Shown: positions 1 through 64,000 of the stretch, piece after piece
How the letters are laid out: each line of letters starts with the position of its first letter
Position numbering within the stretch: the stretch's first letter is position 1
NCBI RefSeq assembly: GCF_006517175.1
Contig: NZ_CP041186.1
Location: 1,267,001-1,331,000, forward strand
DNA: 64,000 nucleotides
Direction of reading: 5' to 3'
Origin: Persicimonas caeni
GTDB taxonomy: Bacteria; Myxococcota_A; Bradymonadia; Bradymonadales; Bradymonadaceae
Notes under the pieces: generated by a model
What the model was told of the DNA's origin: nothing
Seen by the model: only the letters and a program-made list of their open reading frames with translations
Database searches by the model: none
Made by a program: the position numbers and the translations under genes

Positions 1-3000
1 GTGCGGTCGGCCGGGCCCTCGTCGGGGTCGATCGAGCCGCTCAGGTCGTCGTCGCGGTACAGGAGCAAGTCGTAGCCGAGGCGCACGCTGACGCTGGGGT
101 CGGCCGAGGCGACGCGCACGTAATAGGTGGCGTCGCTCGACGGGGTGACCATCGCGGAGGTGTCGCCGCTGTCGGCCAGGGTGGTGGCGTCCGGCTCGTA
201 GATCTCGACGTCGAGATCGGCGCGGGTGTCGTCGTAGTTGATGTAGGCTTCGAAGAGTTCACCGCTGGTCAGGTTGACCGCGTACCAGTCGGCCTCGTCG
301 TTGCAGCTCTGGAGGCGCGAGTACAGACCCGGGGCCTCGAGAGGCTCGGCGGTGGTGCTGTCGTGGTTGCCGTCGAAGGTGTCGTCGACACACGCCGGCG
401 CGGCGCTGACGGAGACGTCGAGCGCGTAGGCGTCGCCGGTCACACCGCTGGAGGTGTTGATCCGGTAGAAGATCTCCTGGTCACGCGCCGAGGTGAACGA
501 GGCGGTGTAGGTGTTGGCGGTTGCGGTGCCGGTGGCTACGGCGCTGCTCGTGTCGTCGGCCTCGTACAGGTACAGGCCCGGGGTGGCGCTGGTGGTGTCG
601 AAGTCGGCCGTCACGGTGATCGTCTGGCCGGCCTCGACGGTGGTCTTGTACCAGTCGCCCTGGCCGTCGCCGCCGCAGATGAGCAGGTTGGAGACCTGGG
701 TGCCTGCGGGCAGGCTGACCGCGTTGGCGGCGTCGTCGTTGTTCTCGTAGACGTCCGGGCAGGCCGCGTCGGCCGGGCCGGAGCCGTCGATGTAGGTCAG
801 CAGCCAGTAGTTGTTACGCACCGGGATGCCGTCTTGGCCCTGGACGCGCAGGTAGTAGGTCTTGTCGGCGCCCGAGGAGTTGGTGACGTTGATCTGGCCG
901 TTGCTGTCGAGGGTGATCGGGTCGCCGTTGCCATCGGTGACGGGCGTGGTGCCGTCGCTGTCGATGAGCGTGGCGCCGATGGCGCCCTGGGTGACGTCTT
1001 GGACGATCTCCCAGGTCAGCGCCGAGCCGTCGGCGATGGTGATGGAGTACCAGTCTTCGTTGGAGTCGCAGACCTTCTGGCCGACGAGCGCCGAATCGGG
1101 GCCGTTGTTGACCACCTGAGCCGGGTCGAGGGTGACCGCGTTGGCGGCGTCGTCGTTGTTGCCGTTCTCGTCGTACGAATCGTCGTCACACGCCGGGCCG
1201 GGGATGACCTCGACCTCGAAGTCGTAGTTGACGCGAATACCGGAGAAGCGGCTGGCGAGGATGTAGAAATCACCGCCGAGCTCGGCCTGGTAGTCGATCT
1301 CGAGCTGGACCTGGGTCGTGCCCGACACGAGCGTCTCGGTGGCCGACTGCAGGAAGTTACCGCAGGCGTCGGCGAAGGGTTGAGCGCGGTCGCGGCCGAA
1401 CAGGGTCATCTGCAGCTCACCGGCGACCTGAGGCGGATCGTAGGTCGCGGTGACCCGGAGCCGGTCGAGGGGGTTGAGCTGGACGACGAAGTAGTCGGGG
1501 TCCGCACAGATGTTGAGGCTGTTGCTGCCCGAGGAGGTGAAGGTGGTGCCGTCCTGGACCTGAGTGGCCGTGCCACAAGCGTCGTTGGGCTCGTCCGGGC
1601 CGGAGCACAGGTTCGGGATGGACGTCCACTCCAGGTCGTACAGCGCTTTGCCCACGCCGTTGCCGCCGTCGGGTAGGGTCACCTCGAGGACGAATTTCTG
1701 AGCGGTGTCGACGATGTAGCGCAGGCGCTCCTGGTCACCGTGGGTGGCCGACTCGGCGATGATGGTGTCGCGATCGTCCTGGGCGTACAGGTAGATGTCG
1801 ACGTCGCCCAGGCGCGGAGGCGACTGGAGGGTGACGGTGATGATCTGGTTGGCAGCCACGTCGAGCTCGTAGAAGTCGACGTCGTCGCCGCACACCTCGA
1901 GGTCGACCTCGGCGGTGTCGACGGACAGCGGCGTGGCATCGTCAAAGGTGTCGTTTTCTTCGTAGCCGTCGTCGTTGCAGCTCTCCGGGTCGCGCACGTC
2001 GATGAGGATGCGGTACGGGGTGTTTCCGACGACCACGTTGCTGCGCACGTTGACATAGGCGTCAATCGGGCCGTTCAGGCTGGGGTCGACGCCGTACTGG
2101 ACGCGCTCGAGGCCCGTGTCGATGTCGCCGGACTGTGCGGACGGGGCGCGCGCCGAGGCAGCCAGGTCGTTGCCCTGGGCGTCGACGATAGCCACGTCGA
2201 TGTTGCCGGCGTCGGTGTCGTACTCGATGGTCACGTCGATGACTTTGCCGGGCGCGGCGCTGATGGCGAACCACTCACCGCTGTTCTGGCGGCAAGCCAA
2301 GGGGCGCTCGTCGGCGGTCTTCTCGAACGGATAGGCGGTCACCTCAAAGGCGTTGGCCTGCGAGTGGTTGTCACCGAAATCATCCTGCGGGCATTCCGGC
2401 GGGAGGTCGGCGCACAGGCCGAGTCCGTCGGGGCTTCCGGCAGCTTCGAGGTCGCAGAACTCGACGGCGAAGCAGTCGGTGTCGTCTTGGCAGAACTGGC
2501 AGATGGAGTCTTTGCAGACCTTGCCGTCCATGCGGCCCGGAGCCGATCCGTTGTCCTGGCAGGTCGAGCGGTTGTCACACTCGTAGCGGCACTCGCGCAC
2601 GCCGTCGCCGAAGTCGAAGCAGATTTCGTCGTCTTCGCAGTCGGCGTCGGAGTTGCAACCCTCGACGCAGCGAAGCTCGTCCATGTTGCAGTACTCGCCG
2701 AGCAGGCAGTCGTCGTTGCTGCGGCAACCTGCGCGGCACTCACCGGCCTCGCAGATTTCGCCCTGGGCGCACTGGTCGTCGCCTTCGCACGGCGGCTTCT
2801 CGACGCAGGTGTTGTCCTGGCAGATGTAGTCGACGCCGTCTTCGACGTAGCGCTCGTAGCGCGTGCAGTGAAGGTCGGTGTCGCAGGTGCCGTCGGGGAT
2901 GCAGACGGTCGGGCTGGCCGAGTCGTCGCACACTTCGTGGTCGCGGCAGTCCGAGGGGCCGGCGCAGGCGTCGGCCGACTCACACTTGAGGGTCGCCTCG

Positions 3001-3359
3001 TTGCAGATCTCACCGTCGGCGCACATGTCGGCGCCGGGGCGACAGCCGAGCTCGCAACGTCCGCTGGACGCGTCGCAAATATTGAGGCCGGAACACTCCG
3101 AATCGTCGGAGCAGCCGGCGAGCTGGCAGCTTCCCTCAGCACAGTACTCGTAGGAGGCGCAGTCGAAGTCCGACTCGCAGGCATCCTCGGATGCTGTCTG
3201 ACAGACCGAATCCCAGCACTGCGCACCTTCTGCGCAATCTTCGTTCGTCTCGCAGCTTTGGGAGCTATTGTTGCCATCGCCGCCGTCTGAAGGACCGCAA
3301 GCGAGCACGCCCGCACTGAGCGCAAGCGAGGCGAAGAAATATAGTAAATACCGTTTCAT
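1..3359 (-). CDS. Cys-rich lipoprotein with PPC-like modules (partial, runs off left edge)
   Basis: An ATG at 3359 opens a frame that stays open to base 1, so at least 1118 codons are present and the C-terminus is missing. The N-terminus is a signal peptide ending in a lipobox-like V-L-A-C, so it is probably an outer-surface lipoprotein. Residues about 35-315 carry many C-x(3-7)-C pairs of the kind seen in Cys-rich exported proteins. From about residue 318 on there are about six modules, several starting with a C-x-D-D-x-Y-E-E-N-D type motif and containing a D-x-Y/F core, which match the pre-peptidase C-terminal (PPC) beta-sandwich family. PPC domains are usually attached to secreted peptidases, but no peptidase domain is visible in the part seen. 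Exact function unknown. Confidence 0.85.
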   Translation of the reverse strand, partial: MKRYLLYFFASLALSAGVLACGPSDGGDGNNSSQSCETNEDCAEGAQCWDSVCQTASEDACESDFDCASYEYCAEGSCQLAGCSDDSECSGLNICDASSGRCELGCRPGADMCADGEICNEATLKCESADACAGPSDCRDHEVCDDSASPTVCIPDGTCDTDLHCTRYERYVEDGVDYICQDNTCVEKPPCEGDDQCAQGEICEAGECRAGCRSNDDCLLGEYCNMDELRCVEGCNSDADCEDDEICFDFGDGVRECRYECDNRSTCQDNGSAPGRMDGKVCKDSICQFCQDDTDCFAVEFCDLEAAGSPDGLGLCADLPPECPQDDFGDNHSQANAFEVTAYPFEKTADERPLACRQNSGEWFAISAAPGKVIDVTIEYDTDAGNIDVAIVDAQGNDLAASARAPSAQSGDIDTGLERVQYGVDPSLNGPIDAYVNVRSNVVVGNTPYRILIDVRDPESCNDDGYEENDTFDDATPLSVDTAEVDLEVCGDDVDFYELDVAANQIITVTLQSPPRLGDVDIYLYAQDDRDTIIAESATHGDQERLRYIVDTAQKFVLEVTLPDGGNGVGKALYDLEWTSIPNLCSGPDEPNDACGTATQVQDGTTFTSSGSNSLNICADPDYFVVQLNPLDRLRVTATYDPPQVAGELQMTLFGRDRAQPFADACGNFLQSATETLVSGTTQVQLEIDYQAELGGDFYILASRFSGIRVNYDFEVEVIPGPACDDDSYDENGNNDDAANAVTLDPAQVVNNGPDSALVGQKVCDSNEDWYSITIADGSALTWEIVQDVTQGAIGATLIDSDGTTPVTDGNGDPITLDSNGQINVTNSSGADKTYYLRVQGQDGIPVRNNYWLLTYIDGSGPADAACPDVYENNDDAANAVSLPAGTQVSNLLICGGDGQGDWYKTTVEAGQTITVTADFDTTSATPGLYLYEADDTSSAVATGTATANTYTASFTSARDQEIFYRINTSSGVTGDAYALDVSVSAAPACVDDTFDGNHDSTTAEPLEAPGLYSRLQSCNDEADWYAVNLTSGELFEAYINYDDTRADLDVEIYEPDATTLADSGDTSAMVTPSSDATYYVRVASADPSVSVRLGYDLLLYRDDDLSGSIDPDEGPADR

Positions 3360-3641
3360 TCTCGACGACCTTGACCTGAACCGATTCATCTATGCACGGC
3401 GCTCATCGCGCCCGAATGCTTTTTGCAAATACGTTAGCCTCTCCGAGCCGGCGCCAAAGCGTTTGGCTCGGGAGGTTTCGGCGCCGCATCCTAACAGAGG
3501 TGCGGGTCGAACTTCCAGCTACTCGTGACATTTACGCAAATCCCTCGCATCTAGCCTACGCATCTAGCCTACCATATGTAGGTCGACCCAGCGGGGGCTA
3601 CTCACAAAGTGTCACAATCGCTCCACAGGGGGGCCTCAGAC
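3360..3641. other. Intergenic region with short direct repeat
   Basis: About 280 bp upstream of the left-edge lipoprotein with no convincing gene. It holds a 13-bp direct repeat (CGCATCTAGCCTA, two adjacent copies near 3547-3573) followed by a short near-palindrome around CCATATG. The promoter of the lipoprotein gene must lie here, but no clear -35/-10 pair stands out. Confidence 0.4.
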
Positions 3642-3673
3642 AAAAAAGACCGAGCGTCCCCGTTGACGCTCGG
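3642..3673 (-). terminator. Rho-independent terminator of the 163-aa protein gene
   Basis: Read on the minus strand, a perfect 9-bp stem (CCGAGCGTC paired with GACGCTCGG, 6-nt loop) is followed by a run of six T. It sits about 40 bp past the stop of the gene at 3713-4204. Confidence 0.85.
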
Positions 3674-3712
3674 CCTCTTCGATTCATCCCGGATTGTTAC
3701 GACAGTCGAGCT

Positions 3713-4204
3713 TCACTCTTCGATCGGCTCCGACTCGGCATAAAGCTTGAGCAGCTCGCCCTCGCTGAGGATGCGCGAGTTGGTATCACCCCACACATCG
3801 CTGATGGCGACCAACTCGCCCTTCTCGAGCTTCGGAGTCAGATAGATGGCGTAGTAGTGGCCACCGTCATCCGACACCATGCCGGGGATGGGGTCGAGCG
3901 GAGTGCCCGATTTGGGGCAAGTCAACTCGCAACGCTTGCCTGATTCGAACTCGACCGAGTTTTCTTTGCTCGGATCGCCGAAGAAGGGGCTGAGGGTGAC
4001 GATATCTTCCTTGTCGCCCTGCTTGACCCGCAGACTCACGCCCGGCTCGCCGCTGAACTTGGGTCCGTCTTGGTTGATGAGGCTCTCGCCGTCAGGCCCG
4101 TAAGCACGCGTGACGACGACGATATAGCCTTTGTCGGCAATCGCGTTGAGCCGCGTGTAAGTATCAGGTCGGTCGGCAAACTCGTTTTTTCCGTCTTCAG
4201 ACAT
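3713..4204 (-). CDS. Conserved-looking small protein, unknown function
   Basis: 163 residues, acidic, no signal peptide and no membrane segment, so probably cytoplasmic. I do not recognise the family. The only striking feature is a central C-x(3)-C pair (CELTC) followed by a Pro/Gly-rich stretch. Codon use matches the neighbours, and a strong terminator follows it, which supports a real single-gene transcription unit. The next gene upstream (mtnB) is divergent, with about 255 bp between them. Confidence 0.7.
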   Translation of the reverse strand: MSEDGKNEFADRPDTYTRLNAIADKGYIVVVTRAYGPDGESLINQDGPKFSGEPGVSLRVKQGDKEDIVTLSPFFGDPSKENSVEFESGKRCELTCPKSGTPLDPIPGMVSDDGGHYYAIYLTPKLEKGELVAISDVWGDTNSRILSEGELLKLYAESEPIEE

Positions 4205-4459
4205 GGTCTCGCTCCGGTGAATCGCCTGATTTTTCCCTTACCTACCGCAATCCTGAAGTCGTGACAAGCGGTGAAGATGGGTGCGGGATTTCGGGCGGCC
4301 CTGTAACGAAAGGTTACGCAACCGCCTATAGGTCGTCATACCTCGAATTGCGATCATCCTGCAACTCTTGCACGAATTGTTCGCGACGGTGAAATGAAGC
4401 CGGGCCTGCGCTATGTTGGCTGTAGTGATGTGAGTCAGACAACTTCAGTGAGGACGGCC

Positions 4460-5089
4460 ATGGGATACCCCACACGCAAGCACGCCGCAGAGACAATGAT
4501 TCGTGATGCGCGCGGCTTCTATGAACAGGGTTGGTTGCTCGGTACCAGCGGTAACCTGTCGATCAAGCTCGACGACGACCACTTCTTGATCACGGCCAGC
4601 GGCCGCGACAAAGGTCGGCTGACCCCCGAAGACTTTCTCGCCTGCCCGGTCGACGGTGAGCCGAGCGAGACGACGCCGACGCTCGGGCCTTCGGCGGAGA
4701 CGTCTATCCACCAGGCGATCTACGCGCGAGTGCCCGAGGCCGGTGCCGTCTATCACGTCCACGAGCCCTACTCGGCTTTCTGCAGCGAGCGCGACTCTTA
4801 TATCGGAGCGACAATCATGGCGGGGGCCGAGATGATCAAGGGACTCGGGATATGGGAAGAAAACCCGCGCGTGCGTATCCCCATCTTCGAGAATCACTTC
4901 GATGTGCCGCAGATCGCCGCCGACATCGACCGCCACCTGGCGGACGAAGCCAAGCGCAGGGTGCCCGGGGTCAATATTCGCAGCCACGGCTATTATGCGT
5001 GGGGGGAAGATGCCTTCGCGGCGAAACGTCACGTGGAGACGTTTGCGTATTTGTTCCGGTATAGCTGGGAGATGGGCAACGGGGCTTGA
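4460..5089 (+). CDS. mtnB: Methylthioribulose-1-phosphate dehydratase (class II aldolase fold)
   Basis: 209 residues, close to the usual MtnB length. The enzyme dehydrates 5-methylthioribulose-1-phosphate in the methionine salvage pathway and uses zinc. Visible family marks are the substrate loop T-S-G-N-L-S near residue 31, I-T-A-S-G-R-D-K-G near 48, the metal-binding H-V-H near residues 99-101, and a third histidine in R-S-H-G-Y-Y near 174. I chose ATG 4460 rather than the longer frame from 4394 because GAGGA lies 6-7 nt upstream and the protein then aligns with the family start. The next pathway gene in this window, mtnP, lies about 9 kb away and not in the same operon. Confidence 0.87.
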   Translation: MGYPTRKHAAETMIRDARGFYEQGWLLGTSGNLSIKLDDDHFLITASGRDKGRLTPEDFLACPVDGEPSETTPTLGPSAETSIHQAIYARVPEAGAVYHVHEPYSAFCSERDSYIGATIMAGAEMIKGLGIWEENPRVRIPIFENHFDVPQIAADIDRHLADEAKRRVPGVNIRSHGYYAWGEDAFAAKRHVETFAYLFRYSWEMGNGA

Positions 5090-5114
5090 GGGTTGGGCGT
5101 GGTGGGTTGCCGTG

Positions 5115-5179
5115 GGGCCCCTCCGTCGCGCTCGGGCGCGCGACACCTCCCCAGCGTTGAACACGCTGGGGAGGAGCCT
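5115..5179. repeat. 65-bp hairpin repeat, copy 1
   Basis: First of two near-identical 65-bp direct copies in the gap between the convergent mtnB and acyl-CoA dehydrogenase genes. It contains a perfect 12-bp stem (5146-5157 with 5163-5174) around a 5-nt loop. It may act as a bidirectional terminator, though no T-run follows. Confidence 0.8.
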
Positions 5180-5192
5180 TTCGCCTGATTGA

Positions 5193-5257
5193 GGGCCCCT
5201 CCGTCGTGCTCAGACGCGCGACACCTCCCCAGCGTTGAACACGCTGGGGAGGAGCCT
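5193..5257. repeat. 65-bp hairpin repeat, copy 2
   Basis: Second copy, offset 78 bp from the first, differing at only a few positions. The hairpin (5224-5252) is identical to that of copy 1; differences fall in the flank before the hairpin. Confidence 0.8.
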
Positions 5258-5270
5258 CTGGAGCTATCGC

Positions 5271-6434
5271 TCAGGCGTACTCGTTGAGGATCAGCTTGGC
5301 GATGGTCTGAAGCTGCATGTTGGTGGTGCCTTCGTAGATCGAGCCGATCTTGGCGTCGCGGTAGAACTTCTCGGCGGGATACTCGCGGGTGAAGCCGACG
5401 CCGCCGTGGAACTCGACGCATTTGGAGGCGACGCGCTCGGCGACCTGGCTCGAGTAGAGCTTGGCCATGGCCGCCTCTTTGACGAAGTCCTTGCCGGCGT
5501 CCTTGAGGCGCGCGGCGTTGTAGACCATCAGGCGTGCCGCCTCGATCTCGGTGGCGAGCTGGGCGTATTGGAATTGCAGGCCCTGGAAATGGGCGATCGG
5601 CTTGCCGAATTGCTCGCGCTCGAGCATGTGGGCCATGGCGGCGTCGAAGGCGCCTTGAGCCAGCCCGATCATCTGGGCACCGATGCCGATGCGACCCTCG
5701 TTGAGCGTCTCGATGGCAACTTTGTAGCCCTTGCCAACCTCACCTAGCACGTTTTCTTTGGGGACGATGCAGTCCTCGAGGATGAGCTCGACGGTCGAGG
5801 AAGCACGAATACCGAGCTTGTCCTCTTTCTTGCCCACCGAGAAGCCCTCGAAGTCACGCTCGACCAAGAATGCCGTGATACCGCGGTAGCCGGCCTCCGG
5901 GTCGACGTTGGCGAAGAGCACGTACAGGTTCGCCTCTTTGCCGTTGGTGATCCACAGCTTGTTGCCGTTGAGCTTGTAGTGGTCGCCGCAGTCTTCGGCG
6001 CGCGTCTGCAGCGCGAAGGCGTCCGAGCCGCTGGCGGGCTCACTGAGCGCGTAGGCGCCTACCCATTCACTACACAATTTGGGGAAGTACTTCTCTTTTT
6101 GCTCGTCGTTGGCCCAGCGCAAAATCGCGTTGTTGACCAGGGTGTTCTGCACGTCGACGAAGACCGACACGCTCGGGTCGACCTTGGCGAGCTCCTCGAC
6201 GGCCAAGATGGCGCTAAAGAAGGAGCTTCCCGAACCGCCGTACTGCTCGGGCACCTCGATGCCGGACAGGCCGAGTTGGAAGCACTGGTCGATGATGGAC
6301 TGGTCGAGCTGCTGCTCGTGGTCCATCTCCTCGACCTTGGGAGCCACCGCCTTTTGAGCGAAGCTGGCGATCGCCTCCTGAAAAATCTGTTCGTCTTCGG
6401 TGAGTTCGGTCAGTGCGGGTCTGTGTTCGGCCAT
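5271..6434 (-). CDS. Acyl-CoA dehydrogenase (short/medium-chain, butyryl-CoA type)
   Basis: 387 residues, the normal length for this FAD flavoenzyme, which makes the trans-2,3 double bond in acyl-CoA and passes electrons to electron-transfer flavoprotein. Visible motifs are the FAD/substrate signature Y-A-L-S-E-P-x-S-G-S-D, the W-I-T-N-G segment, and I-Y-E-G-T-T near residue 366, which carries the expected catalytic glutamate of the butyryl/short-chain group. ATG 6434 is preferred over the longer frame from 6491 because AGAGGAAA lies just upstream. No other beta-oxidation gene is adjacent, so the exact substrate cannot be told. Confidence 0.92.
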   Translation of the reverse strand: MAEHRPALTELTEDEQIFQEAIASFAQKAVAPKVEEMDHEQQLDQSIIDQCFQLGLSGIEVPEQYGGSGSSFFSAILAVEELAKVDPSVSVFVDVQNTLVNNAILRWANDEQKEKYFPKLCSEWVGAYALSEPASGSDAFALQTRAEDCGDHYKLNGNKLWITNGKEANLYVLFANVDPEAGYRGITAFLVERDFEGFSVGKKEDKLGIRASSTVELILEDCIVPKENVLGEVGKGYKVAIETLNEGRIGIGAQMIGLAQGAFDAAMAHMLEREQFGKPIAHFQGLQFQYAQLATEIEAARLMVYNAARLKDAGKDFVKEAAMAKLYSSQVAERVASKCVEFHGGVGFTREYPAEKFYRDAKIGSIYEGTTNMQLQTIAKLILNEYA

Positions 6435-6848
6435 TTTATTTCCTCTTGTGCTGGTCGCCTGCGACGGGAGTGAATCGTCATTCATCTCCACGCACTAATA
6501 GTAGATTCGACCAATGAAAGGCAAGTGAGGGTCGATAATCAGGAGAGTGTGCCTTGCCAATTACAAAAGCACGCCTTGCTGATGTCGCACACCGCTATTT
6601 GAGGGAACAGTACAGCATTCGAGTGCGGCGGGGCGATCGTCCCAGGTGGTTGGGGCGAGCTGTATACAAGAAGACACGTAGATGCCGACCAAAGGGAGTT
6701 GAAACGAAGGACACCTACAGGTACGGTGAAGATCTATTTTTCGCCAAACCAGGCCGAATGCAACCAACTTGCCGCCATCGAACGCGGTGATTGGCTGCAC
6801 GCATCGACGCTGTATACAGACACCATTTGACGCACCGAGCTCTGACTG
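6435..6848. other. Intergenic region between divergent genes
   Basis: About 414 bp between the divergent acyl-CoA dehydrogenase and the first MopE-type lipoprotein. It contains a weak 78-codon TTG-started frame (6554-6790) that I do not accept as a gene, and the sequence GCTGTATACA occurs twice (near 6658 and 6809), the second copy being part of the promoter candidate. Confidence 0.4.
6791..6818 (+). promoter_or_regulatory. Candidate sigma70-type promoter for the lipoprotein gene at 6849
   Basis: TTGGCT, a 16-bp spacer and TATACA at 6813-6818, placing transcription start about 20-25 nt before the ATG. It is pattern-only support; the short leader has no strong ribosome binding site. Confidence 0.4.
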
Positions 6849-10088
<3,240 letters not shown>

Positions 10089-10101
10089 CCCGAAGCCACA
10101 G

Positions 10102-10134
10102 CGCGCGCGGCCGTATTGGAGTAGGCCGCGCGCG
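10102..10134. terminator. GC-rich hairpin after paralogue 1
   Basis: Perfect 11-bp stem (CGCGCGCGGCC with GGCCGCGCGCG) with an 11-nt loop, just after the stop at 10088. It lacks a T-run but stands before a canonical terminator. Confidence 0.6.
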
Positions 10135-10157
10135 TTCAAATGCTCACTCCAAAACCT

Positions 10158-10186
10158 GCGCAGCGCCTCCATCGCTGCGCTTTTTT
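10158..10186 (+). terminator. Rho-independent terminator of paralogue 1
   Basis: Perfect 8-bp stem (GCGCAGCG with CGCTGCGC), 7-nt loop, then six T. It ends only about 20 bp before the start of the next gene, so that gene either has an unusually close promoter or depends on read-through. Confidence 0.88.
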
Positions 10187-10206
10187 ATTTGCTGGTGATC
10201 AAAACG

Positions 10207-13200
10207 ATGATGACTGACCGCCGATATCTCGCTCGCAGCTTCTGGCTGGCACTCGCGTTGATCTTGTACCTCGTTGTCAGTGGTTGTGGAGGATGTGACG
10301 AGACGGCCGGCCGAGGCACCAACAACGGCACCTCCGGGGCAGACGGGGGCGACGTGACCGACTGCGACGACGGCGACAGCGACGGGTTCGGCGTCGGCGG
10401 AAATTGCCTGAGCGAACAGCTCGACTGCGACGACTCCGACTCGGCGATCAACCCGGGCGCCGACGAGGTGTGCGGCGACGGCGTCGACAACAACTGCGAC
10501 GGGCAAATCGACGAGGACTGCGAGCGTTGCACCGACGGCGAGACCCGCCAGTGCGGCTCGGACGTCGGCGCCTGCGAGATGGGAACCCAGACCTGCTCCG
10601 AAGGAGCCTGGGGTGAGTGCGAAGGCGAAGTGCGCTCGGCGCCCGAGACCTGCGACGGCGTCGACAACGACTGCGACGGCGAGGTCGACGAAGATCCCCA
10701 GCAAACCCTGTGCAACGACGGCAGCAAGTGTAACGGCGTGGAGGTCTGCCAGGCCGGCACCTGCGTCGACTCTGAGCCGGTGGACTGCTCGCACCTCGAC
10801 GAGCCCTGCTTCGAGGGTGTCTGCCTCGAAAAGGACGGCTCGTGCAGCCAGCAGATGATTCCCGACGGCACCACCTGCGAAGATGGCAATTTCTGTACGG
10901 TCGACGGCGTCTGCCAACAGGGCGTGTGCGAGACCTCCCCGCGCGACTGCTCGGGTGAGTCCGATCAGTGCAACACCGGCGTGTGTGACGAAGACGCCGA
11001 CGCCTGCGTGCCCCAACCCGTCTCCGACGGCACCACCTGCGACGACGGCGCCTTCTGTACGGTAGGCGACTCGTGTCAGGCGGGCACATGTGAGGGAAGC
11101 ACGCGCGACTGCTCGGGCGCCGGCGACCAGTGCAACGACGGCATCTGCGACGAGCAGGCCGATAGCTGTGTGCCCCAGCCGATCGCCGATGGGACCGAGT
11201 GCGACGACGGCGCCTACTGCACGGTGGGCGACTCGTGCCAGGCGGGCCAGTGCACCGCCGGCGCCCCCAGACAATGCGGCGCGTCGGGCGGCTCGTGTCG
11301 CACCGGCGTATGTGACGAGCAGGCCGACTCGTGCACCGGCGACCCGGTCGCCGACGGCACGCCCTGTAATGACGGCCAATTCTGCACCGTGAGCGACTCG
11401 TGCAGCGCCGGAACGTGCGTGGGCGGCGCCCCCAAAGACTGCTCGGGCGCCGGTGACCAGTGCAACGACGGCGTCTGCGACGAGTCCAACAACCGCTGCG
11501 AAGCGTCACCCAAACCCGATGGCACCACCTGCGATGACGGCGCCTTCTGTACGGTGAGCGACACCTGCTCGAGCGGCACCTGCGGCGGCTCGACCCGAGA
11601 CTGCTCGGGCGCCGGCGACCAATGCAACGACGGGACCTGCGACGAGCAGGCCGACAGCTGCGTGCCCCGGCCCGTCTCCGACGGCACCACCTGTGACGAC
11701 GGCGCCTTCTGCACGGTGAGCGACACCTGCTCGAGCGGCACCTGCGGCGGCTCGGCGAGAGCTTGCGCGTGGGCAGGCGATCAGTGCAACGACGGGGTCT
11801 GCGACGAACAGGCTGGTGCGTGTGTGGCCGATCCCGTCCAAGACGGCACCACCTGTGACGACGGCGCCTTCTGCACGGTCAACGACGCGTGCACCGCCGG
11901 CTCTTGTGGCGGCGCAGCGCGCGACTGCTCCGGCGCGGGCGACCAGTGCAACGATGGCGTGTGCGACGACAACAGCGACTCGTGTGTCGCCCAACCGGTT
12001 CAAGATGGAACGACCTGCGACGACGGCGCCTTCTGTACCGTCTCGGATGTGTGCACGTCGGGCACCTGCGGCGGCGCGGCGCGTGATTGCTCGGCGGCCG
12101 GCGATCAGTGCAACGACGGGGTCTGCGACGACCAGGCCGACACGTGCGTACCCGACCCGCTTCCCGACGGCACCACTTGCGACGACTCGGCGTTCTGCAC
12201 GGTCAACGACCAGTGCACCGCCGGAAGCTGTGGCGGCGCGGCGCGCGACTGCTCGGCCGCCGGCGACCAGTGCAACGACGGGGTTTGCGACGAGCAGGCC
12301 AGCGCGTGCGTGGCGTCGCCGAAGGTCGACGGCACCACCTGCGACGACTCGACCTTCTGTACGGTCAACGACCAGTGCACCGCCGGCAACTGCGGCGGCG
12401 CGGCGCGCGACTGCTCGGCGGCCGGCGATCAGTGCAACGACGGGGTCTGCGACGACCAGGCCGACACGTGCGTACCCGACCCGCTCCCCGACGGCACCAC
12501 TTGCGACGACTCGGCGTTCTGCACGGTCAACGACCAGTGCACCGCCGGAAGCTGTGGCGGCGCGGCGCGCGACTGCTCGGCAGTCGGCGACCAGTGCAAC
12601 GACGGAGTATGTGACGACCAGGCCGACGCCTGCGTACAGTCGGCCAAGGCCGACGGGACGACCTGCGACGACGGCGTCTTCTGCACCGGCACCGACTACT
12701 GCATGTCGGGGAGTTGCACGGGCGACGCCCTCGACTGCTCGACCTACGACACACAGTGTGGCGTGGGAACCTGCGACGAGTCACAGCAGATGTGCTACTC
12801 CGACGCCACCTCCGCCGACGGCACGAGCTGCGACGACGGCGACGTGTGCACGGCCAATGACAGCTGCCAGTCAGGCGTCTGTGAGAGTAGCCCCAGCACG
12901 CCGATCGCCGATGCCGGCGCCGACCAGAGCGGCATTCCGCCCAACACCACCGTCCAGCTCGACGGGTCGAACTCGTCCGATCCCCACGGCCAAGCGCTCA
13001 GCTACAGTTGGAACTTCGCCAGCCGTCCCACGGGGAGCTCGGCGAGCTTCAGTGACCCCACCGCCGAGAGCCCGACCTTCTTGGCCGATGTCGCCGGCAC
13101 CTACGAAGCATGCCTGACGGTGACCGACTCCGACGGGTGCTCCTCGGCGACCGATTGCATGACGGTGACCGTCGAACCCGACAAGGACCTGCACATCGAG

Positions 13201-13692
13201 TTGGTGTGGTTCAGCGATGATAGCGACGTCGATTTGCACCTGCGCGCGCCCAACGGCACCTGGTGGAGCATGAACAAGCCGCGTTGCAACTCCTCGGATC
13301 AGGGAACCGACTGCTTCTTCTGCGTGCCGAACCCCGATTGGGGAGCTGGCGGAGAGGGTTTGGCTGACGGCATCGCCGCCAACGACCCGGTGCTCGACGT
13401 CGACAATATCAACGGTTACGGCCCCGAGAACATCAACATGGACACCTTGTTCGACACCGCCTCGTCGATGCGCGTGGGCGTCCACTACTTCTCCGACAAG
13501 GGTGCCGGAGACGTCTCGGCCCGCTTGCGCATCTACGTAGCCGGCGTGCTGCAATTCGAGGAGACCAAGACCTTGTCGTGCGATGATTTCTGGGAGGTCG
13601 CCGACATCGACGTCTCCAATGCGGGTACCGTGGTCAGCATCACCAACGTCGGCGGCAACCCCTCGGCGGACGGACGCGGCCAATGTCCGTAA
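10207..13692 (+). CDS. Giant Cys-rich lipoprotein, 8-Cys repeat array plus PKD domain (paralogue 2)
   Basis: 1161 residues from ATG 10207 (ATG 10210 is equally possible). The lipobox is V-V-S-G-C. The N-terminal MopE-like segment matches paralogue 1. About thirteen to fourteen 54-residue, 8-Cys repeats follow (residues about 160-895), against about eight in paralogue 1. The C-terminus differs: a PKD-type beta domain (about 897-990, with D-A-G-A-D-Q and L-D-G-S-N-S-S-D-P) and a final domain with D-V-D-L-H-L that resembles YfaP/DUF2135-like beta domains. So it looks like a repeat stalk carrying a carbohydrate- or protein-binding head on the cell surface (inference). Two internal repeat pairs are almost identical at the DNA level. 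Confidence 0.87.
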   Translation: MMTDRRYLARSFWLALALILYLVVSGCGGCDETAGRGTNNGTSGADGGDVTDCDDGDSDGFGVGGNCLSEQLDCDDSDSAINPGADEVCGDGVDNNCDGQIDEDCERCTDGETRQCGSDVGACEMGTQTCSEGAWGECEGEVRSAPETCDGVDNDCDGEVDEDPQQTLCNDGSKCNGVEVCQAGTCVDSEPVDCSHLDEPCFEGVCLEKDGSCSQQMIPDGTTCEDGNFCTVDGVCQQGVCETSPRDCSGESDQCNTGVCDEDADACVPQPVSDGTTCDDGAFCTVGDSCQAGTCEGSTRDCSGAGDQCNDGICDEQADSCVPQPIADGTECDDGAYCTVGDSCQAGQCTAGAPRQCGASGGSCRTGVCDEQADSCTGDPVADGTPCNDGQFCTVSDSCSAGTCVGGAPKDCSGAGDQCNDGVCDESNNRCEASPKPDGTTCDDGAFCTVSDTCSSGTCGGSTRDCSGAGDQCNDGTCDEQADSCVPRPVSDGTTCDDGAFCTVSDTCSSGTCGGSARACAWAGDQCNDGVCDEQAGACVADPVQDGTTCDDGAFCTVNDACTAGSCGGAARDCSGAGDQCNDGVCDDNSDSCVAQPVQDGTTCDDGAFCTVSDVCTSGTCGGAARDCSAAGDQCNDGVCDDQADTCVPDPLPDGTTCDDSAFCTVNDQCTAGSCGGAARDCSAAGDQCNDGVCDEQASACVASPKVDGTTCDDSTFCTVNDQCTAGNCGGAARDCSAAGDQCNDGVCDDQADTCVPDPLPDGTTCDDSAFCTVNDQCTAGSCGGAARDCSAVGDQCNDGVCDDQADACVQSAKADGTTCDDGVFCTGTDYCMSGSCTGDALDCSTYDTQCGVGTCDESQQMCYSDATSADGTSCDDGDVCTANDSCQSGVCESSPSTPIADAGADQSGIPPNTTVQLDGSNSSDPHGQALSYSWNFASRPTGSSASFSDPTAESPTFLADVAGTYEACLTVTDSDGCSSATDCMTVTVEPDKDLHIELVWFSDDSDVDLHLRAPNGTWWSMNKPRCNSSDQGTDCFFCVPNPDWGAGGEGLADGIAANDPVLDVDNINGYGPENINMDTLFDTASSMRVGVHYFSDKGAGDVSARLRIYVAGVLQFEETKTLSCDDFWEVADIDVSNAGTVVSITNVGGNPSADGRGQCP
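12089..12580 (+). repeat. Near-identical 162-bp repeat units inside paralogue 2
   Basis: The stretch beginning at 12089 recurs 324 bp later (two 162-bp units) with one base difference over about 165 bp, while other units in the gene are more diverged. This indicates recent unit duplication or gene conversion. Confidence 0.85.
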
Positions 13693-13714
13693 ACGTGACC
13701 GATGCTTGTGGCCT

Positions 13715-13748
13715 GTGACGGCTCCGAGGCGAACCTCGGAGCCGTCAC
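13715..13748. terminator. Strong hairpin after paralogue 2
   Basis: Perfect 15-bp stem (13715-13729 with 13734-13748) capped by a CGAA tetraloop, 22 bp past the stop at 13692. There is no T-run, so it may be an intrinsic terminator of atypical form or an RNA-stabilising 3' hairpin. Confidence 0.65.
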
Positions 13749-13766
13749 GGGCGCTCACTCCTGTGG

Positions 13767-13796
13767 TTGCTCCCCTCCCCCTCTTGCAGCTATAAA
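13767..13796 (+). promoter_or_regulatory. Candidate promoter for mtnP
   Basis: TTGCTC, an 18-bp spacer rich in C, then a perfect-looking TATAAA at 13791-13796, about 40 bp before the mtnP ATG. Pattern-only evidence. Confidence 0.45.
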
Positions 13797-13836
13797 GGCA
13801 GCGGTCTGTTCACCCGAATAACTCGAGAGGAATCCC

Positions 13837-14733
13837 ATGAGCGACATCTACTCCCACCTTGGCGACGAGCGTGTCCCGATCGGCGTGATCGGCGGCAGCG
13901 GCCTTTACGAAATGGACGGCCTCGAAATCATCGAGGAGCGCGAGGTCGACACGCCCTTCGGCAAGCCGAGCGCGCCGATCACCATCGCCAAGGTCGAAGG
14001 TCGACGCGTGGCGTTTTTGCCGCGCCACGGGCAGCACCACGAGTACGTCGCTTCGACGGTGCCCTATCGGGCCAATATCTGGGCGCTCAAAGAGTTGGGA
14101 GTCTTCTGGTTGGTCACCGTCAGCGCGGTGGGCTCGCTCAAAGAGGAGATCGTGCCCGGCGAGCACTTCGTCATCCCCGACCAGATCATCGACAAGACCT
14201 ACCGACGCCCGAACACCCTCTACAAGGACGTGGCCGTGCACGTGGGGTTGAGCTATCCGTTCCACCCGATGATGCGTGAGATTGTGTTGGGCGCGTGCCG
14301 CGACGAAGGGATCGAGACCCACGACGGCGGCACCTACGTGTGCATGGAGGGCCCGGCGTTCAGCACCAAGGCCGAAAGTGAGCTGCACCGCCAGTGGGGC
14401 GCCAGCCTCATCGGCATGACCGCGATGCCCGAGGCCCGCCTCGCCCGTGAAGCCGAGATGTGCTACGCGACCATCGCCCTGCCGACCGATTACGACGTGT
14501 GGTACGAGTCCGATCACGTCGACATCGGCGAGGTCATGGCCAACATGAAACGAAACATTTCCAACGTGCGCGGCGTCTTAAGGCGGGTGATCCCGAGCAT
14601 CCCGCTGGAGCAGGAAGCCGATTGCGACGCCAGCCACGCTTTGCAGTACGCGATCGTGACCCATCCGGAGGCGATTTCGGAATCTAGCCTGGAGCAGTTC
14701 CGTTTGACGTTAGGAAAGTATATCGAATCATGA
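13837..14733 (+). CDS. mtnP: S-methyl-5'-thioadenosine phosphorylase
   Basis: 298 residues, typical length. The enzyme splits methylthioadenosine with phosphate to adenine and methylthioribose-1-phosphate, the first step of methionine salvage. Family marks: I-G-V-I-G-G-S-G-L-Y near residue 8, the phosphate-binding R-H-G near 66-69 (L-P-R-H-G-Q-H-H), the segment V-C-M-E-G-P-A-F-S-T near 170 and G-M-T-A-M-P-E near 193. GAGAGGAAT precedes the ATG. It ends in an ATGA overlap with a 27-codon ORF and so may be translationally coupled to the genes below it. It complements mtnB at 4460. Confidence 0.93.
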   Translation: MSDIYSHLGDERVPIGVIGGSGLYEMDGLEIIEEREVDTPFGKPSAPITIAKVEGRRVAFLPRHGQHHEYVASTVPYRANIWALKELGVFWLVTVSAVGSLKEEIVPGEHFVIPDQIIDKTYRRPNTLYKDVAVHVGLSYPFHPMMREIVLGACRDEGIETHDGGTYVCMEGPAFSTKAESELHRQWGASLIGMTAMPEARLAREAEMCYATIALPTDYDVWYESDHVDIGEVMANMKRNISNVRGVLRRVIPSIPLEQEADCDASHALQYAIVTHPEAISESSLEQFRLTLGKYIES

Positions 14734-14813
14734 TCTGCCGCGGCTGTCCGATGACCTGTCGGGCCGACCGCGATCGCGATGGCTCAATGACCGCACGGCG
14801 AGTAGACCGATGA
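14730..14813 (+). CDS. Candidate 27-residue Cys-containing micro-ORF
   Basis: ATG 14730 overlaps the mtnP stop in an ATGA, and its own TGA overlaps the ATG of the next gene, again as ATGA. It encodes 27 residues: a start with C-x(2)-C-x(3)-C, then an Arg/Asp-rich tail. The double 4-nt overlap is the pattern of translational coupling, but the frame is too short for coding statistics to be decisive. No known family recognised. Confidence 0.4.
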   Translation: MICRGCPMTCRADRDRDGSMTARRVDR

Positions 14814-15088
14814 CATCGAATTGCAAGGACGCCCACGAACACGGCGGCGAGAAACGCTGCAACGGGGCACTGAAACACCTGGTCGATTACCTCGAAGGCG
14901 AGCTCGACCAGTCCGAGCGCGATGCCCTCGAGGCGCACTTTTCGGATTGCAGTCCGTGCATGCGCTTTTTGGAGACCTACCGCTCGACGGGCAAGATCTG
15001 CAAGAGTGCGCTCGAGCGCGAGATGCCCGCGCAGATGAAGCAATCACTGCTCGAGTTTCTGCGCACGCAAACCAAGACAGGCTCTTGA
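14810..15088 (+). CDS. Stand-alone zinc-finger anti-sigma-like protein
   Basis: 92 residues. The core is L-x(2)-Y-L-E-G-E-L followed by H-F-S-D-C-S-P-C, the H-x(3)-C-x(2)-C signature of zf-HC2/ZAS anti-sigma domains that bind ECF sigma factors and often sense oxidation. An additional Cys lies N-terminal. There is no transmembrane segment and no sigma factor gene next to it, which is unusual: most such proteins are co-transcribed with their sigma. Start is fixed by the ATGA overlap with the micro-ORF. A partner sigma elsewhere in the genome is inference. Confidence 0.78.
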   Translation: MTSNCKDAHEHGGEKRCNGALKHLVDYLEGELDQSERDALEAHFSDCSPCMRFLETYRSTGKICKSALEREMPAQMKQSLLEFLRTQTKTGS

Positions 15089-15154
15089 TTTCAACATCGC
15101 CGCTCGTGTACCACGAGGGCGTCGAATTTCGTTGTATCCAACAGAGAGTAAGCC

Positions 15155-15481
15155 GTGGCTGACGATTCGAAATTTACTGGATATTTCCAAGCACTTCTTT
15201 GGACCTGCACCTCGTGCGGCTATGTCCGTGAGGGCGGCCAGCCCAAGATGGAGTGCCAGTTCTGCGAGGCCTACAAGACCTCGTTCATCGACATCCCGCA
15301 GCACCTCGAAGCCAAGGTGCGCGAGGAATTCCCCGAGCTTCCGCCCAACCACATCGACTGCCGCAACCGGCGCCTCGAGCTGATGAAGGACGACAACGCC
15401 TTCCGTAAGTTCCGCGTGGCCGGACGTGTGTTGCCGTCGCAATCGGGCACGAATATCGACCCCTCCGAGTTTGAAGCGTAA
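15155..15481 (+). CDS. Rubredoxin-like zinc/iron ribbon protein
   Basis: 108 residues. Near residues 18-37 it has C-T-S-C-G-Y-V and C-Q-F-C, spaced as in rubredoxin and the rubrerythrin C-terminal domain, so it should bind one Fe or Zn by four cysteines. The remainder (about residues 45-108) is charged and not recognised; it contains one more Cys. A redox-carrier role is inference. It overlaps or abuts the start of rarA, suggesting co-transcription. Confidence 0.75.
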   Translation: MADDSKFTGYFQALLWTCTSCGYVREGGQPKMECQFCEAYKTSFIDIPQHLEAKVREEFPELPPNHIDCRNRRLELMKDDNAFRKFRVAGRVLPSQSGTNIDPSEFEA

Positions 15482-16787
15482 CGACGACTCCAGACGCCCG
15501 CCGCTTGCCGAGCGGATGCGCCCGCGCACTCTGAACGAGTTCGTGGGCCAAGAGCATCTGCTGGGCAAGCACAAATTCTTGGCCAACGCTCTACGGAGCG
15601 GCAAGCTGCCAAGCCTGATCTTTTGGGGCCCTCCCGGCTCCGGAAAGACCACCCTCGCCAAATTGCTGGCCAACCAGGTCGACGCCGAGTTCATCTCGTT
15701 GTCGGCGGTCTTGAGCGGTGTCAAAGACATCCGCCGCGAGGTCGCCCGCGCCCAAAAGGCCGGCCCGCTCTTTCGCAAGACGACGATCCTGTTCGTCGAC
15801 GAGATCCACCGCTTCAACAAGGCCCAGCAGGACGCGCTTTTGCCCCACGTCGAGCGCGGCACGATCACGCTCATCGGCGCGACCACCGAGAACCCGAGCT
15901 TCGAGGTCAACTCGGCGCTCTTGTCGCGCTGCAAGACGCTGGTGTTGGAGGCGCTCGACGACGAGCACCTGGGCGAGATTTTGGAGCGCGCGCTCGAAGA
16001 CACCTCGCGAGGCTTGGGCGACCTGGACGTCAAGCTGACCAGCCAGGCGCGCGAGGCGATCGTGCAAGCTGCATCGGGTGACGCGCGCATCGCGCTGAAC
16101 ACGCTCGAGACCGCCGCGCGAGCCGTGGCGGCCGCAGATCGCCAGGCCATCCGTCACGGGGACATCGAAGAGGCGCTCCAGCGGCGCATGATCCTGTACG
16201 ACAAGGCCGGCGAGCAGCACTACAACACGGTCAGCGCGTTCATCAAAAGCATGCGCGGCAGCGACCCCGACGCCGCGCTCTACTACATGAACCGCATGCT
16301 CGAAGGCGGCGAAGACCCGCTATTCGTGTTTCGGCGCATCCTGATCTTTGCCAGCGAAGACATCGGCAACGCCGACCCGCAGGCGATCCAAGTGGCGCTA
16401 AGCTGCATGCAGGCATTCCAGTCGATGGGCATGCCCGAGGGCGTGTTGCCGATGACCCAGGCGGTCACCTACCTGGCCTGCGCCCCCAAATCGAACGCGG
16501 TGATCACCGCCTACGGCAAGTCACGCAAGGCGGCGCTGGAGCACGGCAACCTCCCCATCCCAAAGCATATCGTCAACGCCCCCACCCAACTGCACAAACA
16601 GCTCGGCCATGGCCGCGGCTACAAATACCCCCACAATTTCGACGGCAATTACGTCCGAGAAGACTACCTGCCCGAAAAGCTCGTCGGCCAGCGCTACTAC
16701 GAGCCGTCCGACAACGGCTACGAGGCCGAGATGGGCGAGCGTTTGCGCGAGTGGCGCGACGCGTCGGGCTCATCCGAGGAAGAGTAA
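15471..16787 (+). CDS. rarA: Replication-associated recombination protein A (AAA+ ATPase)
   Basis: About 438 residues, family length. RarA (MgsA) acts at stalled replication forks and is related to clamp-loader subunits and RuvB. Visible: P-L-A-E-R-M-R-P-R-T-L near the N-terminus, Walker A G-P-P-G-S-G-K-T-T near residue 50, Walker B I-L-F-V-D-E-I-H-R-F near 108, and sensor 1 G-A-T-T-E-N-P-S. The frame opens at GTG 15426, but TTG 15471 gives an N-terminus that fits the family better; ATG 15516 would cut into the conserved start. It overlaps the end of the rubredoxin-like gene by 11 bp. Confidence 0.92.
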   Translation: MKRNDDSRRPPLAERMRPRTLNEFVGQEHLLGKHKFLANALRSGKLPSLIFWGPPGSGKTTLAKLLANQVDAEFISLSAVLSGVKDIRREVARAQKAGPLFRKTTILFVDEIHRFNKAQQDALLPHVERGTITLIGATTENPSFEVNSALLSRCKTLVLEALDDEHLGEILERALEDTSRGLGDLDVKLTSQAREAIVQAASGDARIALNTLETAARAVAAADRQAIRHGDIEEALQRRMILYDKAGEQHYNTVSAFIKSMRGSDPDAALYYMNRMLEGGEDPLFVFRRILIFASEDIGNADPQAIQVALSCMQAFQSMGMPEGVLPMTQAVTYLACAPKSNAVITAYGKSRKAALEHGNLPIPKHIVNAPTQLHKQLGHGRGYKYPHNFDGNYVREDYLPEKLVGQRYYEPSDNGYEAEMGERLREWRDASGSSEEE

Positions 16788-16863
16788 TCACCACGGGGAG
16801 CACGGGGGACACGGGGAAAAGAAAAAAGAGTAGTTCTCCGTGTACCCGTGAGCCCCGTGGTGA
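16788..16863. terminator. Long imperfect hairpin between convergent rarA and a lipoprotein gene
   Basis: 28-nt arms (16788-16815 with 16836-16863) pair with few mismatches and start one base after the rarA stop codon. The left arm is a chain of C-A-C-G-G-G-G units. It likely serves as a bidirectional terminator. Confidence 0.65.
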
Positions 16864-16871
16864 ATTCACCG

Positions 16872-19800
16872 TTACTGATCGACACCCACGCCGCGCGATT
16901 CGGTCGGCGTGGCGTTGTCGGGTTGTTGCCACACCAAGTTGTTGCCGATGACGCTCGGGTCGAGGTTGGGGCGGGTGTAGGTGTCGGCGTTGCTGCCGGT
17001 CTCCAAGAAGACGCCCACGGTGAGGGCGCCGTCGAGTTCGGCGCCCTGGGGCACGGCGTTGTCGGCGTAGCCCCAGGTGGTCGGCGAGGTCGACGAGTGG
17101 GCGTCGAGGCCGTCGGCGAAAAAAGCAAAGCCGTAGCCGCCGTCGAGGCCCACGCCGCCGCCGGGCGTCATGTAGGTGACAGTGTCGTCGCCGCCGGCGT
17201 CGTGGAAAAAGCCCCAGCCGAGCGTGCGGCCGGTGCCCTGGCCGTTTTGGATGATGATCGAGTTCTGGTTGTACTCGTCGGAGCCTGCCTCCTCGAGGAA
17301 GACGCCGGCGGCGAAGAGTTCGCCGGAGCCCTGCACGAGGGCGCGGCCTTCGTAAACGTCGTCGCCGGCGGCGTCGGCCAGCACGCCCACGCCGCGTACC
17401 GAACCGAAGCCCTGAGCGTTGGTGGCGGCGGTATAGGTGTCCAGCCCTGCGCGGTCACGAAGGAGGCCCAAGCCCCCTGCCAAGCCGGTGGTCTGAGCGT
17501 CGGAGGCGATGCCCGCGCCTGCTCCCTGCGCCAGGTTTCGGTTCGAGCGGGCCCGGTCGGCGAGCGACAGGTACAACACCCCGTCACCGCCGGCCACGCC
17601 GGTGACCGCCTCGTAGTTGTCTGCGCCGTCGACGTCGCTCAAGACGCCTGCGCCGGCGGCGGTGCCGAAGCCCTGACCGGCGTGCCAGACGCGATAGTCG
17701 TCCGCGCCCCCGGCGTCCCACAAGACCCCGAGGCCTTTGAGCGCCGCGCCCTGGCTGAGCGCTTCGGCGTCGTATTCGTCGACGCCGCCGTCATCGAAGA
17801 GCACGCCGACGCCGAGAATGGCGGCGCCCTGGCTCATGCGCAGGCTCTGGTAGGAGTCATCTTGACCGCCCTGGTCGACAAGAAGACCAATGCCCAAACG
17901 CCCTGCCCCTTGGCGAGCGCTCGTCGAGAGCGACACGGGACCGTTGTTCAGACTCAGCGGACCGGAAGGGGCCTGACGGCCGTCGGCGTCCGATGCCAAC
18001 AATTCGGGCGCGTCGTTGGGATCGGTCACCTCAGCGTACGTGTAGGTGTCCTGGCCGTCCAAATCGACGGCCACCGCCACTCCGTTGCCCACGCTCTGAT
18101 TAGCGGCGACCGGAAGCCTGTAGGTGTCGTTTCCGCCCGCGTCGATGATCACGGCGATCTCGCCGGCGAGCGCGGTGTTGGTTGCGGGGTCGTAGACAGT
18201 GTCTCCTGCATCGCCCAAGACGACTTTTCCGGCCGGGGTGTCGACCACGTAGGTGAAGCCGGTCCAGGTGCTCGGCCCGCTCGCCGACGCCGTCGCACTC
18301 TCGATGGTGGCGCTCAGGTCGGCAGCAGCCTGCACGAGCTCCTCGACGGGAAATGAGGCGTATTTCGCAGCCAGCGTCGCGTCCGACAAGTCCGGCACGG
18401 CTGCAAGTTGGGTGGCGGTGCCCGGAAGCAGCAAGTAGGGCGCGCCTTCAAAGGCGGCCAGACGATCCGACTGACTCCACCCGGCGTTTTGCAGCGCCGT
18501 GTTACGCGCGGCCAAGGCGTCGGCGGTCGCCGAGATGATCGGCGCGGCCACATCTTGGAAGCCTGCGGGTACGTTCTGCGCCTGGGTCTCGAGCTGGGTC
18601 GTATCGGGCGTGCCGCCCGCCTGGGTGATGAGTTGGGCGACGGCCTGGGTGAGCTTCGTCTCCGAGCCGGGGTAGGTATAGGTCTGCGCCGTGCCGGTGA
18701 TCGACAGGCCGAGGGTGCTCGCGCCGGCGCTGATCGCCGCGCTCGGCGTGTTCTGCGTGGCATCGAGCGTGGCGATATAGCCCTCGAGCGTGGCCACCGC
18801 GCCGAGCGGAAGCTCGACGAGTTCCTCGAGCAAGTCGCTCGCCAACGGGGTGTCGACCAGCTGCGAGAGCGTCTGGGCGAGGCTCGGGTCGAGCCACAGA
18901 TCACATTGGCTCACGCCGATGGTGGTCAACGCCCGACTCCAGGCGGTGCTCAGCGCGCCGCTCAATTGCGGCGTGGCCGCGCACTCGCATTGCTCGGGGA
19001 TGCAGATATTCGAGCCATCGGGCCCGGACGTGCAGCGCTGGCCGGCGTCGCAGTCGGTGTCCGCGGTGCAAGCGCGCGAGCAGAACCCGTCGAGGTTGCC
19101 ATCCTGCACGCAGATACTCGCGCTGCTCGGGCACGAGCGCTGACCGGAGCCGCAGGGGCGACCGACGGCGCTGCTCGCGTCGCTGAGCGTACCGCAGGTC
19201 AGCGGGCCGCCCAGGTCATCCGCCAAGCAGAGCTTGCGCAGGTTCGTCTCGACGCACGACTCGCCCGTCGGGCAGTTGGCGTCGCTCGTGCAGATCTCTT
19301 CGCAGGTGCCGGCGGTTCCCGCGCGGCGGGTGGTGCAGGCGGTGACTACGTTGTCGCAGTCGGCGGCCCAAGAGTCGCCCGAGCAAGCACGACCGGGCAC
19401 CACACATTGGGTCGACACCGGGTCGCAAAGCTCGCCTTCGGCGCAGCCGACCACGGTGCAGTCCTGCTGCAGCTCGGTGCACTCGCCGCTGACGGGGTCA
19501 CAGACGCCGCCCGGGTAGCAAGAGGTGCCGTAGCACATGTCGCAGCTCTGGCCCGTCGGGATGCAAATCGACAGCGTGGTGCCCTGCAGGCGATTGCACT
19601 GGTAGTTCTCGGTGCACACGTCCGGGTCATCCGAACAGTCTTGCCAGCAGTGGGCGCCGTCGCCGATGCCCAGGTTCAGGCAGACATCGGTTTGGCCGCC
19701 GCACTCCGCGTTGCTCGTGCACCCTTTTTCGCAATAGCCGTATTCGGAGGCCTCGCACTGGCCGGTGAGCCCGTTGCAGTTTTCGCCCGACGCACAGTCG

Positions 19801-20531
19801 ACCCCGGCGCAACGGTCCACGCAGGTGCTCGACAGCGGAAAGCAGATGCCCTCGGTGGTGTCCTCTTCTTCGGTGAGCGGAGAGCAGAAGTAGTTGACCG
19901 GGCACTCGGAGACTTCGGCCTGCGGGTTGCAGCCGGGGAGGCAGGCGCGCTCGTCGGCTCCGGGCATATTGATGCAGATATCTTCGGGTCCGTCACCGCA
20001 GATGCTCGACGTGGTGCATCCGGTGTCGCAGGTGCCCAGCGGCTCGATGCACTCGCCGGTCCATGGATCGCAGACTTCGCCGTCTGCGCAATCAGCCTCG
20101 CTGCAGCGATCTTCGCACGTGAGCTCTTCGGGCACGCACTGGTAAACCGTGCCCGTCTGGTCGATGGAGGCGCACAAAAAGCCGCCGGGACAAGGCGTCT
20201 CGGCGTCCGGGTCGCAGGACTGTGCGCAGGCTTGGTCACCGGCCGGGTACTGCAGGCAACGGTCCTCGGCGCCACCGCACTGCGAATCGTCGGTGCAGGG
20301 TTGGCACAGAAACCCGAGATCGTCGGCGTCGGCGTCGTCTGCGTCGTTCGCGTCCACCTCGACATCGGTCACGTCGTCGGCATCCGACTCCACGTCGCCG
20401 GCGTCGACGACATCGGCCGCGTCCGTGCCCGTATCATCGGCAGGTTGGTTGTTGGTGTCGTCGCCACAGGCCGAGACAGCCAGCGCGAAGACGAGGAGGA
20501 GGACCCAACAGAGGCGCGGGAGGGACTTCAT
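16872..20531 (-). CDS. Cys-rich lipoprotein with QG-GG-D-Y solenoid-like repeats
   Basis: 1219 residues from ATG 20531. Signal peptide with lipobox A-V-S-A-C, then an Asp/Val/Ala-rich linker. Residues about 60-520 hold dozens of Cys in EGF-like spacing (C-x-D-x-C-x-G-x-x-C). Residues about 520-770 are Cys-poor, Ala/Thr-rich and probably helical. Residues about 770-1120 contain at least eight units of about 26-30 residues of the form Q-G-x(5)-G-x-G-x-L-x-D-x-x-G-x-D-x-Y, suggestive of a beta-solenoid. I do not recognise this repeat as a named family. Surface location is likely; function unknown. Its promoter shares the divergent region with the gene at 20720. Confidence 0.85.
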   Translation of the reverse strand: MKSLPRLCWVLLLVFALAVSACGDDTNNQPADDTGTDAADVVDAGDVESDADDVTDVEVDANDADDADADDLGFLCQPCTDDSQCGGAEDRCLQYPAGDQACAQSCDPDAETPCPGGFLCASIDQTGTVYQCVPEELTCEDRCSEADCADGEVCDPWTGECIEPLGTCDTGCTTSSICGDGPEDICINMPGADERACLPGCNPQAEVSECPVNYFCSPLTEEEDTTEGICFPLSSTCVDRCAGVDCASGENCNGLTGQCEASEYGYCEKGCTSNAECGGQTDVCLNLGIGDGAHCWQDCSDDPDVCTENYQCNRLQGTTLSICIPTGQSCDMCYGTSCYPGGVCDPVSGECTELQQDCTVVGCAEGELCDPVSTQCVVPGRACSGDSWAADCDNVVTACTTRRAGTAGTCEEICTSDANCPTGESCVETNLRKLCLADDLGGPLTCGTLSDASSAVGRPCGSGQRSCPSSASICVQDGNLDGFCSRACTADTDCDAGQRCTSGPDGSNICIPEQCECAATPQLSGALSTAWSRALTTIGVSQCDLWLDPSLAQTLSQLVDTPLASDLLEELVELPLGAVATLEGYIATLDATQNTPSAAISAGASTLGLSITGTAQTYTYPGSETKLTQAVAQLITQAGGTPDTTQLETQAQNVPAGFQDVAAPIISATADALAARNTALQNAGWSQSDRLAAFEGAPYLLLPGTATQLAAVPDLSDATLAAKYASFPVEELVQAAADLSATIESATASASGPSTWTGFTYVVDTPAGKVVLGDAGDTVYDPATNTALAGEIAVIIDAGGNDTYRLPVAANQSVGNGVAVAVDLDGQDTYTYAEVTDPNDAPELLASDADGRQAPSGPLSLNNGPVSLSTSARQGAGRLGIGLLVDQGGQDDSYQSLRMSQGAAILGVGVLFDDGGVDEYDAEALSQGAALKGLGVLWDAGGADDYRVWHAGQGFGTAAGAGVLSDVDGADNYEAVTGVAGGDGVLYLSLADRARSNRNLAQGAGAGIASDAQTTGLAGGLGLLRDRAGLDTYTAATNAQGFGSVRGVGVLADAAGDDVYEGRALVQGSGELFAAGVFLEEAGSDEYNQNSIIIQNGQGTGRTLGWGFFHDAGGDDTVTYMTPGGGVGLDGGYGFAFFADGLDAHSSTSPTTWGYADNAVPQGAELDGALTVGVFLETGSNADTYTRPNLDPSVIGNNLVWQQPDNATPTESRGVGVDQ

Positions 20532-20719
20532 GTGCAAATACCCAGTCGTTCAGTCAGTTTCATCGATACAGGGTACAATCGCTAGATTGGGTTGGAAAAT
20601 CAAGGTGGGACGCGCGCCTACACTGACCAACTTCTTGCAATCCAACACCATCCTAAGTACGTTGAGCCCCTGAATTCCCTATGATTTTGATTCAGTCATA
20701 TACGCAGGAGACGCAGTCG

Positions 20720-22630
20720 ATGAAAGTTCGTTCCCTTGTACTAGCCGCGACATTGCTCGCCAGCGCCGGCCTCGGTGTCGGATGTGGTGATAGCAATATC
20801 GAAGAGACGAAGGTTCCCAAGCTGACCCTGGAGCAGTCGACTCCGCAGGTGATGCCTCTGCAATTGCCCAATCCGCCCAACCGGATGCAATCGCAGATCG
20901 ACATCAAATTCCGCAACACCGGCGAGGCCGACCTCGAGGTGACCGGTGTCGAGTGGGTGGCTCACCCGGACCGCCTGGTAGGCATCGGTGAGAAGACCAA
21001 AGACGAGGCGTGTGAGTACAGCGCCGACGCGGCGCCGACCTACGACACCAGCGGCACCTGTAGCGACGGTGAGTATTGCTGGTGGGGAAGCAAGCGCTGC
21101 CGCGAAGCCGGCCTTCCTGCCCCGTTCGTCGTCGAGCCCAACCAGCTCGGCCTCATCGAGGTGATCGTGCTTCCGGGCTCGGAATCCATCGACTGCCCCG
21201 AGGCGCCCAGCGGGCGTGACGTCCCCGACAACTACTGCGGCGAGTTGTTGGTCAAGACCAACGCCAACAACAACTCGGATATCATTAGCGAAGGCAACCT
21301 TCGCATCTTCTTCACCTACGAGCCGGGCAGCGGCACCATCGACGTCGACCCGACCACGATCAGCTTCAGCGGCGTGGCCCCCGGCACCTCGGCCAGCCGA
21401 GAGATCACCATCACCAACTCGGCGTCCGAAGGCGCGCTCGACATCGACCAGTTGAGCCTGCAGGAACACACGAACATGTTCGAGATCACCGGCGCCGAGT
21501 CGGTCCCCACCGAGATCGCGCCCGGCTCGCAGAAGACCTGGACGCTGACCTTCAACGCCCCCAGCGATTGGGACCAGGAGACCTTCGGCACCAACGTGCA
21601 GATTCTGTCCTCGGGCACCAACGAAAAAGAGACGCTGATTCCGGTCACCGTCTCCAACCAGCTCGACCTGCCGGCCATCAAGCTCGAGCCCAACGTGCTG
21701 CGCTTCGACCAGAGCACCACCCAGACGCTGGTGATCAGCAACGAGGGCGCGGCCAACCTGACGCTGCAGAGCTTCTCGGTCCAGCCGTCGACGCTGTCGA
21801 GCGCTTACTCCTTCGCCATCAGCGGCCAGTCGATCGACAACGGCATTCCGTCGAACGAAAAGGTCATCCAGCCCGGCTCGTCGAAGGAAGTGACCATCGA
21901 TTTCACCGCCCCCGGCGACGGCAATGGCATCGCCACGCTCGATATCGGCTACAACTACTTCGTCGACGGCGACTCGCGAAACGACTCGGCGACGGCCACC
22001 CTTTTGGGGAGCGCCGGCAGTTCGCCGGTCGGCCTGGTCAGCCCCGACAGCTTCACCTTCCGCGCCGCCAGCGGCAACAGCCAGACGCGCAGCTTCGCGG
22101 TGCGTAACGTAGGCACCCAGGACCTGACGATCTCGAGCGCCGACTTCAGCGCTGCGACCGGCTCGGCCGACGACTTCTCGGTCCAGGGTGCCACGGGCAC
22201 CATCCCGGCCGGCGGCCTCAAAGAGGTCACGCTGAGCTACGACGCCAGCGACGATCAGATGGACAACGTGACGCTGACGCTGGGCTCGGACACCGCCGGC
22301 ACGCCGATGACCGTGCTGCTCTTCGCCGAGCAGGGCGCGCAGGCCTCCGACGTGACCGCCCAGATCACTCCGGGCTTTGCCAACGACTTGACCACCGTGG
22401 GCGAAGAGGCGCGCTTTAGCGCTCGCCAGAGCAGCGGCGTCGACCAGGCTGCGCTCGACGGAGCCAGCTGGGTCTTGTTGTCGCGCCCGAGCTCGAGCTC
22501 GGCGTTCGTCTACAAGACGGGTGCCGACCTGTCGTTCTTCCCCGACGTCGCCGGCGAGTACAAGCTGGGACTGACGCTTTACGACGGAACCGTCGGCTCG
22601 CAGGCCACCTACACGTTCACGGCCGAATAA
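20720..22630 (+). CDS. Lipoprotein with choice-of-anchor D / ASH-type beta domains
   Basis: 636 residues from ATG 20720. Signal peptide with lipobox L-G-V-G-C. Two or more repeats of about 110 residues contain the pattern F-x-x-V-A-P-G-T-S-x-S-R-x-I-T-I-T-N (around residues 225-250) and a later F-R-A-A-S-G-N-S-Q-T-R (around 450), typical of bacterial choice-of-anchor D / ASPM-SPD2-Hydin Ig-like domains. The last 90 residues resemble a PKD-like domain (P-D-V-A-G-E-Y). Few Cys compared with neighbours. Likely a periplasmic or surface structural or binding protein; partner unknown. Confidence 0.83.
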   Translation: MKVRSLVLAATLLASAGLGVGCGDSNIEETKVPKLTLEQSTPQVMPLQLPNPPNRMQSQIDIKFRNTGEADLEVTGVEWVAHPDRLVGIGEKTKDEACEYSADAAPTYDTSGTCSDGEYCWWGSKRCREAGLPAPFVVEPNQLGLIEVIVLPGSESIDCPEAPSGRDVPDNYCGELLVKTNANNNSDIISEGNLRIFFTYEPGSGTIDVDPTTISFSGVAPGTSASREITITNSASEGALDIDQLSLQEHTNMFEITGAESVPTEIAPGSQKTWTLTFNAPSDWDQETFGTNVQILSSGTNEKETLIPVTVSNQLDLPAIKLEPNVLRFDQSTTQTLVISNEGAANLTLQSFSVQPSTLSSAYSFAISGQSIDNGIPSNEKVIQPGSSKEVTIDFTAPGDGNGIATLDIGYNYFVDGDSRNDSATATLLGSAGSSPVGLVSPDSFTFRAASGNSQTRSFAVRNVGTQDLTISSADFSAATGSADDFSVQGATGTIPAGGLKEVTLSYDASDDQMDNVTLTLGSDTAGTPMTVLLFAEQGAQASDVTAQITPGFANDLTTVGEEARFSARQSSGVDQAALDGASWVLLSRPSSSSAFVYKTGADLSFFPDVAGEYKLGLTLYDGTVGSQATYTFTAE

Positions 22631-22649
22631 GAACGGCCACATAACGTGC

Positions 22650-22724
22650 TGACCACAGAGGACGCCGAGGGCACAGAGGAGTTATCTTCTTCGCCCTCGG
22701 CGTCCTCTTTGCGCTCTGCGGTCA
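22650..22724. terminator. Inverted repeat between convergent genes
   Basis: A perfect 15-bp stem (22658-22672 with 22693-22707) nested in outer arms T-G-A-C-C-R-C-A-G-A-G (22650 and 22714). It lies 20 bp past the stop at 22630 and covers the end of the radical SAM gene. The periodic C-A-C-R-G-R-G-G pattern resembles the hairpin at 16788. Confidence 0.6.
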
Positions 22725-23735
22725 AAAAAGCCTTTGCTGCAACGGGCCGCGCTTCTCGAGTTCGGTCGCCACGCCGGCGCCCTGCCGCGCGTTGAGGCCG
22801 AGGCGCTTGCACTGCGTCTCGAAGAGCTTCGAGATGATCTTCCAACGCGGCCCCTTCCCTACCATCCGCCCGCCAAACTGAGACTCGTTGAGCTTGCCCT
22901 GGCGCACGTCGCGCACCGTGTTCAAGATCTTGTCGGCCCGATCGGGCATGACCTGACGGATGCGCCCCTCGAAGACCGGCAGCACCTCCGCCGGGAGCCG
23001 AAGCAGCGTCATGAATGCGCGTGTGGCTCCGAGTTCGGCGGCACGCTCGAGGATTGTAGGGACGTCGCTGTCGTTGAGTCCGGGGATGATGGGCGCGATG
23101 GCCACGCCGGTGGTGATGCCCGCCTCGGAGAGTATTTGAATGGTGCGAAAGCGCTGTGAGATGGCGCTCGCGTGAGGCTCCACAGCCCAGCCGAACTCGT
23201 CGTCGGCGAAGGGAATGCTCACATACACGTGCACGCCGGCCTCCTCGTTGAGGCGCTCGAGCACATCGACGTCGCGACGGATCAGCGACCCCTTGGTCAC
23301 GATCGCCACCGGATTGCCGATCTTGGCGCAAACCTCCAGACACTTGCGGGTGATCCCGTAGCTCGCCTCGAGCGGCTGATAACAGTCGGTGATCCCCGAG
23401 AAGGCCACCGGCTCTCGCTCCCAGCCGGGCTTCTCGAACGCGCGCAACAACAGATCGGCGGCGTTGGTCTTGACGATGATCTTTCGCTCGAAGTCGGTCC
23501 CGGCGCCAAAGTCGAGGTATTGATGCGTCGGTCGCGCGTAGCAATAGGCGCAGCCGTGGTAGCAGCCGCGATAGGGATTGACGCCGAAGCAGAACGGGAT
23601 GTCCGGGCTGTTGTTCTTCGTCAGGATGGAGCGCGCCTGCTCCTCGTAGACGCAGAGCTCGGCCTCGGGCGGCTCGCCGAGCCACTCGACATGCGTCGAA
23701 CTCCAAGGGTTGGGCGGGTTATCGACTTGTTTCAT
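22722..23735 (-). CDS. Radical SAM protein, PA0069 / SplB-like family
   Basis: 337 residues, family length. Y-R-G-C-Y-H-G-C-A-Y-C-Y-A near residues 51-62 gives the C-x(3)-C-x(2)-C ligands of the radical SAM [4Fe-4S] cluster. F-S-G-I-T-D-C-Y-Q-P-L-E and the I-V-T-K segment are typical of the PA0069 group, a family related to spore photoproduct lyase whose substrate is not established. No DNA-repair partner lies next to it. The promoter is not evident; the gene is divergent from the restriction-like gene, with an inverted repeat between. Confidence 0.88.
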   Translation of the reverse strand: MKQVDNPPNPWSSTHVEWLGEPPEAELCVYEEQARSILTKNNSPDIPFCFGVNPYRGCYHGCAYCYARPTHQYLDFGAGTDFERKIIVKTNAADLLLRAFEKPGWEREPVAFSGITDCYQPLEASYGITRKCLEVCAKIGNPVAIVTKGSLIRRDVDVLERLNEEAGVHVYVSIPFADDEFGWAVEPHASAISQRFRTIQILSEAGITTGVAIAPIIPGLNDSDVPTILERAAELGATRAFMTLLRLPAEVLPVFEGRIRQVMPDRADKILNTVRDVRQGKLNESQFGGRMVGKGPRWKIISKLFETQCKRLGLNARQGAGVATELEKRGPLQQRLF

Positions 23736-24068
23736 GGATGTGTGTGTTCGAAGTCGTGGGTTGCGAGTTGGAGGTGGTTCAGTGGCGCAACGCCCTCAAC
23801 ATAGGCAATTAAGGACATAAGGGTTGCGAACCGGAACATATTCTCAATTCGCAGCCCCTAAATCCTTAATTGCTTATGTAGCGGGCGCTGCGTGTCTGCA
23901 AGGCCACCATATCCAAATCGACAGCACTTAGAACCGCTGCCCACGCACCTCCTTGACAACGAAAGCAGAAAACATATAGTGACGCGCCGATTTGACTGTT
24001 GCCAGAACGAATCGCAAAGCAGACATAAATCGGCCGGCGACCAGCGTCGGCCACCGAATGGAGACAAC
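23736..24068. other. Intergenic region containing a 69-bp inverted-repeat element
   Basis: 333 bp between divergent genes. It is dominated by the inverted repeat at 23805-23873. I see no gene here; the in-frame extension of the next CDS into this region (to 23892) has no ribosome binding site and different codon use. Confidence 0.5.
23805..23873. repeat. Dispersed inverted-repeat element, copy A
   Basis: Arms of 26 nt (23805-23830 and 23848-23873) match at 22 of 26 positions when one is reverse-complemented, core GCAATTAAGGA, loop 17 nt. Both arms recur at 31943-32075. Confidence 0.75.
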
Positions 24069-24749
24069 ATGGCAGACAAGGTCTACCGCAACGTCGGCGA
24101 GCTGTTCGAAGAAGAGCGGTTCAGCCAGATCAGCGAATACCAAGAGTGGAAGTCCGACCAGATCGAAGAGGATCGTCGCAAGCTCGAGGAGCTCCTCGAG
24201 AAGCGCGAGACTCAGATCGAAGAAGGTCTGGCCGAGATGGAAACGCGTTATTTTTGGGTCAGCTACGTGCTGCGCGCCCTCGGCTACGCCTACAGCGTTG
24301 CTGAGATGACGCCCGAGGCGACCGAAGCAGACGAGCCGCGCCCCGACTTCGTGCTTTTCGAGTCGGCCCAAGACTTCAACGCCGCCCTGCCGTACCGCGG
24401 CGAGCGTGAGTTCTTCGTGCACGCTCTTTCGATCATGCGCGGGCTGGCGTGGGACGCCTCGCTCGACGAGATTCAGGAAGAAGAAGGCGTGATGAACCCG
24501 GCCTTCGAGATCGACCGCTTCATCCGCGCCACCGGCGTCGAGTGGGGAATCCTGACCAACGGTCGCAAGTGGCGTCTTTTCCACCGCGACACCGTCGGTC
24601 TGATGGACACCTTCTACGAGGTCGACCTGATCGCCGCGCTCGAGTCGGGCGACACCGAGGCGTTCAAGTACTTCTGGATGGTCTTCAGCCCGCAAGCGCT
24701 GGCCGGCCATGGTGAAGTCGAGCCGATCGTGCGCCGCATGCTGCACTGA
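24069..24749 (+). CDS. Orphan type IIG restriction-like N-terminal domain (probably catalytically dead)
   Basis: 226 residues from ATG 24069 (GGAG 6 nt upstream). Residues about 20-60 are a charged coiled coil. R-P-D-F-V-L-F near residue 92, the segment A-T-G-V-E-W-G-I-L-T-N-G-R-K-W-R-L-F near 155-175 and F-Y-E-V-D-L near 185 match the PD-(D/E)xK N-terminal domain of Eco57I/type IIG restriction-modification proteins, from memory of the family. Those proteins continue into a methyltransferase; here the frame stops and none follows. The expected E-x-K before the L-D dipeptide reads R-G-L, so nuclease activity is doubtful. It could be a binding, regulatory or anti-phage remnant. Confidence 0.65.
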   Translation: MADKVYRNVGELFEEERFSQISEYQEWKSDQIEEDRRKLEELLEKRETQIEEGLAEMETRYFWVSYVLRALGYAYSVAEMTPEATEADEPRPDFVLFESAQDFNAALPYRGEREFFVHALSIMRGLAWDASLDEIQEEEGVMNPAFEIDRFIRATGVEWGILTNGRKWRLFHRDTVGLMDTFYEVDLIAALESGDTEAFKYFWMVFSPQALAGHGEVEPIVRRMLH

Positions 24750-24813
24750 GCCGCACGCGCCCCGGAATTTGGGGCATCCAGCAGCGCTTATACCGGAGAG
24801 GCCTGGCCGACTG

Positions 24814-24843
24814 CTTGATTGGCCGGGCCATTCCGTTATATTT
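24814..24843 (+). promoter_or_regulatory. Candidate promoter for rpsU
   Basis: TTGATT, an 18-bp spacer and TATTTA at 24838-24843, about 100 bp before rpsU. The -35 box lies inside a small GGCC-type hairpin (24800-24829) that may also end the upstream gene. Confidence 0.4.
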
Positions 24844-24944
24844 AGCACCGCTCGTGACGGGCCGGCTTTCCGGCTCGCTTACGAGGACCAGATAAGATAG
24901 AGAACACGAGCCATTCGCCGATATAGAACTTTCGAGGAACACCC

Positions 24945-25178
24945 ATGGCAAGAGACGAACTGGGACCAATTGAGGTCGAAGTCAGGGACAACAACATCAA
25001 CCGCGCGCTCAACCGCCTCAAGCGTGAGATCGGTCGCGAGGGCATCAGCCGCGAGCTGAAGCGTCGTCGCTTCTACGAGAAGCCGAGCGTGGCCAAGCGC
25101 CGCAAGATGCGCGAGGCCGAGCGTCGCCGCCGCAAGGAAGAGCGTCGCGCGCGTCGTCGCCGTCGTCGGCGGCGCTAG
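24945..25178 (+). CDS. rpsU: Small ribosomal subunit protein bS21
   Basis: 77 residues. The N-terminal V-E-V-R-D-N-N-I-N-R-A-L-N-R-L-K-R and the R-R-R-x-Y-E-K-P-S segment are diagnostic for bS21, a late-binding 30S protein near the mRNA exit. The tail is extremely Arg-rich (about 18 Arg in the last 28 residues), longer and more basic than in E. coli (71 residues). AGGAACACC precedes the ATG. It is monocistronic, with its own terminator. Confidence 0.95.
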   Translation: MARDELGPIEVEVRDNNINRALNRLKREIGREGISRELKRRRFYEKPSVAKRRKMREAERRRRKEERRARRRRRRRR

Positions 25179-25203
25179 ACGCTAGCGGTCGAAGAAACGA
25201 AAG

Positions 25204-25238
25204 AGCCCGGGCATCTTTGATGATGTCCGGGCTTTTTT
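25204..25238 (+). terminator. Rho-independent terminator of rpsU
   Basis: 12-bp stem (one G-U) AGCCCGGGCATC with GATGTCCGGGCT, 6-nt loop, then TTTTTT. Canonical. Confidence 0.92.
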
Positions 25239-25274
25239 GTGGCGCGCCCGGCCGGGCGCGCCACAAAAAAGCCC
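25229..25274. repeat. 46-bp perfect palindrome between convergent terminators
   Basis: Each half is 23 bp with no spacer, and the halves include the T-run of the rpsU terminator and the A-run of the opposing terminator. Confidence 0.85.
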
Positions 25275-25299
25275 CGAGCCGAACGAGTCGACTCGGGGC
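25265..25299 (-). terminator. Rho-independent terminator of the VWA lipoprotein gene
   Basis: On the minus strand, GCCCCGAG pairs with CTCGGGGC (8 bp, 13-nt loop), followed by six T. It lies 22 bp past the stop of the gene at 25321. Confidence 0.88.
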
Positions 25300-25320
25300 G
25301 AAGTGATTGGGGCTTATGTG

Positions 25321-27099
25321 TCAGCCGCCGATGCAGCTCGAGGTGCCGTCGCCGTTGGGAGCGCACACGCCCGAGCAGCAGTCACCGTTCTGCTCGCAGG
25401 TGACCCCGAGCGGGCGACACGGAGGCTGGCAGATGTTGTCGCGGCAGTTACCCAAGCAGCAATCGCCGTCTTCGGTGCAGCTCTCGTTCTCGAACGAGCA
25501 CTGCGGGCAGCCTTCGTCGATTTCGCCGTCACAGTTGTTGTCGACGCCGTCGCAGACCTCGGGAGTGCAGTCTTCGCATCCCTCGTCGATTTCACCATCA
25601 CAATCGTTGTCGAGGTAGTCGCAGATTTCCTCGCCGCTCTCCTGGCAGTCTGTGGCGCAGCCCATGGTGATTTTAAGGGGGCTGGGCGCGTTCGGGTCGG
25701 CGTTGCGCAGCGTATTGCACGACTGGCCGTGCAGCGTGAGCGTGTTGGCGCCCGCGTCGTAGGTATAACCGTTGGAAGCATCCTGGCTGACCGGGGTGCC
25801 CTGGATCTCGACCCAGATCTTCGCGGGGTCCTCGGGCGGCGGGTCGAGCACGTAGGAACACGAGATGACCTGATCGTTGATGTTACTGAGCACGTTGACC
25901 AACTGACCCGGGCTGTCGGCGGTGTAGTGGCTGTTGGTGCCGCCACGCTGGGCGATCTGGTCGAGGTTCGAGGGGTTGGCGCCCGAGTTGAAGCCGATGA
26001 CGTAGACCGGCACGCCGGCGTTGTAGAGCGCGCCCGCCTGGTTGGCCGCGTAGGTCTGCTCGCCGCAGCCGTCGTTGGGGTTACCGTCGGTGATCAGCAC
26101 GACGACCTTGGGGCGAACCGCATCCAGGCTGTCGCTCGGGTCGCTGTAGAGCGACTGGTTGCGCACCTGATAGAGCGCACCTCCGGTCGGGGTGACGCCC
26201 CCGGCGCTGACGCCCGAGTACGAGGACTTGATCGTGCTGGCCGGGTGCAAGCCCATGTCCAGAATCTCACTGCCTGCCGCGGTGCACTCGTTGCTGCCCG
26301 CAGGGTAGATGAGCATGCCGAAGCGCACGGTGCTCGACAGTTGGTCGGCCATGGTATTGAGCGCCGACTTGGCCTCCGAGAGGCTGCCTCCGGACATCGA
26401 GCCCGACTTGTCGAGAATGATGTAGATATTCGGCTCGACCTCGGTGAACTGACCCTGCTGGTTGCCGCAGATATCGCCCACCGGCGTCGGGGTGCACGCG
26501 TCGCCCTGCCCGTCGCCGTTCGAGTCGGCCTGGTCGTAGTTGGCGGCGTTCGGACAGTTGTCACACGCGTCGCCCAGCGAATCGCCGTCGGCGTCACCCT
26601 GCCCCGGGTTGGAGGTGTTCGGGCAGTTGTCCTCGATGGTCGGGGTGCCGTCGTTGTCGTGGTCGAGGGTGGAGTCGTAGCTCGGCCCGTCGGCGCAGGC
26701 ATCGCCCTGGCCGTCGCCGTCACTGTCAGCCTGGTCGAAGTTGGCCGCGTCGACACAGTTGTCGCACGCGTCACCGACGCCGTCGCCGTCACCGTCGGCC
26801 TGGTCGGGGTTCGACGCGTTGGCACAGTTGTCCAGCCGGTTGGGGATGTTGTCCCCGTCGTTGTCGTCCCACGGACGCGCCGGCTCGGTGTCCTGATCTT
26901 GGACATCACCAGCGTCGGTGCCACCACCACCGCCGTCGTTGTCGCCGCCGGACGGCTCACACTCGCCGGTCACGGCATTTTGCTCTTCGCCATCGGCGCA
27001 GCTACTGCTGTTCGAAACGTTGGCCGTGCCGTCAGTGCTACACGCCGCCAAGCCCCAAACGAACAATAGCACGACGATCTTCGCGATGATCCGATTCAT
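25321..27099 (-). CDS. VWA-domain lipoprotein with thrombospondin type 3 and MopE-like repeats
   Basis: 592 residues. Lipobox G-L-A-A-C. Residues about 75-200 hold thrombospondin type 3 calcium-binding repeats (D-x-D-x-D-G-x-G-D-A-C-D-N-C). A von Willebrand A domain follows (about 220-400) with a complete-looking MIDAS start D-K-S-G-S-M-S near 227 and I-T-D-G-N near 337. The C-terminus has two MopE-like C-D-N-N/D-C-D-G-E-I-D-E-G-C motifs and a Cys-rich tail. Together these suggest a calcium-dependent surface adhesin or ligand-binding protein; the ligand is unknown. GGGAG precedes the ATG. A 511-bp leader region with two long hairpins lies upstream. Confidence 0.9.
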   Translation of the reverse strand: MNRIIAKIVVLLFVWGLAACSTDGTANVSNSSSCADGEEQNAVTGECEPSGGDNDGGGGGTDAGDVQDQDTEPARPWDDNDGDNIPNRLDNCANASNPDQADGDGDGVGDACDNCVDAANFDQADSDGDGQGDACADGPSYDSTLDHDNDGTPTIEDNCPNTSNPGQGDADGDSLGDACDNCPNAANYDQADSNGDGQGDACTPTPVGDICGNQQGQFTEVEPNIYIILDKSGSMSGGSLSEAKSALNTMADQLSSTVRFGMLIYPAGSNECTAAGSEILDMGLHPASTIKSSYSGVSAGGVTPTGGALYQVRNQSLYSDPSDSLDAVRPKVVVLITDGNPNDGCGEQTYAANQAGALYNAGVPVYVIGFNSGANPSNLDQIAQRGGTNSHYTADSPGQLVNVLSNINDQVISCSYVLDPPPEDPAKIWVEIQGTPVSQDASNGYTYDAGANTLTLHGQSCNTLRNADPNAPSPLKITMGCATDCQESGEEICDYLDNDCDGEIDEGCEDCTPEVCDGVDNNCDGEIDEGCPQCSFENESCTEDGDCCLGNCRDNICQPPCRPLGVTCEQNGDCCSGVCAPNGDGTSSCIGG

Positions 27100-27254
27100 C
27101 TCCGACTCCCATTAGCAAGTGAGCCAATTTGTATGTAGTAAATGCCGCTTCGACTGGATATCCCTGCAACCGACGACAAGTGTAGCGATCTTGGAGGGCG
27201 GAAGAAAGTTCCGTTTAAATCCTTTTGCGCACAGTGTACTACACGAAGCCCCTG

Positions 27255-27426
27255 AATGTTGATTCGCGTGTAAAAGTCTCCCGTCGGCATCGCCGGCTGA
27301 TTTTCCCGCTGTCTTCGCCGCCAATACTCGACGATGCTCCCCGCATCGCCTGCGTTTGTCGGCTTCGATACCGGCAAAATCACCTCGCCGAGCCTCGGTC
27401 CGACCTCTTACACACGAATCAATGTT
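27255..27426. repeat. Long hairpin element 1
   Basis: Outer arms of 19 nt (27255-27273 and 27408-27426) pair at 16 of 19 positions. Inside, GTCGG/CCGAC, TGATTTT/AAAATCA (27298 and 27376) and an apex CGATGC-TCCCC-GCATCG (27332-27348) are nested in the right order around one centre near 27340. It may be a structured RNA or a small palindromic mobile repeat. Confidence 0.6.
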
Positions 27427-27448
27427 AAAGAATGTGTGAAGCGCGCTA

Positions 27449-27606
27449 AGTGCAAACACGGAAGTTGTGTGCGATTGAGGGCGAGCGCATCGCCGGGAGG
27501 CCAAGGAGAGAGAACGCAGTGGTAGCAGCGCTACATCAAGTTCTTTCGACGCAGGCATCGTGGCGATGAGCCGACCTCAAAGCACCAGAATTTCCGTGTT
27601 TGCACT
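27449..27606. repeat. Long hairpin element 2 with perfect 15-bp ends
   Basis: Perfect 15-bp inverted arms (27449-27463 and 27592-27606), then nested pairs TTGAGG/CCTCAA (27475 and 27575), CATCGCC/GGCGATG (27488 and 27562), AGAAC/GTTCT (27511 and 27540) and an apex GTAG-CAGCG-CTAC (27522-27534). The internal loops are near-symmetric. It begins 4 bp beyond the stop of the membrane protein gene. Confidence 0.7.
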
Positions 27607-27610
27607 CAAA

Positions 27611-28141
27611 TCAACGACCCAGCCAAACGAGGAGATCGGGTGAGGCGAAGCTGTACCCCAGCACCAGCAAGAGCCCGAGCACCACGGTGTTGACGACCGT
27701 TTGGCGGTCGTGTGCCAGCGGCACGTCCGTTTGCTTGGCGAGAAACCAAAGCAAGAGCACGCCGAGCAGAAAATTGGCGCCCGTGCGAAGGATCTGCAGT
27801 TCGACGGTCGACCACTGCCCCGCCAGGCCAAACGTCGCTGCTTGGATAAGGCCCCAGACAGTCCCGCAGAGTCCCAACGCGAAGATCGCGGCTCGCGCCT
27901 CGAAGTTGCGTGCGATAAGCAAGAACGCGACGCCGAAGGTGGCCGCCGGCCCGAGCAAAAAGCCGCTGTAGAGCAAGACATACGGTGAGACCTCGGCAAA
28001 CGCGGCCTTTTGACGCTCTTTGGCCGTGTGCTGGCGCATGAAGCGTCGCATGGCGTCGCGCTCGGCCGCCTTGCGTGCCTCGGACCACTCTCGGTCGATG
28101 TCGAGCCCGCTCTCTTCCCCACTCTCTTCCTGCGACTTCAT
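27611..28141 (-). CDS. Small four-helix membrane protein, unknown function
   Basis: 176 residues from ATG 28141 (GAGG upstream; the longer frame from 28228 has an implausible Arg/Gly-rich start). The first 60 residues are charged and cytoplasmic, with a basic helix. Four hydrophobic segments follow at roughly 62-85, 92-115, 122-140 and 148-172. I do not recognise the family. It is divergent from the pyruvate dehydrogenase operon with about 260 bp between them. Confidence 0.65.
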   Translation of the reverse strand: MKSQEESGEESGLDIDREWSEARKAAERDAMRRFMRQHTAKERQKAAFAEVSPYVLLYSGFLLGPAATFGVAFLLIARNFEARAAIFALGLCGTVWGLIQAATFGLAGQWSTVELQILRTGANFLLGVLLLWFLAKQTDVPLAHDRQTVVNTVVLGLLLVLGYSFASPDLLVWLGR

Positions 28142-28260
28142 GCCACGCCTCGATTGATGCACCAACCCCACCTCGCGCCCGACCATCCTACCCCACCCCG
28201 CCCGACCGCCCAAGCACCAACGAGGCATCCCGGCTTTAAGACGGCCACCACCGTTGCAAC

Positions 28261-28289
28261 TTGACGACTCCCCCCCAGGGAACTATTGG
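28261..28289 (+). promoter_or_regulatory. Candidate promoter of the pyruvate dehydrogenase operon
   Basis: TTGACG, a 17-bp spacer and TATTGG at 28284-28289, about 110 bp before the E1 alpha ATG. A good -35 box with a weak -10. Confidence 0.4.
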
Positions 28290-28401
28290 GATCGGTGCGC
28301 CGTAGGCGCATTCGAGCAACCATTACGGCGGCCCCAGCACGCCGCGCGCGTCGACCAGCTGCCGCCCCCGATAACGCTAACACCGACCCAGAGTGTTCGA
28401 C

Positions 28402-29517
28402 ATGGCGAAGACAGCACCGGACGAAGACAAGCAGCCGGAAACTGCTGCCGAAGAAGAAGCCGAAAAGCAGGCCCACGAGAGCGAGGAGCTCGAAATCCCC
28501 GCCCTCGACGCCGAACTCGGCGAGAAGCTTCGTGAGGAACTCGGCGACGAGCGTCTCATCGAGATGTACGAAACGATGGTCCTCATCCGTCGCTTCGAGG
28601 AGCAGGCGGGGCGCGCCTACCAAATGGGCAAAATCAAGGGCTTCTGCCACCTGTATATCGGCCAAGAAGCCGTGGCCATGGGCTCCATCGGCGCGCTCGA
28701 GGAGCGCGACTATGTGGTGGCGGCATACCGCGAGCACGGCCAGGCCTTGGCACGCGGCCTCGACCCCGACGCCGTCATGGCCGAGTTGTTCGGCAAGGTC
28801 GACGGCGTCTCCAAGGGGAAAGGTGGCTCGATGCACCTGTTCGACACCGACAAGAACTTCTACGGCGGATGGGGCATCGTCGGCGGTCAGATTCCCACGG
28901 CGACCGGCGTGGCGTTTGCGGCCAAATACCGCGACGAGGAAGCCGTCTGCTTGTGCTATATGGGTGACGGCACCGTCCCCCAGGGTGCCTTCCACGAGTC
29001 GCTCAACATGGCGTCGACCTGGGACCTGCCGGTGGTCTACATCATCGAGAACAACCGCTACGGCATGGGCACGGCCGTCGAGCGCATCAGCGCCGAGACC
29101 GACATGTTCAAGAAAGCGGACGGCTACGCCATGGAAGGGGTCTTGGTCGAGGATGGCCAAGACGTCTTCAAGGTCTACGACGCCATCAAAACCGCCGCCG
29201 AGCGCGGCCGCAAAGAGAACCGACCCACCCTCGTCGAGATTCGCACCTACCGCTACCGCGGTCACTCGATGAGTGATCCGGCGACCTATCGTACCAAAGA
29301 AGAAGTCGAGCGTGAGCAGCGCAAAGATCCCATCCAGCGGTTCACCCGTTGGTTGGTCGAAAACGAGCTCAAGACCGAAGACGAACTCAAAGAAATCGAC
29401 GCGCGTTGCAAGCAACGAGCAAAGGACGCGGTCAAATTCGCCGACAAGGCCGACTTCCCCCCGGCGAGTGCGTTGACCGAGGACGTCTACGTCGACTGGC
29501 CGTGGGAAATCGAGTGA
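28402..29517 (+). CDS. pdhA: Pyruvate dehydrogenase E1 component, alpha subunit
   Basis: 371 residues from ATG 28402 (GTG 28393 is an alternative). With the beta subunit it decarboxylates pyruvate using thiamine diphosphate and loads acetyl on E2. G-D-G-T-V-P-Q-G near residue 188, followed some 25-30 residues later by E-N-N, is the ThDP/Mg motif; Y-R-G-H-S-M-S-D-P near 290 is the conserved phosphorylation-loop segment of alpha-type E1. The first 40 residues are an acidic extension of low complexity. The neighbours pdhB and E2 confirm the complex; E3 is not in the window. Pyruvate is preferred over branched-chain 2-oxo acids because of overall similarity, but that is not proven. Confidence 0.9.
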   Translation: MAKTAPDEDKQPETAAEEEAEKQAHESEELEIPALDAELGEKLREELGDERLIEMYETMVLIRRFEEQAGRAYQMGKIKGFCHLYIGQEAVAMGSIGALEERDYVVAAYREHGQALARGLDPDAVMAELFGKVDGVSKGKGGSMHLFDTDKNFYGGWGIVGGQIPTATGVAFAAKYRDEEAVCLCYMGDGTVPQGAFHESLNMASTWDLPVVYIIENNRYGMGTAVERISAETDMFKKADGYAMEGVLVEDGQDVFKVYDAIKTAAERGRKENRPTLVEIRTYRYRGHSMSDPATYRTKEEVEREQRKDPIQRFTRWLVENELKTEDELKEIDARCKQRAKDAVKFADKADFPPASALTEDVYVDWPWEIE

Positions 29518-29587
29518 TCGATTGAGGGTTCGAGGGATCGAGAGAACGACAACTGCGTAACAACAACTACGTGACTGCGGATACGTG

Positions 29588-30568
29588 ATGCGAACGATTG
29601 CATATAGAGAAGCCCTCAACGAAGCGATGGTCGAGGAGATGGAGCGCGACGAAGACGTGTTCCTGCTCGGCGAAGAGGTCGCCGAATACAACGGGGCCTA
29701 CAAAGTCAGCCAAGGCATGCTCGACAAGTTCGGGCCCAAGCGCGTCATCGACACGCCCATCGCCGAGCTCGGATTTGCCGGGCTGGGCATCGGCGCGGCG
29801 ATGGTGGGCTTGAAACCGATCGTCGAGATGATGACCTTCAACTTCGCGGTGCTCGCGCTCGATCAGGTCATCAACACGGCCGCCAAGATGCGCTATATGT
29901 CGGGTGGACAGCTCAGCTGCCCGGTCGTCGTGCGTGGAGCGGGCGGAGCCGGTGGCGCACTCGGCGCCCAGCACTCCCAGTCGCTCGAGGCGCAGTATGC
30001 CCACGTGCCCGGCCTCAAGGTGATGATGCCCTCGACGCCGTACGACGCCAAAGGCATGCTCAAGACCGCCATCCGCGACCCGGACCCGGTCATCTTCATC
30101 GAAGGTGAAATCCTGTACGGCCTGCAGGGCGAGGTGCCCGAAGAGGAGTACACGATTCCGATGGGCAAAGGTGATATCAAGCGCGAGGGCGCCGATTGCA
30201 CCCTCATCGCCTGGAGCCGCATGGTCCACGTGTGCAAGCAGGCTGCCGACAAGCTTGCCGACGAGGGGATCGACGTCGAAGTCGTCGACCTTCGCAGCCT
30301 TCGCCCGTTCGACAAAGACCTGCTGCGCGAGTCGATCAAAAAGACCAACCGCGCGGTCATCGTCGAAGAGGGGTGGCCGTGGGTCTCGGTCGGCGGCGCG
30401 GTCGCCGACTGGATCGCCCGGGACCTGTTCGACTGGCTCGACGCCCCGGTGGGCCGTGTCCATCAGCGCGACGTGCCGATGCCGTATGCGTTCAATCTCG
30501 AAGATGCGTCTCTTCCGGGTACCGAACAGGTGATCGAGGCGGTCAAGAAAGCGGCCTACGTGGCGTGA
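29588..30568 (+). CDS. pdhB: Pyruvate dehydrogenase E1 component, beta subunit
   Basis: 326 residues from ATG 29588 (an in-frame GTG lies one codon earlier, at 29585). R-E-A-L-N-E-A-M near the N-terminus, L-L-G-E-E-V near 27, the F-N-F-A-V-L-A-L-D-Q-V-I-N segment, R-G-A-G-G and A-Q-H-S-Q-S-L-E are the expected E1 beta motifs; the C-terminal transketolase-like domain has D-L-R-S-L-R-P. About 70 bp separates it from pdhA, with no clear ribosome binding site, so coupling or read-through is likely. Confidence 0.92.
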   Translation: MRTIAYREALNEAMVEEMERDEDVFLLGEEVAEYNGAYKVSQGMLDKFGPKRVIDTPIAELGFAGLGIGAAMVGLKPIVEMMTFNFAVLALDQVINTAAKMRYMSGGQLSCPVVVRGAGGAGGALGAQHSQSLEAQYAHVPGLKVMMPSTPYDAKGMLKTAIRDPDPVIFIEGEILYGLQGEVPEEEYTIPMGKGDIKREGADCTLIAWSRMVHVCKQAADKLADEGIDVEVVDLRSLRPFDKDLLRESIKKTNRAVIVEEGWPWVSVGGAVADWIARDLFDWLDAPVGRVHQRDVPMPYAFNLEDASLPGTEQVIEAVKKAAYVA

Positions 30569-30625
30569 CGGAACGCCAGCCGGAGCTCTCACGATAATCG
30601 ATAATATTTAACCGAAGAGAATAAT

Positions 30626-31912
30626 ATGGCTGAAGTAGTCACGATGCTCGCGCTCAGCCCCACCATGGATGAGGGCACCCTCGCCGAGTGGACGATCAAC
30701 GAGGGCGACGCGGTCGAAGAAGGCGAGATCCTCGCCGAGGTCGAAACCGACAAAGCGACCATGGAGATGGAGTCGTTCTTCGAGGGTACGCTGCTCAAGC
30801 AGCTCGTCTCCCCCGGCGATGCCGTGCCCGTGGGCGCGCCCATCGCGATTATCGGCGAGGCCGACGAGGACATCTCGGACGTCCTCGCCGAGCTCGAAGG
30901 TGGCGAGGCCGGCGGCGAGGCCCCGACAGAGAAGGTCGCCGAGGAAGCCGCTGCCGCAGAGCCGGCCAAGACGGCGGCTCCTGCAGAGGAAGCTCCGCGC
31001 CCGGCCGCTCAGGCCGAGACCGGTCGCCTCAAGGCGAGCCCCCTGGCCCGCCGTATGGCAGAAGACGAAGGCCTCGACCTGACCTCGATCCAGGGAAGTG
31101 GTCCCGCGGGGCGCATCATCAAGCGTGACATCGAAGAGGCCCTCGAAGGCCGCGGCGCGGCGGCCGAGGCCGCTCCCGAAGTCGCCCTCAAGGCTGCCCC
31201 GACTCCGGCACCCGAGTTGCCCGCCGAAGATATCCCGCTCAGCCAGATGCGAAAGACGATCGCCAAGCGCCTGGTCAGCGTGTGGCAGTCGACCCCGCAC
31301 TTTACGCTGACGATGGACATCGACATGGCCAAGGCCATGGCGAAACGAAAAGAAATCAACGAAGGGCTCAAGGCCGCCGAGATCGAAGCCAAAATCTCGG
31401 TCAACGACATGATCGTCAAAGCGTGCGCCGTTGCCCTCAAAGAGTTCCCGGCGATGAACGTCGCCTTCCAGGGCGACCACCTCAAGCAGTTCAACGAGGT
31501 GCACGTGGGCGTGGCCGTGGCCATCGAAGATGGCCTGATCACCCCGACGGTGCGAAATACCGATCAGAAGGGCCTGCGCCAAATCTCCAGCGAGATTCGC
31601 GAGCTGGCGGGACGCGCGCAGGACAAGCGCCTCAAGCCCGAAGAGTATAGCGGCGGAACGTTCACCGTCAGCAACCTGGGCATGTTCGGCATCGACCACT
31701 TCATGGCCGTCATCAACCCGCCCCAAGCCGGCATCCTCGCCTGCGGCGCGGTCAAGAAGGTCCCGGTGGTCGAAGATGGTGAGCTGACCGTGGGCACGCG
31801 CATGAAGGTGACGCTGTCGTGCGACCACCGCGCGGTCGACGGCGCCGTGGGCGCTCAGTTCCTGCAGCGCGTCCAGCGCCTGCTCGAAAATCCCCTGCTT
31901 TTGATGGTCTGA
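30626..31912 (+). CDS. pdhC: Dihydrolipoamide acetyltransferase (E2) of the pyruvate dehydrogenase complex
   Basis: 428 residues. One lipoyl domain (1-80) with the lipoylated lysine in E-T-D-K-A-T-M, at residue 43; an Ala/Pro/Glu-rich linker; a peripheral-subunit binding domain (about 130-165, S-P-L-A-R-R and G-P-A-G-R-I); another flexible linker; and the catalytic core with S-C-D-H-R-A-V-D-G-A near 393-402 containing the active-site histidine and aspartate. It moves acetyl from lipoate to CoA. A clear GAAGAGA precedes the ATG. Last gene of the operon, followed by a strong terminator. Confidence 0.94.
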   Translation: MAEVVTMLALSPTMDEGTLAEWTINEGDAVEEGEILAEVETDKATMEMESFFEGTLLKQLVSPGDAVPVGAPIAIIGEADEDISDVLAELEGGEAGGEAPTEKVAEEAAAAEPAKTAAPAEEAPRPAAQAETGRLKASPLARRMAEDEGLDLTSIQGSGPAGRIIKRDIEEALEGRGAAAEAAPEVALKAAPTPAPELPAEDIPLSQMRKTIAKRLVSVWQSTPHFTLTMDIDMAKAMAKRKEINEGLKAAEIEAKISVNDMIVKACAVALKEFPAMNVAFQGDHLKQFNEVHVGVAVAIEDGLITPTVRNTDQKGLRQISSEIRELAGRAQDKRLKPEEYSGGTFTVSNLGMFGIDHFMAVINPPQAGILACGAVKKVPVVEDGELTVGTRMKVTLSCDHRAVDGAVGAQFLQRVQRLLENPLLLMV

Positions 31913-31942
31913 TTGCGGCTGATTCGACTTATGCGGGCGCTA

Positions 31943-32075
31943 CGCAGCCCCTAAATCCTTAGTTGCTCGAAAAAAAAAAGGCGCCTCAACTCCTGCAAGG
32001 CTTTCGCTGTGGGAGTTGAGGCGCCTCGGTTTTTGAAGGCCTTCGATTTGGGCAATTAAGGACTCAGGGGTTGCG
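31943..32075. repeat. Dispersed inverted-repeat element, copy B (flanks the E2 terminator)
   Basis: Arms at 31943-31966 and 32052-32075 pair at 20 of 24 positions and match the arms of the element at 23805-23873 (core GCAATTAAGGA). In this copy the spacer contains the pdh terminator. Confidence 0.7.
31979..32036 (+). terminator. Terminator of the pyruvate dehydrogenase operon
   Basis: Perfect 15-bp stem (AGGCGCCTCAACTCC with its complement at 32012-32026), 18-nt loop, followed by CGGTTTTTG; a run of ten A precedes it, so it can also work on the minus strand. Confidence 0.9.
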
Positions 32076-32094
32076 ACTTGCTACGTGGTTCAGA

Positions 32095-32694
32095 TCAGCG
32101 GCAGGTCGCGGCCGGGCATTCTCCGGCAATCTCGCTCCACATCGGCATCTGGCGCGCCATGTCGAGGGTGGCGTCGCACTCGGCTTTGGCGCGGCGCTTG
32201 GCCTCTTGGCTCTGCTCGTGCACGCCCCAGCCGCAAATGACGTCTTCCTTGGCCTCCGAGCAGTCCCCTTCGACCGGACAGATGCGCACGCACGAAAAAC
32301 ACTGGGGCTGATCGACTCGCGTTGACGAGCGAGGCTCGGGCTCTGAAGTCTCGGTCTCAGGTGCCTTGGCGGCGAGTTCTCGGCCCTTGTCTTCGTCCGA
32401 GTCGTTGGGCTGTGTAGAGTCGCCGGGAGCCTTCGGCTCGTCGACCTCCTCTTCCTCTTCATCACCAATGCTGCCACTGGCGGCAACCGGTACGGCTTCG
32501 CCCGGCATGCTCTTGACGAAGAACGGGTCTTCGTCGGCCGGCGGGGGCCGCCCGATGACTTCGTCTTCGGCCGTTTCCGTCTTTTTCTGGGAAGTGGACG
32601 TGCAGGCGGGAGCCAACACGGTTGAGACAACGAGAATCAGCACCATCCAGCCGTGTCCCCCCGGCCAGTCGAGTGCAATTGTGAGCCGCTTCAT
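32095..32694 (-). CDS. Lipoprotein with C-terminal Cys cluster
   Basis: 199 residues from ATG 32694, which overlaps the gtrA-like stop as ATGA. Signal peptide with lipobox L-A-P-A-C. Residues about 25-125 are an acidic, disordered-looking linker (runs of Glu/Asp/Pro). The last 75 residues carry C-F-S-C-V-R-I-C-P and three to four further Cys plus a basic helix, so a small disulfide- or metal-bound domain is likely. I do not recognise a family. Coupled to a GtrA-like flippase and a GNAT enzyme, it may act in envelope modification (inference). Confidence 0.75.
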   Translation of the reverse strand: MKRLTIALDWPGGHGWMVLILVVSTVLAPACTSTSQKKTETAEDEVIGRPPPADEDPFFVKSMPGEAVPVAASGSIGDEEEEEVDEPKAPGDSTQPNDSDEDKGRELAAKAPETETSEPEPRSSTRVDQPQCFSCVRICPVEGDCSEAKEDVICGWGVHEQSQEAKRRAKAECDATLDMARQMPMWSEIAGECPAATCR

Positions 32695-33245
32695 TCCTTG
32701 ACCTCGGCGTCGCGAAACGCCCAAAGATGACTTGCGAGAAAGTTGATGCCCATGCCGACGATGATGCCGGTGAGCACGGCCAGCGTCGGGCCGATATCGA
32801 TGCTGGTGGGCTCCACCGGAACCACTGCCGGAATGTCGACGATCAGGCTGTCGAAGACCAACGCCACCGCTGCCGAGGCGACCAACAACTGGACACCCGC
32901 GGCCACGGAGGCACTCACGTAGTATTTGGTCAGCCGGCCGAACCAATCGCGTCGCCTCGCCCCTTTGACGCGATCACCCCAGGTCCACATGTCGTTGAGC
33001 AGAAAATTCGTAAAAATGCTCACCACGATGCCCAGCGCGTTGGCCACCGAGAATTGCATCGAGGCCATGCGAAAGAGCACTTCGAAGACCGCCAAGTTGA
33101 CGAAGACCCCGGAGACGCCGACCAGGCCGAACTTGACCAGCCGCTTGAGGCGCTCGGGCGTCAACAATGCCAACCCGAAGATTCCTTGCGACGAGGTAAC
33201 ACCGGCGTCGGCCAGATCGGCCCCGCCCATCGACTCGGTGCTCAT
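32691..33245 (-). CDS. GtrA-family membrane protein
   Basis: 184 residues from ATG 33245. Four membrane segments (about 32-52, 62-82, 110-132, 150-172). F-G-L-V-G-V-S-G-V-F-V-N at the start of the first helix, N-F-L-L-N-D-M-W-T-W in the middle and F-L-A-S-H-L-W-A-F at the end are GtrA/DPMS-family marks. GtrA-like proteins are thought to flip polyprenyl-linked sugars, or to assist glycosyltransferases. Lies between the GNAT gene (22 bp upstream) and a lipoprotein gene (4-bp overlap), a tight three-gene operon. Confidence 0.85.
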   Translation of the reverse strand: MSTESMGGADLADAGVTSSQGIFGLALLTPERLKRLVKFGLVGVSGVFVNLAVFEVLFRMASMQFSVANALGIVVSIFTNFLLNDMWTWGDRVKGARRRDWFGRLTKYYVSASVAAGVQLLVASAAVALVFDSLIVDIPAVVPVEPTSIDIGPTLAVLTGIIVGMGINFLASHLWAFRDAEVKE

Positions 33246-33267
33246 GCGTGCCCCCCCGGGCTTGCTA

Positions 33268-34200
33268 CTACTCGTGGAGTGATTCGACAAAGACGGTCTG
33301 GTAGTCCGCGTGGAATTGGAAACCCACTTTGTCATAAACGCGGTGGGCTGCTTCATTTTCCGCGTTTACGTACAGAGTAATCCGCGGGAGGCCAGACTCG
33401 AATAACTCTTGGCAGATGTCAAATAGTGCTCGCGAGGCAAAACCCTGCCCCCGGAAACGAGGCGGGGTAAAGACCCCGGAGATTTGGGTCCCGAAGCCCG
33501 AGCAGGCCGACAAATCCGTCTTGAACAGCAGACGACGGTGGTCGTCGAACCAAGCAAAGCTTCGGCCCGACTGGATGCGATGGCGCACATGCTTCCGAAA
33601 AGCCTCGGGCTGAACTTCGAGGGGATCTTCGAGGGTCTCCTCCAGGTGCATCTGGGCGCTGGCCAGATAGATCGCCTCGAGTTCCTCGAGCCGAGCTCGC
33701 CGAACCTCAGTGGGCTCGAAGCGGCTTCGAAGTTGCGGATGCACCGCGTCGTACCAATGATCGCGAGTCAGCACGTAGAGGTGCTGGTCGCGGTCGAGAC
33801 GTGCGCGTACCCGAGGCCGCGCATCGACGGCGGCGTAAGCTCGCCAAAATGGCGTGACCGAGTCTCGCGCCGACACCACATGCTCCAAAACCAAGCCTCG
33901 GCGCCGGTACCACTGCCCCATCACGGCCGCTGCGCTCGGATCGCGCGCGTGTACCAAGATCAACCGATTGGAGATCACCAACGAGACGGCCTCCAGGTGC
34001 CCCGAGGGCGCGCGAAGTCCGGCGTAGTGATACAGGTCGGGGCGCCCTCGCGCACAGACACCGTGGTTGTCGAGCCAACACAACTGGAACAGATTGCGCG
34101 GCACGTCCGCCGACAAAAAGGCGAGCATCTCCGCCCGGTTGCTCTCATCGAGCACCGCCGGTACTCGCTGATACCTGTCTCGCAGTTGAAATGTGGCCAT
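33268..34200 (-). CDS. GNAT-family N-acetyltransferase with N-terminal extension domain
   Basis: 310 residues from ATG 34200. The C-terminal half (about 170-310) is a GNAT fold; R-F-R-G-Q-G-F-A-S-R near 260 is the acetyl-CoA pyrophosphate loop (R/Q-x-x-G-x-G/A). The N-terminal half looks like a degenerate second GNAT-like domain, as in DUF4081-type proteins, in which the substrate is unknown. First gene of an operon with a GtrA-like flippase and a lipoprotein, so an envelope substrate is possible (inference). Confidence 0.8.
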   Translation of the reverse strand: MATFQLRDRYQRVPAVLDESNRAEMLAFLSADVPRNLFQLCWLDNHGVCARGRPDLYHYAGLRAPSGHLEAVSLVISNRLILVHARDPSAAAVMGQWYRRRGLVLEHVVSARDSVTPFWRAYAAVDARPRVRARLDRDQHLYVLTRDHWYDAVHPQLRSRFEPTEVRRARLEELEAIYLASAQMHLEETLEDPLEVQPEAFRKHVRHRIQSGRSFAWFDDHRRLLFKTDLSACSGFGTQISGVFTPPRFRGQGFASRALFDICQELFESGLPRITLYVNAENEAAHRVYDKVGFQFHADYQTVFVESLHE

Positions 34201-34268
34201 GGTCGTCTCTGAACGTGCGGGGGCGCTGACCTCAGTAGCAATGTATGGAGGCGGAGCCCGCAAGCAAG

Positions 34269-34292
34269 AACCCGGCGCCAAGACGCCGGGTT
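34269..34292 (-). terminator. Terminator after the coiled-coil membrane protein
   Basis: Minus strand: AACCCGGCG pairs with CGCCGGGTT (9 bp, 6-nt loop), followed by CTTGCTTG, a weak T-rich tail. About 30 bp past the stop at 34323. Confidence 0.65.
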
Positions 34293-34322
34293 CTGTGGTG
34301 CTCTCGCGGTTTGTCGGCTCGC

Positions 34323-35159
34323 TTAGAAGCCGCCAAACGGATCGGTATCGTCACCCAAGTCGAGCTTGAGACCTGGCTTTTTCTTCTTCTTCGGCTTGCT
34401 TCGCGAGCTGCTGCGCGACTTGCGCGCCTTGCTCGACGAGCGGCTGGAGCGGCTGCGGCGAACCTTGCGCCGCGAGCGATCCTTGTCGTCGTCTTCCTCG
34501 ACCTTCTTCTCCTCTTTGGGCAGCGGCGTAAAGCCCATGGTAACGAGCTTCACCTCGTCTTCCTTGGGCTGATAGATCGCCTTGCTAAACGGGGTCTTGT
34601 CGACCTCGTAGCTGCCCTGCAGGAAGGCAAACGCGCCCCCGCCGATGCCGAGCACCAGCACGGCAACCAGCGCCAAGACCAGCCCCGAGCTTTTCGAGGA
34701 GCCGGCGTCGGCCTGCATCTGAGGCTGCGGTCCGGTGGCCGCGGCAGCCTGCTGAGGGGTTGGTGCGTGCTGCTGAGCCGCCATGGCAGCCTGCTGGGCC
34801 TGTTGGGCCTGCTGAGCTTGCTGCTGCGCCTCTTCGTCGTCGTCTTCTTCGGGCTCTTCCCACTCGCCCTTGGCCTTGAGCTCTTCGATCCGAAGCGCCT
34901 CCGCGCGCTCGGCGCGGCGCTTTTCGAGGTCGTCGAGTCGATCTTGCTCGGCGGTGATGCGCGCCTGAGCCTCGGCACGGCGCCGAGCCTCTTCCTCTTC
35001 CTTCTTGCGGCGCTCCTCTTCTTCCTTGGCCTTGAGCTCGGCTTCGATACGCTCCTGTTCGGCAGCCGCCTCGTCCTCGGTCTCGCTGAGAATACCAGCG
35101 AGCAGGTCATTAGCGTCGTCGTCGCTCGCCCAGTCGTCGCCCTTCTTAAATTTTGACAC
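34323..35159 (-). CDS. Coiled-coil protein with one membrane segment and basic tail
   Basis: 278 residues. I place the start at GTG 35159 because GAGGAGA lies 6 nt upstream; there is no better ATG. Residues about 20-110 are a long Glu/Arg/Lys-rich coiled coil, then a Gln/Ala-rich stretch, one hydrophobic segment (about 158-178), a short folded part, and a tail packed with Ser/Arg and Lys-rich runs. Probably a single-pass inner membrane protein with a long cytoplasmic coil; similar layouts are seen in Myxococcota but I cannot name a family. It follows the PFK and kinase genes on the same strand. Confidence 0.68.
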   Translation of the reverse strand: MSKFKKGDDWASDDDANDLLAGILSETEDEAAAEQERIEAELKAKEEEERRKKEEEEARRRAEAQARITAEQDRLDDLEKRRAERAEALRIEELKAKGEWEEPEEDDDEEAQQQAQQAQQAQQAAMAAQQHAPTPQQAAAATGPQPQMQADAGSSKSSGLVLALVAVLVLGIGGGAFAFLQGSYEVDKTPFSKAIYQPKEDEVKLVTMGFTPLPKEEKKVEEDDDKDRSRRKVRRSRSSRSSSKARKSRSSSRSKPKKKKKPGLKLDLGDDTDPFGGF

Positions 35160-35283
35160 GTCCCATCTCCTCTCTGAAGTTCCCTGCAACAGTATAGTGC
35201 GCCAGCGGCGTTCGTACAACCAGCCGTCGAGTGCTGGCGCCCCTTCCTATGCCTTGGTTCAACGCAGCCAAGCACAAAACGAT

Positions 35284-36594
35284 CTAAGATTTTTCTTCGT
35301 CGGCCAACTCGTCGCGAACTTCGTCCTCCCAGGCGAACGCGTCCGGCTCACCTTCGACCAGGGGCCCGAACTCGGCGACAAACTCGTCGGGCGTGCAGTT
35401 GGCCGCCTGCGCCAGGCGTTCGACATCATCGCGATCGTCGAGATCTTTGCGGGTCAGCCGCTGCATGTAGCGGCGCGCGACGAGATAGCTCTCCGCAGAG
35501 ACATCGACGTTGCGCACGATGGTGCGCCCGGTATCCGGGTCGCGCATCTTCTCGAAGGGGACGAATTGCCGGCGGTTTTCCTCGAGCACGACCATTGCGT
35601 TGCTCCCCCCGTCGGCCAGAAATTTGACCGCCCCGTAGCCGAGATCGCGCGTGTACTCGATGTCGAAGGGCACCGGATCGGCGCAGCGGAGCTCGTAGCC
35701 GAGCTTGATCTCGCGAAATTTGGTGTCGATACCGCGCTCTTTGAGCCCGTGAGAGACGATATCGCTCAAAATCGAGCCCAAGTTGATATTGGCCAGTCGA
35801 ATGTGGCCAAACGCGTCGCGCCCCGCGTCCGGAAAGCGCTCGAGTTCGGAGGGCTTGAGGACCTCGATGAGCCCCTCGGCGAGCACCGCCACCCCCCAGT
35901 TACGCCCGTGAGCGCGTCCCTTGATGACCGCGCCCTCCAAGATTTTGGCGAAGCGGTCGATGGAAGCCTCGTCGGGGCCGAACTCCTCGGGGATGAGGGT
36001 GATATGGGCGCCGGCAGCCTTGCCGATGCCCAGCGCCAGGTGACCGGCCTGCCGTCCCATGCTGACCACCAAGTACCAACGCCCGGTCGTCTGGGCGTCG
36101 ACGATCAGGTTTTGGACCATGCTCACACCCACGCTGCGCGCGGTGGTGTACCCGAAGGTGGGCACCCCGGGCGGCAGCGGCAGGTCGTTGTCGATGGTCT
36201 TGGGCACGTGGGCGCAGCGAAGCTTGCCCCCCATCTTGTCGGCAATGACGCTGGCGCCAAAGGCGGTGTCGTCACCGCCGATGGTCACCAAAAGATCGAT
36301 GTTGTGGCGCTGGAGCGTCTCGACGATGCGCTCCATGTTGTCGCCCTGGGCGGGGTTGGTGCGCGACATGCCCAACACCGCCCCGCCCCGGAAATGAATC
36401 CACGACACATCGTGAAGCGTGAGCCGCTCGAGATCGTCCTCGACGAGACCGCGATAGCCGTCATGAACTCCGTAGACCTCCCAGCCCAAGTTGATTGCCT
36501 CGATGGTTACCGCGCTGATGACCGAATTGATCCCGGGCGCGGGGCCACCGCTCGCCAAGACCGCCAACCGTTTGGTGGTATTCTTCGTCGCCAA
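35284..36594 (-). CDS. pfp: 6-phosphofructokinase, pyrophosphate-dependent type
   Basis: 436 residues from TTG 36594 (GGAGGAG 5-7 nt upstream). I-G-G-D-D-T near residue 105 and P-K-T-I-D-N-D-L near 130 are the catalytic motifs. In ATP-using enzymes these read G-G-D-G-S and P-G-T-I-D-N-D; the second Asp and the Lys seen here are the residues linked to use of PPi in place of ATP. It would interconvert fructose-6-phosphate and fructose-1,6-bisphosphate reversibly. Just below an STPK-FHA gene on the same strand (56 bp), so the kinase may control it (inference). Confidence 0.87.
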   Translation of the reverse strand: MATKNTTKRLAVLASGGPAPGINSVISAVTIEAINLGWEVYGVHDGYRGLVEDDLERLTLHDVSWIHFRGGAVLGMSRTNPAQGDNMERIVETLQRHNIDLLVTIGGDDTAFGASVIADKMGGKLRCAHVPKTIDNDLPLPPGVPTFGYTTARSVGVSMVQNLIVDAQTTGRWYLVVSMGRQAGHLALGIGKAAGAHITLIPEEFGPDEASIDRFAKILEGAVIKGRAHGRNWGVAVLAEGLIEVLKPSELERFPDAGRDAFGHIRLANINLGSILSDIVSHGLKERGIDTKFREIKLGYELRCADPVPFDIEYTRDLGYGAVKFLADGGSNAMVVLEENRRQFVPFEKMRDPDTGRTIVRNVDVSAESYLVARRYMQRLTRKDLDDRDDVERLAQAANCTPDEFVAEFGPLVEGEPDAFAWEDEVRDELADEEKS

Positions 36595-36650
36595 CTTGCT
36601 CCTCCGAATCCGATACGAAATCAGTGGTGGTGGTGCGTACGGTTGAAAAG

Positions 36651-37919
36651 TTACCGCTGAAAGCAAAATTTCCAACGCCCAACCAATTCGAACTCGTCGC
36701 CAGGCTCGAGCGCGGCGCGCGCGACCGGCTCGCCATTGAGGGTCGTCTGCCCGTCGGTGAGCAGATCGACCAAGAGCACCTGACCGGTCTCGAGGGGCAG
36801 CAAAAGCACGTGCTCGGCGGCGACTTCGTCATCGGGCACGATCAAATCGCAGCGATCGGGGTCGCGCCCGATCTTGAGGCCGGCGCGACGCAGCAGAATC
36901 TGGCCGGGCATCAGATTGCCGGAGAGGTCGACGAGATAGCCAAAGGAGCGTGGTTCGGGCAACGGGCGCGGCTCGGAGGGCTCCCAGTACCAGGTCTTCT
37001 CACCGCGTCGGTTCTCGCCGGGCCGTGGGCCGTCGTAGTCCTCTGCGCCAGTCAAGATCTTGCGGCAGCGCCGAAGGGCGGCGTCCATCTCGCCGGCCGA
37101 GAAATAGCGCTCGTCAGGGTCCTTTTCGAGGCTCTTGAAGACGACCTCGACGAGGCATTCGTGCAAGTCCGGCACGAATTGACGCGGGTCGGGAGGCGCC
37201 TCGAGCTCGATGCGCTTCATCAGCGGGTAGCCCTCTTCGCCGTCGAAGGGGACGTCGCCGGTGAGCATTTCGTAGAGAGTCACGCCCACCGCATACAAGT
37301 CCGCGCGATGATCGACGGTGCGCGGGCTGGTCAGTTGCTCGGGGGCCATGTAGACCATCGTCCCCACGAGATCGCGCGACTCGGTCACCCGTGAGTTACG
37401 TCCGCCCACTTCGGCGCGCGCGACTCCGAAATCAGTGACTTTGACCGCCCCTTGCGGGGTCACCAAGATATTCTCGCCTTTGACGTCTCGGTGGACGATG
37501 CCGTGGTGATGAGCGTGGGAGAGCGCGTCGAGGGTCGCCAACACCACGTCTATGGCCTCGAGGGGCTCGAAGACCCCGTCATCCTCGACGATATCGAGCA
37601 CCGAGCGGCCCGGCACGTACTCCAGGACCATGGCCGGGCGGCCATCGACCTCGATCTCCTCGTAACAGGTTACGATGCCCGAGTGCTGGCGGCCCAAAAT
37701 GTTCTGGATGCGCGCCTCTTGGTGCATGCGGTGGACGAGTACCTCGTCGACGCTGCTCTCCTCGGTGAGCACCTTGATGGCCACGGGCATCCCTGTAGGC
37801 CGGTAGATTCCGCGATACACGGTCGCCATCCCGCCGTGGGCGAGTACACGTCCGATGCGATAATTGCCGACAATCACCGTGAGAACCTCGAGTGAGCAAG
37901 TGTTGCTAAGGGTCATCAT
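36651..37919 (-). CDS. Ser/Thr protein kinase with C-terminal FHA domain
   Basis: About 422 residues from ATG 37919; ATG 37916 or GTG 37877 are alternatives. Kinase domain about 12-285: H-G-G-M-A-T-V-Y glycine loop, V-A-I-K-V-L lysine, H-R-D-V-K-G-E-N catalytic loop near 140, D-F-G-V-A, and A-P-E-Q. There is no transmembrane segment, so it is soluble. The last 90 residues contain I-G-R-D-P-D-R-C-D-L and T-L-N-G-E-P, an FHA fold that binds phosphothreonine; the canonical S-x-x-H is replaced by A-A-E-H, so it may be weak. The downstream PPi-type PFK is a plausible target (inference). Confidence 0.9.
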   Translation of the reverse strand: MMTLSNTCSLEVLTVIVGNYRIGRVLAHGGMATVYRGIYRPTGMPVAIKVLTEESSVDEVLVHRMHQEARIQNILGRQHSGIVTCYEEIEVDGRPAMVLEYVPGRSVLDIVEDDGVFEPLEAIDVVLATLDALSHAHHHGIVHRDVKGENILVTPQGAVKVTDFGVARAEVGGRNSRVTESRDLVGTMVYMAPEQLTSPRTVDHRADLYAVGVTLYEMLTGDVPFDGEEGYPLMKRIELEAPPDPRQFVPDLHECLVEVVFKSLEKDPDERYFSAGEMDAALRRCRKILTGAEDYDGPRPGENRRGEKTWYWEPSEPRPLPEPRSFGYLVDLSGNLMPGQILLRRAGLKIGRDPDRCDLIVPDDEVAAEHVLLLPLETGQVLLVDLLTDGQTTLNGEPVARAALEPGDEFELVGRWKFCFQR

Positions 37920-38079
37920 GAGGCCAACACCGGCGGTGTTGCAACCCTCATGCGCCCCGCACGGGCTTGACAAGGCCGACCCGACACTTTAGTTGAACGC
38001 CCAACCACCTTGACAACACTATGACTTGTGTGCCGTCGATTGGTGTGTTCTTGGAGTCAGAAATTTTAGACTCGATTTC

Positions 38080-38108
38080 TTGACAAGACTCCTTTTACAG
38101 TTTTAGCT
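38080..38108 (+). promoter_or_regulatory. Candidate promoter for the E/A/G-rich lipoprotein
   Basis: TTGACA at 38080-38085 with TTAGCT after a 17-bp spacer. Two more TTGACA boxes occur within the preceding 120 bp (near 37968 and 38011), so the region may hold several promoters. The -10 is poor. Confidence 0.25.
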
Positions 38109-38183
38109 CGACAGTTGCGCAGCCGATCTTGGCTGCCATGTTGTGTGCGAAAAGGAGTAGTCACTACTACGAAAGGAAAAGTC

Positions 38184-38501
38184 ATGCGTAAGTTTTTTGT
38201 AATGCTTCTCGTAGCGATGTTCAGCATCGGCGCCGTTGCATGTGAGAAAAAGGCCGAGGAAGCCGGTGAAGAAGCCGCTGCCGAAGGCGAAGAGGCCGCT
38301 GCTGAAGGCGAAGAAGCCGCCGAAGAGGCTGGCGAGGAAGCCGAAGAAGCCGCTGAAGGCGAAGAAGCTGCCGAAGGCGAAGAAGCTGCCGAAGGCGAAG
38401 AAGCTGCTGAAGGCGAAGAAGCCGCTGAAGGCGAAGAAGCTGCCGAAGGCGAAGAAGCTGCCGAAGGCGAAGAAGAGCCCGCCGAAGAAGGCGGCGAGTA
38501 A
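38184..38501 (+). CDS. E/A/G-rich low-complexity lipoprotein
   Basis: 105 residues from ATG 38184 (AAAGGA upstream). Signal peptide with lipobox G-A-V-A-C-E. The mature part is almost only Glu, Ala and Gly, mainly tandem E-E-A-A-E-G units, encoded by 18-bp DNA repeats that can vary in number. Very acidic and disordered, so it may be an anionic surface or periplasmic filler, or bind cations. Similar short lipoproteins occur in Myxococcota, but no function is established. Confidence 0.8.
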   Translation: MRKFFVMLLVAMFSIGAVACEKKAEEAGEEAAAEGEEAAAEGEEAAEEAGEEAEEAAEGEEAAEGEEAAEGEEAAEGEEAAEGEEAAEGEEAAEGEEEPAEEGGE

Positions 38502-38580
38502 GGGCATTCGCTCTTACGGCTGAGGATATACCGCCCGGACGCGTATCGGGCGGCATCCACTGCGTCAACGCGCAGTCGAA

Positions 38581-38617
38581 GAGCCCGGTGCGGCCTAACT
38601 GCACCGGGCTCTTTTTT
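38581..38617 (+). terminator. Rho-independent terminator of the E/A/G-rich lipoprotein gene
   Basis: Perfect 11-bp stem GAGCCCGGTGC with GCACCGGGCTC, 9-nt loop, then TTTTTT. Confidence 0.92.
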
Positions 38618-38791
38618 CGCTTGCGCCACCCGCGCGCAAACGGAAGAAAAGCTTTTGGTCAACAGTTGTTCCCTGCGGCTGTCTGCTTTACAGTTGGGTG
38701 GCCGCACCGAGTCGTCGTCTTCACCGATCGGAGACCGACTCGACTATCGCCCTTTTTGATGTTGCCCCATTTCAATAATGCAGGCGGAGTA

Positions 38792-39274
38792 ATGTCCAGC
38801 GACCCGACAGACCAGCGAGTGGCCGACGCGATGGAGGCGTTCCATCAACGGCTGCAGGACGCCGGCCTGAAATCCACCCGACAACGTGACGTCATCGTCG
38901 AGCGCTTCTTCGAACTCGACAAGCACATCACGGCTGACGAATTGCTCGAAGAGGTACGCGAGGTTCAGTCGCGCATCGGTTATGCGACGGTCTATCGCAC
39001 GCTCAAGCTGCTCGTCGAACAAGACCTGGCCCTGCCCAAAGACTTCGGCGACGGTCAAACGCGCTACGATCCCATCTTCGATCAGGACCCCCAACACGAC
39101 CACATCATTTGCGTCGACTGCCGCAAAATCGTCGAGTTCACCGACGATATGGTCAATCAGCGCCTCGAGCACCTGGCCGAAGAGATGGACTACAAGATTC
39201 GGCGCAAAAAGCTCGAGTTGTATGCCGAATGCCACATCCCAGACTGTCCCAACCGCTCCGAATCGAGCGAGTGA
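38792..39274 (+). CDS. Fur-family metal-dependent transcriptional regulator
   Basis: 160 residues from ATG 38792 (GGCGGAG upstream). Winged helix about 15-90 with the family core S-T-R-Q-R and Y-A-T-V-Y-R-T-L. The dimer domain has H-D-H-I-I-C-V-D-C-R-K-I-V-E-F near 110 with C-x-x-C, and C-H-I-P-D-C near the C-terminus, giving the four cysteines of the structural zinc site. Whether it senses iron, zinc or peroxide cannot be told. No obvious target gene lies next to it; a weak hairpin (39276-39298) follows. Confidence 0.9.
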   Translation: MSSDPTDQRVADAMEAFHQRLQDAGLKSTRQRDVIVERFFELDKHITADELLEEVREVQSRIGYATVYRTLKLLVEQDLALPKDFGDGQTRYDPIFDQDPQHDHIICVDCRKIVEFTDDMVNQRLEHLAEEMDYKIRRKKLELYAECHIPDCPNRSESSE

Positions 39275-39275
39275 G

Positions 39276-39298
39276 TTCCCGCGCTCTGCGCGCGGGAA
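39276..39298 (+). terminator. Hairpin after the Fur-family gene
   Basis: Perfect 9-bp stem TTCCCGCGC with GCGCGGGAA, 5-nt loop, followed by TTTCAC. Starts 2 bp after the stop codon; modest T-tail. Confidence 0.6.
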
Positions 39299-39460
39299 TT
39301 TCACAGCGTCCCCACTCTTTTTGTAGGCACATTCCACCGCACCGGCCCGGGCGCCCTTTGGGGCAGGCGCGAGTGGCTTGCCAATTGCCACGCACTTGCA
39401 GTATGGCCATACGCGTCAGTACCGGCCAACGGATCCGATAACCATACGGGTACACACCTC

Positions 39461-40642
39461 ATGAAGGACGATTTTTCCATCAAAGGCGAAGTCATCTCCG
39501 CTCTCGAGACGGTAGAAGACTCGGCCAAAAACAAGAATATTATCGATGCTCACATGGTCGAGCAGGTCGACGTCGACAGCGGCGTGGTCGACATCACCCT
39601 GGTGGTCGAGCAAGGGCGCGACCGCAACGAGCGCTTCGCCCTCGAAGACGCCATTTATGACGCCGTCGAGGCGATCGCCGGCGTCCAAGAGGTCAAGGTC
39701 AAGACGACCACGCCCAAGGCGATCGAGCGCGAGCAAAACGCCGACAGCTCGGCCGGCTCGAAGGCCGCCAGCGCCGCGCCGTCCGGCGGCGCCAAGGCTC
39801 CCAAGCAGCCCAGCGTGCCGCAAGCCGAACCCGTCCAAGGGGTCGGCAAAGTCATCGCGGTGGCCTCGGGCAAAGGTGGAGTGGGCAAGTCGACCGTGGC
39901 AGTCAACCTGGCGCTCGCCCTCAAGGAGAAGGGCCACCGGGTGGGGCTGCTCGACATCGACATCTACGGCCCGAGTCTGCCGACCCTGCTGGGGATCATG
40001 GATCGGCCCAGCGTGGCCGACCGGCGCATCGTGCCCCTTCAAGCCCACGGGCTTCGCATCATGAGCCTGGGCTTCTTGATGGAAGACGACACCCCCGTGA
40101 TCTGGCGAGGGCCGATCGTCACCGGCATCATCCGCCAGTTCCTGCGCGACGTCGACTGGAGCGGGCTCGACTACCTGGTCGTCGACATGCCTCCCGGCAC
40201 CGGCGACGCCCAACTGGCCTTGGCCCAGACCGTACCGGTCGACGGCGCGGTGGTCGTGACCACCCCTTCGGAGCTCGCGCTCATCGACGCGGCGCGCGGC
40301 TTCGAGATGTTCCGCACGCTCAACATCGACGTGCTCGGCGTCGTCGAAAACATGTCGAAGTTCATCACGCCCGACGGTGAGGAGTTCTTCATCTTCGGTG
40401 AAGGCTCGGTCGAGAAGGAAGCCGAGCGCTTGAATACGGAACTGCTCGCCTCGATCCCCCTCGATCCGGCGGTGCGCAAAGGTGGCGACGAGGGCTCGCC
40501 GGTGGTCGTCTCGGCCCCGGACAGCGAAACGTCCAAGGCGTTTTTGGAGTTGGCTGAATCCGTCATCGAGCGCCAGCCCGTCGAAGGCGGCGGCGATGGT
40601 GACGGCAAGAAGAAAGGCCTTTTTTCCTTCCTTAAAGGCTAA
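39461..40642 (+). CDS. Mrp/ApbC-family P-loop ATPase, cysteine-free
   Basis: 393 residues. Residues 1-90 form a MIP18/DUF59-like domain, then an Ala/Ser-rich linker, then a ParA/MinD-type ATPase with deviant Walker A G-K-G-G-V-G-K-S-T near residue 139 and D-M-P-P-G-T-G-D near 244. Canonical Mrp/ApbC proteins carry iron-sulfur clusters with a C-x-x-C before the F-G-x-G segment; here this position reads T-P-D-G (near 302) and the whole protein has no Cys. So it cannot bind a cluster by cysteine. It may bridge only by protein contacts or have another role. Confidence 0.88.
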   Translation: MKDDFSIKGEVISALETVEDSAKNKNIIDAHMVEQVDVDSGVVDITLVVEQGRDRNERFALEDAIYDAVEAIAGVQEVKVKTTTPKAIEREQNADSSAGSKAASAAPSGGAKAPKQPSVPQAEPVQGVGKVIAVASGKGGVGKSTVAVNLALALKEKGHRVGLLDIDIYGPSLPTLLGIMDRPSVADRRIVPLQAHGLRIMSLGFLMEDDTPVIWRGPIVTGIIRQFLRDVDWSGLDYLVVDMPPGTGDAQLALAQTVPVDGAVVVTTPSELALIDAARGFEMFRTLNIDVLGVVENMSKFITPDGEEFFIFGEGSVEKEAERLNTELLASIPLDPAVRKGGDEGSPVVVSAPDSETSKAFLELAESVIERQPVEGGGDGDGKKKGLFSFLKG

Positions 40643-40656
40643 ACTCCGCGCACCTG

Positions 40657-40698
40657 CACGTCGGTCCACTGCATCTAAAGGAGCGGTGGGCCGACGTG
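40657..40698. terminator. Hairpin after the Mrp gene
   Basis: 13-bp stem with one G-U (CACGTCGGTCCAC and GTGGGCCGACGTG), 16-nt loop, no T-run. Confidence 0.55.
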
Positions 40699-40770
40699 TT
40701 GCCTCAGCACCCAAACGTCGATACTACCAAAACTGTGAAAGCCCAAAATAGCATTAATTCTGCGCCATCA

Positions 40771-40846
40771 GCCAGAAATGCGATCACGGAGCTTTTCAGA
40801 CGCTTTTGCATACGGTATGACATTTGCCGCAGCGAATATTTCTGGC
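40771..40846. promoter_or_regulatory. 9-bp inverted repeat upstream of the tandem RHH gene
   Basis: GCCAGAAAT (40771-40779) and ATTTCTGGC (40838-40846) are perfect complements, 58 bp apart, in the leader of a gene for a ribbon-helix-helix-like protein. It could be a split operator for autoregulation. Confidence 0.3.
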
Positions 40847-40895
40847 GCCCTGAGCACCCCATGGGGATAGGGCGGTCGACTGGTTGGAGACCACC

Positions 40896-41243
40896 ATGGC
40901 AAAAAAGCAGGAACGGGCCGGCAACACGGTAGCGACCGTGGTCGTCTCGGTCCGAGTCGATGAGGGGGTCCTCGAGGAGCTCGATCGGTTGATGAATTTT
41001 CGATTCCGAGCACCGATTGGCCGAGAGACCTACCTTCGTATGGTTCTGTACGGCGACGAACCGCCGGTCAACCCCGCGGTCGAGCGCGACAACTTAATGC
41101 GCGTGGATTTTCGTCTGCCCGAACCCTCGGTCGACGAGTTGGCCGACCGAGTGGGCGACGGCAACCGCTCCGAACACATCCGGCGTATCCTGACCGGCCA
41201 GGAACTGCCGTTGAGCCCTCCCCCGTCGCACCCCGAAGGATAA
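40896..41243 (+). CDS. Protein with two ribbon-helix-helix-like motifs
   Basis: 115 residues from ATG 40896 (GGAG 7 nt upstream). Two segments follow the beta-helix-turn-helix pattern of RHH DNA-binding proteins: V-S-V-R-V-D-E then L-E-E-L-D-R-L and G-R-E-T-Y-L-R (about 15-50), and M-R-V-D-F-R-L then V-D-E-L-A-D-R and N-R-S-E-H-I-R-R-I-L (about 68-103). RHH proteins act as dimers; carrying two motifs in one chain would give a pseudo-dimer. The match is by pattern only, and it may be a different fold. Confidence 0.55.
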   Translation: MAKKQERAGNTVATVVVSVRVDEGVLEELDRLMNFRFRAPIGRETYLRMVLYGDEPPVNPAVERDNLMRVDFRLPEPSVDELADRVGDGNRSEHIRRILTGQELPLSPPPSHPEG

Positions 41244-41376
41244 GGGAACTAAGCCACCCTTAGTTCTCCTTATTTTCCCTTCACCACTTCCCTTTTTCCC
41301 TCTTTTCCTTTTCTTGTGTTATAGTGGCGGCCCCGGTGAACACCGGAGCTAAACCGACCCCCTCTGTGAGTCACGC

Positions 41377-42819
41377 TTGAGTCGTTTCGGTCGACATTTC
41401 GTCCGCATACGCGAGTTGAAGGCCTTCGAGCGCCGCTTTATCAAAGTCGTGGTTGACCACCCCGGTGTGCTCCACCCGCGCCACGAAGCGCTGTTTCGAT
41501 ATGCGCTGGCATTGGCTCAGGCCAACTTGTTTCGCACCCCCGAAGGCCACGACGTCTCGCTGAGCGAGGACGTCGACGGGCTGCGTCGGTGGATGATCGA
41601 GTCGATCGTGCCGCTGGTGCCCGAAGACGGTGACGCCGACGTCACCACCCTTCGCGAGATCGCCCCCGTCCTGGCGCTTCGTGTCGAGCGCACTCGTTCG
41701 CAACTCCTGGAACGCCACATCAACGACTTCGGCCCCGAGCACCTCGACGAGGAGCTTCGCCAGAAGAAGCTCGTGCTCGTCCTCGGCGGCGGTGGTGGCG
41801 CCGGCCTGGTCCATCTGGGCTCGTTCTCGCTGTTCAAAGAATTGGGGGTGACGCCCGAACTCATCGTGGGGAGTTCGATGGGGAGCGTCATGGGGCTGCT
41901 TCGCGCGCTCGACCGCAGTTACGATCCGGTCGCCACGGCGCTGTCGCTGCCCAAGACGCTCAGCTACAACGAGATCTTTCGACCCTTCACCGGGTTTTCG
42001 CGCTTCGGCTTTCCGGGCGCCTTCCACATGAATCTGCTTCGAGTGGGCCGCCAGATCTTCCAAGAGCTTCTGGGCCAACCGATCTTGCCGTTTTCGGAGT
42101 TGCCCATCCGCCTCGAGGTGGTCACCTGCGGGATCCGCCGCGGCTACGAGGTCGATGACTCCGAATACCAGCAAGAGGACGGCCCCGAGCCGGGCAGCCT
42201 GTCGCCGCTCGACATCACCCGCAAGCTCAAGCTTTTCTTCAAGGCGGTTCGCCAACTGAGCAAAAACCCGCGCTTCTTGTCGCAGGTCGTCTTCGGACGC
42301 GACGACGTCACACGCGAGTTCCCGGTCATCGAGGCCGTCGGCTTCTCGTGCGCGGTCCCCGGACTGTTGCACTTTGATATCTTCCACGACGACCCGGCGA
42401 CGATCGACCCGCTCGAGGCCCTCTTCGAGCGCCACAACCTGCTGAGGCTTTGCGACGGAGGGGTGATCAACAACGTCCCCTCGCAGGTCGCCTGGGAGTC
42501 GGTTCAAGAGGGAAGCATCGGCCGCCGCAATGTGCACATCGCCGCCTTCGACGGCTTCGCGCCGGTGACCCGCGGCCGAAATCTCATCTGGATTCCGATC
42601 CAGCAGATCGCCCGACCGGCGGTCTTGGCCAACCGGCCCTACTCCGATTACCACAAGACGTTCAAAAACCCGCCCAACCCGCTGCAGGTCCTCGTCAACA
42701 GCTACTCGAAGCTCAAGACGATCATCCAATCGGCCCGCGGCGAGCTCGACGAAGACGCCGAGTACCTCGAGCGCTCCCTCGAGCAACTGCCTCCCTACGG
42801 CAGTTGGGAAATCCCTTAA
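41377..42819 (+). CDS. Patatin-like phospholipase
   Basis: 480 residues from TTG 41377, with no in-frame ATG near and only a weak ribosome binding site. G-G-G-G-G-A-G near residue 146 is the oxyanion loop, G-S-S-M-G-S near 166 holds the nucleophilic serine, and C-D-G-G near 361 carries the catalytic aspartate, so the Ser-Asp dyad is complete. The first 130 residues and the last 90 are not part of the patatin core; no signal peptide or membrane segment. Substrate may be phospholipid or lipid ester. It converges on the FAD/Fe-S oxidoreductase gene, with stops adjacent. Confidence 0.88.
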   Translation: MSRFGRHFVRIRELKAFERRFIKVVVDHPGVLHPRHEALFRYALALAQANLFRTPEGHDVSLSEDVDGLRRWMIESIVPLVPEDGDADVTTLREIAPVLALRVERTRSQLLERHINDFGPEHLDEELRQKKLVLVLGGGGGAGLVHLGSFSLFKELGVTPELIVGSSMGSVMGLLRALDRSYDPVATALSLPKTLSYNEIFRPFTGFSRFGFPGAFHMNLLRVGRQIFQELLGQPILPFSELPIRLEVVTCGIRRGYEVDDSEYQQEDGPEPGSLSPLDITRKLKLFFKAVRQLSKNPRFLSQVVFGRDDVTREFPVIEAVGFSCAVPGLLHFDIFHDDPATIDPLEALFERHNLLRLCDGGVINNVPSQVAWESVQEGSIGRRNVHIAAFDGFAPVTRGRNLIWIPIQQIARPAVLANRPYSDYHKTFKNPPNPLQVLVNSYSKLKTIIQSARGELDEDAEYLERSLEQLPPYGSWEIP

Positions 42820-45738
42820 TTACCGAAGCGCTCGCTCCAGCAAGATCGCCGGATGGTGGGCAGTGCGGCGCACACCGTCGTGGATCTGGTGGCGGCACGA
42901 GGTGCCCGGCGCGCACACGAGCGTCTCTTCGTCGGCGTCTCGAAGCGCCGGGAAGAGCACCAACTCGCCGATGTCCATCGACACCTCGTAGTGCTGCTCT
43001 TCGTAGCCGAACGAGCCGGCCATCCCACAACAACCCGTCGGCAGCGCCTCGACCTCGTAACCGGCGGCTTCGAGGGCCTCGACGGTCGGGGAGACGCCGA
43101 CCAAGGCCTTTTGGTGACAGTGGCCGTGCAGGAGCACCTTCGGGAGCGTTCCGTCGGTCCATTCGGCCGAAAACTCACCGTCGGCCGCCGCCTGAGCGAC
43201 GAATTCCTCGATGAGCAGCGCGCGGTCAGCCAGCTTCTTGGCAGTCGGCTTGTGCGCGTTATCGCAAAGATCTGGCGACTCGTCGCGGAAGGTCAACAGC
43301 GCGCTGGGCTCGAGGCCGACGATCTTTCGGTCCGGATGCTCCTCGAACAACGGCTCGAGGCGCTCCATATTCTCCTGAGTCAGCTTCTTGGCGTGACGCA
43401 CCAGCCCCTTGGACAAATAAGTGCGCCCGTCGTCGTCGACCGGCAGACGCTCGACGCGCCACCCTCCGCGCTCGAGCACACGCACTGCGGCCATCGCAAG
43501 CTCCGGCTCGGTGTACTCGGTGAAGGGGTCGACGTAGAGCCACACCGCCTTGGCGTCAGCATCGGCCGGGTGCTCCTTGCGGTAACGCGCGAACTGCTTG
43601 GTGAAGCGCTTGGAGGCGTACTTGGGAAGTTGGCGATTCAGGGAAACCTTGAGCAGCGAGCGCATCAGCCAGCGCGACAAAAAGAAGCTCAAAAAGAAGT
43701 TCGCCAGCCACGGCATCACCGAGGCGAGTCGGCTGAGTCGGCCGTAGTGCCCAAAAACGATGGCCGACAGGGGCGTGCCCTTCGCGTCGTGGTACTGCTG
43801 GGTGAACTCGGCTTTGAGGCGAGCCATGTCGACGTTGGCCGGACACTCCGATTTGCACCCTTTGCACGACAGGCACAGATCGAGCGCATTGCGAAGCTCT
43901 TCGCTCGAGAAGGCGTCTTGCGGGTTCGGGCTGTAGAGCGCCTGGCGAAAGACGTTCGCCCGACCACGCGTGGTGTCCTTCTCGTCGAGGGTCGCCATAT
44001 AGCTCGGACACATCGTGCCGCCGGCCTCGGCTCGCTTGCGGCATACTCCGGCGCCGTTGCAGTTCTCGACCGCGCGCACCAAGCCCAGCTCTCCGGTCCA
44101 ATCGAAGACCGTGTCGACCTCCGGGGTCGGATTGCCCGGCACGAAGCGCCAGTCTTTGTCGATCGGCTCGGGGTCGACGATCTTTTTGGGGTTGAAGATA
44201 TTCTTCGGGTCGAAGGCCTGCTTGACCTCGCCGTGGAGCGCCATGATCTCTTCGCCGTAGAAGCGCTCCAGCAGCGGAGCGCGCAGGCGCCCATCGCCAT
44301 GCTCCCCGCTCAACGCGCCGCCGTACTTGCTCACCAGGTCGGCCACGTCGCGCGCGATGCCCTTGAAGCGCTCGGCGTCTTCGCGGTCTTTGAGGTTGAG
44401 CTCCGGTCGCAGGTGAAGTTCGCCGACCGAAGCGTGAGCGTAGTAGACGCAGCGGGTGCCGTACGAGTCCATGATCTCGGCGAACTCGTCGATATAGTCG
44501 GGCAGCACGTCGACGGCCACGGCAGTGTCCTCGACGACCGTCACGGGCTTGGTGTCGCCCTTCATGCCCATCAAAAGCCCGAGTCCCGCCTTGCGCAACG
44601 CCCAGACGCGCTTGTCGTCGGGCGGCCAGATGATCGGGAACGAGTAGCCGAGGCCCTTCGAGCGAAAGTCCTCGATAAGCTTGTCGGCCATCTTCTGGAG
44701 TTCTTCGTCGGTCTGCGCGTAAAACTCCACGGCCAAAATCGCCTCGGGTTCGCCTTCGACGAAGAACCGATTTCGCTTCTGCTCGATATTATGTTTGGTG
44801 AGCTCGAGGATCGGCCGGTCCATCAGCTCGACGGCCGCCGGGCCGTGCTCGACCGCCTCGATCGTGGCTTCGAGCGCGCCGCGCACCGAGTCGAAGTGCA
44901 CGCACACCAACAGGTTGCGCTTGGGCTTGTCGACCAGGTTGAGCTTCGCCTCCGTCGTAAAGGCGAGCGTGCCCTCGGTGCCGCACAAGAACTTGGGCAA
45001 CGAAAACGGCGTCTCACCGCGGCCGTACGCGCTCGTGTTGAGCGCGATGTCGAGCGGGAAGCCGGTGTTTCGCCGAATGACCTCCGGCCTCGGATAGCGC
45101 TCGTCGATGAGTTCGCCGTTGTCGCGCAGCACCGCGTCGAGCGTGCGCAACGCTTCGCCGAACTGATCTTGGCGGGCGAGTTGCTCCTTCCACGCAGCCT
45201 CGTCCCACGGGGCGAGCATCTCGAAGCTCCCGTCGGCCAACACGACCCCCAGCTCGAGCAGGTGATCGCGGGTCTGGCCGAAGTAGATGGAGTGTGAGCC
45301 GCACGAGTTGTTGCCGATCATCCCGCCTATCATGCAGCGATTCGACGTGGAGGTATCGGGCCCGAAGAACAGATCGTACTGGGCCAAGTGGCGGTTCAGA
45401 TCATCGAGAATCACCCCGGGCTGCACCCGAACCCATCGCTCCTCGACGTTGACCTCGAGAATCTGGTTCATGTGACGCCCCAGATCGACCACCAAGCCTT
45501 CGCCGACACACTGGCCGGCCAGCGAGGTGCCTGCGGCGCGCGGAATGAGCGGGGTATTGGTGAGCGCTGCAAACTCGACGATCGCCTGTACGTCCTCGGT
45601 AGAGCGCGGAAAGACCACTCCCGTGGGTTGTTCTTGGTAGACCGACGCGTCTTGGGCGTACAGCATCCGGTGCAGGCGATCGTAGTGCAGCTCACCATCG
45701 AGCCTGGCGGCGAGTTTTCGAGCTTGCTTGGCGTCCAT
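42820..45738 (-). CDS. FAD-linked and iron-sulfur oxidoreductase, D-lactate/glycolate dehydrogenase-like
   Basis: 972 residues from ATG 45738; GTG 45762 would add eight. N-terminal FAD PCMH domain (P-R-A-A-G-T-S-L-A-G-Q near 75), FAD-oxidase C domain to about 540, then an Fe-S part with C-N-G-A-G-V-C near 557 and C-L-S-C-K-G-C-K-S-E-C-P near 626, and a CCG domain (G-H-C-H-Q-K near 873; G-C-C-G near 903). This fused layout matches Dld-II/YdiJ-type enzymes that oxidise D-2-hydroxy acids and feed electrons to the membrane. Only one CCG domain with a clear C-C-G is visible. Substrate uncertain. Confidence 0.88.
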   Translation of the reverse strand: MDAKQARKLAARLDGELHYDRLHRMLYAQDASVYQEQPTGVVFPRSTEDVQAIVEFAALTNTPLIPRAAGTSLAGQCVGEGLVVDLGRHMNQILEVNVEERWVRVQPGVILDDLNRHLAQYDLFFGPDTSTSNRCMIGGMIGNNSCGSHSIYFGQTRDHLLELGVVLADGSFEMLAPWDEAAWKEQLARQDQFGEALRTLDAVLRDNGELIDERYPRPEVIRRNTGFPLDIALNTSAYGRGETPFSLPKFLCGTEGTLAFTTEAKLNLVDKPKRNLLVCVHFDSVRGALEATIEAVEHGPAAVELMDRPILELTKHNIEQKRNRFFVEGEPEAILAVEFYAQTDEELQKMADKLIEDFRSKGLGYSFPIIWPPDDKRVWALRKAGLGLLMGMKGDTKPVTVVEDTAVAVDVLPDYIDEFAEIMDSYGTRCVYYAHASVGELHLRPELNLKDREDAERFKGIARDVADLVSKYGGALSGEHGDGRLRAPLLERFYGEEIMALHGEVKQAFDPKNIFNPKKIVDPEPIDKDWRFVPGNPTPEVDTVFDWTGELGLVRAVENCNGAGVCRKRAEAGGTMCPSYMATLDEKDTTRGRANVFRQALYSPNPQDAFSSEELRNALDLCLSCKGCKSECPANVDMARLKAEFTQQYHDAKGTPLSAIVFGHYGRLSRLASVMPWLANFFLSFFLSRWLMRSLLKVSLNRQLPKYASKRFTKQFARYRKEHPADADAKAVWLYVDPFTEYTEPELAMAAVRVLERGGWRVERLPVDDDGRTYLSKGLVRHAKKLTQENMERLEPLFEEHPDRKIVGLEPSALLTFRDESPDLCDNAHKPTAKKLADRALLIEEFVAQAAADGEFSAEWTDGTLPKVLLHGHCHQKALVGVSPTVEALEAAGYEVEALPTGCCGMAGSFGYEEQHYEVSMDIGELVLFPALRDADEETLVCAPGTSCRHQIHDGVRRTAHHPAILLERALR

Positions 45739-45797
45739 TACGACTTCCGACGGCAGGGACACCGTCGCTCCACTGGGATCTCACAAATGGGATCTCA

Positions 45798-45835
45798 CAA
45801 AAAAAGCCCACCCTGGTACAGAACCAGCGTGGGCT
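45798..45835 (-). terminator. Rho-independent terminator of the rpsF-rplI operon
   Basis: 12-bp stem with one mismatch (AGCCCACGCTGG with CCAGGGTGGGCT on the minus strand), 7-nt loop, then seven T. About 25 bp past the rplI stop. Confidence 0.88.
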
Positions 45836-45861
45836 TCTCTCTCTTCCGTGCGCGCACGGCC

Positions 45862-46305
45862 TTACATCGCGACAACCCACAGACGGATGTACGCGAAGAT
45901 GCCGCTGGCGAGCTTGATCGGGATCTTATAGATGCCCAGTTCACGCACCGGCTCGTCGAGCTGGACCTGCTTGTGGGTCACCTCGATGCCTTGCTGTCCG
46001 AGCACATCGACGATGTCACGGGCAGTGACCGAACCGTAAAGCTGGTCGTCTTCGGCCACGCGAGCGGGTACCGAGATCGAGACGCCGTCGATATCTCCGA
46101 CGATCTCGCGCGCGGCGGCGCGCTCTTTTTCCTTGCGGGCTTCGATGACCGTGAGCTGGTGCTCGATCTGGTCTTTGCGCGCGGCGGTGGCCGGCTCGGC
46201 CATGCCTTGCGGGATCAGATAGTTGCGCCCGTAGCCGTCAGCGACGTCGACGATGTCACCCATCTCTCCCAAATTACGTACGTCTTCAAGCAGAATGACT
46301 TCCAT
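45862..46305 (-). CDS. rplI: Large ribosomal subunit protein bL9
   Basis: 147 residues from ATG 46305, typical length. M-E-V-I-L-L-E-D-V, then G-D-I-V-D-V-A-D-G-Y-G-R-N-Y-L-I-P-Q-G-M-A is the classic bL9 N-terminal domain; a long helix and a C-terminal domain follow. GAGGAG for its translation lies within the end of rpsF, 4 bp upstream, so the two genes are co-translated. Confidence 0.95.
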   Translation of the reverse strand: MEVILLEDVRNLGEMGDIVDVADGYGRNYLIPQGMAEPATAARKDQIEHQLTVIEARKEKERAAAREIVGDIDGVSISVPARVAEDDQLYGSVTARDIVDVLGQQGIEVTHKQVQLDEPVRELGIYKIPIKLASGIFAYIRLWVVAM

Positions 46306-46309
46306 CGGT

Positions 46310-46708
46310 TCACTCCTCTTCACCTTTATAGGGAAGGATTTCCGGCTCCTCTTCTTCCGGACGCGCCAGGCGCTCTTCCGGAATCAGATCGTCGTCGACT
46401 TTGATGGTCATGAACTTGAGGACGACGTCCAAAAGTTTCAGGTTACGCTCGACCTCGGCGACCGTATCGTTCGGGCCGATGTACCGGTAGTAGTGGTACA
46501 CGCCACGATCGTAGCGGGTGCCGGTCGTGGAGTCGCGGATCTCGTAGGCGAGGTCGCGCTGGCCCCATTCGTCGAATTTCAGGACATGACCATTGCGGCC
46601 CTCGACGACGCCTTCGAGCCGGTCGCGTGCAGCGGACCGTTCGTCATCAGCGGAGTCGGGACGCAGGATATAGATTGTTTCGTACTCAGCTTGTCTTTCA
46701 ACAGGCAT
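46310..46708 (-). CDS. rpsF: Small ribosomal subunit protein bS6
   Basis: 132 residues from ATG 46708 (the frame extends to 46789 but family start and GAGGTGTGAG support 46708). Y-E-T-I-Y-I-L-R-P and the Y-x-Y-Y-R-Y segment identify bS6; the C-terminal tail is acidic, ending E-E-E, as in enzymes modified by RimK. In most bacteria ssb and/or rpsR lie between rpsF and rplI; here they are absent. Confidence 0.94.
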   Translation of the reverse strand: MPVERQAEYETIYILRPDSADDERSAARDRLEGVVEGRNGHVLKFDEWGQRDLAYEIRDSTTGTRYDRGVYHYYRYIGPNDTVAEVERNLKLLDVVLKFMTIKVDDDLIPEERLARPEEEEPEILPYKGEEE

Positions 46709-46853
46709 CTCACACCTCTCGGAATAGACTGCCCCGTCACGGGGACGGAGCGAGGTAAATTGGGCGGACGCTTTTAACGCCTCCGCCACGAAATTGCAAT
46801 AGCCTTTAGCGAAATGCCGTCAATGCCGTCGAAACGGCCCTATAAGGCCCCGA

Positions 46854-49124
46854 TCAGTCGACATTCTCACGGGCCTCCGCCCCGCCCTCTTCGGCCCGGT
46901 CGTCACTCACCTCGGCCTTGGCCATCTGGGCAGCGGGCTCGGTAGCCTCGCCCTCGGAGATCTCGGTGGCGGCCGGGATCGCGATGACCGGGGCGAGCAC
47001 AAGCGCCGTGACGCTCATCAGCTTGAGCAGGATATTCAGCGATGGGCCGGCCGTATCTTTGAAGGGATCGCCGACGGTGTCACCGACGACCGATGCCTTG
47101 TGCGCAGGGGAGTTCTTGCCGCCGTGCTTCCCCGACTCGATATACTTTTTGGCGTTGTCCCACGCCCCGCCGGCGTTGGATTGATAGATCGCCATGGCCA
47201 CGCCGGCCGTCGTCACACCGACGAGCACGCCGCCGAGGACGATCGGGCTCCAGAACCCGGCGGCCACGGCCACCACGATGGCGAGCAGGCCAGGTGCGAT
47301 CATCTCCTTGAGCGCCGCGCCCGTCGAGATGTCGACACAACGGGTGTAGTCGGCCTTCGCCTTGCCCTCGAGCAGGCCGTCGATTTCGCGGAACTGACGG
47401 CGCACCTCCTCGATCATCGCCGAGGCGCTTCGCCCCACGGCCTTCATGGCCAATGCGCTGAAGAGGAACGGCATGATGGCGCCGATGAACACCCCGATCA
47501 TCACCTGCGGGTTGAGCACGTTGATCCCCGTCTCCGGGTCGATGCCCGCCTGCTGGGTGAACGCGGTGAACAGCGCCAGCGAGGTCAGCGCCGCCGAACC
47601 GATGGCAAAACCCTTGCCGATCGCAGCGGTGGTGTTGCCGACGGAGTCGAGCTTGTCGGTGCGATCACGCACTTCGCTGGGAAGCTCGGCCATCTCGGCG
47701 ATGCCGCCGGCGTTGTCGGCGATGGGGCCGAACGCGTCGACGGCAAGCTGGATGCCTGTGGTGGCCAACATACCGAGCGCGGCGAGCGCGATGCCGTACA
47801 GCCCGCTGAAGTAGTAGGCCACTGCGATGGCGATGACGATGAGCACGACCGGAATGCCCGTCGAGATCATGCCCACACCCAAGCCGGCGATGATGTTGGG
47901 AGCGGTGCCCATTTCGCTTTCGGCGGCGATCTCTTGGACCGGCTTGTAGTGATCGCTGGTATAGTACTCGGTCACCAGACCGATGAGCGTGCCTGCCGTC
48001 AGGCCGCCGACAACCGCCCAGAACGGGCCGAGTTGGCCATATTCAGTGCCGGGGATGCCACCTTCGGGCATGGCCCACTTCACCAAAAAGAAGGTGGCGA
48101 TCGCGGTCAGGACTGCCGCGCTGATCGTGCCGGTGTGCAGCGCCCTGGACGGATTTCCGTCCTCCTTGGTGCGCACCAAAAAGGTGCACGCGATCGAGAT
48201 CACAATACCCACAGCGGCAATGACAAGCGGCAAGAAGATCGGCCCATTGGGATTCTCCGCGCCCGAAGCCGCCAAGGTTGCCGCCCAGCCCAGCGCCAGC
48301 ACCATCGCACCGATGATCGAGCCGACGTACGACTCGAAGAGGTCGGCGCCCATGCCGGCGACGTCGCCGACGTTATCACCGACTGCATCGGCGATGGCGG
48401 CCGGGTTGCGCGGGTCGTCCTCGGCCAGCCCGGCTTCAACTTTGCCGACGAGGTCGCCGCCAACGTCGGCTGCCTTGGTGTAGATGCCGCCGCCGACGCG
48501 CGCGAACAAGGCGATCGACGAGGCGCCGAGGCTAAAGCCGGTCACCACGTTGAGCAGGCCCTTGTAGCTGAGCTGCTGCTCCGGCGAGGCGATCGCCTCG
48601 ACCAGGCTGACGTTGAAGTAGTTGCTGAAAAAGATCAGCAACACGCTCAGCCCGAGGAGAGCCAAGCCGACGACGCTCATGCCCATGACCGCGCCACCGG
48701 CAAAGGAGATCTTCAGGCCGGGGGCCAGCCCCTTTCGCGCCGCGTTGGTGGTCCGCACGTTGGCGTTGGTGGCGACGCGCATGCCAAAGAAGCCGGCCGC
48801 CGCCGAGCAGATCGCGCCCACCACGAACGAGATGGCCACAAGGCCCATATCCACCGCGCCCAGTCCACCGGCGTCGAGCGCGCCGGTGCTCACCGAGTTG
48901 TAGTAGATGAAGAAAAGCAGCCCGGCGACCACGATCACAAAGACCGATAACACCCGATATTCTTTCGATAGGAAGGCCATCGCCCCCTCTCGAATATACC
49001 CGGCCAATTCGTCCATCCGGGCCGTGCCCACTTCTTGTTTCGAGATCCAACTCGCCTGGACGATGGCATATACTAGCGCCAGCAGGCCCGAGCCGAGGAT
49101 TGCATAGATAATCCAAGTTTCCAC
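46854..49124 (-). CDS. hppA: Membrane-bound ion-translocating pyrophosphatase (K+-dependent type)
   Basis: 756 residues with about 16 membrane segments. [11 protein letters not shown] and [17 protein letters not shown] are the PPi-binding signatures. In [10 protein letters not shown] the Ala at the diagnostic site (Lys in K+-independent forms) indicates the K+-dependent subclass. Whether it moves H+ or Na+ cannot be decided by eye. It hydrolyses PPi to energise the membrane and fits with the PPi-type PFK at 35284. The C-terminus has a short acidic extension. Its leader is G/T-rich with tandem repeats. Confidence 0.94.
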
Positions 49125-49531
49125 GATAAGCTCCTGGTAACGTTTGAGCTACAACACCTGAAGGCACCCGCCCGCACACCCCAGGGCACCTGACGAAATC
49201 CAGCGAAAAAGCCACGACGCCAAAGCTCGCCCGCCCAAGAACGAGACGCCAAAACGCAAGTGGTCCAAGACCACGACACCAAAAGCGCCCGACCTCAGAC
49301 CACAAACACAAGGCGCCCGACCCCGGACCAAGACACCGCGAGGCGTCCGGCCGACTGCCAGACAACTTCATCACTTACTGCTAGACGTATACTTTTCCTG
49401 TAACTTTTCTGCGGAAGGAATGCAACCCTCGACACCGAAGTCGAGGTGACATTTCGGGACGAGTCAGTGCGGAGGGAGCCCGCGATGAAGGGGAAATGGC
49501 CGTCGAAAAGGAGGGGTCGACGGGAGTGTAT
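49125..49531. other. Long G/T-rich repeated leader region upstream of hppA
   Basis: 407 bp between pth and hppA. On the minus strand about 49180-49345 is rich in G and T with four to five degenerate units of 29-30 nt (shared core around GTGGTCTTGG and TTTTGGCGTC). A TATACG box near 49388 may be the -10 of an hppA promoter, leaving about 260 nt of untranslated leader. No gene seen. Confidence 0.5.
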
Positions 49532-50095
49532 TCAGCTGTTGTAGCGATTCTGGGCCGTGTTGACGCCGTCGGAAATGATGGTCTCGACGGCGTCACAGGC
49601 GGTTTCGATGACCTCGGCGACGTCGTCCTGCTCGTCGCGGTCGAACGCGCCCAACACGTGGTTGGTCACGTCACCGTGCTCGGGGCGGCCGACGCCCAGG
49701 CGCACGCGAATAAAATCTTTGCTCGACAATCTGTTGACGATGTCTCTGAGGCCGTTGTGACCTCCGTGACCGCCGCCACGCTTGATGCGGATGGAACCCA
49801 AAGGCAGGTCGATCTCGTCGTGGACGACGATGATCTGGTCGGGGCTCAGGTCGTAGAAGCTCGCCGCCGCCTGAACCGCCTTTCCGGAGCGGTTCATGTA
49901 AGTCTGCGGTTCGAGCAGCACGACCATTTCGCCGCCGACGCGGCCGGTGTCGAACCGGCTGTCGAACTTTTCGGAGCCCAGAGCAATGCGATGGCGCTCG
50001 GCCAGACGGTCGAGCGCCATGAACCCGATATTGTGTCGGGTTCGCGCATATTTGGAGCCGGGATTACCCAGCCCCGCGATCAGAAAGCGGCTCAT
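49532..50095 (-). CDS. pth: Peptidyl-tRNA hydrolase
   Basis: 187 residues from ATG 50095, family length. L-I-A-G-L-G-N-P-G near the N-terminus, the catalytic histidine in T-R-H-N-I-G-F, P-Q-T-Y-M-N-R-S-G, and H-D-E-I-D-L-P with G-G-G-H-G-G-H-N-G-L-R are all present. It releases tRNA from peptidyl-tRNA after drop-off. The order prs, rplY, pth on the same strand is a common bacterial arrangement and supports an operon. Confidence 0.96.
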   Translation of the reverse strand: MSRFLIAGLGNPGSKYARTRHNIGFMALDRLAERHRIALGSEKFDSRFDTGRVGGEMVVLLEPQTYMNRSGKAVQAAASFYDLSPDQIIVVHDEIDLPLGSIRIKRGGGHGGHNGLRDIVNRLSSKDFIRVRLGVGRPEHGDVTNHVLGAFDRDEQDDVAEVIETACDAVETIISDGVNTAQNRYNS

Positions 50096-50128
50096 AAGAG
50101 GCCCCGTGTCGGGCAATCAGAAGTCGCC

Positions 50129-50812
50129 TTATTCGGTGGCTTCTTCTTCGCCTTCGCCTTCCTCGGCAGCAGCCTCGGCGCCCTCGGCTTCCTCTTCGGC
50201 TTCGGCAGCAGCGCCGACCGGCTCGAGGCCGATGACGTTCTGACGCGGCATGAGGATACGAGCGATGGCGAAGTCGACCTTGTAGGTCGGCTCGACGCCC
50301 TCGGGGAAGTCGAGCTCGCTGGCCAGAATCGCGCCACCGGGACCCAGCTCGGTCACGTCGACTTCGATGACCTCGGGGATGGCCGAGGGCACGCAGGCGA
50401 CTTTAATGTCCGGGTACAGAAGGCGAAGCTTGCCGCCCTCACGCTCACCGAGCGAACGACCGACCGGCTCGATGGGCACGCGCACCTCGATCTCTTGGCC
50501 TTCCTCGACGACCATCAGGTCGACGTGCAGGAGGTCGCGTTTGACCGGGTGGACCTGGTAGTCACGCAGGATGACGTTGTCGAAGGAGGTGTCTTCGCCG
50601 TCGAGCTGGACGGTGAACACGGTGTTGAGCCCCTTCGGGGTGTCGATGGCGTCCTCGAGATCTTCGAGGTTGATGGCCAGAGCGACCGATTCGGTGTTGC
50701 GTCCGTAGCAGACCGCGGGCAGAAGGCCGGCACGGCGCAGTCGACGCGCAGCACCTTTGCCGCTCTCTTCGCGACGCTCTGCCATCAGAGTCGGGTTGTT
50801 TGAAGCGTCCAT
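50129..50812 (-). CDS. rplY: Large ribosomal subunit protein bL25 (CTC type)
   Basis: 227 residues. G-K-G-A-A-R-R-L-R-R-A-G-L-L-P-A-V near residue 18 and Y-G are bL25 marks; the C-terminal TL5/CTC beta domain (about 100-190) makes it the long CTC form, and it ends in an acidic low-complexity tail. Binds 5S rRNA. CGGAGAAAG precedes the ATG. Confidence 0.95.
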   Translation of the reverse strand: MDASNNPTLMAERREESGKGAARRLRRAGLLPAVCYGRNTESVALAINLEDLEDAIDTPKGLNTVFTVQLDGEDTSFDNVILRDYQVHPVKRDLLHVDLMVVEEGQEIEVRVPIEPVGRSLGEREGGKLRLLYPDIKVACVPSAIPEVIEVDVTELGPGGAILASELDFPEGVEPTYKVDFAIARILMPRQNVIGLEPVGAAAEAEEEAEGAEAAAEEGEGEEEATE

Positions 50813-50981
50813 TGGCTTTCTCCGTTTGCTCCTGGCGACGCGTCCCCACCTGGGACGAGCCCGCCAGTCATGCGGTTCAATCTATCGAATAGTCCGTTCG
50901 CACCGCTTTAGCGCTTTGGTCGGATCGCGCGTACAACACGCGCTTATCCGGTTGCCCTGATTAGGGGTGCGATGGGATATG

Positions 50982-51941
50982 TCATGAATTGATGGAAGTA
51001 AAGAGAGAACTGACCGACGTTCCGCCATGGATGCGTCGAATTGCCTCTCCAAAGACCTTGGCCACCGAGACAACGCCGATCTTGTCGAGCGCGGCTGCTT
51101 GCTCGCCCAGCGGGATGGTGTCGGTCACGATGACACCTTCGAGCTGGGAGTTGGCGATGCGCTCGACGGCCGGCCCGCTCAAGATCGGATGGGTGGCCGC
51201 GGCGTAAACCGAGGCGGCCCCATGCTCGATGATGGCGGCGGCAGCTTTGGTCAACGTGCCCGCCGTGTCGATCATGTCGTCGACGATGACGGCGTGCTTG
51301 CCCTCGACGTCGCCGATGAGGTGCATCACCTCGGCAACGTTAGGGGCGCTGCGCCGTTTGTCGAGGATCGCCAAGGGACACTTGAGCGTCTTCGAGTAAT
51401 GCCGCGCGCGCTCGACACCACCGGCGTCCGGCGAGACGATGACCATCTCCTCGGGGCCGTAGCCAAGCTGGCGGATGGCCTGGAGCAGCACCGGGCTCGA
51501 GTACAAATGCTCGAAGGGCCTCGTAAAGAAGCCCTGAATCTGCCCGGCGTGCAGGTCCATCGCCACCACACGATCAGCGCCGCCCAGCTCGAGCATATTG
51601 GCCACGAGCTTGGCGGTGATCGGGGTGCGCGGGGCCGGCTGACGGTCCTGGCGCGCGTAGCCGAAATAAGGGATGACGGCCGTGATCCGTCGAGCCGAGG
51701 CCCGACGCAGCGCGTCCATCATCACCAACATTTCCATCAAATTGTCGTTGACCGGCCACGACAGGCTCTGCACGAGGTAGACGTCGAAGTCACGCACGCT
51801 CGTGTTGATCTGTACCTGGATTTCGCCGTCGGAGAACTTGCCGACGAGGGCGTCGTCGACCGGGATGTTGAGATACGAGGCGATCGCCTCGGCCAACTCG
51901 GGGTTCGAGTTGCCGGCAAATAACAATAACTCCGAATCCAT
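50982..51941 (-). CDS. prs: Ribose-phosphate pyrophosphokinase (PRPP synthase)
   Basis: 319 residues, family length. F-A-G-N-S-N-P-E-L-A, K-F-S-D-G-E, Y-F-G-Y-A-R-Q-D-R, D-L-H-A-G-Q-I-Q-G-F-F, V-S-P-D-A-G-G-V-E-R-A and the PRPP loop V-D-D-M-I-D-T-A-G-T-L are all as expected. Makes PRPP from ribose-5-phosphate and ATP for nucleotide, His and Trp synthesis. It follows tRNA-Gln on the same strand, about 170 bp downstream. Confidence 0.96.
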   Translation of the reverse strand: MDSELLLFAGNSNPELAEAIASYLNIPVDDALVGKFSDGEIQVQINTSVRDFDVYLVQSLSWPVNDNLMEMLVMMDALRRASARRITAVIPYFGYARQDRQPAPRTPITAKLVANMLELGGADRVVAMDLHAGQIQGFFTRPFEHLYSSPVLLQAIRQLGYGPEEMVIVSPDAGGVERARHYSKTLKCPLAILDKRRSAPNVAEVMHLIGDVEGKHAVIVDDMIDTAGTLTKAAAAIIEHGAASVYAAATHPILSGPAVERIANSQLEGVIVTDTIPLGEQAAALDKIGVVSVAKVFGEAIRRIHGGTSVSSLFTSINS

Positions 51942-52112
51942 CTCGCTCTCCCGGCGCCTTATACAGCTGCAGCGAACGGTCAGCCTCGGGGGGCGTAGTT
52001 AACCCTGCCCGATAGAAGAAACGCGCAGACCCTTTTTCAAACCATCCGAAGAGGATCTGCGCGGCAATGTTTGGCGGATCTTGCATGACGCAAGATCCGC
52101 CCAATTAAACAG

Positions 52113-52183
52113 TTCGGGTGCTAGGATTCGAACCTAGGATGGCGGGACCAAAACCCGCTGCCTTGCCACTTGGCCACACCCGA
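52113..52183 (-). tRNA. tRNA-Gln (anticodon UUG)
   Basis: Reading the minus strand, a 7-bp acceptor stem TCGGGTG/CACCCGA closes the cloverleaf; the anticodon stem GCGGG/CCCGC bears loop TTTTGGT with anticodon TTG, and the T arm is CTAGG-TTCGAAT-CCTAG. CCA is not encoded. Located upstream of prs, possibly co-transcribed. Confidence 0.95.
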
Positions 52184-52297
52184 TTGAGAGCCATTTTGCC
52201 GGCTCATTGTGTCGCGTCCGGGGAGCCTCAAAAGAGGCCCTTCTCGACCGCGGGCGGATGAATTAACACGCTATTTTGGGGGTGTCAAGCTGTTCAC

Positions 52298-52343
52298 AAA
52301 AAAAGTGAGCGCGACGCCCCAAAAAATTGGGAGCGCCGCGCTC
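52298..52343 (-). terminator. Rho-independent terminator of the 52364 lipoprotein gene
   Basis: Minus strand: GAGCGCG pairs with CGCGCTC, with further inner pairing GGCGCTCCC and GGGGCGT, then a run of seven T. Confidence 0.8.
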
Positions 52344-52363
52344 GGTCAGGTCAGACGCTGGCG

Positions 52364-53248
52364 TTACTGCGTGATGCAGACACCAACCTCAGCACCTTGC
52401 AGCTGCGCGCAGCTTTCCCCGTCGGCGCAGCGGTTGTCCGTCGCGGTGGGATCACAGGCGTTCTGGCAGGTGGCTTGGCCGCCCTGCGAGGTCGACACGC
52501 AAAGCTGCAGATCGTTGCAGTCGGTCGGGCTCGAGCAGGCGTCACCAGCCGAAGCGCTGGCGTTGAATGCCGCGCAAATGAATCCGCCGCCCTGGGTCTG
52601 GTAGCAGTTCTCACCATCACCACAAGTATCTTCCGGCGGGAACTGCTCGCAATCGGAAGGCGTCTCGATGCACACACCATAGTCGAGGTTCTGGTCCTGT
52701 GCCGCACAGCTGAAGCCGTCAGGGCAAGCTGCGGCGCCCTGGCTGGGCTGGCAGATCTCGAGGCACTGGCTGGCGCCTTCGACAGTGAAGCAGCCGAAGC
52801 CAGCTTCACAGCCAGCCTGCTCACCGCAGGTGTCGCCCTGCACGCCGGTGCCGGCAGGCAGGCACTGCGACTGGAGGGGATCGTTCTGGGAGGCGCGGCC
52901 AGCCACACAGGCTTCGCCGTCGGCGCATCCGGTCTGGCAGATCGGGTCGCACGGGCCGATGTCTTGGCCCAGACCTTCGCAGGTACCGCCGGTATCCTCG
53001 TCGGTGCCGGTGTCTTCGTCGGTGCCGGTATCCTCGTCGGTGCCGGTATCCTCGTCGGTGCCGGTATCCTCGTCGGTGCCGGTATCCTCGTCGGTGCCGA
53101 CGTCAGCTCCGTTGTTGGTGTTGTTCGAATTGTTGCCGCCGTTGTCGTCGTCGTCGCCACAAGCCACGGCGAAGACGAACAGCAGGCAGCACAGCACCGC
53201 CATCAGACGGCTGCGGCCAGTTGCATTGATCATGGTCGAGAGCTTCAT
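52364..53248 (-). CDS. Cys-rich lipoprotein with T-D-E-D-T-G repeat linker
   Basis: 294 residues from ATG 53248. Lipobox F-A-V-A-C. The mature N-terminus is Asn/Asp-rich, then six perfect six-residue units (G-T-D-E-D-T) encoded by an 18-bp tandem repeat. Residues about 90-290 have about 24 Cys in C-x(4-7)-C spacing, as in the larger neighbours. Lies last in a run of four such genes on this strand. Surface role likely; ligand unknown. Confidence 0.82.
   Translation of the reverse strand: MKLSTMINATGRSRLMAVLCCLLFVFAVACGDDDDNGGNNSNNTNNGADVGTDEDTGTDEDTGTDEDTGTDEDTGTDEDTGTDEDTGGTCEGLGQDIGPCDPICQTGCADGEACVAGRASQNDPLQSQCLPAGTGVQGDTCGEQAGCEAGFGCFTVEGASQCLEICQPSQGAAACPDGFSCAAQDQNLDYGVCIETPSDCEQFPPEDTCGDGENCYQTQGGGFICAAFNASASAGDACSSPTDCNDLQLCVSTSQGGQATCQNACDPTATDNRCADGESCAQLQGAEVGVCITQ
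52991..53098. repeat. 18-bp tandem repeat, six units, inside a lipoprotein gene
   Basis: Six copies of an 18-bp unit (GGTATCCTCGTCGGTGCC form), five nearly identical; unit length is a multiple of three, so copy number can change without frameshift. Confidence 0.85.
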
Positions 53249-53305
53249 TTCGTCACACTCCATTGTTGGGAAATAGCCAAACAGCTACTAGTTACTCACT
53301 CAGAT

Positions 53306-54556
53306 TTATTCGCAAAGACCGTTCACGCAGGTCCAATTGCAGTTGGTCGCGTTGCCGTTGCAGCAGTCCTGAACCTCGTTTCCGGCGGTGCAGGTGCTGC
53401 GGCAGAAGCCGCCCGTGCACGTCGAACCGGTACCACAGTCGGCGTTGGAGGTGCAGTTGGGCAGGCAAAGGCCCCAGGCGCGCTCGCCGGCGACCACGTA
53501 GTTGTTGCAACCGACAGTGGTCGAGGCGTCGCCCATGCCCATGCAGTCGCCCATGCCGGCGCGGCAGTACGCCACGCAATAGTTGGCCGTGCTGAACTGC
53601 AGGCAAAGCACGCCGTTGTCGCACATGGCCCCGGAGGTCGAGCACTGTTGGAAAGGCTGGGTGCCGGTCATGTCGACTTCCGGATCACAGACGCCTTCGC
53701 GGGTGGTGTAAAGGTCACACAGTTGACCGGAAGGGCATCCCGAGGTGGTCGTCCAGGGGTCGCACATCGTGCGGCAGACGCCCTGGCCGCTTCCGGCGGG
53801 CTCTTGGCGGCAGATCAGGCCGGGGGCGCAGGTGTTGGCGACATTCGGGTCGCACGACTGGCCTTCCAGGGTCGAGCCGCTCGACAGGCAGATGCCAAAC
53901 GAGTTGTCGAAGTTGAGGCAGCTTCCGCTGGAGCACTCGCTGTCGGTCTGGCACTGCGAGGCGACGCAAGCCGGCGCCGACTGGGTGTCGGAGCCGATGT
54001 CCCAGCAGTATTCGCCGACCGCGCACCCGTTGGCCGAGAACGCTTCGCTGCACTTGGGCAGGCACTCGCCGCCGCCGTTGCCGTCGCCGGCGCACCAGAA
54101 GCTTCCCTGGTCGACGACATTGGGATCGCAGGACTCGCCTTTCTGCGTGCAGCTACCACCACCGCTGCCGTCGGGCACGCACGTGCCGTTCTGGCAAACC
54201 TCGCCGGTGCCACATGCGGGCACGCAGCTCAGCGGGTCGGTGTCTTGGCCCCCGCTCGTATCCTCCGGAACGCCGGTGTCCTCGGGGACGCCGGTATCTT
54301 CGCCACCGGAATCTTCACCGCCGCCGGTATCTTCGGTCACACCGGTGTCGGGCGTGTTCGAGTTGTTGTCGTTGTTGCTGTTGCGAATCTCTTCTTCGCA
54401 CACACCCAACTCGGTATTGCAACGCTCGCCGAAAGCGCATCCGAAATCATCGACACACTCCGGCTCCGCCTCGCTCGACGCGCAGCCCGTCTGGCTGAGT
54501 CCGATCACGAGGACAAGCCCCAACACCAACCACCAAAATTTGCTTTCGCGACTCAT
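53306..54556 (-). CDS. Cys-rich lipoprotein with Asp/Thr/Gly linker
   Basis: 416 residues from ATG 54556. Lipobox S-Q-T-G-C. A short Cys-containing N-terminal segment, a linker of E-D-T-G-V-P type repeats (about 75-110), then about 280 residues with more than 30 Cys arranged in repeated units of the form C-D-P-x-V with C-x-x-G-x-x-C. Same architecture as 52364 and 54707. No enzymatic motif seen. Confidence 0.82.
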   Translation of the reverse strand: MSRESKFWWLVLGLVLVIGLSQTGCASSEAEPECVDDFGCAFGERCNTELGVCEEEIRNSNNDNNSNTPDTGVTEDTGGGEDSGGEDTGVPEDTGVPEDTSGGQDTDPLSCVPACGTGEVCQNGTCVPDGSGGGSCTQKGESCDPNVVDQGSFWCAGDGNGGGECLPKCSEAFSANGCAVGEYCWDIGSDTQSAPACVASQCQTDSECSSGSCLNFDNSFGICLSSGSTLEGQSCDPNVANTCAPGLICRQEPAGSGQGVCRTMCDPWTTTSGCPSGQLCDLYTTREGVCDPEVDMTGTQPFQQCSTSGAMCDNGVLCLQFSTANYCVAYCRAGMGDCMGMGDASTTVGCNNYVVAGERAWGLCLPNCTSNADCGTGSTCTGGFCRSTCTAGNEVQDCCNGNATNCNWTCVNGLCE

Positions 54557-54706
54557 TGCCTCGTCCTCTCGGATGCTTGAGGGTTTCATCTGTATTCTCA
54601 GGGCGCGCATCATCAACAGTTTGACGCAGAGTGTCAAATGCCGGGGCGCACTACTGTTACTTACCTGTTACTGGAACGTAATGCAAAAAGTGCGCCGTTA
54701 AGATCC

Positions 54707-57514
54707 TCACGGCGCCCCACACACACCGATATCGGCGACAAACGGCTCACACACCAAACCCGGCGGACACGTGCTCTGCGCGTATGCCCCTTGGGCGTCG
54801 GCCCCTTCGTAGTCACAGAAGCGCAGGCAGTCCTGCCCGCCTTGGTAAATCACGCAGATGGAATCCTCGCCGCACGCCAGCCCAGGATTGTCGCAGGGCT
54901 GGTTGGGCGCGACCCAGGTGTCGATGGGCGCGCAGTGGCCCACCTCTGCGCTCCACGGATAATTGGGCAGGCAAGTTTCACCGGAGGCGCAGGTGATCTC
55001 GGAGCTGTCGGCATCGAACGGATCACATTGGGGTGTGCATGTCGGCACGAGGCCCGAGGCGCCGAAATACTGAGGGAGCAGCGTCGAGACGAGATCGGTC
55101 TGCTCCGAGCGCGGGTAGATGCACTCGGTGCCGGCCACGCAGTCGCGCCCGCCGCATGTCTCGCCGGCGGCGACGGGACCCGACGCCGAGCAAAACGGCT
55201 GCTCGTCTTGGACCACAGGCGCTGTTTGGCCGGAGGCGTCTTCGCGAAGCGATGCGGTCGGTTTGCAGCTCTTCAGGCCAGCCGGACAACGGTCGTCGGC
55301 GTAATCGGCGCCGGCGTCGCACGACCAGCCGCACTGACCGATATCGTACGAACCGTCGTAGGCCACCGGCTTACAGCTCTGGCCCTCCTCGCAGCCGAGC
55401 GCGCTTGTGCCGCTGCCGTCAACCTCACAAAGTGGCGTGCAGCGGCCGAGAAGCCCGTCGTCGCTCGGCTCGACGCCGGTGCCGTAGGGCATGCAGAACA
55501 GCCCCTCCTGGCACTGGCCGTTGGGACGTTGAGGGTCACATGAGGTGCCCGAGCCCCCGTCGCCCACCGGCGCACACAGCGTGAGCCACTCGGCACGAGC
55601 CGGGTATTGAGTCGGCGTACAACCCATCGCGTCGCCTTCGCACGCGCCGGTGCCGAAATCGGACGCCCCGCCCGAGCAGACCTGTTGGCAGAAGCCATAG
55701 GCGCCGTTGTCGAGCGCGGTGCATGAAAACTGCGTGCCGCGCGGAGCCGCGTCGGGCGCGTCGCCCAACTCCAGAACCGTGGGCTGGCTCGCATCATAGA
55801 AATCGTCGGGATCGAGCGTGCCGCGCAGCACGGCCGTGCTGTCGGCCGACGCCGTGATAGTCGCGTTGACGAGTGCTGCGCTGGTGTCGGTGCGATCAGC
55901 GCCGCTCGCAAAGACGAGCACGCGCAACTCTTCGGCGGGCACGCTCACAAGCGCCCCGCCCTGGCCGAACGCGAGATCTTCGGCGAGCACGATTTGATTG
56001 GAGAGCTCGGCGGCGTCGTCGGCCGCGTCTACGACGACTACGTCGACGGCGTCGGTGTCAGACAACAGGTGAACCACCCGAAGCTCGGTTTGCGAGGTTC
56101 TGACATCGGCACCGTGCGCCTCGATCACCACCGACTGCGCATCATCTGAGCTCGTCGGCGCCGGCGGCGCGATATAGATCTCTTCGCCGACACCCGAGGC
56201 GAGGTCGACGGTCACGTCCACCAACGGTCGGTCGGTGCGCGGAGCGCCGGCAGGCACGGCGGTCAGCCGGTAGCGCCCCGGCTCCATCTCGAGCCAGCTC
56301 GCGCTCGACGGCGCGGGGTGTACGCCGCCGAAATCCAAACCTTCGACGAGCACATCGTCCTCGCCGGCGACATACACGTCGACGGGCCCGGCGAGCTCGC
56401 TGAGGTGTACCAGGCGAACCGAGGCGAGCGCGGCGGGCGGCTGCGGACAGGTTGCGTCGCGCGCGGCTTGCGCGCTGTCGCTGACGGTGCCGTCTGCGCC
56501 GGGAGGCGCCGCGGTCAAGTCGCAGATCGGGTGGCAACGCGCCTCGGTCTGGCCGCCCGGCGTGTCGTACTCGACGCACAGGGTGCCCATTTCGCACTCA
56601 TTCTCACCGGGGACGCATTGCGAAAAGGCCGGCTTGGTGCCGGTGGGCACGCAGTGTCCCTCGTCGGGGCCGACGGGCTGGCACATTTTGCCCGGCCCGC
56701 AGGCGCCCTCTTCGAAGGGCGTACAGGTGTTCGCGCAAAAGCCCACCCCCGTGCCCAGGTTGGTCGCCGCCGACAGCGTGCAGGTGTCCTCCCCATCGCA
56801 ATCTTCATCGGACTCGCAGGGAGTGCGGCACGTGCCCGACACACAGCCGAGCCCGGCGGCGCAGGTGGCCGTGAATTCCTGCTGCTGCAATGCCGTGTTG
56901 ATGTCGACGCACGCCTCGCCGAGTTGCCGTTGACCGGCGGGGAAACAGTAGTTCGACTGGTTTTCGAATTCGTAGCACTTGGCGCCGTCGGCGAAATTCG
57001 GATGATCGGCGTATTTTTGCGCGCAGGCTTGTTGGCCGCTCAAAAAGCCTGTGCACTCGGAGGGCTGGCACGCCGTGTAGCGGCAGGTCCCCTGGATGCA
57101 TAACATGTCTTCGCGGCAGTCGGACGCGCTCTGACACGGGGTGTCGAAGTTCGAACTGAGCACGAAGCACGACGAGCCGGCCGGGCATGTAGCGTCCGGA
57201 CTGCACATCTGCGAGCACATCGCCTCGCGCACGCCTTGGCCGTCCCAGTCGATGCACAAAAAGCCATCACTGCTCTGGGCGCGCGGGTTACACTCCTCGC
57301 CGGCCTGGTTGCACTGCAGCTCGATCGAGACGCACTGGCCGTTGGCGCAGTACTCACCCGCCCCGCATCCACCGACACATCCGGCTTCGCAGTTCGGGTC
57401 ACCGGGCGCGCAGTAGGTCACCGGCTGGCCGCAACCGGCGGCGATCCAGGAGACAACAAAGGCCATCAGCAGTCCGGCGAGCAGCCGAGCAGTGGTGCGA
57501 AGTGTATGGTTCAT
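54707..57514 (-). CDS. Cys-rich lipoprotein with two DUF4397 domains (paralogue of 57694)
   Basis: 935 residues from ATG 57514. Lipobox I-A-A-G-C. Cys-rich block (about 25-350), then two tandem DUF4397 beta domains (about 365-470 and 478-575) recognised by R-L-V-H-L-S with V-D-V-Y-V-A and by R-V-V-H-L-L with V-D-V-V-V-V, then a second Cys-rich block (about 590-935). DUF4397 occurs in surface proteins and has no settled function. The domain order is identical to that of the gene upstream at 57694, so this is an ancient tandem duplication. Confidence 0.86.
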   Translation of the reverse strand: MNHTLRTTARLLAGLLMAFVVSWIAAGCGQPVTYCAPGDPNCEAGCVGGCGAGEYCANGQCVSIELQCNQAGEECNPRAQSSDGFLCIDWDGQGVREAMCSQMCSPDATCPAGSSCFVLSSNFDTPCQSASDCREDMLCIQGTCRYTACQPSECTGFLSGQQACAQKYADHPNFADGAKCYEFENQSNYCFPAGQRQLGEACVDINTALQQQEFTATCAAGLGCVSGTCRTPCESDEDCDGEDTCTLSAATNLGTGVGFCANTCTPFEEGACGPGKMCQPVGPDEGHCVPTGTKPAFSQCVPGENECEMGTLCVEYDTPGGQTEARCHPICDLTAAPPGADGTVSDSAQAARDATCPQPPAALASVRLVHLSELAGPVDVYVAGEDDVLVEGLDFGGVHPAPSSASWLEMEPGRYRLTAVPAGAPRTDRPLVDVTVDLASGVGEEIYIAPPAPTSSDDAQSVVIEAHGADVRTSQTELRVVHLLSDTDAVDVVVVDAADDAAELSNQIVLAEDLAFGQGGALVSVPAEELRVLVFASGADRTDTSAALVNATITASADSTAVLRGTLDPDDFYDASQPTVLELGDAPDAAPRGTQFSCTALDNGAYGFCQQVCSGGASDFGTGACEGDAMGCTPTQYPARAEWLTLCAPVGDGGSGTSCDPQRPNGQCQEGLFCMPYGTGVEPSDDGLLGRCTPLCEVDGSGTSALGCEEGQSCKPVAYDGSYDIGQCGWSCDAGADYADDRCPAGLKSCKPTASLREDASGQTAPVVQDEQPFCSASGPVAAGETCGGRDCVAGTECIYPRSEQTDLVSTLLPQYFGASGLVPTCTPQCDPFDADSSEITCASGETCLPNYPWSAEVGHCAPIDTWVAPNQPCDNPGLACGEDSICVIYQGGQDCLRFCDYEGADAQGAYAQSTCPPGLVCEPFVADIGVCGAP

Positions 57515-57607
57515 CGACGAGTCTTGGGGCTTGAGGCTCGAGTCTTGGGTTCTGCGTCCGGGCACTGAGCATATCGTAGAATGGCAGGCATCGGGTTTCA
57601 AAGCGAA

Positions 57608-57645
57608 CAAAAAACGCCCCGCAGCCATAGAGACTGCGGGGCGTT
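57608..57645 (-). terminator. Rho-independent terminator of the 57694 gene
   Basis: Perfect 12-bp stem AACGCCCCGCAG with CTGCGGGGCGTT, 9-nt loop, followed on the minus strand by a T-run. Confidence 0.92.
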
Positions 57646-57693
57646 TGTCGGTGCAGACTTTAGCGCAGAGGCCGAAGCCTCCGCGCTATCGCC

Positions 57694-60612
57694 TTAGTTT
57701 TCCGGCGGGAAGCAGGCGCCGAGCTTGTCCTGCTCGGTGAAGAACGGCTGGCAGGTCAGGTCGCCGGTGCAGGTGCTTCCGTCGGTAACGTCGCAGAACT
57801 GCACGCAGCGGGCCACGCCACCGGTAAAGGTGGTGCAAACCGAGCCGTCACCGCACATCATGCCGCTGAGCTCCCAAGGACACGGCTCGTTGGCGCCGAT
57901 GCTGGTCAGCTCGTCAGCCTCCGGCATGCAGAAGCCGACCTGCGCGCTCGCCTCGAGGGCGTTGATCATGCAGCCCTGGCCTTCGGGGCAGTCGTCCGCG
58001 AAAAGCTCACAGGTCTGACGGCAGGTTCCACCGTCGACGTTGCCGAGGCCACCAACCGGACCGTAGAGGGTCTCGAGGATGGTGCCTTCCTGCGGAATCT
58101 CCGAGCACTGCAACATGGAGGCGTCGCGTCGGCAGACCGCGCCCGGGGCGCAGTTTTCGACGGTGACGTCACCGCAGTCGGCGCCGAGGGCCAGATCGCC
58201 CGAGGCGCTGCAGTAGGCTGTCAGGTTGTTGCCCTGATCGTCGATGTCATACGGCAGGCAGTTCTGCAGACCGTCCGGGCAGCTCGAGTCGGAAGGATCC
58301 GACGGGAAGCCGCTCGGGTCACACTCGATGCCGCACTCGCCGAGGTTGCGCTCTTCGCCAGAGATGGCCTGGCAGCTCTCGGTGCTCGGGCAGCCCAACT
58401 CGGGGTTGGTCTGCTCGCCAGGCTGGCAGTAGTTGGCGCACACGCCGGTGCCGTCGCCGAAGGCGCGGCAGAACAGGCCGTCGCCACACGCACCGCGGCG
58501 GCTCGGGTCGCACGACTCGCCGGCTTGCGCGCCGGTCGAGGCCCAGCAGACGTCGGCGTCGCCGCCGAACGGAGTGCAGGCGTCAGCCGTGTTCGAGCAC
58601 TGACCCTGGGCGTAACCTTCCGAGCCGTCTTCGCAGCGCTGGAAGCAAATACCCACGTCGTCGCCGCTGTTGTAGCAGAAGCCACCGGTCATGGTGACTG
58701 CGGCCTCGGTGTACTCGACAAACGCGGCACTGACTGCGTTGGCGCCCCAGGCGTAGGCGGTGACGGTGGTGTCGGCGGCGACGGTGACATCGAGGGTCAC
58801 CAGCGGGCTGGCGGTGTCGACCGCAGCACCGGCCTGGAAGACCACGGCGTCGTAGTCTCCGGCGGGAATGCTGGTGAACGCCGTGACGTCGCCGAAGGCC
58901 AGGTCATCGGCCACCGGGGTGTCGCCCGTGGTGACCGTGGCGCCATCAGCGACCACATAGACGTCGACGTTGCCGACTGCGGTGGCCGTGTGGGCGATGC
59001 GCACTTTGGCTTCGCCAGTGGCCGGATCGGCCACGTCGCGCGGCACGTCGACAGCAATGATCTCCACGGCGGAGTCGTTGTTGACGATCGCGTAGGTGTC
59101 CTGCTCGTTGACCTTGGTGCGCGTCTGGAGGCTGGCCACGGGGTTGCTGTTGTCGGCAGCGTCAAAGGCGACCACGTCGATGGTCACGTCGCCGAGCGGA
59201 AGCTCGACGAAGTCACGGGTGATGACCGTGGTGGCACCGGCCGAGGTGGCGCGGTTGTCGATCACGAGGGCGTCGTTGACGTAGATGTCGACGTCGCCGG
59301 CGCCCTGAGCGAGGTGGATGAAGCGGCCAAAGGCGCTGGCATCACCGCCGGGGCAAGTCGCGTCGAGCTGCTCTTGCGAGGCGTCCTGATTCGAGGTGTC
59401 GCAAAGCGGCAGGCAGCGTCCTTCGCCAGCCTGACCGACAGGCGCTTCGCTGAGCGTGACACACTGGGTGCCCTCGGCGCACGGGCTCGGACGGTCGATC
59501 TGGCAGGTGCCGCCGTCACCGCAGGTGGCGCCGTTGGGGCAATCGGAGGAGTCGTTGCAGCGGATGTATCCGTCACAGGAGCCGTATGCCTCGGTCGGCT
59601 CTTCGACCGCGTCGGCGCACAGGCCGTCGTCGGCCGAAATGGTGTTGCAGATCTGACCTTCGCCACACTGGCCGCTGCTGAACGGGTCGCAGCCTTCGCC
59701 GCAAATGCCCAAATCGTCGAAGCCCTCGAAGAAGAGGCCTTCGCCGATGCAGCGCTGCTCGCCCGAGCAGTCGGTGTCCTCGTCACACAGGGGCACGCAG
59801 GTGCTGTCGAGGCCGCAGAGGAGGCCGGCGCCGCAGTCCTCGCTGACGCCCTCGCCGCACGCTTCGCCTTCGGCCAAGGTGCCGCCTTCCTGACAGATAT
59901 AGGCGCCGCCCTGAGCAGGGTAGCAGCCAAAGTCGTTGCTATCGGCCGTCTCGAAGGAGTCGCAGCTCGCCAGATCTTGGGGACCCTGACACTGCGAGGG
60001 GAAGCAGAAGTTCGGCAAGCTGAGCTGGTTGACACAGAACTGACCGCTGGGGCAGGTGCTGCGCTGGTCGGCGACGCAGACGTTGTCGCCGGTTCGGCCC
60101 GGTTCACAGGCGGCGTAGCACTTGGGACCGGTGCCCACATCGACACACTCCCAAGCTTCGTCGGTCTCGACCGACGGGTCGCAATCGAGCTCTCCACCGA
60201 CAGTCGCGTCCGCACACTGCAGCGGCGCAGGCGCCTCACAGGCACCGTCGACACAGATGTCGTCGCCGCTGCACTGGGTGTCGTCGTTGCAACCACAGGT
60301 GTTGTCGGCCAGGCAAATCAGATCGTCGGAGCATTGGTCGTCGGTGCGACAACCTTCGATGCACTCGTTGTTGACGCAAATCTCGTCGCCCGCGCAGTCC
60401 TCGGCCTCGGTGGCCTCGGTGCATGCGAAAGCTTCACCGGTGCACTGGCCGTTGATGCAGCTCTGGCCCGGCTGGCAGTCGTCGGCCGTGGTGCACTCGG
60501 CCGGCTCGTTATTGGCGTCATTATTTTCAGCGGGATCATCACCGCAGGCTGCGGCTGTCAGGCTCATACACAAGAGCCCGTACATTAGAAAGCGTATCAA
60601 ACGATTCGACAT
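57694..60612 (-). CDS. Cys-rich lipoprotein with two DUF4397 domains (paralogue of 54707)
   Basis: 972 residues from ATG 60612 (GGAGGAGTGA upstream, a strong site). Lipobox T-A-A-A-C. The N-terminal 420 residues include C-x-x-D-D-Q-C-S-G-x-x-I-C units; two DUF4397 domains follow (about 430-530 and 536-640; F-I-H-L-A with V-D-I-Y-V and R-I-A-H-T with V-D-V-Y-V), then a Cys-rich tail. It has its own terminator, so this and the next gene are separately transcribed in spite of their relation. Confidence 0.87.
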   Translation of the reverse strand: MSNRLIRFLMYGLLCMSLTAAACGDDPAENNDANNEPAECTTADDCQPGQSCINGQCTGEAFACTEATEAEDCAGDEICVNNECIEGCRTDDQCSDDLICLADNTCGCNDDTQCSGDDICVDGACEAPAPLQCADATVGGELDCDPSVETDEAWECVDVGTGPKCYAACEPGRTGDNVCVADQRSTCPSGQFCVNQLSLPNFCFPSQCQGPQDLASCDSFETADSNDFGCYPAQGGAYICQEGGTLAEGEACGEGVSEDCGAGLLCGLDSTCVPLCDEDTDCSGEQRCIGEGLFFEGFDDLGICGEGCDPFSSGQCGEGQICNTISADDGLCADAVEEPTEAYGSCDGYIRCNDSSDCPNGATCGDGGTCQIDRPSPCAEGTQCVTLSEAPVGQAGEGRCLPLCDTSNQDASQEQLDATCPGGDASAFGRFIHLAQGAGDVDIYVNDALVIDNRATSAGATTVITRDFVELPLGDVTIDVVAFDAADNSNPVASLQTRTKVNEQDTYAIVNNDSAVEIIAVDVPRDVADPATGEAKVRIAHTATAVGNVDVYVVADGATVTTGDTPVADDLAFGDVTAFTSIPAGDYDAVVFQAGAAVDTASPLVTLDVTVAADTTVTAYAWGANAVSAAFVEYTEAAVTMTGGFCYNSGDDVGICFQRCEDGSEGYAQGQCSNTADACTPFGGDADVCWASTGAQAGESCDPSRRGACGDGLFCRAFGDGTGVCANYCQPGEQTNPELGCPSTESCQAISGEERNLGECGIECDPSGFPSDPSDSSCPDGLQNCLPYDIDDQGNNLTAYCSASGDLALGADCGDVTVENCAPGAVCRRDASMLQCSEIPQEGTILETLYGPVGGLGNVDGGTCRQTCELFADDCPEGQGCMINALEASAQVGFCMPEADELTSIGANEPCPWELSGMMCGDGSVCTTFTGGVARCVQFCDVTDGSTCTGDLTCQPFFTEQDKLGACFPPEN

Positions 60613-60727
60613 TCACTCCTCCGATCGGAATAGTCTTCGTCACTTCAATGACATTGGAAATTCACGGCAGTCCAACGGGGGACATTAGAAAAAGGCCCTG
60701 CGCATGTCAATTACACTGGCGTGAGGG

Positions 60728-61807
60728 CTATTTTGCTGGCTTGCCGATATGCGCGTAGCCCCGCAGAAGCTCTCGACCGGCCTCGTAGTCGGTCAGTTTG
60801 GCGACCTGCTGGACCAGCGCGTGCTCGATTTCGAGCCCCTTGCCACCAAATAGCTCCTCGCGCTCGGCGTAAGCGGCATCGAGTTGCGAGAGCACAAACT
60901 CGAGCCGGGCGACGTAGTAGCCCGAGGGGCGAAACGAAAACGCTTCGCCGTCCAGAAGCTCGACCGAGGTGCGCTCGGGGCGCTCGGGGGTGCTGTAGGC
61001 CCGGTGGTTGGCGAGGAGCACGCGCCAATACGTGCCCAAAAATTCGGCGAACAGTGGCGCGAGTGCGCCGACCTCGCGCGAAGGCGCCTCGTGCGCGCTG
61101 ACGCTTGGATGCGGCAGCTTCATTCGCTCCATGCACTCCAAATACTCGCCCACGTTGGGGTACATGCGCATCTTGTCGCGGCCGGTGGGGTCGCTCGCAT
61201 ACTGCGAAAGGGGCCCGAAAAAGGCGAAGTCGGCCATCGTCGGGTAGGCCTCGAAAAGGTATTGCGGAGGCGTTTCGAGCAGCGACTCCAACGCCTGCAG
61301 CAGACGATCTCGCGAGCGCTCCAAGGCAGCGCGGTTGACCTCGGCCGCCCCGCCCTTTTTTATGAGCGACTGAATACCGCTGGCGGCAATCCGGCCGACC
61401 GCGCTCGACACCAGCGGCAGCCCGCCGGTCAACTCCTTGCCGACGCCCTCTTCCATCGCTTCGACGTCTCGCTCGTGGGTCCACCGCGACGCCAGCATCC
61501 ACAGCGCGATCCATTCGTCGGCGAAGTCTTCGAGCAGCCAACAGATCGGCGCCAAGGCCGGGTCGCCGGGAAGCAGCGGCCGGTCGGTGCGCTCCTGGAC
61601 GAAGCGCGCAATTCGACTCGAGTCGTTGATCGCCCACTCGCCGCGGCGCAACACCGGGATCATCGTCTTGCCCGTGAGCCGCTTGATGGTGGCGAATCGC
61701 GACACGATGTTCTGGATTTTTACTTCGCACGGCAGCCCGGCGTAGCCGATCATGGCGCAACTCTTGGCACCGTAGGGGCTCATCGTGTTCAAATAGAGTC
61801 GGTACAT
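60728..61807 (-). CDS. Glutathione S-transferase-fold protein
   Basis: 359 residues from ATG 61807 (GAGGAG upstream). Residues 1-80 form a thioredoxin-like GST N-domain: L-Y-L-N-T-M-S-P-Y-G-A-K start, a T-M-I-P-V-L turn with the conserved cis-Pro, and N-D-S-S-R-I. The helical C-domain follows (about 95-220), with an additional 140-residue helical extension that is unusual. Substrate unknown; glutathione itself need not be used. Start overlaps the upstream 124-aa gene by 19 bp, so they are coupled. Confidence 0.78.
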   Translation of the reverse strand: MYRLYLNTMSPYGAKSCAMIGYAGLPCEVKIQNIVSRFATIKRLTGKTMIPVLRRGEWAINDSSRIARFVQERTDRPLLPGDPALAPICWLLEDFADEWIALWMLASRWTHERDVEAMEEGVGKELTGGLPLVSSAVGRIAASGIQSLIKKGGAAEVNRAALERSRDRLLQALESLLETPPQYLFEAYPTMADFAFFGPLSQYASDPTGRDKMRMYPNVGEYLECMERMKLPHPSVSAHEAPSREVGALAPLFAEFLGTYWRVLLANHRAYSTPERPERTSVELLDGEAFSFRPSGYYVARLEFVLSQLDAAYAEREELFGGKGLEIEHALVQQVAKLTDYEAGRELLRGYAHIGKPAK

Positions 61808-62163
61808 GGAGAAGAGCTCCTCTGGAGCAACATCAAGTCGTCGATGGTCAGGCCGTAGAGTTCGGCGGCGATGCGGTCGAACGCGCCGCGAATGGCTTCG
61901 CGCTCGGCCTCGTCGGACTGGTACGCGCTGGACTGGTATTGGCGCCACAAGACTTCGAGCTGGACCTCGAACTGACGCGATATCTCGGGCCAAGGAAGCG
62001 TCTCGGCCGTGACGCCCTCGCAGTCGAGCAAGGTCGAGACGACGCGCGAGGTCGACAGCGCCTCGATGACCGCCGCGCTTGTTAACTCGCGCTCGCGGGC
62101 ATCTGCGAGGGTTGTCACCGCAGCCCTTCTCGCGCTAGCGAGTATCTGGTCTTTGCTGTCCAT
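61789..62163 (-). CDS. Small helical protein, unknown function
   Basis: 124 residues from ATG 62163. Predicted mostly helical, acidic, with one Cys in the middle (L-L-D-C-E-G) and one near the end; no signal peptide. Overlaps the GST-fold gene by 19 bp, and would be translated together with it. I do not recognise a family. Confidence 0.65.
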   Translation of the reverse strand: MDSKDQILASARRAAVTTLADARERELTSAAVIEALSTSRVVSTLLDCEGVTAETLPWPEISRQFEVQLEVLWRQYQSSAYQSDEAEREAIRGAFDRIAAELYGLTIDDLMLLQRSSSPCTDSI

Positions 62164-62350
62164 AGAACTTCCTTAGATCATCACGCCCTGCTCGTCTATA
62201 ATCCCCCGGCGCGATTCTTCTCGCCCGCCTGCGGCGCGGCTGCTTGCTGCCCGCGGAGCACGCGCCGGTGCAGCCCCGTGGCCTCGGCCCGGGATCAGAT
62301 GCATCAACCAACAACGCCGCGCGGGACGACCCCAACGCTGTAGCCAATCT

Positions 62351-63796
62351 ATGCCCGACCAGAGCCAAGACGCCCCCATCACCCCACAGATCACCACCGC
62401 CGCCGCCAACCTGCCCGAATTCGGCGCAGGCTTCGAGCGCGTAGGCTCTGTGCGAGTGCCCGAACTTCGCAATGTCCCAGTCACCGCACGCGTCCAGGCG
62501 GTCATCGACCACCCCGCCTTCCAGCGGCTGCGCCGCGTTCGCCAACTCGGCCCGACCCACCTGGTCTACCCGGGCGCCGTGCACACCCGATTCGAGCACA
62601 GCCTCGGGGTCTACAGCTGCGTGCGCATGTACGTGAGCGCCCTGCTTCAAAACGAAACCTTCGCCCAGTCGGCCACCGAAGAGGACCTGATGTCGGTGCT
62701 CGCCGCCGGACTGCTGCACGACATCGGCCATTACCCGTTCGCCCACAGCCTCGAGGCATTGCACCTCAAGGGGCGCGACACGCCGCGCCACGAGGACGTC
62801 GGCGGGCGGATCATTCGCGGCGAAATCGAGTCGCTCCGGGGCGACCGGCCGATCGGTGAGATTCTTCGCACCGATTGGCGCGTCGACCCCGAGCGGGTCA
62901 TCCGGCTGTGCACCGGCCGTCTGGGTGACGATCCCTCGCCCATCGACCGCATCTTGCGCTCGGTCGTCTCCGGCTCGATCGACGCCGACAAGATGGACTA
63001 TCTCGAGCGCGACAGCCACCATATGGGCGTGCCGTACGGGCGAAACTACGACCGCGGCCGGCTGCTGGCGAGCCTGACCCTCAATCACGACGACGACGGC
63101 GTCGCCATCGTCTCGAAGGGCAAAGTGCCTGCCGAGATGTTCATCTTTAGCCGCTACACCATGTTCAGCGAGGCCTATTGGCACCACACGGTGCGCTCGG
63201 CCAGCGCGATGGTCGAAAGCGCCCTGGCCGCCTTTCACAGCCGGGGGATCTACGACGCCGACGAGTTCTTGAGCGTGCTGCTGCGCTACGACGACGACCG
63301 CCTGCTCGAGTGGCTGCGCGACCAGACCCCGCAGGGCAGCGCCACCCGCTATCTGACCGAAGGGATGACGGGAAATCGCCGCCGACTCTACAAGCGAGTG
63401 GCCACCTTTAGCCGCGTCTACTCCGAAGAGCACAAGCAGAAGGCCTACGAGGCCATCTACAATATGGACGCGCCGGCGCTCTACTCGCTGATCGACCGAC
63501 TCCGCGCCCGATTTTCGTCGCTGGTGGGCCGCTCGCTGCACCCGGCGGACATCATCATCGACACCCCGCCGCGCGACAAAGACAAGCTCGAGACGATCGA
63601 GGTTGTATATCCCGGGGCGAGCGGGCAACAATACTACCAACTCCACGAGCTTTCGCGCGTCGTCGCGGGCATCCAAGACGACTTCATCATGGTCGTCAAA
63701 AAAATCCGCGTCTTCGTCGAGCCCCAGCTCGCCGCCGAGCTCGCCGCGCACGAAGGTGTCGGGGAGATGTTGTTAGAAGAGATCTTGCGAAAGTGA
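62351..63796 (+). CDS. HD-domain phosphohydrolase (dGTPase/SAMHD1-like)
   Basis: 481 residues from ATG 62351. H-T-R-F-E-H-S near residue 78, L-L-H-D-I-G-H near 121 and D-A-D-K-M-D-Y-L near 213 supply the H...HD...D metal ligands of the HD family; the layout matches dNTP triphosphohydrolase-like proteins such as YdhJ/SAMHD1 relatives. Substrate may be dNTPs or another phosphoester. Its stop overlaps the start of a lipoprotein gene (GTGA). Confidence 0.88.
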   Translation: MPDQSQDAPITPQITTAAANLPEFGAGFERVGSVRVPELRNVPVTARVQAVIDHPAFQRLRRVRQLGPTHLVYPGAVHTRFEHSLGVYSCVRMYVSALLQNETFAQSATEEDLMSVLAAGLLHDIGHYPFAHSLEALHLKGRDTPRHEDVGGRIIRGEIESLRGDRPIGEILRTDWRVDPERVIRLCTGRLGDDPSPIDRILRSVVSGSIDADKMDYLERDSHHMGVPYGRNYDRGRLLASLTLNHDDDGVAIVSKGKVPAEMFIFSRYTMFSEAYWHHTVRSASAMVESALAAFHSRGIYDADEFLSVLLRYDDDRLLEWLRDQTPQGSATRYLTEGMTGNRRRLYKRVATFSRVYSEEHKQKAYEAIYNMDAPALYSLIDRLRARFSSLVGRSLHPADIIIDTPPRDKDKLETIEVVYPGASGQQYYQLHELSRVVAGIQDDFIMVVKKIRVFVEPQLAAELAAHEGVGEMLLEEILRK

Positions 63797-64000
63797 CCGC
63801 TGTGCCACGAATTGTTCGAATTTCGCGCCTGCTTGCAGGCATCGCCCTCCTCGCAGCAGTCGGCTCCGGCTGCTCGACGGTCCAACAAACCCTGTGCGAA
63901 ACGCCGGCCCCCCAGGCCAACGGCAAGGCGCAGCCCGACGGGCTCGACGCGCCCGTCGCCGACTGCGACTGCTCGAAAGAGCAGAAGACGGCTGAGGCGC
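63793..64000 (+). CDS. Predicted lipoprotein (partial, runs off right edge)
   Basis: Opens with GTG 63793, overlapping the HD gene stop by 4 bp. At least 69 codons. Signal peptide R-L-L-A-G-I-A-L-L-A-A-V-G-S-G-C with a clear lipobox; two Cys (C-D-C) follow in the part seen. Family not recognisable from the fragment. Overlap suggests co-expression with the HD phosphohydrolase. Confidence 0.75.
   Translation, partial: MTAVPRIVRISRLLAGIALLAAVGSGCSTVQQTLCETPAPQANGKAQPDGLDAPVADCDCSKEQKTAEA

What the first reader, a model, noticed from the sequence alone, without database searches (positions are those of the whole stretch)
27255..27606. Two adjacent long nested hairpins in a 511-bp gene-free gap
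Elements 27255-27426 (172 nt) and 27449-27606 (158 nt) each fold on one centre: outer arms of 19 nt (16 matched) and 15 nt (perfect), then several shorter complementary pairs nested in the correct order to a tight apex loop. In the second element the internal loops are almost symmetric (11x11, 7x6, 6x5). Chance nesting of four to five pairs on one axis is unlikely. They may be structured RNAs, small palindromic mobile repeats, or a leader controlling the VWA lipoprotein. I do not recognise a known RNA class.
Basis: seen in the sequence. Interest (0 to 1): 0.62.

Follow-up and report, generated by a model that had tools for sequence, protein, structure and literature searches.

The report
Two palindromic mobile repeats, one superfamily
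The two hairpins are copies of short, gene-less jumping DNA elements that share one folded core but carry different end sequences; about a dozen related predatory bacteria carry many copies, which suggests that the core survives while the ends that transposases recognise change.

Summary
Both elements fold far better than shuffled sequence on either strand (z -6.5 and -11.5 on +; -8.9 and -8.0 on -) and fill about 330 of the 511 gene-free bases. They are dispersed repeats, not a single-locus leader. Element A has three more copies in this genome, element B two. Neither matches Rfam at gathering thresholds.

B ends in the terminal repeat of an IS630-family insertion sequence present in five nearly identical copies here. 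A covariance model built from A and its relatives also finds B (E 3e-9). A sequence-only profile made without B scores it 25.9 bits; the best of 2000 hairpin-preserving shuffles scores 6.7. So A and B are two subfamilies of one ~160-bp hairpin superfamily, matched in 17 of 57 genomes of the class, at least 41 hits in this one.

Pairing is kept by double substitutions, with few and strand-symmetric wobble pairs, so the constraint looks DNA-level. Relatives show 3-bp TNA duplications, and one insertion is absent from three sibling species. The core is conserved while the outer ~20 bp differ between subfamilies.

Best reading: non-autonomous palindromic mobile elements (MITE-like); B moved by IS630, the mover of A unknown. 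New variant of a known kind.

The parts
27255..27426 (+). Element A: palindromic mobile repeat, whole (ends TGATTCGCGTGTAA...TTACACACGAATCA; flanked by AATGT/ATGTT, i.e. a 4-bp ATGT duplication, or 6-bp AATGTT if the terminal T/A is counted to the target)
   Evidence: fold z -6.5; copies at genome positions 3251220 (92%), 3345234 (91%) and 6929643-6929745 (internal deletion)
27272..27409 (+). Conserved hairpin core of element A, 70-80% identical to copies in five genomes of another genus of the family, where other outer arms are attached
27330..27356 (+). Apex of A with the conserved asymmetric internal loop CTCGA / CCTGCGTT around the terminal stem
   Evidence: sequence; superfamily alignment
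27449..27606 (-). Element B: palindromic mobile repeat of the same superfamily, oriented on the minus strand relative to A; outer arms AGTGCAAACACGGAA are the terminal repeat of the resident IS630-family element
   Evidence: fold z -11.5; copies at 6423389 (98%) and 6533421 (95%, right end lost); covariance model 47.6 bits, E 3e-9; sequence-only profile 25.9 bits against a maximum of 6.7 in 2000 hairpin shuffles
27447..27448 (.). TA at the left end of B (IS630-type target); the right flank reads CA, so the duplication is not intact
27576..27609 (-). 34 bp of B's end (terminal plus subterminal) 85-88% identical to the end of the IS630 element
25321..27099 (-). Downstream gene: VWA-domain, thrombospondin-type-3-repeat lipoprotein
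27611..28228 (-). Upstream gene, predicted membrane protein without a family match; its stop codon lies 4 bp from the end of B

Best explanation
The two hairpins are separate insertions of non-autonomous, gene-less palindromic mobile elements (MITE-like). They are two subfamilies of one Bradymonadia-wide superfamily: a ~120-nt hairpin core of conserved sequence and shape, framed by outer arms of about 20 bp that serve as terminal inverted repeats and differ between subfamilies. B's arms are the terminal repeats of an IS630-family insertion sequence resident in this genome, so its transposase, supplied in trans, most likely moved B. A's arms match no autonomous element found, so its mover is unknown or gone. 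Shown: repeat nature, shared core, arm-to-IS630 identity for B, covariation, TNA duplications in relatives, an empty site in sibling species. Inferred: trans mobilisation, and that the core is kept because it folds as DNA.
For: Copies of A and B elsewhere in the genome. B's terminus AAGTGCAAACACGGAAG is the end of a ~1156-bp element in five 99.8-99.9% identical copies with TTAA at both ends, encoding an IS630-family transposase (NF033545, PF13358). Core homologues in relatives. A1 alignment of 19 copies: 95.1% of cells paired, 30 of 51 pairs with double changes, 107 double-changed cells against 27.8 +/- 4.5 in shuffles and 6-14 in slid controls. B joins by covariance model and by sequence-only profile. 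Relatives with AGAAGC ends: 12 of 21 listed copies carry identical TNA 3-mers on both sides; the middle base agrees in 14 of 21, p 7e-5. One 163-bp copy present in one species is missing at the same gene junction in three sibling species.
Against: No empty site could be shown for the window insertions themselves, as no second genome of the genus was among the 26 genomes of the order searched. B's own flanks do not show a clean TA duplication (TA left, CA right; TA/GA in its 98% copy). No autonomous partner for A was found, and PF13586 (DDE_Tnp_1_2) gave no match above cut-off in six genomes. Transposition was not observed. Strong double-change covariation could come from copying one arm onto the other rather than from selection.
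Confidence: 0.85

Rival explanations
1. A and B are structured RNA genes or a leader RNA that regulates the VWA lipoprotein gene; the shape is conserved because the transcript must fold.
For: Very stable folds and strong covariation; they lie upstream of the VWA gene.
Against: Copies stand beside unrelated sequences; wobble pairs are few and strand-symmetric (17 GT against 12 AC in A1; 38 against 57 in the superfamily), whereas RNA selection on one strand should favour GU over AC; no Rfam match at gathering thresholds; A and B lie in opposite orientation at this locus.
Confidence: 0.06
2. They are hairpins moved by a single-strand (HUH, REP-associated or IS200/IS605-type) transposase that reads the folded strand; the arms vary because only pairing matters.
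For: Core shape and a conserved asymmetric internal loop near the apex (CTCGA / CCTGCG, mostly 90% or more on the CTCGA side) are kept while the arm sequence changes; hairpins with mismatches are typical substrates of such enzymes (own knowledge).
Against: Relatives show 3-bp TNA duplications, which HUH transposition does not make (own knowledge); B's arms are those of a DDE-type IS630 element; elements are 160 bp, not 20-40 bp. Presence of a Y1/RAYT transposase in this genome was not tested.
Confidence: 0.07
3. The elements are no longer or never mobile; they are kept and spread by the host as bidirectional transcription terminators or mRNA-stabilising 3' ends, since many abut stop codons.
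For: B begins 4 bp after a stop codon; one relative fills the gap between two convergent genes (-2 and 5 nt).
Against: Target duplications and species-specific presence argue for insertion. The scan found only three short terminator-like stems in the region, none of them the whole hairpins. A terminator role could be secondary to insertion, so it does not exclude mobility.
Confidence: 0.12

Closest known systems
RUP (repeat unit of pneumococcus)
   Same: Short intergenic gene-less repeat whose terminal repeats match those of a resident IS630 element and which inserts at TA (PMC2229807); B works like this.
   Different: 107 bp; no report in that text of a hairpin core shared with elements of other ends; no sequence relation was tested.
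Correia / NEMIS element (Neisseria)
   Same: About 100-200 bp MITE whose transcripts fold into stem-loops (PMC2229807, PMC10969869).
   Different: Other sequence, other host; promoters and IHF site described there were not found or not tested here.
YPAL / RU-2 (Yersinia, ~168 bp)
   Same: Long intergenic palindromic repeat of nearly the same size, with target duplications and empty sites between species (PMC2229807).
   Different: Known from Yersinia in that text; termini without TA; not described as one core with several sets of ends.
REP / REPIN repeats with RAYT transposase
   Same: Extragenic palindromes that pair as DNA.
   Different: REPs are 20-40 bp (PMC3733652, abstract); these are ~160 bp and show TNA duplications.

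Membership tests
MITE (miniature inverted-repeat transposable element) | Short element with terminal inverted repeats, many dispersed copies | tested here: met
   158-172 bp, arms of 14-19 bp; copies in own genome; at least 41 superfamily hits
MITE (miniature inverted-repeat transposable element) | Target-site duplication | tested here: inconclusive
   Window A: ATGT/ATGT; relatives of A: TNA in 12 of 21 listed copies; B: TA/CA, not intact
MITE (miniature inverted-repeat transposable element) | Empty site in relatives | tested here: inconclusive
   Met for one relative of A; not testable for the window copies with the genomes held
MITE (miniature inverted-repeat transposable element) | No transposase of its own; autonomous partner with same ends | tested here: inconclusive
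   Met for B (IS630); no partner found for A
IS630-derived MITE (RUP-like), element B | Terminal repeat shared with an IS630 element of the same genome | tested here: met
   Terminal 17-19 bp identical on one end, 34 bp at 85-88% on the other
IS630-derived MITE (RUP-like), element B | Insertion at TA with TA duplicated | tested here: inconclusive
   TA at left end of both near-identical copies, CA or GA at right ends
REP / REPIN | 20-40 bp palindrome units | tested here: not met
   Elements are ~160 bp
REP / REPIN | RAYT (Y1 transposase) in the genome | not tested
Known RNA family (Rfam) | Match at gathering score | tested here: not met
   Only a tRNA at 52113-52183 in the window

The most novel reading that the evidence does not exclude
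A modular mobile-element superfamily: a hairpin core kept by selection on its folded DNA form changes its transposase-recognition ends over time, so that the same core is carried by unrelated transposases (IS630 for B, a TNA-target transposase for relatives of A, others elsewhere). Cores 65-76% identical carry arms that are mostly no more alike than chance.
Probability: 0.4. Interest if true: 0.72.

Novelty: new variant of a known kind. Interest (0 to 1): 0.5.

Why it matters
Bacterial MITEs are normally read as deletion derivatives of one insertion sequence, sharing its ends. Here a core is shared by elements with unrelated ends, across at least three families of a class of predatory bacteria, and its pairing is kept by double changes. 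If confirmed, this gives a testable case of a non-autonomous element that outlives its transposases by exchanging its ends, and asks what the core does. It also gives a repeat family to mask and to date insertions with, in genomes where none was described in the papers searched.

Tried and rejected
Rfam family: none at gathering threshold. Single-locus leader: rejected by the copies. Partner IS for A by its 20-bp end, up to 3 mismatches: only the element's own copies in this genome, two chance-like hits in the order; one hit in an unrelated clostridial MAG in genome contigs, not followed. IS5-type transposase (PF13586) as mover: no match over cut-off. The other multi-copy element picked up by the IS630 profile (1634 bp, 10 identical copies) has ends unlike any arm seen. 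Autonomous element with the G021 arms: none among the loci read. Plasmids and phages: no match in 'distant' mode; B's end motif absent from viral contigs. Hypothesis that unpaired core positions are more conserved than paired ones: not supported overall (p 0.31). A first comparison of arm identities was biased by alignment register and was replaced by a shift-tolerant one. Gene context by simple ORF calling was too noisy for statistics.

Full report
What is there. The 511-bp gap lies between the stop codon of a predicted membrane-protein gene (27611, minus strand) and the start of a VWA lipoprotein gene (27099, minus strand). It holds two long imperfect palindromes at the coordinates given. 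Both fold far below dinucleotide shuffles on the plus strand (z -6.5 and -11.5) and on the minus strand (z -8.9 and -8.0). No Rfam family other than a distant tRNA reaches its gathering score in the window.

They are repeats. The window lies in a single 8,047,206-bp contig. A search of that genome finds A at 3251220 (92%), 3345234 (91%) and, with an internal deletion, at 6929643-6929745; and B at 6423389 (98%) and 6533421 (95%, one end lost). The paper on Persicimonas caeni YN101 gives 8,047,306 bp, and genome G002 has exactly the length given there for Bradymonas sediminis FA350, so the host is very likely P. caeni or a near strain (inference).

Element B and IS630. The end of B, AAGTGCAAACACGGAAG, occurs at the end of a ~1156-bp element present five times at 99.8-99.9% identity (two in tandem; its other end is AAGTGCAATCACATAAT), always with TTAA at the boundary. 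It encodes an IS630-family transposase, in two frames. B's other end shares 34 bp with it at 85-88%. B is thus placed to be moved by this transposase, as RUP is thought to be by IS630-Spn1 (PMC2229807). The weak point is the target duplication: TA on the left, CA (window) or GA (copy) on the right.

Element A and its relatives. The interior of A is 70-80% identical to many copies in five genomes of another genus of the family, most of which end in AGAAGCnnnCAAA instead of TGATTCGCGTGTAA. In the 21 copies listed by script, 12 have the same TNA triplet on both sides, and the middle base agrees in 14 (p 7e-5; one of the 21, L289, is probably a spurious match). For one 163-bp copy the same gene junction in three sibling species lacks the element. 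Copies of 55-124 bp with the same ends exist. So relatives of A insert and duplicate their target. The mover of A was not found.

Pairing is conserved. In 19 aligned copies 95.1% of cells are standard pairs; 30 of 51 pairs show a double change, 107 double-changed cells against 27.8 in shuffles and 6-14 in slid controls. Wobble pairs are rare and strand-symmetric: 900 Watson-Crick, 17 GT, 12 AC; in 41 non-redundant superfamily members 1805, 38 and 57. A transcript from one strand should tolerate GU more than AC; this is not seen. The constraint is therefore more likely at the DNA level: either selection on the extruded hairpin or copying of one arm onto the other. The data do not separate these two.

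One superfamily. A covariance model of A and relatives hits 17 of 57 genomes of the class, with at least 41 hits in this genome, 33 in G016, 32 in G019, 24 in G021 (another family of the order) and a few in another family of the class (only 50 candidates per genome are scored, E-values are rough, and some palindromes hit on both strands, so numbers are approximate). The same model finds element B on the minus strand over its full length, 47.6 bits, E 3e-9. As hairpin shape alone might cause this, a sequence-only profile without B was tested: B scores 25.9 bits over residues 32-139, the best of 2000 shuffles that keep its hairpin and composition 6.7; a different palindromic family with the same IS630 ends scores nothing. 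So A and B share a core and differ in their ends.

Core against ends. Members are mostly 158-167 bp and share an apex with an asymmetric internal loop (CTCGA on one side, CCTGCGTT on the other) and CTCCCGTCG / CTCGGTCCG near the base. The outer arms fall into many unrelated types. With register shifts allowed, pairs with core identity of 65-75% have arms at 0.49 mean identity, near the shuffled-arm mean of 0.43, and 73% of them at or below 0.5; above 75% core identity arms are usually alike. This fits replacement of the ends, or very fast arm evolution.

Function at this locus. B starts 4 bp after a stop codon, and other copies also sit at gene ends, so effects on termination or mRNA stability are possible but untested. 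Nothing links the pair to control of the VWA gene.

Verdict. An ordinary kind of thing (palindromic MITE-like insertions) in an unusual form: one conserved, covarying core with several sets of ends, widespread in a class of predatory bacteria and, in the papers searched, not described.

Noticed in passing
G000 213762-213980, 1008779-1008997, 5630959-5631169, 6017559-6017774 (L026, L070, L027, L067): A second palindromic family of ~220 bp with the same IS630 ends as B but without the superfamily core.
   Followed up: partly
L065 1080-2218 and the four other IS630 copies: The IS630 transposase is split into two ORFs in different frames in all copies; possibly programmed frameshifting.
   Followed up: no
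L305-L314 (G000): A 1634-bp insertion sequence in ten identical copies with ends containing GTGTCAnGATAGTTGTCGC.
   Followed up: partly
L014-L025 and other hits (G000): About a dozen copies of a hairpin subfamily with ends AGGTTCTGTTCGACAACTC lie inside a longer, ~500-bp repeated unit whose flanks are also conserved.
   Followed up: no
L270 and G021 C782:39195-39242: 48-bp minimal copies consisting almost only of the two ends.
   Followed up: no
L068 1514-1676, L069 246-408: IS630 copies inserted directly beside a superfamily hairpin; L078 shows the hairpin without the IS.
   Followed up: no
L072-L084: Further repeats with related ends (AAGTGCAWWCACGGARG...) and a common interior GTGCGAGTGCTTCCAGCTCTCGC.
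   Followed up: no
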